A stretch of DNA of 29,317 nucleotides, taken from IMG/VR virus record IMGVR_UViG_3300028925_005018, positions 1 to 29,317 of that record; one strand, given 5' to 3'. This stretch comes from a virus. Numbering within the stretch: the stretch's first letter is position 1; each line of letters opens with the position of its first letter. Shown here piece after piece: positions 1 to 29,317 of the stretch. The notes under the pieces were generated by a model. It made no database searches. It saw nothing but the letters and a program-made list of their open reading frames with translations, and had not been told where the DNA came from. The position numbers were made by a program, and so were the translations under genes.

Positions 1-30
1 AAGAAAAATAAAAAGAAAAAATATGCCTAA
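1..30 (+). CDS. 3' end of a lysine-rich protein (partial)
   Basis: The first ten codons of the window read as lysine/asparagine-rich residues followed by Tyr-Ala and a TAA stop at 28-30. This is compatible with the basic tail of a small late protein cut by the window edge, like the lysine-rich mini-protein at 28439-28525. The stop overlaps the next start codon by a few bases, as is usual in this phage. Only ten codons are visible and poly-A tracts give lysine by chance, so this is weak. Confidence 0.3.
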   Translation, partial: KKNKKKKYA

Positions 31-154
31 ACAAAAAAAGGTAAGCTGGATGTATGGTGGCAAAAAATATAGTGGAACTTATATTAGAGAAACTAAGAAG
101 GCTATATTTGCTAGAACTACTAATGGTAAAATTAAAAAGATTATAAAAAAATGA
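23..154 (+). CDS. 43-residue basic hypothetical protein
   Basis: An ATG at 23 opens a 43-residue frame beginning MPKQKKVSWMYGGKKYSG and ending in a run of Lys/Ile. It has about 14 lysines and a central aromatic/glycine-rich stretch, so it is strongly basic. Its TGA overlaps the ATG of the next gene (ATGA at 151-154), which argues that the frame is real and translationally coupled. The sequence before the start is purine-rich (AAAAAGAAAAA) without a clean Shine-Dalgarno site. The function is unknown; small basic proteins are common among late genes of marine phages. It is too short for domain recognition. Confidence 0.6.
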   Translation: MPKQKKVSWMYGGKKYSGTYIRETKKAIFARTTNGKIKKIIKK

Positions 155-918
155 ATCCAAACTCTAAATCAATAGATGATATTATAAAGCAATCTGATGC
201 AATTGAGTTTTTATCTAAAGCTCAATTAAATAATACAAAAAAAGATAATCATTCTTTATCAGATTTTTTAAAAGACGTAGATGACGAACCTAGTAAAATG
301 GCAATAGTTAAATTATTTGATATGCTGGTAGAAGGTGGAGTAGCACCTACAGTTAAACCATTAAGAGATAGAAGTACATGGCATTCTACTTATCCTGAAT
401 TTGAAATGCCAGATTTTATTAAGAAAATATCAGAGAGAGATGAAGAAGGTGCTAATTTTGCTAAGAGATGGATGGAAAGAGAAAATAAAAAGTTTATAAA
501 TACATATTCAGAAGATTTGTTAGGTAGAAAAAATATCCATGGTAAAGAAATTCCTAGAGCTGATTATCATAATTTCGAACCAGAAAGAATACCAGGTGCA
601 GTAAAAGGTGAGCAATTATATACAACTGAATCATTAAAAAAATATCAATCAAATACAGGGTCTCCAAAAATTCATGTAGCTCCTGGTGATATCCAAGCCC
701 TTATTTCAGAATTGGCTCATTATGCACAATATAAAGATTTGACAAATGAGGAAAAAATAGCAGCTAGGAGAACTAAAAATGAAGAGAACAAAAAATATGG
801 AAGTCCTACTCTCAGTCGTAATATTTATAATGTAGAAGATACTGGAGAATGGGAAGCTCATAGAATGATTGAACCTCAAATTATTAATATGTTTGAAAAT
901 CTTCTCAGAAAAAAATAA
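151..918 (+). CDS. Late protein with shared N-terminal tag and decayed HExxH motif
   Basis: A protein of 255 residues. Its first ~25 residues (MNPNSKSIDDIIKQSDAIEF) are almost the same as the N-termini of the next two genes, although the rest differs. Around residues 186-190 it reads S-E-L-A-H-Y-A-Q. That is the context of a zinc-peptidase helix (HELAHxxQ), but the first zinc-ligand histidine is serine. A downstream acidic segment (GEWEAH) could hold a further ligand-like glutamate. I infer a metallopeptidase-fold protein that is inactive or uses other ligands; this is not proven. The start is fixed by ATGA coupling to the gene before it. Placement in a plus-strand late block next to an intact HExxH paralogue-like gene suggests a virion or assembly role. 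Confidence 0.7.
   Translation: MNPNSKSIDDIIKQSDAIEFLSKAQLNNTKKDNHSLSDFLKDVDDEPSKMAIVKLFDMLVEGGVAPTVKPLRDRSTWHSTYPEFEMPDFIKKISERDEEGANFAKRWMERENKKFINTYSEDLLGRKNIHGKEIPRADYHNFEPERIPGAVKGEQLYTTESLKKYQSNTGSPKIHVAPGDIQALISELAHYAQYKDLTNEEKIAARRTKNEENKKYGSPTLSRNIYNVEDTGEWEAHRMIEPQIINMFENLLRKK
163..198 (+). repeat. Direct repeat encoding the shared N-terminal tag (copies at 163-198 and 2265-2300; partial at 929-959)
   Basis: The 36 bases at 163-198 recur at 2265-2300 with two mismatches, both in third codon positions or silent. The 24 bases at 151-174 recur exactly at 929-952. All copies lie at the 5' ends of three consecutive genes and are translated in the same frame as (N/E)SKSI(D/N)DI. The bodies of the genes are dissimilar, so the tag was duplicated or kept under selection as a module. 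Confidence 0.85.
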
Positions 919-928
919 AAAAGAAAAA

Positions 929-2131
929 ATGAATCCAAACTCTAAATCAATAAATGATATACTGAGTGCAGTATCAGCTTTACCAAAAAACTTATTTACT
1001 TCACTATTTTCTGGTAAGAATAATCAAACAGACGAAAAACCAGGGAAAAAAATTCACTCAGGAAAATGGACTTTAGAAGAGATTAAGGAACAAAGGAATG
1101 AAATTCGTAAAAAAAGTGAAATAAATAAGTTTTTTGGTACTGGCGTTGGTTTAGAGAAAGCAGATTTGGAGAAATTCCGTTTAGTTAGTGAATTATTTCA
1201 AAAGACACAGAGTGGTGACAATAGTAAGTTGAGTTTAATTGACTTCATTAAAAATTCTCGTTCTGGAGAGGGTAGTCTTACTGGTAATAATAGAATGTTT
1301 GCTAATATACTAACTGATCCAAATATTTCCAAGGAACAACTTCCTGGTTTATTTCAAGCGTATGATGAATTTATTAAAAATCCTAGTCACAAAGACCCAT
1401 TGCCAAAGTATCGTGTATCACAACAAAATTTATCTGCCTTTGGAAAAGAGAATGTCCCTATTATTAAAGATTTTCTTAAACAAATGTACCCAGAAGAAGA
1501 CTATACATCTCTTGAAGATATGTTAGGAAGAATTAAATTAGGGGATAAACCTGGAGGTTTAACACTTGATATCGGGAGCTTAATGTCACCTGATTATTAT
1601 GGCGGAAATGGTCGTGGAGGGTGGCACAGTCAGTCTAGTTTTTTTGAAGAACCAGAATCAGAAAAGTATGGGTCTATTAATCCAGTGAAAGAAATAATTA
1701 GCTCCTTTGGGGAAAAAAGTAAATATAGTTCTTCAGTGCCTTCTTCATCTGCCTCTATAAATATTGGCTCTTGGCTAGGAACAGCCAAACAGCCGAATAT
1801 AACTGGAGAAAAAGCAGATGATATTAGGAGGACTTTAATTCACGAATTTGGTCATGTTAACCCTCAATTTGTAGCAAAGAGAGGAAATAGAGAAGAGTCT
1901 AATCCATCTTCTCATCAAACTCCTTTTGACGAGATGCTTAATAAAGCTTTAGGTAGTGTCAAGGGTATGAGCGAAGCATCTACAGCTATAAAAAAAGAAT
2001 ATATGCAAAGCCTTGAGTATCAACAAACAATGAATCATCCAATGTCCAAGTTTGTGCAGATGTTGGTGAATGAGGGCATTGACCCCTTTTCTATTTATGG
2101 TAAACACATCGTGCCTCAAACACAGAATTAA
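929..2131 (+). CDS. Putative zinc metallopeptidase with shared N-terminal tag
   Basis: A protein of 400 residues. I start it at the ATG at 929, because this recreates the same MNPNSKSI N-terminus as the gene upstream, and the 24 bases from the ATG are identical to those at 151-174. An earlier in-frame ATG at 869 would overlap the upstream gene and has no support. Residues 305-309 are H-E-F-G-H in a hydrophobic helix (TLIHEFGHVNPQF), the zinc-binding and catalytic motif of gluzincin/metzincin-type peptidases. A later acidic region (PFDEMLNKALG) could give the third ligand. The first 300 residues are polar, Ser/Lys/Gly-rich and not recognised. It could act as an injected or virion-associated protease, or in prohead processing; this is inferred from the late block alone. 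Confidence 0.75.
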   Translation: MNPNSKSINDILSAVSALPKNLFTSLFSGKNNQTDEKPGKKIHSGKWTLEEIKEQRNEIRKKSEINKFFGTGVGLEKADLEKFRLVSELFQKTQSGDNSKLSLIDFIKNSRSGEGSLTGNNRMFANILTDPNISKEQLPGLFQAYDEFIKNPSHKDPLPKYRVSQQNLSAFGKENVPIIKDFLKQMYPEEDYTSLEDMLGRIKLGDKPGGLTLDIGSLMSPDYYGGNGRGGWHSQSSFFEEPESEKYGSINPVKEIISSFGEKSKYSSSVPSSSASINIGSWLGTAKQPNITGEKADDIRRTLIHEFGHVNPQFVAKRGNREESNPSSHQTPFDEMLNKALGSVKGMSEASTAIKKEYMQSLEYQQTMNHPMSKFVQMLVNEGIDPFSIYGKHIVPQTQN

Positions 2132-2186
2132 GGGGATACAGGACATAAGATATGAATTCTCAAAAAATTAGAAAAGGAAAAAAGCA

Positions 2187-2531
2187 ATGAATGAACAATT
2201 AATGATGCTGTTATCTCAGTTAACAGGAGGTGGTTCTAAAGGAATGGTTCGTGACGTAGGAGAATCTAAATCTATAGATGATATTATAAAGCAATCCGAT
2301 ATGTTTGAATTATTATCTAAAGCTATGGCAGATAAAACTAATGTAGATTCTAGTGAAATGCCAATGAGAGATGATATAACTAAGTACTCTTCAGATGATC
2401 CACTAGATTTATTATTTAAAATGAGAAACAATGAAAGACGACCACCTGTAGAGCGTGATAAGAATAAAGAATATAGTAGCTTTATTCAAAGGTTGATGGA
2501 TTTAGCAAAGGCTAAACCAAAAGAATTATAA
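2187..2531 (+). CDS. 114-residue late protein with shared N-terminal tag
   Basis: A protein of 114 residues, led by AAGGAAAAAAGCA before ATG. After a 25-residue glycine-containing leader it carries ESKSIDDIIKQSDMFELLSKA (residues ~26-46), almost the same as residues 5-25 of the gene at 151. The DNA matches 34 of 36 bases. The remainder is polar and charged (MRNNERRPPVERDKNKEY) with no recognised domain. It is the last plus-strand gene before the convergent boundary with the leftward operon. It could be a minimal carrier of the tag or a chaperone of the tagged proteins. Function unknown. Confidence 0.7.
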   Translation: MNEQLMMLLSQLTGGGSKGMVRDVGESKSIDDIIKQSDMFELLSKAMADKTNVDSSEMPMRDDITKYSSDDPLDLLFKMRNNERRPPVERDKNKEYSSFIQRLMDLAKAKPKEL

Positions 2532-2572
2532 ATAAGAAGAGGAGCGTAAGCGGAAATAAACCTACGCCCCTC
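2527..2572 (-). terminator. Intrinsic terminator of the leftward operon
   Basis: Read on the minus strand, GAGGGGCGTA (2572-2563) pairs with TACGCTCCTC (2548-2539) over ten positions including one G-U wobble. A U-rich run (TTCTTATTTAT) follows. On the plus strand the wobble becomes an A-C mismatch and no T-run follows, so the signal is directional. It sits in the 67-base gap between two convergent genes, directly after the bS21-like gene. Confidence 0.7.
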
Positions 2573-2598
2573 TAGCTACGCACACAGTAGATGAACTA

Positions 2599-2733
2599 CT
2601 AAATTTTTCTCTCTCTTATTGCTTTTTTCTCTCTCTCCCTCCTGAGTTGGGAGGGCTTAGTGTAAAATCTTCGCTCTTCCAGCTCTATTAGGAGTCCAGA
2701 TTCTCTCACTTTCTTTTTAAATTCTGACAACAT
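2599..2733 (-). CDS. rpsU: Phage-encoded ribosomal protein bS21 homologue
   Basis: A protein of 44 residues starting at ATG 2733. It reads FKKKVRESGLL, then IELEERRFYTKPS, then QLRREREKKAIRERK. This is the conserved core of bS21: a first basic helix, an E-x-R-R-x-(F/Y)-Y-x-K-P turn and a basic C-terminal helix full of Arg/Lys. It is shorter than bacterial bS21 (about 58-71 residues), because the first strand is missing. An AGG lies about five bases before the ATG. It is the last gene of the leftward cluster, 13 bases after the HExxH gene and before a terminator. bS21 is the small-subunit protein next to the anti-Shine-Dalgarno region, and phage copies are known from aquatic phages including a pelagiphage. 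It may tune initiation on phage mRNAs in the host. Confidence 0.85.
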   Translation of the reverse strand: MLSEFKKKVRESGLLIELEERRFYTKPSQLRREREKKAIRERKI

Positions 2734-2746
2734 CTTACCTATCTCT

Positions 2747-3127
2747 TTATTTTTTGTCTTCTTTACTAATATCATTTAATCTCCAAGTTTTTTCATATTC
2801 TTTTATAGCCCAATTCTCTGCTTTAAGTTCCCATTTATTATCTTTATAATAATCTCTATTACAATAGACAGCTACGGTTCCAGCCTGAGCATACTTCTTA
2901 ATAAACTTTCTAATGCCAAGTCTTCGGGCATCAATAGCGTGTTTACCTTCATGCAGTACAGTCATTACAAAGTCTTTAGGGTCTGGGTTTTCTTCTTTTA
3001 TGTCTCTAAGTATAATTTTATCTTCTTCTGCTAAGTACATACCCTTAACATCTAATGTCTTAGACATTACTATTGTTGGATGAATATTGTACTTACCTAG
3101 AATTGACTTAGCTATTACGTTACGCAA
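2747..3127 (-). CDS. Putative small zinc metallopeptidase (HExxH)
   Basis: A protein of 126 residues beginning with TTG at 3127. GGAG lies seven bases before it, inside the 3' end of the helicase gene, and the two overlap by eight bases. Residues 59-63 are H-E-G-K-H in VMTVLHEGKHAIDARRLG, a typical zinc-binding helix. The family looks like a minimal SprT/WLM or ImmA-like peptidase core: a short beta region, an active helix, then an acidic C-terminal helix (ENWAIKEYEKTW) that may give the third ligand. The substrate is unknown. It lies between the helicase and the bS21-like gene at the distal end of the early cluster. Activity is inferred from the motif only. Confidence 0.7.
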   Translation of the reverse strand: MRNVIAKSILGKYNIHPTIVMSKTLDVKGMYLAEEDKIILRDIKEENPDPKDFVMTVLHEGKHAIDARRLGIRKFIKKYAQAGTVAVYCNRDYYKDNKWELKAENWAIKEYEKTWRLNDISKEDKK

Positions 3128-4475
3128 TTACAATCTCCGATTCTTTAGTTAATAATTTTTTATTTCTTTCATGTTCAGTAGCTTCTAGTATATCATCAAA
3201 TAGTTTACAACTGTCTCCAGAGTAACCCATCTCTACTGATCCTGGTGTTCCATATCTATTCTTAGATACTATAAGCATCATCTCGTTTGGCATCCATATC
3301 CTACCATTGGAATCTTCTGCACCAAATCTAGACACATAAGGATAGTGAGTAAATACTACCATCTCTGCATCTTGCTCTAGTGAACCAGACTCTGCCAAGT
3401 CAGACAACCTAGGTGTAGAGTCGATTCTATGTTCTATATTTCTATTCAGCTGCGACACTAGTATGATACACATATCATGTCCCTTAGCTAACCATTTATA
3501 TCGCATAGTTGTTTCTCTAATCTTATGTCTTAGGTCTCTATTGTCATTAGATGGAAACTCTATTAAACCTATGTGGTCATCAATAACAACATCTGGTTTT
3601 ATTCTTTTTATCTCATTGAACGTCTCATGTATATCTCTAATAGAATCATACATAAATAAATTCTCTTTATAATTCTCTCTAATATAATCCATTGCCCTCT
3701 CTACCTCTGGCTTTATAGATTTAGTTCCATGTCTAATACCTCTATACGATAGAGTATCTGACTCCATAGCTATAAACTTTTTCATCATCTCTACGTTTGG
3801 CATCTCACGATTGATCATCATTACTTTCTTACCAGACAACACTAACTGTCTAGCCATATTAGCTACTACAGTAGTCTTTCCATTCGCTGGTCTACCAGCT
3901 ACAATAGTTATCTCACCTCTAGTCATACCATGTACTACAGAATCTAACTTACCTAACCCTGTCTTTATAATTCCTTTACTATTAAATATAGAATCGCTTG
4001 TCTCTTCGAGAGTATTATCTATATTGAAGTCATTCTTAGAAGGTCTTAGGTTTATAATGTTACTAGAATCTGTATTCACCTGGTTAATAAGTGAATCCAT
4101 ATCCACTGAATTATCTTCTGCGTTTTTTATTATAGTATGTGAATGCTCTACCATCTTTCTTCTTAACCAATGCTCATGCATTAGCCTAGCATAGTACTCT
4201 GCTCTAGCCGTGCTAGCCTCTTTAGTACATATAGTAGTTATATCATAAGTAACTTGTCTGTTCTGGTAGTTCTTAGAAGGGAAGTTATGAGATACAGTTA
4301 ACATATCTATTTCATCTCCCTTGTCTTCTAACCTTTTTACAGTCTTCCATATATCTCTATTAAACTCATTGTAAAAAACATCGTCAGTTTCTATCCATCT
4401 CTTTACAATATCAATATTACTTGGCTTATTTATAACTGAGAATAATACAGCCTCTTCTATTTCTACGTTGTGCAT
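3120..4475 (-). CDS. dnaB: Replicative DNA helicase, DnaB-like
   Basis: A protein of 451 residues. The N-terminal helical domain (residues 1-~110, EEAVLFSVINKP start) matches the DnaB N domain. The RecA-like motor follows: Walker A GRPANGKTT at 194-202, acidic NREMP near 222-226, Walker B VVIDD at 296-300, and the sensor/H4 region VSQLNRN at 340-346 with LSDLAESGSLEQDA afterwards. The usual C-terminal SKNRYG motif is also present. It should unwind DNA at the phage fork as a ring hexamer. The start ATG has GAGGAAAT before it. Directly upstream in the operon lies a zinc-finger protein that may load it. No primase is seen in the window, so the host primase or an unseen gene is needed. Confidence 0.93.
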   Translation of the reverse strand: MHNVEIEEAVLFSVINKPSNIDIVKRWIETDDVFYNEFNRDIWKTVKRLEDKGDEIDMLTVSHNFPSKNYQNRQVTYDITTICTKEASTARAEYYARLMHEHWLRRKMVEHSHTIIKNAEDNSVDMDSLINQVNTDSSNIINLRPSKNDFNIDNTLEETSDSIFNSKGIIKTGLGKLDSVVHGMTRGEITIVAGRPANGKTTVVANMARQLVLSGKKVMMINREMPNVEMMKKFIAMESDTLSYRGIRHGTKSIKPEVERAMDYIRENYKENLFMYDSIRDIHETFNEIKRIKPDVVIDDHIGLIEFPSNDNRDLRHKIRETTMRYKWLAKGHDMCIILVSQLNRNIEHRIDSTPRLSDLAESGSLEQDAEMVVFTHYPYVSRFGAEDSNGRIWMPNEMMLIVSKNRYGTPGSVEMGYSGDSCKLFDDILEATEHERNKKLLTKESEIVIA

Positions 4476-4482
4476 ATTTCCT

Positions 4483-4857
4483 CTAATCTATTTTTGGTGG
4501 TATTCTATCCATAGATAAATACTCATGTCTTTTTCTAGAAGATTTACTAGAATTATTATTAAGAATAATAGCAGATAAATACCTTAAACCCTTTCCTTCT
4601 TTAGGAGCATTAGATTTTAGATAATTATTAATAGACATGATAACCATATCGTTATCACACTTCCCTATCTCCGATAAAAATCCATATATATTAGCTTCAT
4701 CAAGCTTTAAATCTCTTGAGGAATTAACTGACTCTATACTTGTGTCTATTAACAGTAAAGCTTCTTTACTATACGACATCCTTATCTTTTCTATCTGCTG
4801 AGTATACTTCTGTTTCTTTACTGTGCTGCCACAGGTTGGGCATTTTGTTTTCGACAT
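4483..4857 (-). CDS. Zinc-finger protein upstream of helicase, possible helicase loader
   Basis: A protein of 124 residues from ATG 4857 (AGAGGA nine bases upstream; a TTG at 4866 in the same frame lacks a site). It begins MSKTKCPTCGSTVKKQ, with one CxxC knuckle at the N-terminus but no clear second pair. The remainder is helical, with DEANIYGFLSEIGKCDNDMV and a C-terminal GKGLRYLSAIILNN. The latter resembles the tails of replisome organiser/loader proteins, where a Tyr-Leu helix precedes a basic end. It is eight bases from the helicase gene in the same operon. A loader or replisome role is an inference from position and general form only. Confidence 0.65.
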   Translation of the reverse strand: MSKTKCPTCGSTVKKQKYTQQIEKIRMSYSKEALLLIDTSIESVNSSRDLKLDEANIYGFLSEIGKCDNDMVIMSINNYLKSNAPKEGKGLRYLSAIILNNNSSKSSRKRHEYLSMDRIPPKID

Positions 4858-5297
4858 TCTAAGCAATCCTCTTTCTCCATAGGTACGTTACCAAAGACAT
4901 CTTTAGCAAGGTATTCTATATATAATTCAGTTCTATCTCTGTATTCATGGTATGCTCTTTTGCATTGATTGCATCTCCTAGGGATAGACATACTTCCAGA
5001 GTTAAAATTTGTATTACTAGTTAAACCTTTTATTAAATTATCTTGAAGTAGTCCATTTAAATCAAACCATTCATCGTCAAAATAATACAAAAGAGTTTCT
5101 ATTAAAGCATAGTGCTTTACCATAGCATCTCTACTGTAATCCGCACCGTTAGCTCTAGTCTCTAGAACTCTCTTCATACTAGAAGAGATGCTTATTTCGC
5201 CAGCTCTAACCAATCTTCGTACTTCTGGATCACGTAGATTTGCCCTCGGTCTTCCTTTACTATCTGTATATCTACTTCGTCTGTTGGCTTTAGCCAT
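4818..5297 (-). CDS. Hypothetical zinc-ribbon protein, 159 residues
   Basis: A protein of 159 residues. The N-terminus is basic (ANRRSRYTDSKGRPRANLRD). A helical middle is followed by a two-knuckle zinc-ribbon arrangement: C109-x2-C112 (CNQC) and C145-x2-C148 (CLEC). The start at 5297 overlaps the preceding nuclease gene by 106 bases; a later in-frame ATG at 5177 has no ribosome site, so I prefer the long form. The end overlaps the start of the next gene by 40 bases. Not recognised. Basic residues, zinc knuckles and the replication neighbourhood suggest nucleic-acid binding. Confidence 0.65.
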   Translation of the reverse strand: MAKANRRSRYTDSKGRPRANLRDPEVRRLVRAGEISISSSMKRVLETRANGADYSRDAMVKHYALIETLLYYFDDEWFDLNGLLQDNLIKGLTSNTNFNSGSMSIPRRCNQCKRAYHEYRDRTELYIEYLAKDVFGNVPMEKEDCLECRKQNAQPVAAQ

Positions 5298-5485
5298 TTA
5301 GCTACTCTCTTTCTAACTTTGCACTGTGCTTTATAATTATCTATCATCAAGTCTACTTCTGCTGTCTCACCAAGAGACCTACCATCAGAGCCCCAAGCTC
5401 GCTTTGCTTTGAATCCTTTTTCTTTCGCTATATCAACACATTCTCTTTCGAATCTGCTTCCTTTTTGTTTACTTTTACTAGGCAT
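5192..5485 (-). CDS. Holliday-junction-resolvase-like nuclease (PD-(D/E)XK type)
   Basis: A protein of 97 residues with the layout of small archaeal-Hjc/phage resolvase-like nucleases. It has KGSRFERECVDIAKEKGF (glutamate at 13 or 15 in helix 1), then a beta hairpin with A-E-V-D-L-M-I (D45), then A-Q-C-K-V-R-K (K56). In the classical motif the residue two before the lysine is Glu; here it is Gln54, a swap seen in some phage members but one that leaves activity uncertain. It would cut branched DNA during replication or before packaging. It overlaps the downstream zinc-ribbon gene. No strong ribosome site precedes ATG 5485. Confidence 0.7.
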   Translation of the reverse strand: MPSKSKQKGSRFERECVDIAKEKGFKAKRAWGSDGRSLGETAEVDLMIDNYKAQCKVRKRVAKWLKPTDEVDIQIVKEDRGQIYVIQKYEDWLELAK

Positions 5486-5492
5486 AATATTT

Positions 5493-5729
5493 TTAAGACC
5501 TACAATTACACGGCTTGTGTGTCTTTGTGTTCCTTTCTATCCAGAATCTGTAGTCTGGTTCAGAGTAGTTATAATACTTGTAACAATCTACACATAACAA
5601 TAAATGCTTAGGATCACTCCTACAACATAAAAGAACTGGAGTCCAATACTGACTCCAATCTGTTTCGCAAACGGAACAATTATGTGGTAGCCTCGTCTTT
5701 TTCAAGAACCGCATCTCTCTGGTTTTCAT
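5493..5729 (-). CDS. Small cysteine-rich protein, 78 residues
   Basis: A protein of 78 residues with a zinc-binding layout: CSVC near residues 18-21, CC at the middle and CVDC near 46-49, and a CNC close to the end. Aromatic residues (DCYKYYNYSEPDYRFWIE) follow the second knuckle, as in treble-clef fingers such as HNH-like folds, but no HNH histidines are evident. The start overlaps the preceding coiled-coil gene by 50 bases; GGAG lies ten bases before ATG. Function unknown; DNA or RNA binding is plausible. Confidence 0.6.
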   Translation of the reverse strand: MKTREMRFLKKTRLPHNCSVCETDWSQYWTPVLLCCRSDPKHLLLCVDCYKYYNYSEPDYRFWIERNTKTHKPCNCRS

Positions 5730-5919
5730 CTTTCATTTTCTCCGTTTTGGCTTCCATAAAATTAGCCAGTTTCTTAGTATCTTTTTTCATTTCTAAATAG
5801 TTCTCTAGAAGAATGCGAAGAGTATCTATAGTGTAACTATGTGAGGATACCATATTATATACTGTTTGCAAATCTTCAGTTAACTCTTTTACTGTTGGTT
5901 TTTTTCTTTTACTTTTCAT
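5680..5919 (-). CDS. Hypothetical coiled-coil protein, 79 residues
   Basis: A protein of 79 residues that opens with a basic SKRKKPT segment. It then continues as heptad-like helix (LTEDLQTVYNMVSSHSY, LRILLENYLEMKKDTKKL), ending in a charged tail. No cysteines and no membrane segment. It most likely forms a dimeric coiled coil. It is the first gene after a 135-base gap downstream of the nested frames at 6055-6464; that gap shows no further supported gene. Function unknown. Confidence 0.6.
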   Translation of the reverse strand: MKSKRKKPTVKELTEDLQTVYNMVSSHSYTIDTLRILLENYLEMKKDTKKLANFMEAKTEKMKDENQRDAVLEKDEATT

Positions 5920-6054
5920 TTAACATTCTTTTTTCTTATTTAAAAATATTAGGTGGAGAGTGGCGCCAACCTAGTGTAATCACTTTTTCTAATAACAACC
6001 AAACCTCAGTACCAAAAGGCCTTTCATTAGTTTAGTTATGTAATAGAAAATTTA

Positions 6055-6243
6055 TTATACTCTCTCCACCAATTCTGTTAACTCATCAAAAAGATGATTC
6101 TGCATACCCATAGAGTCTCTTAGAGTCTCTAGCTTTTTCATATCTTTTTCTGAGTTTAAATAATAATAATTTATCTTGTCTTGAAGAGAGTTCGTAGATT
6201 GGGATTTTCGGTGCAACCTCTCTCTTTGTTTCGACCATCGCAT
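6055..6243 (-). CDS. Hypothetical protein, nested frame A (62 residues)
   Basis: A frame of 62 residues from ATG 6243, in TGATG overlap with the stop of the gene at 6243-6464. GAAGGGACT precedes it, so re-initiation is plausible. The N-terminal third is basic and low in sense (RWSKQRERLHRKSQS). The last 40 residues look like a real helix (EKDMKKLETLRDSMGMQNHLFDELTELVERV). It shares 158 bases with the frame at 6086-6313. Either both are translated, or one protein arises from both by a frameshift or a one-base sequence error. Confidence 0.45.
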   Translation of the reverse strand: MRWSKQRERLHRKSQSTNSLQDKINYYYLNSEKDMKKLETLRDSMGMQNHLFDELTELVERV

Positions 6244-6313
6244 CAAGTCCCTTCTCCCATCCCATTAAGCTGCACATTTCCTCTTCTATTTCTATCCAAT
6301 TCTCTACCTTCAT
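6086..6313 (-). CDS. Hypothetical protein, nested frame B (75 residues)
   Basis: A frame of 75 residues from ATG 6313, with GGAG about nine bases before it. The N-terminus is acidic and protein-like (MKVENWIEIEEEMCSLMGWEKGLDAM); the C-terminus is basic. It overlaps the 3' 71 bases of the gene at 6243-6464 and most of frame A. The N-terminal part here and the C-terminal part of frame A both look more natural than their alternatives, which hints at a single protein read across two frames. Not recognised. Confidence 0.5.
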   Translation of the reverse strand: MKVENWIEIEEEMCSLMGWEKGLDAMVETKREVAPKIPIYELSSRQDKLLLFKLRKRYEKARDSKRLYGYAESSF

Positions 6314-6464
6314 TCTCGTAACGCTCCTTATTATTAACTATAAAGCCTCGCTTTTCAGCTTGCCTCCATATAAATTTAATAAAATCATCTATATCTTTTT
6401 GAGGTGTGTCTTCTCCTCTTTCTATGTATATAGATTCCATCTCTTCTACCATTTTAAATTTCAT
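6243..6464 (-). CDS. Hypothetical protein, 73 residues
   Basis: A protein of 73 residues starting in an ATGA overlap with the methyltransferase stop (6461-6464), with GGAG nine bases upstream. The first 48 residues are balanced and helical (DTPQKDIDDFIKFIWRQAEKRGF). The last 25 overlap the next frame and look compositionally poorer (Arg/Asn/Gly-rich). Possibly a small accessory of the methyltransferase by position; function unknown. Confidence 0.65.
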   Translation of the reverse strand: MKFKMVEEMESIYIERGEDTPQKDIDDFIKFIWRQAEKRGFIVNNKERYENEGRELDRNRRGNVQLNGMGEGT

Positions 6465-7561
6465 AAATAAATGCTCCTTATTACTTCAGAAACTACATTA
6501 GTTGTTACTGCATTACCAAGACATTTATACCTTTGAGTATCAGATAATCCCTCAGTCCATCCGTCTGGAAACCCTTGTAATCTCTCGCATTCTACAGGAG
6601 TTAGTCTTCTTATATTAGACCCTTGCAATGTGTGTTGTTGCATACCAGTATCTAGTGTCTGAGCTACTGCCCTACCTACTCTACCTCGCCTGGTTTTAGA
6701 ACTAGGAACAGATAGATTAATACTATCTCCCTCTTGAGCTATAGCATAGCCTGTCTTGGTAGCTTCTTTAACTTTAACTTTAAGTAAATCCATATCACTA
6801 TGATTTCCTCCGCTATGACCTCCACCACATAAAGTTGATGCTTGCTTTTGATTTCTTTTTTCTTTTCCATCTTTAGATATTATTTTATATAAACCTGTTT
6901 TTGCTCCCACTCCTCCACCTACAGCTTTTATCGTAGTTGATAAACCATCTTGATCATAGACACGATATCCCATAGATTTATTCTTAGTTAACTCTTTTAG
7001 TCTACTTTTTTCACTATCTTCTTCAGAGATTTTTCCGAGAGGAAATATTTTTTCTCTACTTCCTCCTCTAAGATGTCCGACAAGATAGATTCTTTCCCTA
7101 TTTTGAGGGACTCCGAAGTTCTTACTATTAAGTAGCTCCCATTGCACCATATACCCAACGTCGGAGAGAACCCTAAGGATTGTCTGGAAAGTCCTTCCAG
7201 AGTCATGAGAAAATAAACCTCGTACATTTTCGAGTATAAAATGTCTGGGTTTTTTGTGGCTGAGAATCCGTGCGATATCAAAAAATAGAGTACCTCTCGT
7301 CTCTCTAAATCCGAGTCTTTTTCCAGCAATGCTGAAAGCTTGACAAGGAAATCCTCCAACGAGGAGGTCGAAGTCGGGAAGTTCTCTCTCATTAATGTTT
7401 GTTGCGTCTCCATAGTTATTAACACCTTTAAAATTCCTTTCATATATTTGTGTTGCGTACTTATCTATTTCCGAATAGCCTACAAATTCAGCATTCGGAA
7501 TAGTATTTTTTATTCCTAGCTCAAATCCTCCTATACCAGAGAACATTGAGAATACCTTCAT
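6461..7561 (-). CDS. dcm: DNA (cytosine-5-)-methyltransferase
   Basis: A protein of 366 residues carrying the ordered C5-methyltransferase motifs. Motif I is FSGIGGFELG (7-16, AdoMet binding). Motif IV is GGFPCQAFS (69-77), with catalytic Cys73. Motif VI is ENVRG (111-115) and motif VIII is QNRERIY (153-159). A variable target-recognition region follows (about 190-310), then RRLTPVECERLQGFPDGW and motif X GNAVTTNV. It transfers methyl from AdoMet to carbon 5 of cytosine in double-stranded DNA. No restriction endonuclease lies beside it, so it is an orphan enzyme that probably protects phage DNA from host restriction. GGAG lies seven bases before ATG. The target site cannot be read from the sequence. 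Confidence 0.95.
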   Translation of the reverse strand: MKVFSMFSGIGGFELGIKNTIPNAEFVGYSEIDKYATQIYERNFKGVNNYGDATNINERELPDFDLLVGGFPCQAFSIAGKRLGFRETRGTLFFDIARILSHKKPRHFILENVRGLFSHDSGRTFQTILRVLSDVGYMVQWELLNSKNFGVPQNRERIYLVGHLRGGSREKIFPLGKISEEDSEKSRLKELTKNKSMGYRVYDQDGLSTTIKAVGGGVGAKTGLYKIISKDGKEKRNQKQASTLCGGGHSGGNHSDMDLLKVKVKEATKTGYAIAQEGDSINLSVPSSKTRRGRVGRAVAQTLDTGMQQHTLQGSNIRRLTPVECERLQGFPDGWTEGLSDTQRYKCLGNAVTTNVVSEVIRSIYL

Positions 7562-7596
7562 CTATTATCTCCTTTTCTATTATGCCTGCAGCTAGA

Positions 7597-7752
7597 CTAA
7601 TTTCCTGTAGCCTCGGCTTCAGCTATGTTATACCAAAGATTCTCTCCATAGTTATCATCTTCTTCGAGACACTCTTGGCACTTATCTTCTTCAAATTTTA
7701 CATCATCTTCGTTATATAATTCTTTACATTCTTTACAAATTTTATCACTCAT
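7597..7752 (-). CDS. Small acidic zinc-knuckle protein, 51 residues
   Basis: A protein of 51 residues (MSDKICKECKELYN start). It has two CxxC pairs, C-K-E-C near residues 6-9 and C-Q-E-C near 25-28, spaced by 15 residues as in a compact zinc ribbon. The rest is very acidic (runs of Glu/Asp), ending with an alanine/glutamate helix. GGAG lies five bases before ATG 7752. It follows a strong terminator-like hairpin in the operon, so it may be expressed at a lower level. It could be an acidic DNA mimic or a protein-binding ribbon; neither is shown. Confidence 0.7.
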   Translation of the reverse strand: MSDKICKECKELYNEDDVKFEEDKCQECLEEDDNYGENLWYNIAEAEATGN

Positions 7753-7765
7753 AGGAACTCCATAT

Positions 7766-7803
7766 TAAGAAAAGGGGGTGCAGAAAACAACAACTACACC
7801 CCC
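7766..7803 (-). terminator. Intrinsic terminator/attenuator within the leftward operon
   Basis: On the minus strand GGGGGTG (7803-7797) pairs perfectly with CACCCCC (7780-7774) across a 16-base loop. TTTTCTTAAT follows at once. A seven-base, mostly G-C stem followed by a U-run is a standard rho-independent terminator. It lies between the SSB-like gene and the small zinc-knuckle/methyltransferase genes, so it should cap expression of the recombination module and reduce read-through. Confidence 0.8.
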
Positions 7804-7827
7804 ACTATCATGAATACAATTAATCAA

Positions 7828-8406
7828 CTAGAAAGGTAAGTCAGCGACTCTCCTTTTCTGCCCACTCCAAGTAAATATAGCTCCAGCTTTTGCTGTAATT
7901 CTACCTTTACCTTCGTTATCTGTCCACTTATCGTGAAAGACTTCTAATAGAACAGGCATCCCAGATATATCACTTTCGTCTATATTTGGAAGGAAAAACT
8001 TTCCTTCATTATCTGCTTCTGTCTCTACTCCAAATGATTCAATCAATTCCATATAGGATTTATTAGAACCACTGTTCTCTTCTAAATCAGGGTAGATAGA
8101 TTTGTCAGGATTCTTAAATCTAAAGAAACCTTTAGACCTAATTTCTTTTCCTACAAAATTCTTACCATTGATTTCTTTTCCATCTACATCGTACACATTC
8201 TCTGCGTTTTCTTCAGCTACCTCGAACTTAACCTCGTATACATCTGCTAAGAACTTATTTCTAACCCTAAGGTTTCGTTTCACTAGCAGTTCTTTAGCAT
8301 AGGCTTTGTAGTTCCCTACAGGTATCACACCAGCGTAATCTGCTGACGGATCATACCAAGCCTTAGAGGAAGAGTCTGAGTCTAAGATTGTTGCAACATC
8401 ACTCAT
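7828..8406 (-). CDS. ssb: Probable single-stranded DNA-binding protein
   Basis: A protein of 192 residues ending R-V-A-D-L-P-F. The terminal D-L-P-F resembles the acidic-Pro-Phe tip by which SSBs recruit partner proteins. The centre is beta-rich with alternating hydrophobic and basic/aromatic strands (GNYKAYAKELLVKRN; SKGFFRFKNPDKS; GMPVLLEVFHDKW), consistent with an OB fold of the phage DUF669/DUF2815-like kind. The start overlaps the annealing-protein gene by eight bases. Neighbouring annealing protein and Cas4-like nuclease make a recombination/replication SSB the best call. I do not see a canonical bacterial SSB signature, so the family name is uncertain. Confidence 0.7.
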   Translation of the reverse strand: MSDVATILDSDSSSKAWYDPSADYAGVIPVGNYKAYAKELLVKRNLRVRNKFLADVYEVKFEVAEENAENVYDVDGKEINGKNFVGKEIRSKGFFRFKNPDKSIYPDLEENSGSNKSYMELIESFGVETEADNEGKFFLPNIDESDISGMPVLLEVFHDKWTDNEGKGRITAKAGAIFTWSGQKRRVADLPF

Positions 8407-8974
8407 TATTTTCTGTCTCCTTTTCTTTTATAACTTCATTTAATCTAACCTTAACTGAGGCTAGATTCTTTTTGTTTATCTGACCACTGTTTAACTGAGC
8501 CACTACCTTAGTAATTAATTCACTATCTTTAGTAGCTTCAACTAACTCTGTAACTTGTTTTATTATCTTCTCATCAAGAATACTATCTGGCAAATCCTCT
8601 CCAGCAAATAGATAGAGACCTAAGCCATGTAACGCAATCGCTTTAGCTAAACATCTCTGAATAGAAGTATTGACTTGAAAAGCATCTGGTGCTTTGATAG
8701 GTCTATTTCTATTATCTAACACTGGATGAACTTGTTCTCTAGATATTCCATCTACAGTAACAGATACCTTTACAAAGCATCCTCCTTCTGTCTTCATATA
8801 GGGCTGCCTATTACCTTCTGTACCCCACTCGTGGACTTCCCACGTAGCATCTGGAGCCACTCTAAGTAATTCTCTGACTGCCCAAGCCCAACTAAGATAG
8901 GTGAACGCACCTTTCTTTTCTGTCTTAGCAGATACGTCTACGTTATCTAATATTTTAAATACATTATCACTCAT
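8399..8974 (-). CDS. Single-strand annealing protein, DUF1071/Sak3 family
   Basis: A protein of 191 residues. EKKGAFTYLSWAWAVREL at residues ~19-36 is the typical opening of DUF1071 proteins (the 'YLSWAWA' stretch). The conserved second block is present too: HPVLDNRNRPIKAPDAF followed by QRCLAKAIALHGLGLYLFAGEDLP (~95-130). The family belongs to the Rad52-like superfamily of phage recombinases (Sak3) and anneals complementary single strands during recombination-dependent replication. The C-terminal third is a variable, basic, helical tail. AAGGA precedes ATG 8974. It sits between a Cas4-like nuclease gene and the SSB gene, the classic partner set. Confidence 0.88.
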   Translation of the reverse strand: MSDNVFKILDNVDVSAKTEKKGAFTYLSWAWAVRELLRVAPDATWEVHEWGTEGNRQPYMKTEGGCFVKVSVTVDGISREQVHPVLDNRNRPIKAPDAFQVNTSIQRCLAKAIALHGLGLYLFAGEDLPDSILDEKIIKQVTELVEATKDSELITKVVAQLNSGQINKKNLASVKVRLNEVIKEKETENNE

Positions 8975-8983
8975 ATATATCCT

Positions 8984-9850
8984 TTAGTTAATATGTGGGC
9001 ATAGGTGTCTAACTTCGCAATAGCTCTTACACTTTATACCATTCCACGTTTCTGTTTCATTACATTTACCTGGAGTAACTCTACTCTCTAAAGCCTTTAC
9101 TAATCCATCTCTTTTTCTTGTAAAGAACTCCAGTAGGTGATCGTTATGTATATAGGGAACTTCTACTAAGTATATATTCCTTTCTATACCTCTATCTCTA
9201 GCGACAGCAATACCACCATCTCTAACTGTCATTTGTACATACATCTTATCTACTAATTTACCTGTAGATTCTAACATATATCTATACATATTTATCTGCC
9301 AAGCCCAGTCTCCAAAGTCTGCTTTCTCTGGATTCCTAAAGTATTTCTTAACTTTTTTAGGAGTCCCCACTGCTCCCCACCTACCACTTCTCTTATACAG
9401 GGCACCACTAGGGTCATTCTCTAAATAGAACTCCATGCCTAGTATCTGAGATGCTTTGTAAGAGCCAGTATTCTTATAGTCTATTAAGCATTTAGTACTT
9501 GAATCATACAAGTCTACAATCCCTGTAATATCTATTCCCTCTAGCGATATCTCTGCTTCGCTCTTATCTGCATTACCCTCTAGCTTTTTATGATGTAGAG
9601 TTCCTGCAAGAGAGAATGCATATTCCTGTGGGTTGATATGGTAAGTCTCAGTTCTTTGTAGATACGCTTGACAAGTACCATTGATAAGTTCTGTTACTGA
9701 TGGTTTTCTATCTGGGTCTCGCTGCTTAGACATTTCTTTTAGAGCAGTGGGATATACTCCCATACGCTCTATGTCTAACTTTTTATTTTCTAATGCATCT
9801 TCAAAAGAGATAGTATCTCCCTCTGGATACTTAAATCCTATAGCTGGCAT
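8984..9850 (-). CDS. Cas4/RecB-like PD-(D/E)XK exonuclease with four-cysteine cluster
   Basis: A protein of 288 residues. An N-terminal Cys60 stands in T-C-Q-A-Y-L-Q-R. The nuclease core is AGTLHHKKLE (82-91), I-V-D-L-Y-D with D113, and L-I-D-Y-K-N-T with D124 and K126. The C-terminus holds C274, C278 and C284 (C-K-S-Y-C-x5-C), plus C263. One N-terminal cysteine and three C-terminal ones match the iron-sulphur layout of Cas4 and AddB-type nucleases. It probably resects duplex ends to feed the neighbouring annealing protein. No CRISPR genes are near, so a phage recombination role is more likely than spacer acquisition. GGGAG lies five bases before ATG. Confidence 0.85.
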   Translation of the reverse strand: MPAIGFKYPEGDTISFEDALENKKLDIERMGVYPTALKEMSKQRDPDRKPSVTELINGTCQAYLQRTETYHINPQEYAFSLAGTLHHKKLEGNADKSEAEISLEGIDITGIVDLYDSSTKCLIDYKNTGSYKASQILGMEFYLENDPSGALYKRSGRWGAVGTPKKVKKYFRNPEKADFGDWAWQINMYRYMLESTGKLVDKMYVQMTVRDGGIAVARDRGIERNIYLVEVPYIHNDHLLEFFTRKRDGLVKALESRVTPGKCNETETWNGIKCKSYCEVRHLCPHIN

Positions 9851-9877
9851 TTACACTCCCATTCATTTTGTTTTTAA

Positions 9878-10063
9878 TTATTCCCATATTCTTGCTATTC
9901 TTCTTAGAAATCCAAGACTTGCTCCGAACCCAAAGGCTAATCCAGCAATCTCTAGATTGCCAAAGTATAGAGCGAACGAACATAATATATATGAAGTAAA
10001 TCTAAATACACCATATATAGAGAAATCATTTTTAGACTCTCTTCTATCTTTATTACTTATCAT
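9878..10063 (-). CDS. Small membrane protein, 61 residues
   Basis: A protein of 61 residues with a charged N-terminus (SNKDRRESKNDF) and two hydrophobic stretches: SYILCSFALYFG (~24-35) and IAGLAFGFGASLGFL (~39-53). A glycine/asparagine turn separates them and a basic end (RRIARIWE) follows. It is probably a helical hairpin in the inner membrane. Its start overlaps the end of the gene at 10053-10334. Too early in the programme to call a holin with confidence; role unknown. Confidence 0.55.
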   Translation of the reverse strand: MISNKDRRESKNDFSIYGVFRFTSYILCSFALYFGNLEIAGLAFGFGASLGFLRRIARIWE

Positions 10064-10334
10064 TGTCAGGAACCTTATGTATGTTTTTTAACAATTTATT
10101 AACCTCTTCAACGTGATGTTCGCATGAGTATCCAATTGTTATTGTTGAATCGTTTATAAACATATGTCCATCACTATTACTTGATGCATCTATAGTAAGG
10201 TTACCCACACGACTTGACTTAGTAAACCTATAGAATGCTATTTTAAAACATGATTCGTATCTACATACATTTGGTACTATTCTATATATTATTAGACTCT
10301 CTTCAGCTGTACATATATCTTTACTGTCTATCAT
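10053..10334 (-). CDS. Hypothetical protein, 93 residues
   Basis: A protein of 93 residues with GGAG six bases before ATG 10334; the ATG overlaps the stop of the gene before it (TAATG). It has scattered cysteines (four to five, not in CxxC pairs) and a C-terminal helix EHHVEEVNKLLKNIHK. The middle is beta-like (GNLTIDASSNSDGHMFINDSTITIGY). Not recognised. Confidence 0.65.
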   Translation of the reverse strand: MIDSKDICTAEESLIIYRIVPNVCRYESCFKIAFYRFTKSSRVGNLTIDASSNSDGHMFINDSTITIGYSCEHHVEEVNKLLKNIHKVPDNDK

Positions 10335-10759
10335 TAAAGCTCCTCTACTCTTACTTTTTTAATAAGTTTATAATCTGCATTCTCAAACTCTAAAAACTCA
10401 ATAATTCTTGAATGCTTAAATAGAGATTTCGCTCTACTCTTTTTAATTTTATTAAGAGTTTTAATGTCTCTTTTAAATGGGTGGAGTTTATTCTCTAATC
10501 CGTACTTAGTAGGCTCATACCTACCATCTTCACGTTTTCTAATTATAGGGTTCATTCCACTAGATAATTTACATAGACTAGTATTCCAATAGCCTTGATA
10601 ATCTTTTCTATATCTCCACCTACCACCTCCATATCTTGTTTCTATCATCCAATCTGAACCGTGAGATGTTTTCCTTACGGACTTCATCAGTCTATTCATT
10701 TCTGAGAATTTTAATGGGTCTCTCTCTAACCAGTTAATTAAGAATGTTGATTTGTTCAC
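10334..10759 (-). CDS. Hypothetical basic protein, 141 residues
   Basis: A protein of 141 residues with an aromatic, glycine/arginine-rich centre (ETRYGGGRWRYRKDYQGYW) and a long Lys/Arg-rich helix (KRDIKTLNKIKKSRAKSLFKH) before an acidic-hydrophobic end. The charge suggests nucleic-acid binding. No known catalytic motif. It lies in a run of tightly joined small genes between the amidoligase and recombination modules. Confidence 0.65.
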   Translation of the reverse strand: MNKSTFLINWLERDPLKFSEMNRLMKSVRKTSHGSDWMIETRYGGGRWRYRKDYQGYWNTSLCKLSSGMNPIIRKREDGRYEPTKYGLENKLHPFKRDIKTLNKIKKSRAKSLFKHSRIIEFLEFENADYKLIKKVRVEEL

Positions 10760-10760
10760 G

Positions 10761-10982
10761 TTACTCTCCGTTTCTTTTTATCTCTGTTAATATCTCAATA
10801 CCTGGAATATCATCTATGTCCTCACTTGTTATAGATCCTTCTCCATATAGTAAATGAGAACGATAGATATCTCTACCTGTAGATAAATCTATAGTGTCTT
10901 CTTTAGGAGCGTTTCTAATATGAACAGCTCTACGTTTGAATCCACTCCTACCTTTAGTAGCTGCTAGAGTTGAAGTTTTCAT
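10761..10982 (-). CDS. Hypothetical protein, 73 residues
   Basis: A protein of 73 residues from ATG 10982, which has AGG about six bases upstream; a GTG two codons earlier is less likely. A basic N-terminal half (KGRSGFKRRAVHIR) is followed by an acidic half (EDIDDIPGIEILTEI). It ends one base before the next gene starts. Not recognised. Confidence 0.6.
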   Translation of the reverse strand: MKTSTLAATKGRSGFKRRAVHIRNAPKEDTIDLSTGRDIYRSHLLYGEGSITSEDIDDIPGIEILTEIKRNGE

Positions 10983-10992
10983 TGTCACCTAT

Positions 10993-11184
10993 CTACTCCA
11001 CCTCACTTTCTATTCTTTTTATAACACCCCAATCATCTTCCTCTAATCCATAATACTCTTGATATTCAGACTCAACACTAAACATCCAATCACTTACTTT
11101 CGTTTCGTAGTTTAAACCATTATAGTCTGCAACGCTCCTTAAACTAACAACAACTTCTTTTAATGCATCTATACTTTTCTCCAT
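10993..11184 (-). CDS. Hypothetical acidic protein, 63 residues
   Basis: A protein of 63 residues. Its ATG at 11184 overlaps the TGA of the preceding gene (TGATG), with GAGG seven bases upstream. It is acidic and helical, with SIDALKEVVVSLRSVADY at the N-terminus and SEYQEYYGLEEDDWGVIKRIESE at the C-terminus. It could be a small regulatory or antirepressor-type protein, but no domain is recognised. Confidence 0.6.
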   Translation of the reverse strand: MEKSIDALKEVVVSLRSVADYNGLNYETKVSDWMFSVESEYQEYYGLEEDDWGVIKRIESEVE

Positions 11185-11384
11185 CACTCCACCTCATAAA
11201 GATTAATTTTATCTACAGGCTTAAGAGAGTCTTTCTCTAATATATTAGATATCATATTCTCAAGACTCTCCATTCTTTTATTTTGCTTTTCATTAGTATC
11301 TAATAAGATTTTAATTATATTAGATATATGTTTTAGAGTCAAATCATTGACTAATAGCTTTTTTCTCTTTTCGTATCCAAGCAT
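11184..11384 (-). CDS. Hypothetical coiled-coil protein, 66 residues
   Basis: A protein of 66 residues starting at ATG 11384 after AAGGAA. The middle (KHISNIIKILLDTNEKQNKRMESLENMISNI region) has a clear heptad pattern and should be a coiled coil. It is the first gene after a 129-base gap with its own candidate promoter, so it opens a sub-operon that runs towards the recombination genes. Function unknown. Confidence 0.65.
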   Translation of the reverse strand: MLGYEKRKKLLVNDLTLKHISNIIKILLDTNEKQNKRMESLENMISNILEKDSLKPVDKINLYEVE

Positions 11385-11406
11385 TTTAATTCCTTTCCTT
11401 GCTTTG

Positions 11407-11436
11407 AATATACAAATAATTTATAATTAAATACAA
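11407..11436 (-). promoter_or_regulatory. Candidate sigma70-type promoter for the 11384 sub-operon
   Basis: On the minus strand TTGTAT (11436-11431), an 18-base spacer and TATATT (11412-11407) precede the gene at 11384 by about 22 bases, leaving a short leader with AAGGAA. The -10 is the same hexamer used by the other candidate promoters here. The -35 is weak. The surrounding 129-base gap is very AT-rich. Confidence 0.45.
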
Positions 11437-11513
11437 GAAAATAAATATTTTCATTGACAATTTTCAATAAACTACTTATCTTGTTAATACTCCCCTAAGG
11501 TTAGCTAGATATA

Positions 11514-12767
11514 CTATACGAGATACTCTAGTACTCTATAGTCCTCAGCTTTCTCTAAGTTATAGAACTTATTCATTCTCTTGTCTACATAGTCCTTAAC
11601 ATCTTTATCTAATCTTAAGAACTTAAAGAACTCATTGTAAGTAAGGTCTCTCTCTGTGATTGTACTAATTATTGCACTACTTTCATCAGTAGATTGATAA
11701 CATATCCTTATCCCTGTATCTACTATAGCTGTACATATCTTAATCCAATTTAGTATCTTATCTTGATTGATAGTTCCAGAGTGATATCTAAACTCTACAG
11801 AGCCATTGATTATTCTAGAATGCATATTCATACCACAATATCTAGAATCATTGTATTTCTCCATAGATGGACTTACATCCCAAGAGTTGTACCAAGCTTC
11901 TATAAAATCATCATTAGATTCTATTGCTAATATATCTGGTCTAGACATAGGTATTCTTCTACACCATCTACCATTATCTCTAGAAGGTGGTAACATCTTA
12001 TAGATAACATCTTGAACAGACTTACCTAGTAATAGAATGTGCTTAAGTTGCCTCCAATCACAATCTCTAGCATCTATATGTACGTGCAACCCACAACTTC
12101 TATTAATAGAAAAACTATTATCAAGATAGCTAGTTAGATTACTTACCTTATTATAAAGGTCATCTCCATTGCTAGGTGTCCTCATTACCCACTCTACACC
12201 ACTACCATTATTCCCTCTCTCTATACTACCATCGTGAACTGGTCTAAACTCATTTGGGTGATTAGACCCATCTTCTGTCTCCCAAAAGTCCCAGTTATTT
12301 GTAATTGTCTCTACTTCTAAACCTACTAACCTCATAGATTCGATAATATTATTAGACTTAGAATCTTCTCCCATATTTCTATTAGAGTAACTATCTAAGT
12401 CTACATCATTATCAGGGAAACAATTCTCACAATAGTAGTTATCATCATTATCGTTAAGCCTTATATCCTCTCTATTAACTTCGTCATCACATCCATCGCA
12501 CGATACGTATGTTTCGTAGTAACAATCTTCACAGTAATTACATCCGTTACTATCCAAGCGATGATACTCTGAATCAAACCACATAGTATGACCACAATCC
12601 TCGCAATGAACTATAGTCTCATAGCATTCGCTACATAGAATATCATTCGTATCTCCCTCTACTTCTATATCCGTAAAATAGTTATTATCAGCTACATCTT
12701 TACTACATACAGAACATTCTAATAACTCTACTTCTTCTACGGGTTTACTTTTGTCTTTTGTATCCAT
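11514..12767 (-). CDS. Zinc-finger amidoligase (Amidoligase_2 / glutamine-synthetase-like COOH-NH2 ligase)
   Basis: A protein of 417 residues. Residues 1-120 hold repeated CxxC knuckles (C18/21, C45/48, C55/58, C79/82, C90/93, C113/116), forming about three zinc-binding units. The catalytic domain follows: G-L-E-V-E-T (149-154), V-H-D-G-S (177-181), E192 in V-E-W-V-M-R-T-P, C-G-L-H-V-H-I-D (225-232) and S-V-E-F-R-Y-H (323-329). These match the metal, ATP and substrate residues of the Amidoligase_2 family, which joins a carboxylate to an amine using ATP. AGGAGG precedes ATG 12767. It is the third gene of an operon with a class II glutamine amidotransferase, the association reported for this family. 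The substrate is unknown: a peptide, cell-wall or protein side chain. Confidence 0.88.
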   Translation of the reverse strand: MDTKDKSKPVEEVELLECSVCSKDVADNNYFTDIEVEGDTNDILCSECYETIVHCEDCGHTMWFDSEYHRLDSNGCNYCEDCYYETYVSCDGCDDEVNREDIRLNDNDDNYYCENCFPDNDVDLDSYSNRNMGEDSKSNNIIESMRLVGLEVETITNNWDFWETEDGSNHPNEFRPVHDGSIERGNNGSGVEWVMRTPSNGDDLYNKVSNLTSYLDNSFSINRSCGLHVHIDARDCDWRQLKHILLLGKSVQDVIYKMLPPSRDNGRWCRRIPMSRPDILAIESNDDFIEAWYNSWDVSPSMEKYNDSRYCGMNMHSRIINGSVEFRYHSGTINQDKILNWIKICTAIVDTGIRICYQSTDESSAIISTITERDLTYNEFFKFLRLDKDVKDYVDKRMNKFYNLEKAEDYRVLEYLV

Positions 12768-12775
12768 ATATCCTC

Positions 12776-13096
12776 CTAAGCTATTGCGTAGTTAGCAGTT
12801 ATCATATAGAAAGCCATATAGTTTATCTCTCTAAGCCAACCTATTCTTTTAAGAGTTTTATATATACTCTCTGGCTCTATAGAATCTACTATTATACCTT
12901 CCTGTTCTTCTATCTGTCTAGCTATATAACTAAGGTAAGATTCAAATGAATCTGTATCTACAAAAGGATTATTCTTAGCTTTCTTATAGAGCTTCTTCAT
13001 TACATATAACTTTGACTTTATACGTATTGGATTATCTATACCAATTACTATAGCTGATCGCTTCTTCTTAGATGAAACAAGTTTGTCTATCATCAT
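12776..13096 (-). CDS. Conserved-context hypothetical protein between amidotransferase and amidoligase
   Basis: A protein of 106 residues beginning MMIDKLVSSKKKRSAIVIGI. Its start overlaps the amidotransferase 3' end by 29 bases and its stop lies nine bases from the amidoligase ATG, so the three are one transcription unit. It is basic at the N-terminus and mainly helical (KLYVMKKLYKKAKNN; SYLSYIARQIEEQEG), with a hydrophobic end (NYMAFYMITANYAIA). No motif is recognised. Its fixed place between the two enzymes makes it a candidate partner, carrier or substrate. Confidence 0.7.
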   Translation of the reverse strand: MMIDKLVSSKKKRSAIVIGIDNPIRIKSKLYVMKKLYKKAKNNPFVDTDSFESYLSYIARQIEEQEGIIVDSIEPESIYKTLKRIGWLREINYMAFYMITANYAIA

Positions 13097-14210
13097 TCGT
13101 ATCTCCTTTCTTTTTATTCTTAGATATAGATGTGGTAGCTAAGTCGTAGTCATAGCAAGACTTACATATATAGTACCCACTAGTCTTGATAGCGTCATCA
13201 GCCCAGTCTCCACAATAAGAACACTCTATACCATCTTCCCATTGTTTTTTATTTATGTTACTCTTTACTATGTATTCACAGTCAAAACATACATACTGTA
13301 GATTGTCTGCATCGTAGACTAAATCGTACCACTCTGTAGGCTTGCAGCAAACATCGCAGTCTCTACTCTTAGTATCTATATCAGAATTAACACCGAAGCT
13401 CTGGTCGAAACTAAACTCTCCTCTACCAAATCCGTAGTGATTATAGCTTCTCTCCATTACATAGTTAGATGCTATTGTATTAGTTTCATATGACTTCTTA
13501 TCAAAGTTCATCTTTCCATTAAACTTACTAGTATCTATAGTATATAGAGTATCATTAGATACCTCGTATATTTTCATAGATATTTTTGTACCTTTAATAG
13601 ATTCCTCTAAGATGTCTTTTTGAGAGGCATAGAGTAAGACTCTAGCTTCTTTCCAATATCCGAAATAACAAGGTCTACCAGATTCCTTTAGTAGATGTAA
13701 TATATCTTTATTACTTCTATTCCAGGCTAATGCGTAGTCTCCGTATATTTCATCTAGACATTCTTGAAGGTTATTATTGGAATTAAATAGAGCGAATATA
13801 GCTTGAGAGTCTACCTTGTAAACTTCTTTCTTATTTACAGAGATATCCTCGTGGTTATGAATTACTCCATTATGAGTTCCAATTACAGATCCGATGTGGA
13901 AAGGGTGAGCGTTTTCTAGAGATATATTTCCGTGTGTCTTATACCTTGTATGTCCTAAGACTACAGATGTCTCTGGAGTAAGCTCTGCTATGATTTTATT
14001 CCAATCTCTATGCTTGACAAGATTACTTGACTTTTTTAGAGATTTAAATATCATAGGGTTCTTACCACTACTAATAAAAGCAAGTCCTGTAGAGTGTTCA
14101 CCTCTAACTACAGATAATGCAGTTAGCTTGGTTAATACTCTCTTTAATTGCTTAGATTGGTAATCTGTCTGTGCGTGTTTCTGTTTGGCTATGCCAAATA
14201 TTCCACACAT
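13068..14210 (-). CDS. Class II glutamine amidotransferase with C-terminal zinc ribbons
   Basis: A protein of 380 residues. It begins M-C-G-I-F-G-I-A, with Cys2 as the N-terminal nucleophile. The glutaminase signatures follow: G-H-T-R-Y (86-90, Arg89), A-H-P-F-H near 101-105, T-H-N-G-V-I-H-N (112-119) and Y-G-D-Y-A-L-A-W (156-163). It hydrolyses glutamine to glutamate and ammonia. The sugar isomerase, synthetase or phosphoribosyl domains that usually follow are absent. Instead residues ~285-352 carry two four-cysteine ribbons (C285/288, C308/311; C330/333, C349/352), echoing the zinc knuckles of the amidoligase two genes downstream. It probably feeds ammonia to, or acts as transferase with, that ligase. 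Confidence 0.9.
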   Translation of the reverse strand: MCGIFGIAKQKHAQTDYQSKQLKRVLTKLTALSVVRGEHSTGLAFISSGKNPMIFKSLKKSSNLVKHRDWNKIIAELTPETSVVLGHTRYKTHGNISLENAHPFHIGSVIGTHNGVIHNHEDISVNKKEVYKVDSQAIFALFNSNNNLQECLDEIYGDYALAWNRSNKDILHLLKESGRPCYFGYWKEARVLLYASQKDILEESIKGTKISMKIYEVSNDTLYTIDTSKFNGKMNFDKKSYETNTIASNYVMERSYNHYGFGRGEFSFDQSFGVNSDIDTKSRDCDVCCKPTEWYDLVYDADNLQYVCFDCEYIVKSNINKKQWEDGIECSYCGDWADDAIKTSGYYICKSCYDYDLATTSISKNKKKGDTNDDRQTCFI

Positions 14211-14254
14211 ATTTCCTCTTTTCTAGTTGTTAGAATACTATTACATATATACCT

Positions 14255-14671
14255 CTATGTCCAATAATATTCTAGGTTATTAGGTTCACTCCAACCATAC
14301 CTTGAATAGAACGTAAAGTCCTTTCTAAGTAGGTTGCTTCTATGTGATGCGTGTAGCTTTTCTTTTCCTAGCCAATGTGGCATCTCTACGTTCTCCGAGA
14401 CTCCTACCATTTCCATAGTATTATTATAGCCTCTGAGAATCCATTCCTCTATCATTTTATTCTTATAGAGGAGCAGAGCCTCTTCGTAGCCTTTCCACAT
14501 AGTTACAGCAGGATGATTTAGCCACCCTTTATAGCTCTTACCTGTTTTCGTAGGCACTCCAGATAGAGCGTTAAATATTTGTAGAGCTTCTACTCTTTGT
14601 TTACCTAAACGTCTATAGTCTAATGATTGTGCAGAGAGAGTAAAGTCTTTGTAGGGTAAAAATGTTTGCAT
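14255..14671 (-). CDS. MSMEG_6728-like protein (pyrimidine-dimer glycosylase-type fold)
   Basis: A protein of 138 residues. It matches the MSMEG_6728/DUF family pattern: MQTFLPYKDF-x-SAQSLDYRRLGKQR at the N-terminus, V-E-A-L-Q-I-F, W-L-N-H-P-A-V-x-M-W-K-G-Y-E-E-A-L (~51-67) and E-W-x-x-R-G-Y (~75-82). Members are often annotated as pyrimidine-dimer DNA glycosylase-like by distant similarity to T4 endonuclease V, and occur in phages and actinobacteria; biochemical proof is scarce. The second residue here is Gln, not the Thr nucleophile of endonuclease V. DNA repair or damage tolerance is the likely role. It lies directly upstream of the amidotransferase operon. Confidence 0.8.
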   Translation of the reverse strand: MQTFLPYKDFTLSAQSLDYRRLGKQRVEALQIFNALSGVPTKTGKSYKGWLNHPAVTMWKGYEEALLLYKNKMIEEWILRGYNNTMEMVGVSENVEMPHWLGKEKLHASHRSNLLRKDFTFYSRYGWSEPNNLEYYWT

Positions 14672-14853
14672 TATTTATCTATCTCTACATTTATTTTGAT
14701 CTGTCTACCAAACGCATCTTCGAATTTAACTATTCCTAGAGACATATTTCCATCTCTATCTTGAGCTGTCTCTAATCTTACAGCTTTTACTTCAGTTATA
14801 TCATTAGAAGATAACAGCGTATAGATAGCTGAGTTTATATTCTTAGTATCCAT
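14671..14853 (-). CDS. Hypothetical protein, 60 residues
   Basis: A protein of 60 residues with its ATG in TAATG overlap with the stop of the small membrane protein upstream. It has an N-terminal helix (TKNINSAIYTLLSSND) and then alternating beta-type strands (EVKAVRLETAQ, SLGIVKFEDAFG, QIKINVEI). It looks like a compact alpha/beta domain. Its stop overlaps the start of the MSMEG_6728-like gene. Not recognised. Confidence 0.6.
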   Translation of the reverse strand: MDTKNINSAIYTLLSSNDITEVKAVRLETAQDRDGNMSLGIVKFEDAFGRQIKINVEIDK

Positions 14854-15008
14854 TATTTTCTCCTTATATTATCTCTAATCCACCACTTCATAGTGTGAAA
14901 TACATATAGAAGCATAGCTCCTATAAACCCACCAAATACGTAGATAGCGTGTAGAAGTCCGTGTCCCTCTCCACACCATCCGATCAGATGCTTTAGTGTC
15001 TCTATCAT
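14853..15008 (-). CDS. Small single-span membrane protein, 51 residues
   Basis: A protein of 51 residues flanked by perfect coupling signals: ATGA with the gene before it (15005-15008) and TAATG with the gene after it (14851-14855). Residues ~17-38 (GLLHAIYVFGGFIGAMLLYVF region) form a transmembrane helix with a glycine face, and a basic tail (KWWIRDNIRRK) fits the positive-inside rule. A short N-terminal helix carries His and Cys. It might be a membrane-acting early protein; no family recognised. Confidence 0.7.
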   Translation of the reverse strand: MIETLKHLIGWCGEGHGLLHAIYVFGGFIGAMLLYVFHTMKWWIRDNIRRK

Positions 15009-15238
15009 TTTTTCTCCTCTTTGGTTAATCCATCTATAATTGATTCAATAGTATGAATGCTTAATCCAGGTTTTGCTCTGTCTCTAAACTTTTTATGATT
15101 AAACAGATTATTCTCTTTCTTAAAGTATTTACATAGATTACGCATCAACTTCTCTGCATTTGCTATATAAAGAAAATCTACTCTCTGACCACTTTCTTTT
15201 ATTATATCAGCTATCTTTTCGTAATCACGCTTAACCAT
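15005..15238 (-). CDS. Hypothetical basic protein, 77 residues
   Basis: A protein of 77 residues, basic and helical: KRDYEKIADIIKESGQ at the N-terminus, a lysine/phenylalanine-rich middle (LCKYFKKENNLFNHKKF), and HTIESIIDGLTKEEKK at the end. The stop overlaps the membrane-protein start. It starts one base after the preceding gene's stop. Not recognised. Confidence 0.6.
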   Translation of the reverse strand: MVKRDYEKIADIIKESGQRVDFLYIANAEKLMRNLCKYFKKENNLFNHKKFRDRAKPGLSIHTIESIIDGLTKEEKK

Positions 15239-15412
15239 CTATTGACTCCTTCTATTTAGTTTAATCAACTCTCTATAAAATATTGCTCTAATTCTTTTTA
15301 AGTTATAATTTCTTATCTTACTCTTAGGTGTATCGAACCTACGTTGTAACCACGCTCTACCTTGTTCTAGTGTCTCTGGTGGGTATGCTTTGTTATAATA
15401 GTTTCTACTCAT
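15239..15412 (-). CDS. Hypothetical arginine-rich protein, 57 residues
   Basis: A protein of 57 residues from ATG 15412, chosen because GAAGGA lies seven to eight bases upstream; an in-frame ATG at 15427 lacks a site. It is arginine- and tyrosine-rich (LEQGRAWLQRRFDTPKSKIR; NLKRIRAIFYRELIKLNRR). It overlaps the preceding stop by eight bases. Likely nucleic-acid binding from charge alone. Confidence 0.6.
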   Translation of the reverse strand: MSRNYYNKAYPPETLEQGRAWLQRRFDTPKSKIRNYNLKRIRAIFYRELIKLNRRSQ

Positions 15413-15758
15413 AGAGCAATCCTTCATTACTTAACCAACCATAGAGAACTTCTTCTGCTCTGAATAAGTGCTCATAGACTTCTGTATGTCTCTCTAATGG
15501 AACTTCGTAACCTCTACCAGTAATCTCTATATAACCTAAATCTCCTTCTTTACCATATATATATACCCAGCCTACTCTATCTTCTAGGAACTCAGCAGCT
15601 AGATTGCTTTGCGTAGAGTGCAATCTCTTTCTAGTTGCTTTCCATTTCTCTATAGGTACATTTTCTCTACTATTTCTATCTTTACATTGGCATTTGCCTT
15701 TATTACAGCTCATAGTCTCTACCTTTCTTTCTATAGAAACAGTGGGAGTTTCGGACAT
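15405..15758 (-). CDS. Hypothetical protein with cysteine cluster, 117 residues
   Basis: A protein of 117 residues. An in-frame ATG at 15713 (MSCNKGKCQCKD) with AAGG upstream is an equal candidate start. It has three closely spaced cysteines (C-N-K-G-K-C-Q-C) and a basic linker. A small beta-rich domain follows (GWVYIYGKEGDLGYIEITGRGYEVP), and then a C-terminal helix (EHLFRAEEVLYGWLSNEG). Function unknown. Confidence 0.6.
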   Translation of the reverse strand: MSETPTVSIERKVETMSCNKGKCQCKDRNSRENVPIEKWKATRKRLHSTQSNLAAEFLEDRVGWVYIYGKEGDLGYIEITGRGYEVPLERHTEVYEHLFRAEEVLYGWLSNEGLLYE

Positions 15759-15801
15759 ACTCGTGATCTCTCCCTAGTTTTTCGTCTCTGTTTCTAGTTA
15801 T

Positions 15802-16242
15802 CTACCAGGTTCTTTCATCTCTAAGTATTGGTCGTAGTATCTTAGGGTCGTGTCTCTTAACTTCTGTTCTTATAGGTTTGATAGGTTGTCTCCTATGTAA
15901 TTTTCTATTGTACTTAGTCAAGTAACTAAGTTCTGTTTCTCTAGTCTTGCTGTTCTGCTTGGAAAATGTTTCTACTGTTTGCATTCTCTCTTCTGCATCT
16001 AGAACTAGCCTCGCTAGTCTCCAATGATTTACTCTATGAACTGAACCACTATTTCTATTGGTTATCTCTAACACATCAATCTGGTTATAAACCAGGTTTC
16101 GTAGAAATAATATATGCTCTACTAAGTCCTGACTTCTACTAGCTGTTTTTATTAGACCACCATTTAAGTAGAGGTGCCATTTCTTAGAGAGGTACTCAAT
16201 TTCTATAGGTAGAATTTCTCTATGATTATTATTAGCTGCCAT
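15802..16242 (-). CDS. Hypothetical protein, 146 residues
   Basis: A protein of 146 residues. The first half has a strand-rich unit (EIEYLSKKWHLYLNGGLIKTASRSQDLVEHILFL), which reads like a small domain with an N-terminal hairpin and a helix. The second half is arginine-rich (HRRQPIKPIRTEVKRHDPKILRPIL). It lies downstream of an intrinsic terminator, so expression probably depends on read-through. No recognised motif. Confidence 0.6.
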   Translation of the reverse strand: MAANNNHREILPIEIEYLSKKWHLYLNGGLIKTASRSQDLVEHILFLRNLVYNQIDVLEITNRNSGSVHRVNHWRLARLVLDAEERMQTVETFSKQNSKTRETELSYLTKYNRKLHRRQPIKPIRTEVKRHDPKILRPILRDERTW

Positions 16243-16286
16243 AATTAAATTTCTCTGTAATTTGTTTAATAGATAAAATACTTAGT

Positions 16287-16316
16287 AGATAAAAAGCCCC
16301 TATCTCTAAGGGCTTT
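16287..16316 (-). terminator. Intrinsic terminator/attenuator near the start of the leftward operon
   Basis: Minus-strand AAAGCCC (16316-16310) pairs with GGGCTTT (16299-16293) over seven bases with a ten-base loop, and the T-run TTTTTAT follows. It stands between the genes at 16334 and 15802. Because most of the leftward cluster lies beyond it, it is a likely control point, for example for antitermination or timing. Confidence 0.75.
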
Positions 16317-16333
16317 CTATCTCTTTATTTTAA

Positions 16334-16765
16334 TTACTTGCTCACCTCCTTGCTCTCTTTAGGTACTTCTAATTCTTTGCCGTCTTTGTCTAGATAAACA
16401 GTATTAGACTTAGCATTAATAGTGTACTCAGTAACTCGTCTTTCTACAGTCACCACCTTGTCTAATAATAAAGACATAGACTTAGTCTCTGCTTTGCTAT
16501 AAGAAACTGGGTTATATATAAATGGTTTTAATTTAGCCACTTCAGTTTCACTATTACGATACTGTTCTACATTAGTAGAGTCTTGGCAAAAGTCTATATG
16601 CTTGGAACGTGCTTTTGTCTCTACTATAACAAGCTTACCAGATTCAATAGATTTATTTAGTTCATCTATTTTATCATTCCAACCCATAGATATAAGCTGT
16701 CTCTTCATCTCTGAAAGTTCTTTATTTGTTTTTTGTAACATGATAGTATGTTTCCTTTTTTTCAT
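16334..16765 (-). CDS. Hypothetical coiled-coil/lysine-rich protein, 143 residues
   Basis: A protein of 143 residues from ATG 16765. AAAGGAG lies upstream but with a long 13-base spacing, so the start is uncertain. An ATG at 16744 is the alternative, and a 164-residue reading from 16828 would run into the palindromic repeat. It has a basic N-terminus and a helix LQKTNKELSEMKRQLISMGW. A polar beta-like C-terminal half ends in alternating Lys/Glu. It is upstream of the first terminator. Function unknown. Confidence 0.55.
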   Translation of the reverse strand: MKKRKHTIMLQKTNKELSEMKRQLISMGWNDKIDELNKSIESGKLVIVETKARSKHIDFCQDSTNVEQYRNSETEVAKLKPFIYNPVSYSKAETKSMSLLLDKVVTVERRVTEYTINAKSNTVYLDKDGKELEVPKESKEVSK

Positions 16766-17317
16766 TGTTAGTTTAATACTCCTTTCTACCACATACGCCC
16801 ATAGGTAAATAATGAGACTGAGTCTCAATACTATTAGTAAGCGTTTGGGATTTTAGGGAGTTGTTCATTACTGGATAATACATCAAATATATTTAGTATC
16901 CTAGATAAAAATAGTGCTGGTAGCGTGCGAGCGTTATGAGCGATTCTAGGCAAAATCTAGGTCGTACTCAAGCATACATTACAACGAAAAATATATATGA
17001 TGCAAGTGTTATTTTGATCTGTGATAATGAGACTCAATCTCATGTGAGCTAGGTTCTAATGATAATGAGACCTAATAACAATTGCACTTTTTTCAACCTA
17101 ATAATGAGACTCAGTATCAAATGGCGAGGGGGGGGTGTCGGGCAAACAAAGGAAAGCACACAAAGTAATGAAATTTTACATAATTTTAGAGTGTATATTC
17201 CTTTTCTATTGAAAGTAGGGTATAAGTCTTATATAGGAATAGTCTTATTTGTCCCAAATTCATAGCAAATCAGAGGTTTTTTCATTTCTTCTAGTATACA
17301 TACCAACTTACTAGTTT
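16766..17317. other. Non-coding control region with repeats and G-run
   Basis: About 550 bases hold no supported gene; the frames that open here are short and lack ribosome sites. The stretch contains four ATAATGAGAC repeats, a relatively GC-rich patch at about 16919-16970 (GCGTGCGAGCGTTATGAGCG, then CTAGG-CAAAAT-CTAGG) and eight consecutive G at 17128-17135. I see no tRNA cloverleaf. Placement between the divergent clusters fits an operator region or a replication origin. Confidence 0.6.
16809..17111 (+). repeat. Four ATAATGAGAC(T/C) repeats, three evenly spaced
   Basis: ATAATGAGACT occurs at 16809-16819, 17024-17034 and 17101-17111, and ATAATGAGACC at 17062-17072. The last three start 38 and 39 bases apart. 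Three copies extend into dyads: TGAGACT-G-AGTCTCA at 16813-16827 is perfect, ATGAGA-5-TCTCAT lies at 17027-17043, and a degraded version lies at 17104-17118. The dyad suggests a dimeric protein; the spacing suggests iterons or cooperative operators. Confidence 0.8.
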
Positions 17318-17476
17318 TTATATCAATTTGGGCGTTTTAGATTTATTCAATGTTTTTTCTTTTTTAGGATTAGGAACTGTTGTTTTTGTTTCTACCCAAT
17401 TCCTAAATATTTTTGTATAATTTTTTTCATAACTAGTACGATCTTCTACTCTACTCTTATCTCCTTTAAGACTCAT
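17318..17476 (-). CDS. First gene of the leftward transcript: 52-residue basic protein
   Basis: A protein of 52 residues starting MSLKGDKSRVEDRTSYEKNY, from ATG 17476 with AAAGGA about ten bases upstream. It is polar and lysine-rich with one aromatic helix (YEKNYTKIFRNWVE), then a flexible tail with Pro/Lys (VPNPKKEKTLNKSKTPK). It lies about 100 bases downstream of the strong leftward promoter, which supports it as the first product of that transcript. No family recognised; an early host-takeover or regulatory peptide is possible. Confidence 0.6.
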   Translation of the reverse strand: MSLKGDKSRVEDRTSYEKNYTKIFRNWVETKTTVPNPKKEKTLNKSKTPKLI

Positions 17477-17498
17477 CAGTAAAAATCCTTTCTTTTTG

Positions 17499-17555
17499 GA
17501 TATTATATATAATATCTTTTTTCTTTAGTAGTATATATAATATATATTATATATA
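17499..17555. repeat. Two perfect AT palindromes in the leftward leader
   Basis: 17499-17516 is a perfect 18-base palindrome (GATATTATATATAATATC). 17532-17555 is a perfect 24-base one built from TATATATAA, TATATA and TTATATATA. Both lie between the leftward transcription start (about 17578) and its first gene. They could fold as RNA hairpins, serve as easily melted DNA at an origin, or bind regulators. Confidence 0.75.
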
Positions 17556-17584
17556 TATAATATTCTTCTAGTCTAACTATATAC

Positions 17585-17613
17585 AATATAAGAACTATAT
17601 ATACAATTGTCAA
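17585..17613 (-). promoter_or_regulatory. Strong sigma70-type promoter, leftward (PL)
   Basis: On the minus strand TTGACA (17613-17608), exactly 17 bases, then TATATT (17590-17585). The -35 is perfect and the -10 matches five of six. Predicted start is near 17578. It faces the long minus-strand cluster and is placed back to back with the rightward promoter, the two -35 boxes being 15 bases apart. Confidence 0.8.
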
Positions 17614-17628
17614 GAAAAATAATAGTTC

Positions 17629-17657
17629 TTGTAAAAATAGAACATACAAGTTATATT
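17629..17657 (+). promoter_or_regulatory. Rightward promoter (PR) with internal dyad
   Basis: TTGTAA (17629-17634), 17 bases, TATATT (17652-17657). The predicted start is about 17664, which is the A of the next gene's ATG, so the mRNA would be leaderless. CTTGT (17628-17632) and ACAAG (17646-17650) form an inverted repeat over the -35 and spacer, a possible operator. Confidence 0.6.
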
Positions 17658-17663
17658 GAGTGT

Positions 17664-17864
17664 ATGCGAAATTATAAAAAACAAGATGCACGTACCTACT
17701 GTGCTAACTGGGATGCTGGTAATTGTCTCGGTTGTGATATGCGTAGTGATATCGGAGTCTTGATTATGTATATTGATTCTAAGAAGCATGGAAAGGAATG
17801 TACAATTGATAAAGAATGTAACTATTTTAATCGAGTTGTTGTCCCAGGGATAATTAAAGAATGA
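17664..17864 (+). CDS. Cysteine-rich small protein, 66 residues
   Basis: A protein of 66 residues from ATG 17664. The frame is open upstream to a TTG at 17607, but that lies ahead of the predicted transcription start. Cysteines at 13, 21, 24, 46 and 52 (Y-C-A-N-W-x3-N-C-L-G-C ... E-C-x5-C-N-Y-F) match a pattern common in small phage zinc proteins, with C-x2-C preceded by an Asn/Gly turn and a final C-x-Y-F before a Val-Pro end. It has no Shine-Dalgarno site, fitting a leaderless start. Its TGA overlaps the next ATG. It is the first rightward gene; regulatory or inhibitory roles are possible but unproved. Confidence 0.65.
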   Translation: MRNYKKQDARTYCANWDAGNCLGCDMRSDIGVLIMYIDSKKHGKECTIDKECNYFNRVVVPGIIKE

Positions 17865-18073
17865 AAAAAGTAAATCCAAAGAAAGTAAAGTTTTTAGAAA
17901 AAATAATAAATGATGTAATTAAAAAGCCTAGACCATCTAGAGCAGCAGCTACGTATCATACGTCGCCTGCCTGGGGCTGGGGGAGGGAGTCAAATGAGAG
18001 AACAGGGAGTGATAAAAGCGATAGAGACATCGTATCCAGAGATGATGAAGAGATTCAGTCAAGTAACGGATGA
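17861..18073 (+). CDS. Hypothetical protein, 70 residues, overlapping the DUF1599 gene
   Basis: A protein of 70 residues beginning in an ATGA overlap. The first 30 residues are a basic helix (NPKKVKFLEKIINDVIKKPR). The later half, from the G-rich tract on, overlaps the next gene by 80 bases and is poor in hydrophobic residues (RTGSDKSDRDIVSRDDEE), like a by-product of the other frame. The start is well supported by coupling. The C-terminus may be a disordered tail, or the true end could be nearer if a base error exists. Confidence 0.5.
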   Translation: MKKVNPKKVKFLEKIINDVIKKPRPSRAAATYHTSPAWGWGRESNERTGSDKSDRDIVSRDDEEIQSSNG

Positions 18074-18344
18074 ACAATATAAATTATTCTGTAGAAAACA
18101 ATATGACTATGGCAGCAGTAATATAACTCTTGGTGGCGATCTAGAAAAAGAAGATGATAGAATGTTAGCTTTGATTGCTTTAGTTATTAGAATGAATGAT
18201 AAGGTAAACCGTTTAAAGAACATCCTTGTAAAGCATAGAGGGAAAAATGCTGTTACGGATGAAACATATTTAGATGCATTTAAAGATTTATCCATTTATG
18301 GTGTGATAGCTCAACTTGTATCTGAGAAAGTCTGGGGTAAATAA
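17994..18344 (+). CDS. DUF1599 / nucleotide-modification-associated domain 1 (Nmad1) protein
   Basis: A protein of 116 residues. It carries the DUF1599 pattern: F-C-R-K-Q-Y-D-Y-G-S-S-N-I (~31-43), then D-R-M-L-A-L-I-A-L-V-I-R-M-N-D-K-V-N-R-L-K (~55-75) and a conserved acidic helix E-T-Y-L-D-A-F-K-D-L-S-I-Y-G (~90-103). The family is frequent in phages and was linked by gene context to modified nucleotides; its helical fold recalls MazG/dUTPase-type nucleotide handling. GGAG sits five bases before the ATG in a G-rich tract. It is separate from the cytosine methyltransferase, so no joint pathway is shown. Confidence 0.8.
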   Translation: MREQGVIKAIETSYPEMMKRFSQVTDEQYKLFCRKQYDYGSSNITLGGDLEKEDDRMLALIALVIRMNDKVNRLKNILVKHRGKNAVTDETYLDAFKDLSIYGVIAQLVSEKVWGK

Positions 18345-18421
18345 TGAAATTGTGGAAGTTAATAGAATCTTATATTTTGAAGTTTGCTTTTTTCTTAGTT
18401 AAATTGGGAGATAAACGATGA
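18344..18421 (+). CDS. 25-residue hydrophobic mini-protein
   Basis: A frame of 25 residues with TAATG coupling to the gene before it and ATGA coupling to the exonuclease after it, so both ends fit operon packing. The sequence (MKLWKLIESYILKFAFFLVK, then a charged end) is one amphipathic to membrane-spanning helix. It carries the GGGAG site for the next gene in its last codons. It may be a true micro-protein or chiefly a translational coupler. Confidence 0.55.
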   Translation: MKLWKLIESYILKFAFFLVKLGDKR

Positions 18422-19383
18422 AATGGTCAGCAGAGGAAACAAATATAGTTAGACAGTATGAAAATACTGGTAAGAAAGCTTCTGATATTTATCAGCAGTT
18501 ATTTGCAAGTGGTTATGATCGTACCTTGAAAGCAGTTCGAAGAAAAATTGAGTCAATGCATTTAGGTAAGCCTTATAAAAACCTCGATATCAGTAACCTA
18601 CCGAAGATACTCATGTTAGATATTGAGACAACCCCTATACCAGTGTGGGCTTGGAGCTTAGGAAAGCAGTATGTACAGACTCACAGCATGATGAAAGACA
18701 GTGATGGAAAGGTTATAGACTGGTATGTCTTGAGTTGGTCGGCTAAATGGCTTTATGACGATGAAGTATTAAGTGATGTCCTAACATCAAAAGAAGCAAT
18801 AAGTAGAAATGACGAGAGAATACTAGAATCTGTTTGGAAACTTCTTGATGCAGCTGATATTATTATTGCTCATAATGGAGATAAATTTGATTTAAGAAAA
18901 CTAAAGGCAAGATTTCTTTCAAATGGTATTATGCCTCCAATGCCTTATAAAACGATAGATACATTAAAGGTTGCAAGGAAAGAGTTTGCGTTAACTTCTA
19001 ACAAGCAAGATTACATTACTAGATTGTTAGGTGTTGAAAAAAAGTTAGATACAGATTTCCAATTATGGATTGACTGTATGAATGGAGATACAGAAGCTTT
19101 AAAGAAAATGGAGAAATATAATAAGCATGATGTACTAGGTTTAGAGCAGATGTACTTAAAGCTTAGACCTTATATATCTGGACATCCTAATATAGCAGTA
19201 ATGATGGAAGAAAATGTATGTTCTTCTTGTGGTAGTGACTCATTAGACAGTGTTGGGAAGTATTACTATACTGGTTCAAGCAGATATGAGTTATATTACT
19301 GTAATGGCTGTATGTCTCCTCATATTAGAGGTAAGAACAATGTATCTGAAAAGAATATATTTATAAGGTCAACTGCTAAGTAA
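18418..19383 (+). CDS. DEDDy 3'-5' exonuclease with N-terminal Myb-like and C-terminal zinc-ribbon domains
   Basis: A protein of 321 residues. Residues 1-~52 (KWSAEETNIVRQYENTG ... RTLKAVRRKIESM) resemble a SANT/Myb-like or HTH DNA-binding helix set. The RNase H-like exonuclease follows: Exo I L-D-I-E-T (67-71; D68, E70), Exo II A-H-N-G-D-K-F-D (151-158) and Exo III Y234-N-K-H-D238. That order gives the DEDDy class. The C-terminus has a ribbon, C268-S-S-C271 and C295-N-G-C298. It probably trims DNA or RNA 3' ends. GGAG lies eight bases upstream. Its place just before the terminase genes may point to DNA processing or repair rather than polymerase proofreading. Confidence 0.85.
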   Translation: MKWSAEETNIVRQYENTGKKASDIYQQLFASGYDRTLKAVRRKIESMHLGKPYKNLDISNLPKILMLDIETTPIPVWAWSLGKQYVQTHSMMKDSDGKVIDWYVLSWSAKWLYDDEVLSDVLTSKEAISRNDERILESVWKLLDAADIIIAHNGDKFDLRKLKARFLSNGIMPPMPYKTIDTLKVARKEFALTSNKQDYITRLLGVEKKLDTDFQLWIDCMNGDTEALKKMEKYNKHDVLGLEQMYLKLRPYISGHPNIAVMMEENVCSSCGSDSLDSVGKYYYTGSSRYELYYCNGCMSPHIRGKNNVSEKNIFIRSTAK

Positions 19384-19385
19384 TC

Positions 19386-19414
19386 TTGACTTTATGTATA
19401 AAACAGCTTATATT
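19386..19414 (+). promoter_or_regulatory. Promoter for the terminase module
   Basis: TTGACT (19386-19391), 17 bases, TATATT (19409-19414). It lies in the 40-base gap after the exonuclease stop. The predicted start is near 19421, only about three bases before the ATG of the next gene, which has no Shine-Dalgarno site. This makes a near-leaderless transcript. Confidence 0.65.
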
Positions 19415-19423
19415 GAATAATAG

Positions 19424-20188
19424 ATGATTACTAGAAAAATAAAAAAAGTAAATCATCCTATTTATGAAAGTGTTAAAGAATTCCAGAGGTACAATCCTGA
19501 AGTTGATGTTGTCAGCAATTGGAGGAAAGGCACCGAGGGTAGCTGGGTAGTTTCAGACGATAGGCAAGTTTGTCAGGTTTTGAAACGCGGGGAGTTGCGA
19601 GCATCCGCTTCTAATAAAGTAATTAGAAATTATATCAGGATACCTCTGGGAACTTTTGTTTGCGATGAGAAAGTTAAGATAGAAGGAGAACCTAGAAAGA
19701 ATCTTTACTCATTTGGCTTGGCTAATAAAAGTGCTTATAGACACAAAATTGAGAAGAAAGAGACAACACAAAGAGAGTTTTTGTTTGCTCAGTTTGTGGC
19801 TAAGGGTGAGAATATAATAGATGCTTTCCTAAAAGCATACCCTACTAATAATCGTCGCTATGCGGAAGGTCAAGCCAAAATTTTATTAAAAGCAAAGAGG
19901 GTACAGAAATTGATAAGAGACGAAATAGATAAAGTGCTTGTGGATGCTGATATTACTCCTTTGTATCTCTTAGAGCAAATGAGATGCATTGTAGATAGTG
20001 GAGCTTCACAGGATAGAGATAAGATTCAAGCAATAAAGACCTTAATGCAAATCAGCGGAATGATGGATACTGAGAAGAGAACTGAGTCCGTTGCTGTATT
20101 CCAAGGATTTACAAAGGAGCAACTAGATGCAATCGGGTCAGGCGAAGTCAAGCAACTTGCAGCGGCTGAAAAAGAAGTTGAACTCTAA
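19424..20188 (+). CDS. terS: Terminase small subunit
   Basis: A protein of 254 residues. The middle (R-E-F-L-F-A-Q-F-V-A-K-G-E-N-I-I-D-A-F-L-K-A-Y-P) is the helix-turn-helix opening of Terminase_2/TerS proteins. A-K-I-L-L-K-x-x-R-V-Q-K-L-I follows, where family members read 'A..LL....V...I'. A further region (D-K-I-Q-A-I-K-T-L-M-Q-I-S-G-M) fits the oligomerisation helices. The N-terminal ~110 residues are extra. TerS recognises phage DNA and recruits the large subunit, which lies four genes downstream. The start is near-leaderless from its own promoter. Confidence 0.75.
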   Translation: MITRKIKKVNHPIYESVKEFQRYNPEVDVVSNWRKGTEGSWVVSDDRQVCQVLKRGELRASASNKVIRNYIRIPLGTFVCDEKVKIEGEPRKNLYSFGLANKSAYRHKIEKKETTQREFLFAQFVAKGENIIDAFLKAYPTNNRRYAEGQAKILLKAKRVQKLIRDEIDKVLVDADITPLYLLEQMRCIVDSGASQDRDKIQAIKTLMQISGMMDTEKRTESVAVFQGFTKEQLDAIGSGEVKQLAAAEKEVEL

Positions 20189-20351
20189 GAACTGCGATCT
20201 TTGCGGTTCTAAAATGTTTCCAACGGCTTTTATAATTCAAAACTTAGACAGTGATAATCTTTACGTGGAATGCGTAAACTGCCTTACTGTATATGATGAG
20301 AAGTTAGAGATAGATAGTGTCGGTTTACCAGAAATACATGGAGTGAGTTAA
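20127..20351 (+). CDS. Small zinc-ribbon protein, 74 residues
   Basis: A protein of 74 residues whose ATG lies inside the 3' end of terS, with a near-perfect AAAGGAG seven bases upstream, so the 62-base overlap is intended. A basic N-terminus precedes C-D-L-C (~24-27) and C-V-N-C (~51-54), the four ligands of a zinc ribbon. A hydrophobic acidic tail follows. The TAATG end couples to the next gene. It could assist terminase or transcription; not recognised. Confidence 0.75.
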   Translation: MQSGQAKSSNLQRLKKKLNSKNCDLCGSKMFPTAFIIQNLDSDNLYVECVNCLTVYDEKLEIDSVGLPEIHGVS

Positions 20352-20563
20352 TGAAAAAAGTTAATTTTAATTTAGAAATAGAAGTTCACAAGGATTTAAA
20401 AGATGAAATCTTAAAAGACTATGTCTCTAGTTATCTTATAAATCAAGAAACATTTGATGATTTTAGATTAAACATTATTGGAGGAAAAAACTATCCTGAA
20501 AATTTTGAGATAGGTTCTATCAAGTTTGATTTAAAAAAGAAAAAAGCAAAAGCTAAAAAATGA
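20351..20563 (+). CDS. Hypothetical protein, 70 residues
   Basis: A protein of 70 residues with GGAG six bases before its TAATG-coupled start. It alternates strands and helices (KVNFNLEIEVHKDLKDEILKD; DDFRLNIIGG; FEIGSIKFDL) and ends in a poly-basic tail (KKKKAKAKK). Its last codon overlaps the next ATG. Function unknown. Confidence 0.7.
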   Translation: MKKVNFNLEIEVHKDLKDEILKDYVSSYLINQETFDDFRLNIIGGKNYPENFEIGSIKFDLKKKKAKAKK

Positions 20564-20910
20564 AGTTAGCTGTATATGGAACATTGAGAAGTGGGAATGA
20601 AAATACAGGTATATTAGAAAACTCTTCATTGGTTTACCCAGGGCATCATACTTTTCCAGCAGTGATTCAGAATAATAATGGCTCTGGAACTGTAGTAGAG
20701 GTGCATACTGTAGATAAAGAAGACTTAGCTAGGTATGATATCTATGAGGGTGTTGATTCTGGTCTTTATAGGCGAGTAAAGGCGGATATTAAAATGGATA
20801 GTGGAGAAACAGAGAATGTTTGGGTGTATGTAGCTGGAGACGAATTGATGCAAAGAAGCAATTCTTTTAAAGTAATTCAAAGTGGAGATTGGTACAATAG
20901 AAAATTTTAA
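20560..20910 (+). CDS. Gamma-glutamylcyclotransferase-like protein (GGCT/AIG2 fold)
   Basis: A protein of 116 residues. It opens with M-K-L-A-V-Y-G-T-L-R-S-G, the family's substrate-binding YGTLR loop. It has L-A-R-Y-D-I-Y-E-G at ~57-65 holding the catalytic glutamate, followed by L-Y-R-R at ~70-73. These are the core signatures of GGCT/GGACT/AIG2 enzymes, which cyclise gamma-glutamyl groups to 5-oxoproline and release the amine or amino acid. It sits between small unknown genes and terL. Phage copies are known, but their substrates are not. Because an amidoligase and a glutaminase are encoded on the other strand, a link through gamma-glutamyl amides is attractive but inferred. Confidence 0.85.
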   Translation: MKLAVYGTLRSGNENTGILENSSLVYPGHHTFPAVIQNNNGSGTVVEVHTVDKEDLARYDIYEGVDSGLYRRVKADIKMDSGETENVWVYVAGDELMQRSNSFKVIQSGDWYNRKF

Positions 20911-22468
20911 CATAGTATCTAGCAATCTTTCTGAAAAAGAACGAGTTCTTAATATGGTATCCAAAGATTTGGTTGCTTTTGGACAACTGTTCTTACCTGA
21001 AGACTTTATGAAGAGTTCTCCAGCTCCATTTCATTATGAGGTTGGCAGTAAACTACTAACCAGAAGTTTAAGAAAGCTATGTATAGTTCTTCCTAGAGGA
21101 CATTCTAAGTCTACAATGGCTAAAGCAGCTTTACTTCATAGAATATACTTCAATCCTAAAGGCAAAAAAGAGTTTGCGGCTTGGGTATCTGAAGAACAAG
21201 GTCAGGCAGTAGATCACTTAAGGTATATAAAAAATCATATTGAATATAATAATGCATTAAATTATTATTTTGGAGATATGATGGGTAATAAGTGGACAGA
21301 GAAAGAGATAACTACTAGTCGTGGTGATAGGTTGATAGCTAAAGGAACAAGCCAGAGATTAAGAGGTAGGTCTGAACTAGGCACTAGATATACAAATATT
21401 ATACTTGATGACTTTGAATCTGAGTTAAACACTAAGACTCCAGACAGAAGAAGAGAAATTAAAGAGTGGTTGATGTCTACAGTTTATCCATCTCTTGAGG
21501 AATCAAAAGGAAATGAAGGTTCTATTTGGTTGATTGGTACTATTGTTCACTATGATTCTGCTTTACAGGTTATATATGATGGGTACTTAGAGGCTAAGAA
21601 TAAAAAAGAAGAGTATACGTGGGATGTTATTTTTCATAGAGTATTAGAGGATGGTAAACCATTATGGGAATCTTATTTTAATAAAACAAAGATTAACCAG
21701 ATAAGAAAAGATTATGAGAATGTAGGTCAATTACATAAGTTTGCTCAAGAGTACATGAATGACGCTAGAGACCTAGCAACTGCTAAGTTTAAAATTGATA
21801 AATTGCAACATCATGATTATGAATTTGTATCAGGAAACAATCAAGCTTATATAAGAGATAATGATAAAGTAATTCCAGTAAATGTCTATCTAGGAGTTGA
21901 CTTAGCTTACGAATCAAGTGCTCATCATGATTTTCAAGTTATAATGGTAACAGCTGTAGATAGTGAAAAGAATTTTTATATATTAGATTATTACCATGAG
22001 CATCTTCCTTTGTACGAAATGCCTAAAAAAATATTTGAATATGCTAAAAAATATTCACCAGTTAGAAGAGTTAATGTTGAGCACGTTGGAGCTCAAGGAA
22101 TTATAAAAGACGCTGTTAATAAAATGGGTGGATTTGATAGAAAGATGGCGCCAGGTATTGCAAGAGGTGTCAGACCTCCTTCTGGAATTAAGAAAGAAGA
22201 CAGATTGGAGTCTGGGTTATGTCCGATTGTTAATAGAGGAAAATTGTTCCATAGAAAAATACATCAAGAGATAGTAGATGAGATGTTTCACTTTCCAAAA
22301 GGAAAGAACGATGACTTGCTTGATGGTCTTTGGTATTCAATAATAAATGCAAGATCTCCTCTTAGTAAAAGCTTTAGTTCGGATAAATTTGAAGCTGAAA
22401 AATCAGATAAACGCAAAGAATCAAAGAAATCTATTATAAGAAGCTGGATTACTGGACAAAGAACTTAA
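20882..22468 (+). CDS. terL: Terminase large subunit
   Basis: A protein of 528 residues. The ATPase holds L-P-R-G-H-S-K-S-T (70-78, Walker A of the terminase type) and I-I-L-D-D-F-E (173-179, Walker B plus catalytic glutamate). The RNase H-like nuclease starts with L-G-V-D-L-A-Y at ~337-343 (metal ligand D340), continues with H-V-G-A-Q-G-I-I-K-D and closes with N-D-D-L-L-D-G-L. It pumps DNA into the prohead and cuts it. The listed start is GTG 20882, inside the preceding gene and without a good site. GGAG at 20884-20887 would suit a later near-cognate start, and ATG 20954 is the first ATG, so the exact N-terminus is open. Confidence 0.93.
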   Translation: MEIGTIENFNIVSSNLSEKERVLNMVSKDLVAFGQLFLPEDFMKSSPAPFHYEVGSKLLTRSLRKLCIVLPRGHSKSTMAKAALLHRIYFNPKGKKEFAAWVSEEQGQAVDHLRYIKNHIEYNNALNYYFGDMMGNKWTEKEITTSRGDRLIAKGTSQRLRGRSELGTRYTNIILDDFESELNTKTPDRRREIKEWLMSTVYPSLEESKGNEGSIWLIGTIVHYDSALQVIYDGYLEAKNKKEEYTWDVIFHRVLEDGKPLWESYFNKTKINQIRKDYENVGQLHKFAQEYMNDARDLATAKFKIDKLQHHDYEFVSGNNQAYIRDNDKVIPVNVYLGVDLAYESSAHHDFQVIMVTAVDSEKNFYILDYYHEHLPLYEMPKKIFEYAKKYSPVRRVNVEHVGAQGIIKDAVNKMGGFDRKMAPGIARGVRPPSGIKKEDRLESGLCPIVNRGKLFHRKIHQEIVDEMFHFPKGKNDDLLDGLWYSIINARSPLSKSFSSDKFEAEKSDKRKESKKSIIRSWITGQRT

Positions 22469-22474
22469 AAGTAC

Positions 22475-22503
22475 TTGACAAATAGTGCATATTGTGTTAT
22501 ATT
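22475..22503 (+). promoter_or_regulatory. Extended -10 promoter for portal and head genes
   Basis: TTGACA (22475-22480), 17 bases, TATATT (22498-22503), with TGT directly before the -10 (an extended -10 TGn). It is the best promoter in the window. The predicted start is about 22510, giving a 22-base leader that holds AAGGAG. It lies in the only gap between terL and portal. Confidence 0.8.
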
Positions 22504-22518
22504 ATATATATAGATACC

Positions 22519-22534
22519 AAGGAGTCGCAAAATT
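22519..22534 (+). promoter_or_regulatory. Ribosome binding site and AUU start of the portal gene
   Basis: AAGGAG at 22519-22524, seven bases, then ATT at 22532-22534 in the portal frame. No ATG, GTG, TTG or CTG occurs in this frame between the upstream stop (22511-22513) and ATG 22688, although the codons in between read as conserved-looking portal sequence. The spacing is ideal for initiation at ATT. Confidence 0.7.
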
Positions 22535-24547
22535 AACTACGTAGAAACTTTTGCCGAGCATGAAGATGCTCAGGCTAACAGAGAATTATGGAGAAGATGG
22601 AGAGATGCCAGGGCTAACTGGGAAGTAGAATCTAGAGATGCCATTGATTTTGTATTAGGCAATCATTATTCTGCTGAAGAATCAGAAATGCTTCAATCAG
22701 TTGGTCAAGGTGATTTTATTATAGATAGAGTTTATGCTGCTGTAGATAAACTCAAGTCTTTGTTAACGTCTAGAAATCCTAAGTTCTCTGCTGTTGCAAG
22801 AGAGGACTCTGATTATAAGTTAGCTAATGTCTGGCGTACTATATTAGAGTACGTATGGGATATCTCTGATTGCAATACTCATTTTAAACAAGTAGTGCAT
22901 GATTATTCTGTTGCAGGGATTGGTTATTTTTATGTTTATGTAGACCCAGAATCGGATTATGGAAGAGGTGATGTTAAAGTTACAGGCATAAATCCTTTTC
23001 GTGTTTATATAGACCCAGCTTCAAGAGATAGATATAATGCAGACTCTGCTTCTATGATACTATCTACTATTTTAACTAAGGAGCAACTCCTTGGATTATA
23101 CCCACAACTTGAAGAAATAATAGATAACATAGATAGTTCCACAGATGAAGAAGATTATCCCTCCTCAAAAAAGAAAAACTCATCTTCTTCTTTTACGCCT
23201 GATGTGGTTAAAGATTATGATCGCGGTGGTTACCAGAAATACAGGATTTTGGAGAGGTTTGAAAAAATTAAAGTTCCTTATTATAGATTATTTAACAAGG
23301 AAACACAAGAAGAGAAGATAATAGATTTAGATTCATTTCAAAAGATTCTATCTGAAAACTCTCATTTGATAGAATCGGGACTGGTAGAAGCAGTTGAAGT
23401 TCTACAGACGCGCGTGCGACAAGTTGCTACTGTAGGGCAAATTCTATTATACGAGCAAGTGCTCAACACTGATGTGTATCCCATTGTGCCAGTCCCAAAC
23501 ATTTGGACTAATACTCCATACCCTAAATCAGATGTAAGTAAAGTAAAAGACTCTCAAAGATTAATTAATAAATTATTTTCTCTTACATTAAGTCATGCAC
23601 AAGCCTCAGCTGGTCTAAAACTATTAGTTCCAGAAGGTAGTGTAGATGATGTAGGGCAGTTAGAAAGAGATTGGGCTAATCCAAATGCGGTTATTGAATA
23701 TAATCCTGAGTTTGGTGAGCCACACTTTCCAGCACCTCAACCATTAGCATCAGAGTTCTATGGTTTAATTTCTAGAGTAGAGCACTACATAGATTTAAAT
23801 TTTGGCATTTCAGAATTAATGCAAGGATTTAGGTCTGGGACTCCAGATACAGCTAGAGGAACTTATATGCTCCAGGAGATGGGAGAAACAAGAGGGCGTT
23901 CTAAGCTCAAAGATATAGAGGGAAGCCTTGATGTTCTTGGAAAAGTAGTATATAACTTTTGTAAGGGACATTACGGATTTAAAAAGACTTTTAGAATCGT
24001 GCAACCAAACAATGACATAACTGAATTTACCGTTAACAATAGAATGTATGACGATAAATCTAAAGAGTTAATGTCTATTGAGAATGATATTTCTCTTGGA
24101 CAGCACGATATTAGAATAATATCAGGTTCAACGCTACCATCTAATAAGATGGCTGAGTACAATATGTATTTAGATGCTTATAAGTTGGGCTTGGTAGACG
24201 ACGTCGAGGTTCTAAAGAAAACAGAAATCTATGACAAAGAAGGTGTCTTGCAACGGAAAGGTGCTATGAGTCAGATGAAAGGTTACATTGAACAGCTTGA
24301 AGAGCAGGTTAAGAAACTAAGTGGTGATTTGCAAACGTCAGAACGTGAAGCAGTAAATGCTAAAAAACAAACCATTACTCAGAAATTCAAGACTGGATTA
24401 GATTCAGTTCTTGGTGATATAAAAGATAAAGAAAGAAAAAATCTGAACAAGCTAGAGAATGTAATTGATAAAGCTGATTTGCAGGCTAAGTATGGTCAAA
24501 AGCAAAGACAAGGCGTACAGGGTGCCGAAGAAGGCGTTGAAGGTTAA
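22532..24547 (+). CDS. Portal protein, probable AUU start
   Basis: A protein of 671 residues when read from ATT 22532. Starting at ATG 22688 would drop about 52 residues that look fully coding (ELWRRWRDARANWEVESRDA, then FVLGNHYS). The body has the layout of large phage portals: wing and clip regions with V-I-D-P-A-S-R-D-like stretches (here V-Y-I-D-P-A-S-R), a tunnel-helix region with M-Q-G-F-R-S-G-T-P-D-T-A-R-G-T, and a C-terminal coiled coil (IEQLEEQVKKLSGDLQ) ending Gly/Glu-rich. It forms the dodecameric ring through which terminase packages DNA. It follows terL and has its own promoter. Confidence 0.88.
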   Translation: MNYVETFAEHEDAQANRELWRRWRDARANWEVESRDAIDFVLGNHYSAEESEMLQSVGQGDFIIDRVYAAVDKLKSLLTSRNPKFSAVAREDSDYKLANVWRTILEYVWDISDCNTHFKQVVHDYSVAGIGYFYVYVDPESDYGRGDVKVTGINPFRVYIDPASRDRYNADSASMILSTILTKEQLLGLYPQLEEIIDNIDSSTDEEDYPSSKKKNSSSSFTPDVVKDYDRGGYQKYRILERFEKIKVPYYRLFNKETQEEKIIDLDSFQKILSENSHLIESGLVEAVEVLQTRVRQVATVGQILLYEQVLNTDVYPIVPVPNIWTNTPYPKSDVSKVKDSQRLINKLFSLTLSHAQASAGLKLLVPEGSVDDVGQLERDWANPNAVIEYNPEFGEPHFPAPQPLASEFYGLISRVEHYIDLNFGISELMQGFRSGTPDTARGTYMLQEMGETRGRSKLKDIEGSLDVLGKVVYNFCKGHYGFKKTFRIVQPNNDITEFTVNNRMYDDKSKELMSIENDISLGQHDIRIISGSTLPSNKMAEYNMYLDAYKLGLVDDVEVLKKTEIYDKEGVLQRKGAMSQMKGYIEQLEEQVKKLSGDLQTSEREAVNAKKQTITQKFKTGLDSVLGDIKDKERKNLNKLENVIDKADLQAKYGQKQRQGVQGAEEGVEG

Positions 24548-24625
24548 CAAATAGAGTCAAGCTTACCTTAAGGGATATCAAACGGTATCGCCCAATTAAA
24601 GAGTAAAGAGATTCGGAAGGAATAA

Positions 24626-25501
24626 ATGGAAAACCAGAAAACAGAACAAGTAGGAAAAACTTATGAGGATAAGTTAGTTGAAGATCGTCAAGGAATTGAT
24701 ATATCAATGCCAGACGTAGAAGTAGTTAGTAAAGAATTTCCAGCAAATGAAGATCTAGAAGCTCAAGGCGAAGGTCTTGATAGGGCTCCTAGCGTTATTA
24801 GTGCTGAAGGTAATGAAGAAAATATTGATTATGGTACTGATTGGGAAAATGAAACTAAAAAATTCCAATCTATGTATGATAAACAAAAATCTGAGTACGA
24901 CTCTTTACAATCTCAAGTTCAACAAATGGAACCTCTAAAACAATTGCAAAATGTTTTAGAATCTAGACCTGACGTAGTTCAAGCTATACAGGAAAGATTA
25001 CAAGGAAAGCCTACTGCTAACAATGAAACTATTCAACCTGATAATCAAGTTGATGAAGCTTCATTTGACCCATGGGAAGCCTATTACAAGTCCGACTCTC
25101 CCTCGTTTAAATTACGAGAAGAGAAGGAAACGGCTTTGGTTAACAAAGCAGTCACCGAACAGATGGCTGGTATCCAAAGTCAAGTTGCTATGCAAAATTT
25201 AAAAGGTGAGTTAAAGTCTAAGTATGGTATGGAAAATGATAGTGAAGTAAATGAATTTATTGATTTTGCAATGACTCCTAGAGATCAATTGCCTGTCGAC
25301 TTTCTAATTAATGTTTATCGACAGTTTTACAATAAAGGCGTTAACGCCCCTTCATCTGAAAATATACAAGCTGTGACTAATACTCAAGCTATGCCAAAGT
25401 CAGCTGGCGTTTTACAAGGCGGTGAGCCTAGCGTAAAAAGTGAAGTTGATGTTTCTTGGGATAGAATCTTAAAAGCTGGCAACTCAGGAAGATTACTTTA
25501 A
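24626..25501 (+). CDS. Capsid scaffolding protein
   Basis: A protein of 291 residues, acidic and glutamine-rich, directly before the major capsid gene. The middle is coiled coil (SMYDKQKSEYDSLQSQVQQM; LKQLQNVLESRP). A conserved-looking segment F-D-P-W-E-A-Y-Y-K-S-D-S-P-S-F follows, a form often seen in scaffold-like proteins of marine phages. There is a disordered Gln/Asn/Pro region after it. The C-terminus is short and basic. No protease motif is seen, so it should act as a pure scaffold. AAGGAATAA precedes ATG. The 78-base gap upstream holds only a weak hairpin. Confidence 0.75.
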   Translation: MENQKTEQVGKTYEDKLVEDRQGIDISMPDVEVVSKEFPANEDLEAQGEGLDRAPSVISAEGNEENIDYGTDWENETKKFQSMYDKQKSEYDSLQSQVQQMEPLKQLQNVLESRPDVVQAIQERLQGKPTANNETIQPDNQVDEASFDPWEAYYKSDSPSFKLREEKETALVNKAVTEQMAGIQSQVAMQNLKGELKSKYGMENDSEVNEFIDFAMTPRDQLPVDFLINVYRQFYNKGVNAPSSENIQAVTNTQAMPKSAGVLQGGEPSVKSEVDVSWDRILKAGNSGRLL

Positions 25502-25530
25502 AATAAAAAAAATAACGGAGGTTATTAAAA

Positions 25531-26913
25531 ATGGCTATTACACAGGGAACTAAACTCTCTAGTAATATTACGGCTGCAGCAACTAGTGCTGGCGTAGGTC
25601 AAGCTCCTGATAGAAGACGGTTATACGATTTTAGTGATCGAGTTGCTGAATTGGCTCCCGAAGAATCACCATTCTTCGTATACTTGTCTCAGGTTGCAAA
25701 AAACCCTACAGATGATTCTGTCTTTCGTTTCTTAGAAAATCGTTCTAAGATTGATTGGACTAGTCGTAATTTTAAAATTGATTTAGCTGGACACGTTAAC
25801 GGTGGCAGTACAGTAGCAGCTGGAAGCTCTTATGCTTTTACAGTTGATGCTAGTAGTGTTTCAGTTGACTGGCTAATAAAAGGAATGGTTTTTGCAGTAA
25901 ATACAACTACTGGCGCGGAAACAGCTGGCTATGCTCAAACTCTAGTAAGAGTTGAGACGGCAGTTACTGATAACGGAAGCGACAGTTCATTTACTGGAAA
26001 AATTATTGACGTTTCAAATGCAAACGTAACTGGATATAATATTATATCTGACGATGATGATTGTCAGGTTATTGGCACAGCATTTGCTGAAGGCTCTGCC
26101 TCTCCAGATGTTTGGTCAGGTGAGATTGAGGATGACTATGGTTATACTCAAATCTTTAAAACTGCTTGTGAACTTTCTAACACAGCAATTGCAACTCGCT
26201 ATCGCGGATATGCAAACGAGTTTGAACGCATTTGGGCGACTAAACTTCGTGAGCATAAAGTTGATATTGAACGTGCAATGTTGTTTGGACAAAAAGCAAG
26301 AGTTGGTGGTATCCAGTATAGTGAAGGGCTTGTTGGGCATATTGTAAAGAATGCTAATCCAACTGCTAATGATGCAGCTCTTGCATATACAAGTGGAGCA
26401 CCTTACTATCGTAGCGTTGCTCAAAGTGAAATGACTTATGACCGCCTATTAGGCGACTTAGAAGTTATCTTTGATCCAGCTCGCGGTGGTTCATCAGACA
26501 GGCTAGTGCTTGCTTCTCTTCCAGTTATAACATTCTTTAACAAATTAGGTGATGGTGCTTTCATGGATGCTTCCATGGGTTCTGCTGCTAACATGGTTAA
26601 TCGTTATAACTTTCAAGAAAGAGAAGGTGCTTTTGGTCATAAAATTATGACTATTGATACCGTTCACGGTACAATGCACTTAGTAAAAGAACCATTATTT
26701 AGAGGTCAAGCTTCTGGATTCATGCTTATGGCTGATATGAGCAAATGTCAATATCGCCCATTAGTTGGAAACGGTTTAAATCGTGATACTCATATTATTA
26801 CTAACGTACAGAACTCTGACGAGGACTTGCGTAAGGATATGATTGTTACGGAAGCTGGTCTTGAAATTACACTTCCAGAGAGCCATGCTCTTTTTGAAGT
26901 GGAAGCAGCGTAA
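25531..26913 (+). CDS. Major capsid protein (HK97 fold, SU10/DUF5309-like)
   Basis: A protein of 460 residues with an excellent GGAGG site nine bases before ATG. The N-terminus (R-R-L-Y-D-F-S-D-R-V-A-E-L-A-P-E-E-S-P-F) and the spine-helix region (ELSNTAIATRYRGYANEFER, then K-x-x-E-H-K-V-D-I-E-R-A-M-L-F-G) are typical of SU10-type/DUF5309 capsid proteins. Later blocks (V-L-A-S-L-P-V-I-T-F-F-N; I-M-T-I-D-T-V-H-G-T) are consistent. Position after scaffold and codon use unlike its neighbours (more GCT/GGT, a highly expressed pattern) support it. An inserted Ser/Thr/Gly-rich stretch at ~85-170 may be an extra surface domain. Confidence 0.88.
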   Translation: MAITQGTKLSSNITAAATSAGVGQAPDRRRLYDFSDRVAELAPEESPFFVYLSQVAKNPTDDSVFRFLENRSKIDWTSRNFKIDLAGHVNGGSTVAAGSSYAFTVDASSVSVDWLIKGMVFAVNTTTGAETAGYAQTLVRVETAVTDNGSDSSFTGKIIDVSNANVTGYNIISDDDDCQVIGTAFAEGSASPDVWSGEIEDDYGYTQIFKTACELSNTAIATRYRGYANEFERIWATKLREHKVDIERAMLFGQKARVGGIQYSEGLVGHIVKNANPTANDAALAYTSGAPYYRSVAQSEMTYDRLLGDLEVIFDPARGGSSDRLVLASLPVITFFNKLGDGAFMDASMGSAANMVNRYNFQEREGAFGHKIMTIDTVHGTMHLVKEPLFRGQASGFMLMADMSKCQYRPLVGNGLNRDTHIITNVQNSDEDLRKDMIVTEAGLEITLPESHALFEVEAA

Positions 26914-26926
26914 GGAGGTATGAAAT

Positions 26927-27412
26927 ATGTTAACTAATATTCTAAATAAGAATAGTGGTGATTTTGAAACTGGTGAAAAAGCCTTTCAGAAAATTGATAA
27001 TAATGACGCTGTAGCGAGAACGCTTAAAGCTTCAGAATCTGGAACTCTTTTTGCAGTTGATATGTCTACTGTAGATAACAATGTTACTTTAACTTTACCA
27101 ACAGCTTCAGATGCGGTTGCTGGTGTTAATTACGATTTCTGTTTTACAGTAAATTGTGATGATGACGCTGACTTCATTGTGACTACAGGTGCTAATGGAA
27201 CTGATATCTACGGATATATTGTTGCAGGTGCAGCTAATAGTACAGTTGACGATGTTGATGGTTTATCTAAAATAACTATTGATGGTTCTGTTTCTCAGGC
27301 TATTGAAGGTCTAAGAATGACTTTTATCTGTGACGGTGTTAATTGGCATTTATCTGGATATGTTCCAGTTGCCCTTGGTACGGTTGTCGTAGTAGAAAGT
27401 GCTTCTGCTTAA
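26927..27412 (+). CDS. Head decoration-like protein, paralogue 1
   Basis: A protein of 161 residues with AAGGAGG eight bases upstream, only 13 bases after the capsid gene. It is beta-rich and acidic with T-x-T-L-P-x-x-x-x-A-V-A-G-V-N-Y-D-F and a C-terminal C-D-G-V-N-W-H-L-S-G motif. The same pattern (L-P-S-P-x-x-G-x-x-Y-D-F; C-D-G-T-N-W-Y) recurs in the gene at 27526. The repeated beta pattern suits capsid decoration or head-fibre proteins. The residues G-N-W/D-G-x-N-W resemble those of phage fibre-tip domains. Exact role inferred. Confidence 0.7.
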   Translation: MLTNILNKNSGDFETGEKAFQKIDNNDAVARTLKASESGTLFAVDMSTVDNNVTLTLPTASDAVAGVNYDFCFTVNCDDDADFIVTTGANGTDIYGYIVAGAANSTVDDVDGLSKITIDGSVSQAIEGLRMTFICDGVNWHLSGYVPVALGTVVVVESASA

Positions 27413-27423
27413 TAATCCGAATA

Positions 27424-27491
27424 AATAAGGATAAACAGATTTGGATTCTGTGGGGCTATTCTAAAAAAGTTTAGCCCCGAAAATCCTTATT
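27424..27491 (+). terminator. Nested stem-loop between the two decoration-like genes (weak terminator or processing site)
   Basis: Outer arms AATAAGGAT (27424-27432) and ATCCTTATT (27483-27491) are perfectly complementary. They enclose an inner stem GGGGCTA (27452-27458) / TAGCCCC (27472-27478) with a 13-base loop. No T-run follows, so a simple terminator is doubtful. An RNA-processing or mRNA-stability element after the highly expressed capsid genes is as likely. Confidence 0.6.
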
Positions 27492-27525
27492 AAAAAATTT
27501 ATAAATTAAAGAAGAAAGTTTTAAA

Positions 27526-27969
27526 ATGAAAAGTAAATATCAAGACGATCAAAAACTAAACTTTGGAAATGATTTTTCATTGTTTGCTGTAGAAGATCTT
27601 ACGGTTGCTATTGAATTGACTGCTGAAGATAGTGGTAAATTTTATACTGTTGACTCTTCAGGAGGAGCTTATGAGATTACACTCCCATCTCCGACTAAAG
27701 GAATAAGATACGATTTTGTTGTAAAAGAAGATACTCCAACTGGAGCAGTTACAATTAAAGCTACTGGAACATTAATCTATGGTAGATTTTTAGAAGGTGA
27801 AGTTGATACATCCTCTGATGCAAATGGTTCTGCTGGAGGAACTGGAAAAACCAATGTTATTATAGGAACAGCTGCTAATACAGGAGACTCTGTAAGATTA
27901 GTCTGTGACGGTACTAATTGGTATACACAAGGTGTTACTGCTCTTGATGGTAGTATCACTGTATCTTAA
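27526..27969 (+). CDS. Head decoration-like protein, paralogue 2
   Basis: A protein of 147 residues related to the gene at 26927. Both run from an N-terminal F-x-x-V-D-(S/T) strand, through I-T-L-P-(S/T), R-Y-D-F, a Gly/Thr/Asp-rich middle and I-(I/T)-x-x-(T/S)-x-x-(T/Q)-x-x-S, to V-C-D-G-T-N-W-Y. The first 30 residues differ. Purine-rich AAAGAAG precedes the ATG without a strong site. Two adjacent copies suggest that the virion uses both, for example as a mixed decoration, or that one is a fibre. Recent tandem duplication followed by divergence is the simplest history. Confidence 0.7.
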   Translation: MKSKYQDDQKLNFGNDFSLFAVEDLTVAIELTAEDSGKFYTVDSSGGAYEITLPSPTKGIRYDFVVKEDTPTGAVTIKATGTLIYGRFLEGEVDTSSDANGSAGGTGKTNVIIGTAANTGDSVRLVCDGTNWYTQGVTALDGSITVS

Positions 27970-27981
27970 TAGGAGTTAATT

Positions 27982-28185
27982 ATGGCTGTTTATGGTAATG
28001 TAAAAGTAAAAGTAATGATACATGATGCTACTCCAAATATAGAGACTGCTGCTGTTGGTACAATGGCAAGAGATATTAAAGATCATATAGATACTTTAGA
28101 TTCAACAAATAATGAAGTTTTGTCAATCACTCATACAGCTCTTAGAGGCGATAGAGTGTTAACTGTAATTGCTGGTGGGACTTAA
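27982..28185 (+). CDS. Hypothetical protein, 67 residues
   Basis: A protein of 67 residues with GGAG six bases before ATG. It has beta-type strands at both ends (VKVKVMIHDATPNIET; RGDRVLTVIAGGT) and a helix in the middle (TMARDIKDHIDTLDS). Small proteins at this position after decoration genes are commonly structural. Not recognised. Confidence 0.7.
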   Translation: MAVYGNVKVKVMIHDATPNIETAAVGTMARDIKDHIDTLDSTNNEVLSITHTALRGDRVLTVIAGGT

Positions 28186-28376
28186 TGCCTAAGTGTCAAC
28201 ATTGCAAAAAGCCAAATAAAAAAAATTGGTTTTATTGTAGAGGTTGTGGTGAAAGAGCATCGGCTCCAAAATTCACAGTAAACTCTTGGATGAGAAGCGA
28301 TATAGCAAAAAGAACTGATATGGAGTTTGGCACTACAGATATGAAAAGTAGTATAGAAAGATTTAGCAATGGGTAA
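28185..28376 (+). CDS. Small zinc-ribbon protein, 63 residues
   Basis: A protein of 63 residues with TAATG coupling. It opens M-P-K-C-Q-H-C-K-K-P-N and then W-F-Y-C-R-G-C-G, so C4/C7 and C18/C21 make a complete zinc ribbon of the rubredoxin/zinc-ribbon type. A polar C-terminal region (NSWMRSDIAKRTDMEFGTTD) follows. In a head-gene context it may be a minor virion component or DNA-bound protein. Not recognised beyond the ribbon. Confidence 0.75.
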   Translation: MPKCQHCKKPNKKNWFYCRGCGERASAPKFTVNSWMRSDIAKRTDMEFGTTDMKSSIERFSNG

Positions 28377-28503
28377 ATTTGGTAAAGGATTAAAAACTGT
28401 TTCCAGTCGTACAATGACTGGAGGAAAAGGGAATTCAAATGATGTACAAAAAGCCAATGGCAAAGAAAAAGAAAAAGAAAAAAGTCTTAAAGAAAAAAAG
28501 TAA
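28369..28503 (+). CDS. 44-residue basic hypothetical protein
   Basis: A frame of 44 residues (MGKFGKGLKTVSSRTMTGGK start) overlapping the upstream stop by eight bases. It is glycine/lysine-rich and ends in alternating Lys/Glu. Its 3' part shares 65 bases with the lysine-rich frame at 28439. The ribosome site is weak, so translation would depend on coupling. Confidence 0.5.
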   Translation: MGKFGKGLKTVSSRTMTGGKGNSNDVQKANGKEKEKEKSLKEKK

Positions 28504-28525
28504 GAAGAAAGCAATGAGATATTAG
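28439..28525 (+). CDS. 28-residue poly-lysine mini-protein
   Basis: A frame of 28 residues (MMYKKPMAKKKKKKK, ending S-K-K-K-A-M-R-Y) with AAAAGGG seven bases before the double ATG and GGAGG a little further up: a strong site. It is more than half lysine. Such mini-proteins recur in structural clusters of aquatic phages, and the window's first bases look like another such tail. It overlaps the frame at 28369, and both may be made. Confidence 0.55.
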   Translation: MMYKKPMAKKKKKKKVLKKKSKKKAMRY

Positions 28526-28528
28526 TAA

Positions 28529-29317
28529 ATGGCAACATTTAGCGCACAAGTAGTAGATTTAGTAGGCGCATTTAGCGATGAGACTGCATTGGATTCCTTT
28601 ATAACAGAAGGAGCTAATGAAGTTATTAACGCTATGCCTCGCCCTATAATGGAAAGAGTGGCTGAAGAAACTACTTTTACAAATACTGTTACTTCTGAAG
28701 GTCATAAAATATTACACGTACTTAAAAATGATGGTACAATAGACCAGCCATGTCGATTAGTATTGGCTAATAAAAGAGGGCGTATACAAGATTCTTCTGA
28801 TATGGAATTTGCTACAAGCTCAGATCCTGCTTATTATATACAAGATTCTTTAGTAACATTATTTCCAACTGGGACTGGAGGAAAACTTGTATCTATGCCT
28901 ACGTATAGTCAAGCTTCTCCTTTAGATGCGAGTGCTCTAAGTACTATAACAAATTTTCCAAATGAGTATGAATATTTAGTTACGTTATACGCAGCAATAA
29001 AAGCATTACAACAGTTAATGAATAATAAGCACGGTAACTCAGATATCACTACTGCTCTTACTGCTATTAATGACGAACTTGACGAGACTCAGGCAGTATG
29101 CGACAAAATAGATGCTGACCTAGTTCTTGCGAAAGCAGAAATTGTTCTCGCTAAGACAGAAGCAGCTGAGATAGCTTCAAACACAGATAATGCTTCTGGC
29201 TTTGAAACTGCCTGTGATGCAATGAAAACAGAGTTAGATAAGGTTGATAATATAATTGCAGAAGCAAGTGTCGAGTTTGATAAGGTTGACAATGTAATCA
29301 TTGAAGGTAGCGTAGAG
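28529..29317 (+). CDS. Virion structural protein with coiled-coil repeats (partial)
   Basis: The frame opens at ATG 28529, three bases after the preceding stop, and stays open for 263 codons to the window end. The first ~150 residues form a mixed domain (FSAQVVDLVGAFSDETALDS; EVINAMPRPIMERV) as seen in head-to-tail connector or neck-type proteins of related phages. From about residue 170 it becomes alpha-helical (LYAAIKALQQLMNN; DELDETQAVCDKIDADLVLAK), and it ends in a 14-residue repeat. The protein probably reaches much further. The role (adaptor, internal or tail protein) is inferred. Confidence 0.75.
   Translation, partial: MATFSAQVVDLVGAFSDETALDSFITEGANEVINAMPRPIMERVAEETTFTNTVTSEGHKILHVLKNDGTIDQPCRLVLANKRGRIQDSSDMEFATSSDPAYYIQDSLVTLFPTGTGGKLVSMPTYSQASPLDASALSTITNFPNEYEYLVTLYAAIKALQQLMNNKHGNSDITTALTAINDELDETQAVCDKIDADLVLAKAEIVLAKTEAAEIASNTDNASGFETACDAMKTELDKVDNIIAEASVEFDKVDNVIIEGSVE
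29237..29317 (+). repeat. 42-base tandem repeat coding for a 14-residue coiled-coil unit
   Basis: GATAAGGTTGA at 29237 recurs at 29279, a period of 42 bases. It codes D-K-V-D-N-(I/V)-I-x-E-(A/G)-S-V-E, and the copy runs into the window end. Fourteen residues are two heptads, fitting a regular coiled coil. More copies are likely beyond the edge. Confidence 0.7.

What the first reader, a model, noticed from the sequence alone, without database searches (positions are those of the whole stretch)
151..2531. Shared N-terminal tag on three adjacent, otherwise different proteins
The peptide (N/E)SKSI(D/N)DI(I/L)KQSD-x-x-E-x-LSKA opens or lies near the start of genes at 151, 929 (shorter version) and 2187. 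DNA identity is 34/36 between two copies and 24/24 between two others, while the bodies differ. This looks like a modular sorting signal, for example for packing proteins into the head or for injection, similar in idea to capsid-targeting sequences of T4 internal proteins. That role is inference.
Basis: partly seen in the sequence, partly recalled or inferred. Interest (0 to 1): 0.75.

Follow-up and report, generated by a model that had tools for sequence, protein, structure and literature searches.

The report
Portable tag on phage cargo proteins
An uncultured short-tailed phage carries the same ~30-residue tag on several otherwise unrelated proteins, some resembling enzymes that other phages inject, and relatives swap tag and body freely, so the tag is probably an address label that gets cargo into the virus particle for delivery into the bacterium.

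Summary
The repeat is real: three consecutive genes at the end of a late operon share the peptide (N/E)SKSI(D/N)DI(I/L)... in frame, with unrelated bodies. It is not a recent local duplication. I found the same module in 27 contigs of an uncultivated podovirus-like lineage (33 copies). It always lies in a "cargo locus" between a large protein related to T7 gp16 (internal virion protein) and the convergent DnaB gene. The core sits in the first 30 residues of 24/53 cargo proteins but of 0/149 replication and 0/141 upstream late proteins. It is not strictly N-terminal: in the last gene of the locus it is usually internal (residue ~25-150) and is that protein's only strongly conserved part. Modules and bodies swap both ways. 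One body (64% identical) carries two unrelated N-terminal modules; one module carries unrelated bodies. Bodies include an ADP-ribosyltransferase-like fold and HExxH proteins, both typical of injected phage effectors. One alternative module also occurs inside an internal-protein gene adjacent to the gp16-like gene. DNA exchange junctions fall exactly at the tag. Best reading: a non-cleaved docking/sorting tag for virion cargo, working like the T4 and P1 capsid-targeting sequences. Packaging and injection remain untested.

The parts
23..154 (+). Small basic protein gene (43 aa); left edge of the variable cassette
   Evidence: 95-98% identical copies lie at the corresponding place in L025, L072, L005 and L026; DNA homology with L025 ends at 159, just after the start codon of the next gene
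151..918 (+). Cargo gene 1 (255 aa), body with no relative found; C-terminal SELAHY...EWEAH resembles a degenerate zincin (by eye only)
160..246 (+). Tag copy 1 (NSKSIDDIIKQSDAIEFLSKAQLNNTKKD), residues 4-32
   Evidence: Profile hit iE 1.5e-18; 78% identical over 27 aa to the tag of L028_12695
929..2131 (+). Cargo gene 2 (400 aa), putative zincin metallopeptidase
   Evidence: HEFGH motif; body related to L036_12949 (E = 2e-4), which also has HExxH
929..964 (+). Tag copy 2, short form MNPNSKSINDIL; same short form (MNPNSKSIDDII) opens the HExxH cargo gene L037_12321
   Evidence: 36/37 nt identical to copy 1; 38-41/45 nt identity among the three starts
1841..1855 (+). HEFGH (HExxH) motif of cargo gene 2
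   Evidence: HExxH in 4/53 cargo proteins and 0/290 controls
2187..2531 (+). Terminal protein T (114 aa), last gene of the cargo locus in nearly all relatives
2259..2348 (+). Tag copy 3 (GESKSIDDIIKQSDMFELLSKAMADKTNVD), residues 25-54 of T
   Evidence: Tag columns 64% mean pairwise identity against 30% for other columns in 19 T proteins
2266..2268 (+). Right exchange junction: homology with L025 (90%) resumes here, at the first codons of the tag
   Evidence: same position in the L028/L042 pair
3120..4475 (-). DnaB-like helicase gene, convergent right-hand landmark of the cargo locus
   Evidence: phrog_19 E = 1e-69; present in the same place in relatives

Best explanation
The tag is a short, non-cleaved, amphipathic docking motif that recruits otherwise unrelated proteins to the internal (ejection) core of a podovirus particle during assembly, so that they enter the next host with the DNA. 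Shown: conserved peptide, multiple bodies, two-way module/body exchange, fixed locus behind the T7-gp16-like gene, effector-type bodies. Inferred: the tag binds a component of the internal core or scaffold; proteins with one copy are cargo; the terminal protein T, which carries the motif internally and in some genomes several motif-like repeats, is either cargo or a hub. Not shown: presence in virions, injection, binding partner. Because the coding sequence of the tag is short and conserved, homologous recombination at it also lets the phages exchange cargo genes.
For: 33 module-a tags in 27 contigs. Strict core in the first 30 residues of 24/53 cargo proteins against 0/149 and 0/141 controls. 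Locus always between the large internal protein and DnaB; that protein matches phrog_342 'internal virion protein with endolysin domain' (E = 1.3e-7 in L036, 3.3e-7 in L064). Two-way swaps: L028_11194 and L027_11200 bodies 64% identical (E = 8e-69) with unrelated N-modules; L042_12487/L004_3 bodies E = 4e-27; ART body on three different modules; L033_10467/L039_9136 modules 78% identical, with only a 22-residue match (E = 0.014) next to the module in the bodies. Alternative module c also lies inside L081 gpX, a homologue (E = 1e-9) of the gene next to the gp16-like gene. ART fold: AlphaFold model of L024_10067 matches Tpt1 (E = 3.5e-4, prob 1.00) and DarT (prob 0.99). HExxH only in cargo. Tag cores amphipathic: helix-1 moment 0.64 against 0.36 +/- 0.03 shuffled. 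N-termini of the gp14-/gp15-like neighbours score higher against the tag profile than replication proteins (p = 1e-4, 6e-4). Cassette boundaries: window and L025 ~90% identical outside, unrelated inside.
Against: No proteomics or localisation data; no cultured member of the lineage in the phage collection. Tag internal in T, unlike known targeting sequences. About half of cargo proteins carry other modules or none in the first 30 residues. The gp16-like gene is not in the window itself but is inferred from relatives. The structure model of gene 2 failed (pLDDT 37), so its zincin assignment rests on the HExxH motif and weak homology. Enrichment p-values are optimistic: the motif was defined on these cargo sequences, and the sequences are related.
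Confidence: 0.64

Rival explanations
1. The tag is a shared docking motif for a phage or host factor inside the infected cell (assembly chaperone, lysis or takeover complex); the tagged proteins are not packaged.
For: Late operon position fits any late function; the terminal protein carries the motif internally, as a docking motif would; no virion data.
Against: ART and HExxH bodies are typical of early-acting injected effectors, and polyvalent proteins occur next to virion genes (PMC5512222); motif absent from replication and other late genes; module c found inside an internal-protein gene.
Confidence: 0.18
2. The tag is mainly a DNA-level recombination boundary ('linker') that lets cassettes shuffle, with no role as a peptide.
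For: Homology breakpoints fall exactly at the tag in two pairs: window/L025 at 2266 and L028/L042 at the K(S/T)IDDI codon, ~90-97% identity after, none just before.
Against: Conservation is of the peptide: L016 and L029 tags are 30/30 aa identical but 84/90 nt, all differences synonymous; same-codon rate 64% against 51% expected from codon usage; always the same reading frame; equivalent unrelated modules replace it on the same body.
Confidence: 0.1
3. Recent local duplication of a gene start, without function.
For: Copies 1 and 2 are 36/37 nt identical including the start codon.
Against: Conserved across 27 contigs on many bodies; the same MNPNSKSIDDII start lies in L037; tag 1 is as close to other genomes as to tag 3.
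Confidence: 0.03
4. A degradation or translation-control element at the gene start.
For: Copies 1 and 2 include the start codon region.
Against: Internal position in T with strict amino-acid conservation.
Confidence: 0.03

Closest known systems
Capsid-targeting sequence (CTS) of phage T4 internal proteins IPI, IPII, IPIII
   Same: One short shared N-terminal sequence on otherwise diverse small proteins that the phage swaps; the review PMC3012670 calls T-even internal proteins diverse, with only a conserved CTS. T4 starts MKTYQEFIAE / MKTFKEF align in register with the K-[ST]-I-x-[DE]-[IF]-[IY] core (shuffle p 0.003-0.048).
   Different: T4 CTS is strictly N-terminal and removed by the prohead protease; here the tag can be internal and no protease was recognised. 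Different phage type. The short alignment does not show common descent.
N-terminal packaging signal of phage P1 DarB
   Same: The N-terminal 30 residues suffice to bring a reporter into the capsid for later delivery (PMC9024508).
   Different: No consensus among the P1 Dar proteins was found by BLAST; here there is a clear shared consensus.
Polyvalent proteins (Iyer et al. 2017, PMC5512222)
   Same: ART and zincin domains, encoded near virion genes, predicted to be injected.
   Different: Polyvalent proteins have 2-15 domains in one chain; here each cargo is a short module plus a single body, in separate genes.
T7-type ejection proteins gp14/gp15/gp16
   Same: The neighbouring large protein matches the T7 gp16 family (phrog_342); locus order resembles a T7-type internal-protein block.
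   Different: The tagged cargo proteins are not homologues of gp14, gp15 or gp16.
crAssphage cargo proteins (PMC10172136)
   Same: A podovirus-like particle stores viral proteins in capsid and tail for ejection.
   Different: In the passages read here, no shared short tag is described for crAssphage cargo.

Membership tests
T4-type capsid-targeting sequence | Short sequence shared by otherwise unrelated proteins of one phage group | tested here: met
T4-type capsid-targeting sequence | N-terminal position | tested here: not met
   N-terminal on most upstream cargo, but internal (residue 25-150) in the terminal protein of most genomes
T4-type capsid-targeting sequence | Removed by a prohead protease | tested here: inconclusive
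   No protease gene recognised between portal (22688-24547) and MCP (25531-26913); only a 291-aa ORF without family hits lies there. The genome is incomplete.
T4-type capsid-targeting sequence | Sufficient to bring a foreign protein into the head | not testable with these tools
   Needs fusion experiments
T4-type capsid-targeting sequence | Sequence homology to the T4 CTS | tested here: inconclusive
   Same pattern in register, shuffle p 0.003-0.048, three non-independent sequences
Polyvalent proteins | Several disparate enzymatic domains in one polypeptide | tested here: not met
   Pfam, PHROGs and NCBIfam scans find at most one body per protein
Polyvalent proteins | ART / zincin type domains next to virion genes | tested here: met
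   ART fold by model and Foldseek; HExxH in four cargo bodies; locus behind the gp16-like gene
Injected virion proteins | Present in purified virions and transferred to the host | not testable with these tools
   No proteomics; no cultured member found
T7 gp16-like internal virion protein (neighbour gene EJ) | Homology to the T7 gp16 family | tested here: met
   phrog_342 E = 1.3e-7 (L036) and 3.3e-7 (L064); not tested for the window genome, whose EJ gene lies off the contig
ADP-ribosyltransferase superfamily (body in relatives) | ART/Tpt1 fold | tested here: met
   Foldseek: Tpt1 7yw4 E = 3.5e-4 prob 1.00, DarT 7omx prob 0.99; phrog_5470 E = 4e-4
Zincin metallopeptidase (window gene 929) | HExxH within a zincin fold | tested here: inconclusive
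   HEFGH present, relatives share HExxH; fold prediction failed

The most novel reading that the evidence does not exclude
The lineage uses one degenerate amphipathic signal as a general address for its whole internal ejection core: structural internal proteins (gp14-/gp15-like N-termini, an internal-protein gene with module c) and interchangeable effector cargo dock to the same site. The coding sequence of the tag doubles as the crossover point for swapping effectors: a polymorphic, injected effector system built on an uncleaved tag.
Probability: 0.33. Interest if true: 0.78.

Novelty: new variant of a known kind. Interest (0 to 1): 0.62.

Why it matters
Few phage protein-packaging signals are defined (T4 CTS; P1 DarB, for which no consensus among the Dar proteins is known). 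A shared, position-flexible, apparently uncleaved tag in a gp16-type podovirus lineage would give a sequence handle for finding injected effectors in uncultured phages. It makes the question of how cargo is chosen for the internal core directly testable by fusing the tag to a reporter. It also shows how effector genes are exchanged: same flanks, new cargo, junctions at the tag.

Tried and rejected
Searching with the whole proteins of genes 1 and 2 found no relatives; only gene 3 did. Pfam, PHROGs and NCBIfam gave nothing usable for the three window proteins; the weak DUF1390, TAC and EcoRV hits were treated as chance. Searches for the gp16-like protein, T and two cargo proteins in the phage collection, and for the gp16-like protein in the PDB and the GTDB genome contigs, found nothing, so no host and no cultured member. 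The structure model of gene 2 was unusable (pLDDT 37). Recent intragenomic duplication was considered and rejected. A pure DNA linker was considered and ranked as rival. The claim that the large protein itself starts with the tag was tested and not supported (p = 0.05), nor for gpX in general (p = 0.16); only the gp14-/gp15-like N-termini score above background, and these are groups of homologues, so the p-values overstate independence. A literature search for earlier descriptions of such a shared tag in podoviruses found none in the library held, which is not proof of absence.

Full report
Observation. The window is a 29,317-base IMG/VR virus record with terminase, portal and major capsid genes in a rightward late module, a leftward replication module, and at its left end the tail of a late operon. 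Three consecutive genes there (151-918, 929-2131, 2187-2531) carry the same peptide in frame. DNA repeats are 36/37 nt between copies 1 and 2 and 77% over 84 nt between copies 1 and 3. The match of gene 1 to gene 3 has E = 1.4e-6 in the six-frame search. The rest of the three proteins is unrelated.

Relatives. Whole-protein searches found relatives only for gene 3. A tag alignment found 18 loci, a second tag alignment 21, and an alignment of the large upstream protein 53 loci. After removing duplicate contigs, module 'a' (the KSIDDII type) is found at iE <= 2e-4 in 33 proteins on 27 contigs including the window. None of the proteins tested (the large protein, T, two cargo proteins) has a match in 50,697 cultured or deposited phage records, and the large protein has none in the GTDB genome contigs.

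The cargo locus. In the relatives the tagged genes always lie between a large (about 1,150-1,520 aa) protein, called EJ here, and the convergent DnaB gene. EJ of two cargo-bearing genomes matches PHROG 342, 'internal virion protein with endolysin domain', the T7 gp16 family (E = 1.3e-7 and 3.3e-7). The window contig begins just downstream of where EJ would be: its first gene (23-154) is 95-98% identical to the small gene in the cargo locus behind EJ in L025, L072, L005 and L026.

Enrichment. The core [KNR][ST][ILV]x[DEQ][ILFM][ILMFYKV] occurs in the first 30 residues of 24 of 53 non-redundant, non-basic cargo proteins, and in 0 of 149 replication-module and 0 of 141 upstream late proteins of the same genomes (Fisher p about 1e-16). 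The motif was defined on the cargo set and the proteins are related, so the exact p-value is optimistic; the contrast is not subtle. In the terminal protein T the tag is usually internal. The 28 tag columns have 64% mean pairwise identity against 30% for other well-occupied columns, and no other 28-column window exceeds 21% (occupancy-weighted). Tag cores are amphipathic (helix-1 moment 0.64 against 0.36 +/- 0.03 shuffled). In L033_11668 two motif copies stand in tandem, and several T proteins have further motif-like repeats.

Modularity. Several N-terminal modules exist: a (KSIDDII...SDxxEFLSKA), b (KTIQDIY...LDMLYAGKSSGEGSS), c (KTLLDILTGG...DLPT...GKNIFG) and, in distant members, VHSNIDDLI. 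They exchange with bodies in both directions. Bodies of L028_11194 (module a) and L027_11200 (module c) are 64% identical over 147 aa (E = 8e-69) with no similarity between their modules. L042_12487 (a) and L004_3 (c, N-terminus cut by the contig end) share a body at E = 4e-27. An ADP-ribosyltransferase-like body occurs with modules b, c and the VHSNID form. Conversely L033_10467 and L039_9136 share module b at 78%, and their bodies show only a 22-residue match (E = 0.014) next to the module. Interchangeability on the same body implies that the modules are functionally equivalent (inference). Module c also lies inside L081 gpX (23 aa at 74%), a homologue (E = 1e-9) of the internal-protein gene next to EJ in other genomes. 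This links a cargo module to the presumed virion core in one genome.

Bodies. The model of L024_10067 is confident in its catalytic part. Its best PDB matches are tRNA 2'-phosphotransferase (7yw4, E = 3.5e-4, probability 1.00) and DarT (7omx, 0.99), in line with PHROG 5470 (E = 4e-4). HExxH motifs occur in four cargo proteins (window 929, L036_12949, L037_12321, L063_11215) and in no control protein. Gene 929 is weakly but significantly related to L036_12949 (E = 2e-4); its fold prediction failed. ARTs and zincins are hallmark domains of proteins that phages are thought to inject (PMC5512222).

Evolution. Compared with L025, the window is about 90% identical up to position 159 (just after the start codon of gene 151) and again from 2266 (the first codons of the tag in T). 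Between these it is unrelated except for 2162-2204, the start of T. The L028/L042 pair shows the same kind of junction, at the K(S/T)IDDI codon of T. So cargo is exchanged as cassettes and the tag's coding sequence is where homology resumes. The conservation is nevertheless of the peptide: the L016 and L029 tags are identical over 30 aa but differ at 6 synonymous sites. The repeat is not a recent local duplication: tag 1 matches tag 3 in 64/90 nt and the T tag of L028 in 70/90.

Mechanism. I favour a non-cleaved docking motif that brings proteins to the internal core during assembly so that they are delivered with the DNA (confidence 0.64). Shown: sequence, distribution, modularity, neighbourhood and body types. 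Inferred: packaging, partner, injection. The tag's internal position in T argues against a cleaved leader. The N-termini of the gp14-like and gp15-like neighbours score above replication proteins on the tag profile (p = 1e-4 and 6e-4), which hints at a common docking rule, but these are sets of homologues and the effect is modest; EJ and gpX do not show it.

Comparison. The nearest functional parallels are the T4 capsid-targeting sequence (review PMC3012670) and the P1 DarB N-terminal packaging signal (30 residues sufficient; no consensus among Dar proteins; PMC9024508). T4 MKTYQEFIAE aligns in register with the core (shuffle p 0.003-0.048), a resemblance and not proof of homology. It works like a CTS but does not meet the N-terminal criterion everywhere, and cleavage is unsupported, so I call it a new variant of a known kind.

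Noticed in passing
window 981-1010 / 1110-1139: A 30-nt inverted repeat (93% complementary, 99 nt apart) inside gene 929 shortly after the tag; the RNA fold of 976-1144 has z = -5.24. Possible scar of the cassette exchange or a regulatory hairpin.
   Followed up: partly
window 2747-3127 (-): Small HExxH protein (HEGKH) between the cargo locus and DnaB, conserved in several relatives; weak hits to zincin families.
   Followed up: no
window 11514-12767 (-), 13068-14210 (-), 20560-20910 (+): By eye: amidoligase-like, class II glutamine amidotransferase and gamma-glutamylcyclotransferase-like genes, a set that suggests peptide tagging or cell-wall modification. Not tested.
   Followed up: no
cargo loci of L040, L046, L027, L023 and others: Many small Lys/Arg-rich proteins (clusters C1-C3, C5, C7, C8, C12) share the cargo locus but lack the tag; possible DNA-condensing virion proteins.
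   Followed up: no
L046 11930-12184, L027 12852-13106: A short protein with a signal peptide and an apparent heavy-metal-associated (HMA) domain inside a phage late locus (by eye).
   Followed up: no
window 6461-7561 (-) and L003 4301-4831: C5 DNA methyltransferase gene (by eye) whose middle part differs between the window and the otherwise near-identical contig L003, as if the target-recognition region had been swapped.
   Followed up: no

Follow-up and report, generated by a model that had tools for sequence, protein, structure and literature searches.

The window, that is, the whole 29,317-nucleotide stretch of viral DNA analyzed here, comes from a non-jumbo tailed phage and is predicted from its sequence to encode a complete homologue of the ribosomal protein bS21, on the minus strand at positions 2599–2775. 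Phage bS21 itself is already known; what is new is the small, non-jumbo, Shine-Dalgarno (SD)-using clade in which this one occurs, its early-operon setting, and a candidate cis element embedded in its coding sequence.

Gene model and family assignment

A bS21 frame of 44 codons at 2599–2733 (minus strand), said to lack the first strand of the protein, had been described in the first-pass annotation. This frame is present and matches Ribosomal_S21, but represents only the 3' portion of a longer gene. Upstream of 2733 the frame stays open as far as an in-frame ATG at 2775, giving a protein of 58 residues that begins MILVKKTKNKEIGKMLSEFKKK (full sequence: MILVKKTKNKEIGKMLSEFKKKVRESGLLIELEERRFYTKPSQLRREREKKAIRERKI). 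The features of the locus are the following:

2599–2775, minus strand: phage bS21 gene, 58 codons, with its ATG at 2775
2781–2784, minus strand: Shine-Dalgarno sequence GGAG, 5 nt before ATG 2775
2747–2775, minus strand: overlap of 29 nt between the bS21 start and the upstream HExxH gene
2747–3127, minus strand: upstream gene with a TTG start and an HEGKH motif, a putative zincin-like metallopeptidase with no Pfam match above the cut-off
3120–4475, minus strand: DnaB-like replicative helicase (PF03796, 164 bits), the marker used for the clade tree
2538–2573, minus strand: terminator-like hairpin of 14 pairs with a TCTTATTTAT tail (z −4.3), which ends the replication operon

No site comparable to this GGAG was found for ATG 2733. 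In IMG/VR, 19 loci with bS21 relatives were detected. All 18 that belong to the same clade (one of them, L006, is truncated at the 3' end) start at the codon matching ATG 2775, as ATG in 17 cases and GTG in one, and their N-terminal residues are conserved; the nineteenth match, L020, is more distant, and its alignment starts only at residue 9. With other known overlaps left out, the end of the upstream gene showed the lowest synonymous variation among the neighboring genes tested, as expected if the N terminus of bS21 is translated within the overlap, in which two coding frames would be superimposed. Because ATG 2775 has its own GGAG and both the start and the N terminus are conserved, the missing strand is best explained as a start-site error, and the gene is predicted to be complete at 58 rather than 44 residues.

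The family identity proposed at first was borne out by profile searches. Against PF01165 (Ribosomal_S21, cut-off 27), the 58-residue form scored 34.5 bits and the 44-residue form 32.9 bits (E 5e-8). With the longer form, the start of the match moved from profile position 14 to 6, so that the alignment spans positions 6–54 of 55. The protein also exceeded the cut-off of the NCBIfam model TIGR00030 (31.6 bits vs. 28.95), and it matched phrog_21469 in PHROGs and bS21 chains of solved ribosome structures (best E 2e-4). Its length, which includes an N-terminal segment before helix 1, falls within the bS21 range of about 57–71 residues, and the turn EERRFYTKP is present. The E. coli bS21 is colinear with it from residue 1, with N9, L16, F19, and K20 at the same places. 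Across 11 bS21 sequences, 17 residues were invariant and 19 nearly invariant, a purifying pattern. An AF2 model of moderate confidence (mean pLDDT 77.6, pTM 0.37) placed helices at 10–26, 28–37, and 41–57, in agreement with the succession of helix, RRFYTKP turn, and basic helix read from the sequence. A Foldseek search with this short helical model returned no PDB match.

Operon setting and genome

As the first-pass annotation had proposed, the gene stands at the end of the early operon: the minus-strand replication operon consists, in order, of an exonuclease, a Sak annealing protein, a cytosine methyltransferase, DnaB, the small HExxH protein, and finally bS21, after which comes the terminator-like hairpin. 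In all mapped contigs of the clade, bS21 is on the same strand as the HExxH and DnaB genes and directly 3' of them, and the order DnaB–HExxH–bS21, with a gene converging on it, is constant. The HExxH gene, which overlaps bS21, occurs only in the bS21 clade and its bS21-less sister; its zincin-like product has a conserved HE-x-K-H and a downstream Glu. The idea of a protease directed against host bS21 (PMC9976891) makes this protein a candidate only, and the gene is retained in the bS21-less sisters.

One contig of 80,282 bases (G006, loci L016 and L022) contains two non-identical phages of the clade, arranged head to tail, and both of them have a bS21 gene. The contig is possibly a chimera, perhaps of assembly, or a concatemer. 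From the spacing of the equivalent capsid genes in this contig, we infer a genome of about 44 kb. A second bS21-positive contig of the clade has 48 kb.

Gain and loss of the phage gene

Relatives were collected by DnaB, irrespective of bS21. Where DnaB was at least 58% identical, every locus that was long enough carried bS21, except four (L035, L036, L037, and L047), whose DnaB is about 78% identical. In the group with DnaB at ~50% identity, bS21 was present in none, and whole-contig searches agreed for the contigs tested. On the DnaB tree, the presence of bS21 needs two changes, which would most simply be a single gain and a single loss, so that the gene is stably inherited in the clade. The bS21-less sisters have, 3' of the HExxH gene, a recognizable remnant of the bS21 core, devoid of a start and containing stops.

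Inner-clade and outer-clade phage bS21s grouped together, apart from bacterial bS21 (94/94, from few alignment columns), with L020 placed outside the phage group. Among other phage records, convincing bS21 was found in large genomes, namely, HTVC008M (147 kb), a PA5oct-like phage (about 287 kb), and SCTP-2 (440 kb). In small Klebsiella prophage records, bS21 lies near the end of the record and may be the host rpsU. A search of 84,980 genomes of bacteria and archaea with the FYTKPSQ core yielded no confirmed relative of bS21. Neither cellular bS21s nor related phages pointed to a host: among the matches listed, the nearest cellular bS21s reached no more than about 53%, over short segments, and came from mixed phyla, and the nearest phage relatives of the terminase, capsid, portal, and helicase were all distant.

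The clade offers a natural experiment on whether phage bS21 redirects ribosomes, in which closely related non-jumbo phages with bS21 can be compared with a sister subclade that lost it.

Start codons and Shine-Dalgarno use

The first-pass annotation had also linked bS21 to unusual start codons. The portal gene (P22-like, PF16510; 22532–24547, plus strand) has an ATT start after AAGGAG; 52 further residues are conserved upstream of ATG 22688, and the clade relatives start at AGGAGTnnnnATT AAC TAC GTA GAA. The AUU start is therefore real, is conserved in the clade, and carries an SD site. The proposed dependence on bS21 was rejected, since the sisters without bS21 share this AUU start, and AUU, AUC, AUA, or AUG occurs at the position in more distant relatives that also have no bS21. 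Most genes, moreover, have SD sites: the motif precedes 63% of 41 gene starts, compared with 13% of 981 control ATGs. The clade in this way separates the two ideas, as AUU starts persist without bS21. As a separate observation, predicted anti-SD pairing was weaker in the bS21-less sisters than in the phages with bS21 (−4.0 vs. −6.0 kcal/mol; 10 orthologous genes, p 0.027). This difference was given no weight, as it comes from few genes and a single evolutionary event.

A candidate cis element inside the coding sequence

Within the bS21 gene, three features were recognized:

2626–2685, minus strand: synonymously frozen block, codons 31–50
2644–2685, minus strand: hairpin H1, with codons 31–35 and 40–44 as its arms
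2632–2643, minus strand: conserved SD-like purine stretch AGGAGGGAGAGA after H1, able to pair alternatively with the CCCTCC in the 3' arm of H1

In 15 distinct genes, codons 31–50 read GAG YTG GAA GAG CGW ... ACT AAR CCC TCC CAR CTY AGG AGG GAG AGA GAG AAA. Twelve of the 18 codons invariant in amino acid were also invariant as codons, as opposed to 45 of 474 in seven neighboring genes (Fisher p 2e-8) and two of 10 elsewhere in bS21 (p 0.046), p-values that are indicative only, because the phages compared are related and not independent samples. The longest invariant run was 20 nt in the block, compared with 8, and, gene overlaps apart, no other 20-codon stretch in the genes tested varied as little as the block (0.133 vs. 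a median of 0.41).

In H1, four of the 13 pairs have changed on both sides when phages with bS21 and the bS21-less sisters are taken together. Its covariation score was equaled by one of 500 shuffles and dropped when the pairing was slid, a test that relatedness inflates. Single-sequence folding energies were unremarkable (z about −1 to −2). The conserved AGGAGGGAGAGAG follows H1 within the frozen block, and the alternative pairing of CCCTCC with GGAGGG showed no covariation beyond its fixed bases. Both the hairpin and AGGAGGGAGAGAG are kept by the bS21-less sisters. In viral contigs the motif is confined to the bS21 locus; of the sequences searched with a covariance model, none had another copy, weak chance-level matches aside, and Rfam gave only a chance-level miRNA match far under its cut-off.

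Several other readings were discarded. For dual coding as the cause of the frozen block, none of the frames has an alternative ORF that is conserved and has a start codon. For an attP or a prophage site in rpsU, no tyrosine integrase was found in 12 contigs, the same core was found in no bacterial genome, and there was no match in phages or plasmids. The intragenic AGGAGGG is followed by no conserved start codon, as a ribosome-binding site would be.

We tentatively propose, at odds a little short of even, that the gene carries a second message, a cis-acting structured element at about 2631–2685 that is selected independently of the protein: it would be maintained at synonymous sites where bS21 is present and, through compensatory changes, on its own where the gene has decayed. 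Located where the replication operon ends, it could be a regulatory element of RNA or DNA, and its SD/anti-SD-like arms might allow it to act on ribosomes. If confirmed, it would be a dual-use sequence within a host-takeover gene.

Proposed role on the ribosome

The protein bS21 is a loosely held, late-assembling component of the 30S subunit, located beside the anti-Shine-Dalgarno. By analogy, we consider it probable (roughly 0.6) that the phage bS21 replaces the host bS21 on the 30S subunit, favoring phage messages or keeping the subunit competent. It would be made in the early or middle phase and enter the host 30S subunit instead of the host protein; from the platform, it would shift initiation toward phage messages or, alternatively, keep the 30S subunit competent while host bS21 runs short. 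The published data on which the analogy draws are that bS21 is loosely bound and easily exchanged, with variants that alter which genes are expressed (PMC9578407), that ribosomes without bS21 have changed mRNA selectivity (PMC9976891), and that the bS21 of HTVC008M is incorporated into the E. coli 70S (PMC6375957). A general role in the selection of phage mRNA is, by the same analogy, plausible. Counting against this reading, the bS21-less sister subclade shows that the gene is dispensable.

E. coli ribosomes containing the HTVC008M bS21 were about 5% active in vitro (PMC6375957), and incorporation of a phage bS21 may, by analogy, inhibit. This low activity, together with a location among replication rather than structural genes, would suit a host shut-off subunit that poisons the host 30S and mainly lowers the translation of host mRNA. 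The assay, however, used the ribosome of a foreign host, and the clade's own genes with ordinary SD starts would suffer as well, so we regard shut-off as unlikely. Slightly less credible still is an extraribosomal RNA-binding protein that acts on phage RNA or on the hairpin of its own mRNA. The conserved hairpin with SD/anti-SD-like arms in its coding sequence would fit such a protein, and bS21 is reported to occur in the OLE RNP complex (PMC12054373). The core residues of bS21 are kept, however, and the hairpin survives in phages that have no bS21, which argues that it is not simply the binding site of the protein. That the frame is a short chance frame or a decaying gene without function is highly improbable, for although the gene is short and survives in one sister subclade only as a remnant, its scores exceed curated cut-offs, and this reading is contradicted by conservation, the gene being intact with its start and residues conserved in 18 clade relatives.

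The reading preferred here, in which the phage protein takes the place of its host counterpart on the 30S subunit, can be set beside known systems. The bS21 of HTVC008M (AGE60443; Mizuno et al. 2019, PMC6375957) is likewise virus-encoded, but its phage is a 147-kb Pelagibacter myovirus, and among cultivated genomes that study found bS21 only above 130 kb (PMC6375957), as opposed to the inferred size of about 44 kb here. With tblastn, the two proteins did not match each other at E 0.1.

In the bS21 phages of freshwater Bacteroidetes (Chen et al. 2022, PMC9723584), the gene is also conserved within a clade and absent outside it. Their genomes, however, have 293–331 kb, and their bS21, which is expressed late (PMC9723584), lies among terminase, portal, and capsid genes, beside structural genes on the opposite strand, whereas here it ends the replication operon on the strand of HExxH and DnaB. 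At position 54, numbered by a colinear match to chain 7jil, all 61 of the Bacteroidetes phage proteins have an aromatic residue; the protein described here has Arg54, and in its clade an aromatic residue (Phe54) occurs only in L017 and L018. Given no aromatic residue 54, no structural-gene neighbors, and a phage that uses SD sites, the anti-SD-masking role of the Bacteroidetes type is unlikely.

The bS21 homologues of Francisella (PMC9578407) are a parallel in that a variant alters expression and exchanges on assembled ribosomes; those are cellular paralogues, whereas this one is phage-encoded. In the autoregulation of Flavobacterium rpsU (PMC9976891), the bS21 mRNA also has a strong SD-type sequence, which there belongs to the start of the same gene and is recognized by ribosomes lacking bS21. 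The AGGAGGG described here instead follows a hairpin within the coding sequence and persists where the gene has been lost.

Other genes in the window

Part of the cytosine methyltransferase gene (7037–7411, minus strand) shows 78% DNA identity to a cytosine methyltransferase gene of Methanobacterium virus Drs3, an archaeal virus. Genes for an Amidoligase_2, a class II glutamine amidotransferase, and a gamma-glutamyl cyclotransferase, at 11514–14210 (minus strand) and 20560–20910 (plus strand), suggest a phage gamma-glutamyl modification pathway. Three consecutive plus-strand proteins at 151–2531 carry, at the N terminus or internally, a common peptide resembling SKSIDDIIKQSD. Other contigs, those of the bS21-less sisters (L035–L037 and L047), have a similar tag, which is perhaps a virion or assembly sorting signal.

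Follow-up and report, generated by a model that had tools for sequence, protein, structure and literature searches.

A zinc-ribbon variant of the phage amidoligase cassette with a small conserved partner gene, proposed as a glutamine-dependent amide-forming complex

Gene cassettes that combine an amidoligase, a glutamine amidotransferase (GAT) and a gamma-glutamyl cyclotransferase (GGCT), plus ATP-grasp and PF14395 ligase genes, have been described in LUZ24/PaP3, phiEco32 and RIO-1-like phages, and the role proposed for them is a peptidoglycan change that blocks superinfection (PMC5498523, PMC10580990, PMC3890496). One account defines a seven-gene "peptidoglycan modification cassette" that includes a gamma-glutamyl amidoligase, a second amidoligase, an ATP-grasp protein, a GGCT and a GAT, reports it from RIO-1-like podoviruses, phiEco32, 7-11, PA11, tf, LUZ24 and PaP3, and hypothesizes that it prevents superinfection (PMC5498523). 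The sources cited for the podovirus cassette are Iyer 2009 and Hardies 2013, as cited by PMC5498523 and PMC10580990. Mass spectrometry of a PEG-concentrated stock of phage SU10 picked up the products of its GAT, ATP-grasp and YtfP/GGCT genes (PMC4281155). The literature searched on phage amidoligase cassettes contained predictions only, and no experimental work, including biochemistry of any member, was found there.

Peptidoglycan mDAP is amidated by AsnB/LtsA-type amidotransferases, in which, as predicted for the locus described here, a class II glutaminase feeds an ATP-dependent carboxylate-amidating site; that site lies in a fused asparagine-synthetase domain, whereas the present locus encodes a separate ligase of glutamine-synthetase (GS) fold. 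The MurT-GatD peptidoglycan amidation system consists of a Mur-ligase synthetase and a class I-type glutaminase, and with its class II GAT and GS-fold ligase our locus does not belong to that type.

The window analysed here is a stretch of 29,317 nucleotides, positions 1 to 29,317 of IMG/VR record IMGVR_UViG_3300028925_005018. With GenBank phages matching its terminase at only ~25%, no host is assigned. Three tightly joined minus-strand genes (11514-14210) encode GAT, a 106-residue protein (SML) and an amidoligase (AMD, or AMD-S where it must be told from its larger paralogue AMD-L). The features referred to below are as follows.

11514 to 12767, minus strand: AMD (AMD-S), 417 aa, amidoligase (PF12224, E=1.7e-20)
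12765 to 12785, minus strand: Shine-Dalgarno sequence of AMD, overlapping the SML stop codon (TAGGAGGATATATG), read from sequence
12776 to 13096, minus strand: SML, 106 aa, four predicted helices, no known family
13090 to 13130, minus strand: Shine-Dalgarno sequence of SML (AAAGGAGAT), within the GAT 3' end and ahead of the SML start, read from sequence
13068 to 14210, minus strand: GAT, 380 aa, class II glutaminase (Pfam GATase_6, E=1.7e-12; PHROG 4736, 2e-36)
14255 to 14671, minus strand: pyrimidine-dimer DNA glycosylase-like (PDG) gene directly upstream of GAT (PF03013, 3e-23)
20560 to 20910, plus strand: GGCT, AIG2-like gamma-glutamyl cyclotransferase (PF06094, 3.3e-15)

The GAT and SML reading frames share 29 bp, a gap of 8 bp separates SML from AMD, and a Shine-Dalgarno-like sequence lies 5' of each of the three starts. 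The PDG gene, which adjoins the cassette in many relatives too, is probably a neighbour outside the pathway. A C5-cytosine DNA methylase gene (6461-7561; PF00145, 1.8e-86) lies on the same strand as the cassette.

GAT comprises a stand-alone class II (Ntn) glutaminase (residues 1 to ~230) and two C-terminal zinc ribbons (~285-352). It displays Met-Cys2, VRG36-37, GHTRYKTHG (86-94), NAHPF, THNG (112-115) and VDS (133-135), its profile matches the glutaminase domain of GlmS in the PDB (1xff, E=1.5e-9), and C2, R36, H87, R89, N114, G115 and D134 are invariant in 53/53 aligned GAT sequences. Judged by its N-terminal Cys nucleophile and glutamine-binding residues, it is a class II glutamine amidotransferase, with predicted glutaminase activity. 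The two CxxC...CxxC ribbons (C285/288/308/311 and C330/333/349/352) are kept to different degrees, ribbon 1 in 53/53 relatives and ribbon 2 in 31/53. Pfam identified no synthetase domain in GAT, the C-terminus consisting of zinc ribbons only.

AMD consists of three tandem LIM-like zinc units (~18-116) and an Amidoligase_2, or GS-fold carboxylate-amine ligase, domain (~139-408) that scores well above the curated PF12224 cut-off (74.4 bits vs 22) and contains GLEVET, DGS, CGLHVHID and EFRYH. The residues E151, E153, E192, H228, H230, E325 and R327 are invariant in 52/52 AMD-S and 34/34 AMD-L sequences. In an AF2 model (pLDDT 80), residues ~139-408 adopt the GS/gamma-glutamyl ligase fold, with the top match to 1tt4 (Z 13.0), followed by YbdK (1r8g; Z 12.8, 221 residues aligned, rmsd 3.5), plant glutamate-cysteine ligase (2gwc; Z 11.8) and GmaS (Z 11.3); by these residues and the modelled fold, AMD is an Amidoligase_2 enzyme with a predicted GS/GCS-type catalytic site. 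It shares the GS-like catalytic fold and the E..E..HxH..ExR residues with YbdK, GmaS and glutamate-cysteine ligases, which differ in being small-molecule enzymes without zinc arrays or a dedicated glutaminase. The earlier note, made from sequence inspection, had proposed a catalytically intact glutaminase/amidoligase pair bearing two zinc ribbons on GAT and about three N-terminal zinc units on AMD, without the usual acceptor domains; its coordinates and motifs for all three genes proved correct on re-analysis, its zinc units correspond to the CxxC pairs present and its missing acceptor domains to the Pfam result, and the loss of catalytic residues that it regarded as fatal to its reading occurred in none of the aligned relatives, an invariance that speaks against a chance pattern.

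The zinc array of AMD is formed by six CxxC pairs (C18-C116), whose cysteines are kept in 50-52/52 AMD-S for units two and three and in 47/52 for unit one. The region resembles LIM modules (LMO2, E=0.018); Pfam LIM gave no match in the window AMD, the best relative, from Omnitrophica, reached 20.5 bits, just below the cut-off of 22.9, and the array departs from the canonical LIM signature and spacing, with an inter-finger spacer of 7 residues. The zinc units of GAT resemble those of AMD (hhalign E=1e-4), a modest similarity that may reflect convergence of short Cys-rich modules; both enzymes do carry zinc modules, and docking on one partner, as suggested earlier, draws modest support from their likeness. 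A 176-kb viral contig (L032, 6927-8288) encodes a similar C-terminal array fused to an unrelated N-terminal protein, an arrangement that points to a mobile docking module.

SML is modelled by AF2 with a mean pLDDT of 72, its N-terminus being conserved yet modelled without confidence. Alignments of 12 and 46 sequences reveal the conserved motifs VGI-x2-PI(R/K)-x(R/K)(S/T)K, (L/M)YxxAKxNPF and a C-terminal I-T-A/T-N. Searches returned no Pfam family, no convincing PHROG match and no sequence relative in the PDB, and the best Foldseek match (E 1.8) was not usable. SML was absent from 50,697 GenBank phage records and was not found in 84,980 prokaryote genomes (one genome per species), and its profile did not match the GATs of other phages as an internal domain. 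It was seen in viral contigs only, always accompanying the cassette, and the 46 distinct sequences (window included) show that this partner, assigned to no Pfam, PHROG or PDB family, is conserved. A membrane anchor was considered and rejected: some relatives have a hydrophobic C-terminal helix, but just 3/46 reach a KD of 1.6. A weak lead is gp41 of Bacillus phage 031MP004 (L015, 4782-5006), a 74-aa protein encoded next after that phage's amidoligase, which matches part of the helical region of the SML profile at 12.2 bits, where 20 shuffles gave no more than 8.0.

SML-seeded searches of IMG/VR returned 5 and later 18 loci, and amidoligase-seeded searches enlarged the set. At 18/18 SML-seeded loci, SML is flanked immediately upstream by GAT and immediately downstream by AMD. 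The GAT-SML-AMD cassette was found in 56 viral contigs besides the window (57 records in all), and the three genes thus do co-occur elsewhere, contrary to the survey outcome that the earlier note named as refuting it. A full four-gene cassette, AMD-L - GAT - SML - AMD-S, is present in 39/56 contigs; another 16, close to the window, have no AMD-L upstream of GAT, as in the window, and the last (L075) ends before GAT. AMD-L is a second, larger zinc-ribbon amidoligase (~460-680 aa where complete) with an extra N-terminal region, exemplified by L028 (4576-6453) and L030 (4617-6323) and present in 37 further contigs. A viral contig (L099, 1665-9164) has four tandem amidoligase-like ORFs, then a GAT and a fifth amidoligase.

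A search of 19 whole cassette-bearing records with PF12224 found one gene each in the window and in 9/10 relatives from its lineage. Records of the other group had two; the pattern is broken by two long records with two cassettes each. The records of L020/L105 (80,282 bp) and of L060/L067 (63,940 bp) each contain a pair of distinct cassettes and a pair of GGCT genes; each may be a fusion of two phage genomes. In the ligase tree, AMD-S (support 0.94) and AMD-L (0.89) form separate clades, and the window lineage is nested among AMD-S from genomes carrying both ligases; on the simplest reading, AMD-L was therefore secondarily lost in the window lineage. A GGCT gene occurs in 36/44 cassette-bearing records, which are possible fragments, so its absence from the remaining eight may be real or apparent; in the window it lies outside the operon, on the strand opposite to the cassette. 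The three-gene extent initially proposed describes the window operon correctly and missed both GGCT (20560-20910) and the AMD-L of the full cassette. Pairwise-distance correlations range from 0.62 to 0.87 among cassette genes and from 0.31 to 0.64 between cassette genes and PDG (kinship not corrected); those within the cassette are mostly higher, as expected of a module.

GAT and AMD each have hundreds of distant phage relatives. These are adjacent in LUZ24-like PaP3, Alcaligenes phage QDWS535, Arthrobacter phage Salgado and Proteus phage Privateer, and lie within a few genes of each other in Vibrio phage IME271. Candidatus Omnitrophica contigs encode a zinc-ribbon AMD followed by a zinc-ribbon GAT (L117, 7947-10218; L118, 392-2735; L119, 5279-7563). 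Like the window cassette, these pairs join an AMD with three or more zinc units to a GAT, here with one zinc ribbon, and keep all catalytic residues; unlike it, they have the order AMD-GAT, lack SML and, in L117, lie in a cluster of conjugation genes that includes those for a T4SS coupling protein, RadC and TraC/TraG-like ATPases. Given this setting, the zinc-ribbon AMD-GAT pair also rides on conjugative elements.

The window cassette resembles the RIO-1/phiEco32/LUZ24-PaP3 cassette in that a PF12224 amidoligase neighbours a class II GAT (SML intervening in this variant), and also in its AIG2/GGCT gene, the frequent presence of two ligases and its early/replication region. The LUZ24-like order is parallel: ligase - hypothetical - amidoligase - GAT - ATP-grasp - GGCT (PMC3890496). 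The differences are these: (i) three LIM-like zinc units on the amidoligase and SML between GAT and AMD are additions, (ii) the full AMD-L version has two PF12224 paralogues, whereas the second ligase of the RIO-1/LUZ24 type belongs to another family, (iii) GGCT is on the opposite strand, (iv) sequence identity is only ~25-31%, and (v) neither a RimK-type ATP-grasp nor a PF14395 ligase was detected. For the RimK-like PF08443, 0/44 cassette-bearing records were positive (controls, 13/14), as were 0/30 for PF13535, the records being fragments and the result strong only as a pattern; the PF14395 COOH-NH2 ligase was found in 0/44 records and in 4/5 known phages used as positive controls. Because these two enzymes are absent, the pathway cannot be identical to that of the known cassettes; with GAT, PF12224 and GGCT shared, the window cassette may be taken to work like the podovirus cassettes without being filed as a member. 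The Arthrobacter phage Salgado set (L012) likewise has a PF12224 amidoligase then GAT, an adjacent GGCT and no PF14395 ligase, and differs in that neither enzyme has CxxC modules and SML is missing. The description of the locus as an undescribed modification system, offered in the earlier note, could not be maintained, since cassettes of amidoligase, GAT and GGCT had already been described (PMC5498523, PMC10580990, PMC3890496).

Gene order, conservation, fold, residue integrity and co-occurrence are established, and on them we base proposals for activity, complex and substrate. The enzyme class is probably that of a glutamine-dependent carboxylate-amide ligase; that the operon encodes an amide-forming complex of this kind, with an envelope peptide as first guess for its target, is the reading towards which we lean. 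GAT would hydrolyse glutamine to release ammonia, and at the GS/gamma-GCS-type site of AMD, as its fold and invariant residues suggest, ATP would activate a carboxylate for coupling to ammonia or an amine. The LIM-like arrays of AMD and the zinc ribbons of GAT, with the helical SML between, would join the enzymes or tether both to a common partner, and zinc modules and SML would together replace the fused synthetase domains of classical amidotransferases; the assembly role of SML is suggested by gene position alone. GGCT may remove or edit gamma-glutamyl products. The targeted carboxylate would belong to a host peptide, our first choice being one of the envelope, such as the stem peptide of peptidoglycan, a best guess borrowed from literature on other phages; the cassette would then act in the way proposed for peptidoglycan modification by the LUZ24, phiEco32 and RIO-1-like phage cassettes. 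The invariant GAT and AMD catalytic residues, the AMD fold, strict synteny (18/18), correlated distances, the GGCT gene (36/44), the parallel LUZ24-like gene order and the likeness of the zinc units to each other and to LIM modules support such a complex, while the position of GGCT outside the operon and the absence of ATP-grasp and the PF14395 ligase count against it.

The same enzymes could instead serve gamma-glutamyl small-molecule metabolism, with AMD making gamma-glutamyl-amines from GAT-released glutamate in the manner of GmaS/YbdK and GGCT recycling them as 5-oxoproline, thus supplying nitrogen or redox capacity during infection without polymer change. The best structural neighbours of AMD are indeed small-molecule gamma-glutamyl ligases (YbdK, GmaS, plant GCL) and GGCT accompanies the cassette, but zinc docking arrays that are large and conserved, a dedicated partner protein and a pair of paralogous ligases are atypical of such enzymes, and GGCT lies outside the operon; we consider this possible though rather unlikely. 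LIM-like arrays are usually protein-binding, and the complex might amidate or gamma-glutamylate a host or virion protein selected by its zinc arrays, as the match of the AMD array to LIM folds (20.5 bits to Pfam LIM in a relative) and the similar array on an unrelated protein in L032 would allow. Against it, the SU10 GAT, GGCT and ATP-grasp were seen solely in a PEG-precipitated sample not purified on CsCl, for which reason they cannot be counted as virion-associated (PMC4281155); modification of proteins appears unlikely to us. More doubtful still is a role for SML as the acceptor itself, whether substrate or carrier: made on the ribosome, it would be amidated or conjugated at its C-terminus, which is conserved and almost constant in length, by zinc-docked AMD enzymes using GAT ammonia. 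If true, this would be a peptide-tagging or amino-carrier system specific to phages, with two ligases serving each carrier.

Hypermodifications of phage DNA can contain amide bonds, zinc ribbons can bind nucleic acid and the window encodes a C5-cytosine methylase, so that the ligase might place amide or glutamyl groups on a modified pyrimidine of phage DNA; PF00303, the thymidylate-synthase-type base hydroxymethylase, was nevertheless found in 0/30 cassette-bearing records (fragments; control genomes positive), and we judge this very improbable. We give as little credence to the idea that mobile elements carry the cassette as a simple module for anti-defence or entry exclusion, one that inactivates a defence signal or receptor and leaves the cell wall unaltered. 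The related Zn-AMD/Zn-GAT pair among Omnitrophica conjugation genes fits such a role and implies a benefit that is not phage-specific, but the Omnitrophica copies are without SML and no link to defence was found in the literature searched.

Predictions that phage amidoligase cassettes alter host envelopes or proteins go back to 2009, according to later papers, and no reported test was found in the literature searched. New here, as far as found, is a zinc-ribbon, SML-containing variant of the cassette. With three genes in the window, 57 viral records, intact active sites and a small protein exclusive to the cassette, this compact set provides a minimal, clonable means to learn what such cassettes modify. 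The related zinc-ribbon pair on conjugative elements suggests that the chemistry benefits mobile elements generally.

Follow-up and report, generated by a model that had tools for sequence, protein, structure and literature searches.

The control region and its genes

The window analyzed here, a stretch of 29,317 nucleotides, is a piece of the genome of an uncultured tailed phage. Its leftward genes include those for a DnaB helicase, SSAP_Sak, a glutamine amidotransferase and a pyrimidine-dimer glycosylase, and its rightward genes those for an exonuclease, TerS, TerL, portal and capsid. The TerL and portal of the best annotated phage relatives reach just 20–26% protein identity, and the phage therefore has no cultured close relative. 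Since the contigs of its relatives overlap in a circular pattern and one of them, of 46.2 kb, closes on itself inside terL, where its ends overlap by 318 near-identical bp, the complete genome would be about 45 kb long. One further contig, IMGVR_UViG_3300030708_000851 (80,282 b; L032/L036), carries two different TerL genes about 44 kb apart (86% and 83% to the query) and is probably an assembly artefact in which two related phages were joined.

A control region of about 16,766–17,660 lies between the leftward and rightward genes, with the following features in and around it:

16334..16765, minus strand: gene C4, 143 aa, heading the long leftward block (C4 ... SSAP, DnaB)
16813..16827, minus strand (centre C on the minus strand): Fur-type box 1, perfect 15-base dyad TGAGACT-G-AGTCTCA
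16929..16942, plus strand: GAGCGTTATGAGCG, a second repeated element, located between the groups of boxes
17022..17042, plus strand: Fur-type box 2, TGATAATGAGACTCAATCTCA; a pair of 7-1-7 dyads that overlap with a 6-bp shift; 17/21 to the classical Fur consensus
17060..17080, plus strand: Fur-type box 3, TGATAATGAGACCTAATAACA; degenerate, left half alone good; 15/21 to the Fur consensus
17089..17259, plus strand: conserved non-coding block, 171 bp; TTTTTCAAC ... G-run ... CACACAAA ... ATTTGTCCCAAAT
17099..17119, plus strand: Fur-type box 4, TAATAATGAGACTCAGTATCA; 17/21 to the classical Fur consensus; within the start of the conserved block
17318..17476, minus strand: gene C3, 52 aa, small, kept in many relatives, right of the 171-bp block
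17664..17864, plus strand: gene C2, 66 aa, Cys-rich, first rightward gene, followed by exonuclease, TerS, TerL, portal and capsid

The repeats lie in non-coding DNA: the gene to their left begins at 16765, and a longer open reading frame (16334–16828) spans box 1 merely by virtue of a TTG start. C4 evolves fast, and neither Pfam nor PHROG gave a significant match for it. Where the strand actually switches, between the small leftward genes and C2, there is an AT-rich palindromic stretch (17500–17660). By eye, the N-terminal part of the exonuclease (18418–18570) resembles a small helix-turn-helix of the GcrA/Myb kind; this part is not covered by the match in distant homologues.

The repeats have the form of Fur boxes

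The first-pass annotation had described four repeats within some 300 non-coding bases, three of them 38 and 39 bases apart, and the window bears this out: ATAATGAGAC is present in four exact copies at 16809, 17024, 17062 and 17101, all on the plus strand, the last three with exactly that spacing of their starts. No copy occurs beyond 16809–17110 in the 29,317-b window, hence the repeat is not scattered. Among 2000 second-order Markov sequences, the 10-mer occurred 0.13 times on average, never four times and never more than once within 303 bases. The first-pass annotation refers to the repeat both as a 10-mer and as an 11-mer; the latter, ATAATGAGACT, is found in three of the four copies. ATAATGAGAC constitutes the left half of the dyad TGAGACT-N-AGTCTCA, and the repeat sits in a dyad of 15–21 bp, TGATAATGAGACTCA[A/G/T]TCTCA, with the 7-1-7 heptamer architecture of a Fur box. 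All seven pairs of the 7-1-7 inverted repeat are formed at 16813, where the perfect dyad that had been reported is indeed present, and six of seven at 17028 and at 17105, which correspond to one-mismatch versions of that dyad (17028–17042, TGAGACTCAATCTCA; 17105–17119, TGAGACTCAGTATCA). The copy at 17062 has one good half only and forms no such inverted repeat at 17066.

In the published Fur box, one 7-1-7 repeat overlaps another that is displaced by 6 (PMC7536154, PMC11353095). We compared the window with the textbook (7-1-7)2 Fur consensus TGATAATGATAATCATTATCA, a 21-bp sequence not drawn from these data. The two best sites in the whole 29-kb window are those at 17022 and 17099, each matching 17 of the 21 positions, while 0.03 sites of this quality are expected and none of 300 shuffles contained two; the site at 17060 ties for third. 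Box 1, about 48 bp upstream of the leftward gene C4, scores lower against this consensus (about 14/21 by hand count). It is the top window match of a position weight matrix of Neomarinimicrobiota boxes, the core of which is conditioned on the motif, and exceeds the maximum of 60 nulls. Across viral boxes the flanks read TTGATAATGAGACTCAnTCTCAATAAG, which is the Fur-box form of overlapping 7-1-7 repeats shifted by six. The phage boxes resemble the bacterial Fur box (E. coli/B. subtilis type, as in fur autoregulation) in their heptamer dyad, in the second dyad shifted by 6 bp, in their match to the consensus and in their placement near an operon start. They differ from it in the heptamer itself (TGAGACT versus TGATAAT) and in standing several in tandem, about 31–44 bp apart, in a virus.

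The boxes are conserved and oriented in viral relatives

Conservation among close relatives, proposed earlier as a check on the repeats, was found: they retain two to six boxes in the control region, and a de novo dyad search of these relatives recovered the dyad at the same place. Between the window and the relatives L006 and L090, the boxes are 95–99% identical and the spacers and the rest 77–79%. Alignment showed that the box departs from a perfect palindrome in a directional manner: its centre is C and its tenth base varies (TGAGACTCA[A/G/T]TCTCA). With the centre base as the sole criterion of orientation, 79 of 85 block-side boxes (inside the conserved block or at most 180 bp away) in 28 loci with this block pointed to the plus strand, with four undecided, whereas 15 of 18 distal boxes before the leftward gene C4 in the same loci pointed to the minus strand. 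Tandem arrays of four to six boxes, 31–44 bp apart, are present in L158, L186, L200, L223 and L227.

An exact scan of viral sequences for the extended box returned at least 120 stretches; the matches listed fall into 38 sequence clusters and include 21 loci with the conserved block. Part of the matches are coding coincidences (MRLSLN in a protein), so that 120 viral matches do not equal 120 operators. The second repeated element (GAGCGTTATGAGCG in the window; motif GAGCGTTWTGAGCG) recurs close to Fur-type boxes at about 20 further viral loci (e.g., L158, L165, L186, L189, L205 and L223). In L173, L180, L187, L196, L218, L232, L254, L262 and L264, a Fur-type box is embedded in surroundings that pass from G-rich to C-rich (GGGGGGCGGTAATGAGACTCATTCTCATTTAGCGCG...CCCC), and this setting is alike in several viral contigs.

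The same box precedes fur and iron genes in bacteria

The extended box has 53 matches in 85k bacterial genomes, mainly in Neomarinimicrobiota, Verrucomicrobiota and Planctomycetota. About 28 of them, counted by reading, adjoin iron or metal genes: fur, feoA, feoB, TonB receptors, hemin-binding proteins, heme oxygenase, bfd, piuC-like and ZnuA-like genes. Ten box neighbours were checked against Pfam, nine from the 53-match set and one FUR from a scan of Neomarinimicrobiota. That scan, of 199 genomes, yielded 49 boxes, as compared with 0 for a reversed-pattern control, and in 26 of the 30 loci examined a FUR gene lies within about 35 bp downstream of the box; for about 20 of these neighbours, the FUR identity is backed by Pfam FUR domain coordinates. 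The boxes beside these FUR genes mostly share the orientation and the AATAAG tail of the viral boxes, and the directional box in bacterial genomes usually points along the gene that it precedes. Because the pattern core was taken from viruses, only the neighbouring genes, and not the box core, represent independent evidence in these scans. A set of FUR genes picked regardless of the motif, like the consensus scan, escapes that bias, and Fur-type dyads such as TGAGACTCATTATCA and TGAGAATGATTCTCA were often found upstream of these genes.

The first-pass annotation had interpreted the repeats as cooperative sites of a dimeric phage protein in a replication origin or master operator. The dyads, the tandem array, the fixed orientation and the conservation all favor cooperative operator sites. 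A phage protein as the binder is unlikely, because bacterial fur and iron genes carry the same box and the phages lack a FUR gene: a profile search detected none in the phage records, with positive controls. Likewise, no integrase was detected in the phage records searched (controls positive) and no HTH_3 domain in 11 phage records, several of them partial, at E ≤ 0.1 (controls positive), the domain sought for the phage-encoded repressor of a lambda-type operator. C4 was considered as the binder and rejected, since L016 and L017 have the boxes in common while their C4 proteins are quite different, and C4 thus does not track the repeat type.

The best candidate for the host phylum is Neomarinimicrobiota, with Verrucomicrobiota, Planctomycetota and Nitrospirota as possible hosts. 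TerL relatives were not found in GTDB genomes; those in Neomarinimicrobiota metagenome-assembled genomes (MAGs) are distant (31–32% identical), with neither boxes nor block at their TerL loci.

A conserved block lies beside differing repeat arrays

Most relatives with sequence at this position have the 171-bp block, down to 76–77% TerL identity; it may represent a promoter or an origin core. It contains T/A-tracts as well as the G-run. A structured RNA was rejected for the block: there was no Rfam match, and RNAalifold predicted no pairs on either strand in 25 sequences.

Sister lineages without Fur-type boxes have other tandem repeats to the left of the same block, among them GTATACGAAGTATAC (42–43 bp apart), CAGATTATGTATAATAGA and GTCGAAATATAAAAT. 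Lineages with such differing arrays are L042, L046, L051 and L055; L012–L014 and L027; L095 and L019; and L036, L038 and L054. Two of these repeats showed no enrichment in Neomarinimicrobiota. The blocks of L014 and L095 are almost identical and most of their genes share 95–100% identity, but their repeats and C4/C5 genes differ. In most lineages the gene on the left side of the array points leftward; in others it points rightward, and there a terminator-like sequence can precede the array (L057, L059, L075 and L078). Since unrelated repeats occupy the same place in other lineages, Fur control is not needed family-wide.

Discussion

The repeats in the central control region of the phage are probably multiple binding sites for a host-encoded FUR-family repressor (Fur). 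Fur binding, repression, the promoters and the host phylum are what we infer from sequence. When the phage genome enters an iron-replete host, resident Fur-Fe(II) dimers would bind the boxes. The minus-oriented box or boxes would lie over the region where the leftward operon (C4 ... SSAP, DnaB) starts, and the plus-oriented tandem array over the start of a rightward transcript that originates within or at the 171-bp block. By analogy with the direction of bacterial boxes, box 1 may thus serve the leftward operon from C4, and boxes 2–4 a rightward transcript. Both transcripts would remain repressed until iron became scarce, or until Fur was overcome or titrated by replicating phage DNA, and early expression would therefore be coupled to the iron status of the host. 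Against this model, the genes immediately to the right of the block in the window point leftward, other lineages have unrelated repeats at this place, and the TerL relatives in Neomarinimicrobiota MAGs are distant and have no boxes.

Iterons of a replication origin, with the block as the origin core and the lineage-specific repeats as sites of a phage initiator, are an unlikely alternative, although a conserved non-coding block that lacks structure, contains a G-run and adjoins direct repeats would suit an origin, and repeats that vary by lineage recall initiator/iteron pairs. The GC-skew minimum lies within about 0.1–0.75 kb of the block in six contigs; however, GC skew follows gene strand, and the minimum of the window, at 16800, coincides with the change of gene strand. 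Moreover, the repeat matches boxes before bacterial fur and iron genes, a DnaB helicase is present but no initiator homologue was recognised among the phage genes, and the gene beside the array does not follow the repeat type, as seen in L016 and L017.

About equally unlikely is a decoy array, in which the boxes would titrate host Fur as phage DNA multiplies and so derepress iron uptake for virion production, without regulating phage genes. The tight clustering of two to six boxes in non-coding DNA of each genome, at a fixed spacing of about 31–44 bp, and their identity with the boxes at host fur and iron genes are compatible with titration. A pure decoy, however, needs neither a fixed orientation relative to the block and C4 nor a place upstream of an operon start, and a handful of boxes in each genome would titrate no more than a fraction of a protein that is abundant.

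A packaging site (cos or pac) with TerS-binding repeats, suggested by the G-run and by three contigs that begin 51–61 bases into the block, is very improbable: most contigs cross the site, contig ends are scattered rather than fixed, the 46-kb contig closes on itself inside terL, and the repeats are identical to Fur-type boxes. Promoters of a phage single-subunit RNA polymerase can be dismissed almost entirely, for although GACTCA[G/C]TAT resembles the T7 promoter and the elements are directional, 20 bp long, repeated and non-coding, they show strong dyad symmetry and identity with bacterial Fur-type boxes, and PF00940 had no match in 15 relatives (a weak point, as the control set gave none either).

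Host Fur sites in this position would have partial parallels in known systems. CTXphi and GIL01 are LexA-controlled phages, and they likewise use a host repressor as the phage's own switch, but they respond to SOS rather than iron, through another repressor family and another box. Lambda oR/oL and iteron origins have, like this locus, cooperative dyad sites arranged in tandem within a divergent control region, whereas the binder here is most likely host-encoded and none was found in the phage. For Fur itself, the parallel is the stx1 promoter of Shiga-toxin prophages, where host Fur represses a phage-borne gene (PMC8065619). That system has a host Fur site on a phage genome and repression by iron, as predicted here, but the site belongs to a toxin promoter that is independent of phage induction (PMC8065619), while the present phage has several boxes in a central control region, beside an early operon, and no recognised integrase. 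In the openly available full-text literature, this single Fur site was the only phage precedent found.

A broader proposal, which we advance tentatively and consider possible rather than probable, is that these phages form an iron-gated family. A tandem array of host Fur boxes would be the main switch of an uncultured marine-type clade, and related lineages would have swapped the array for sites of other regulators, so that the host signal changes and the rest of the control region is kept. Iron limits much of ocean life. If a widespread phage clade does sense host iron through host Fur at its central control region, iron status would bear directly on how an infection turns out, and the box would be a marker that ties uncultured phages to bacteria. 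Lineages whose arrays differ while the block stays almost the same offer a natural experiment in regulatory rewiring.
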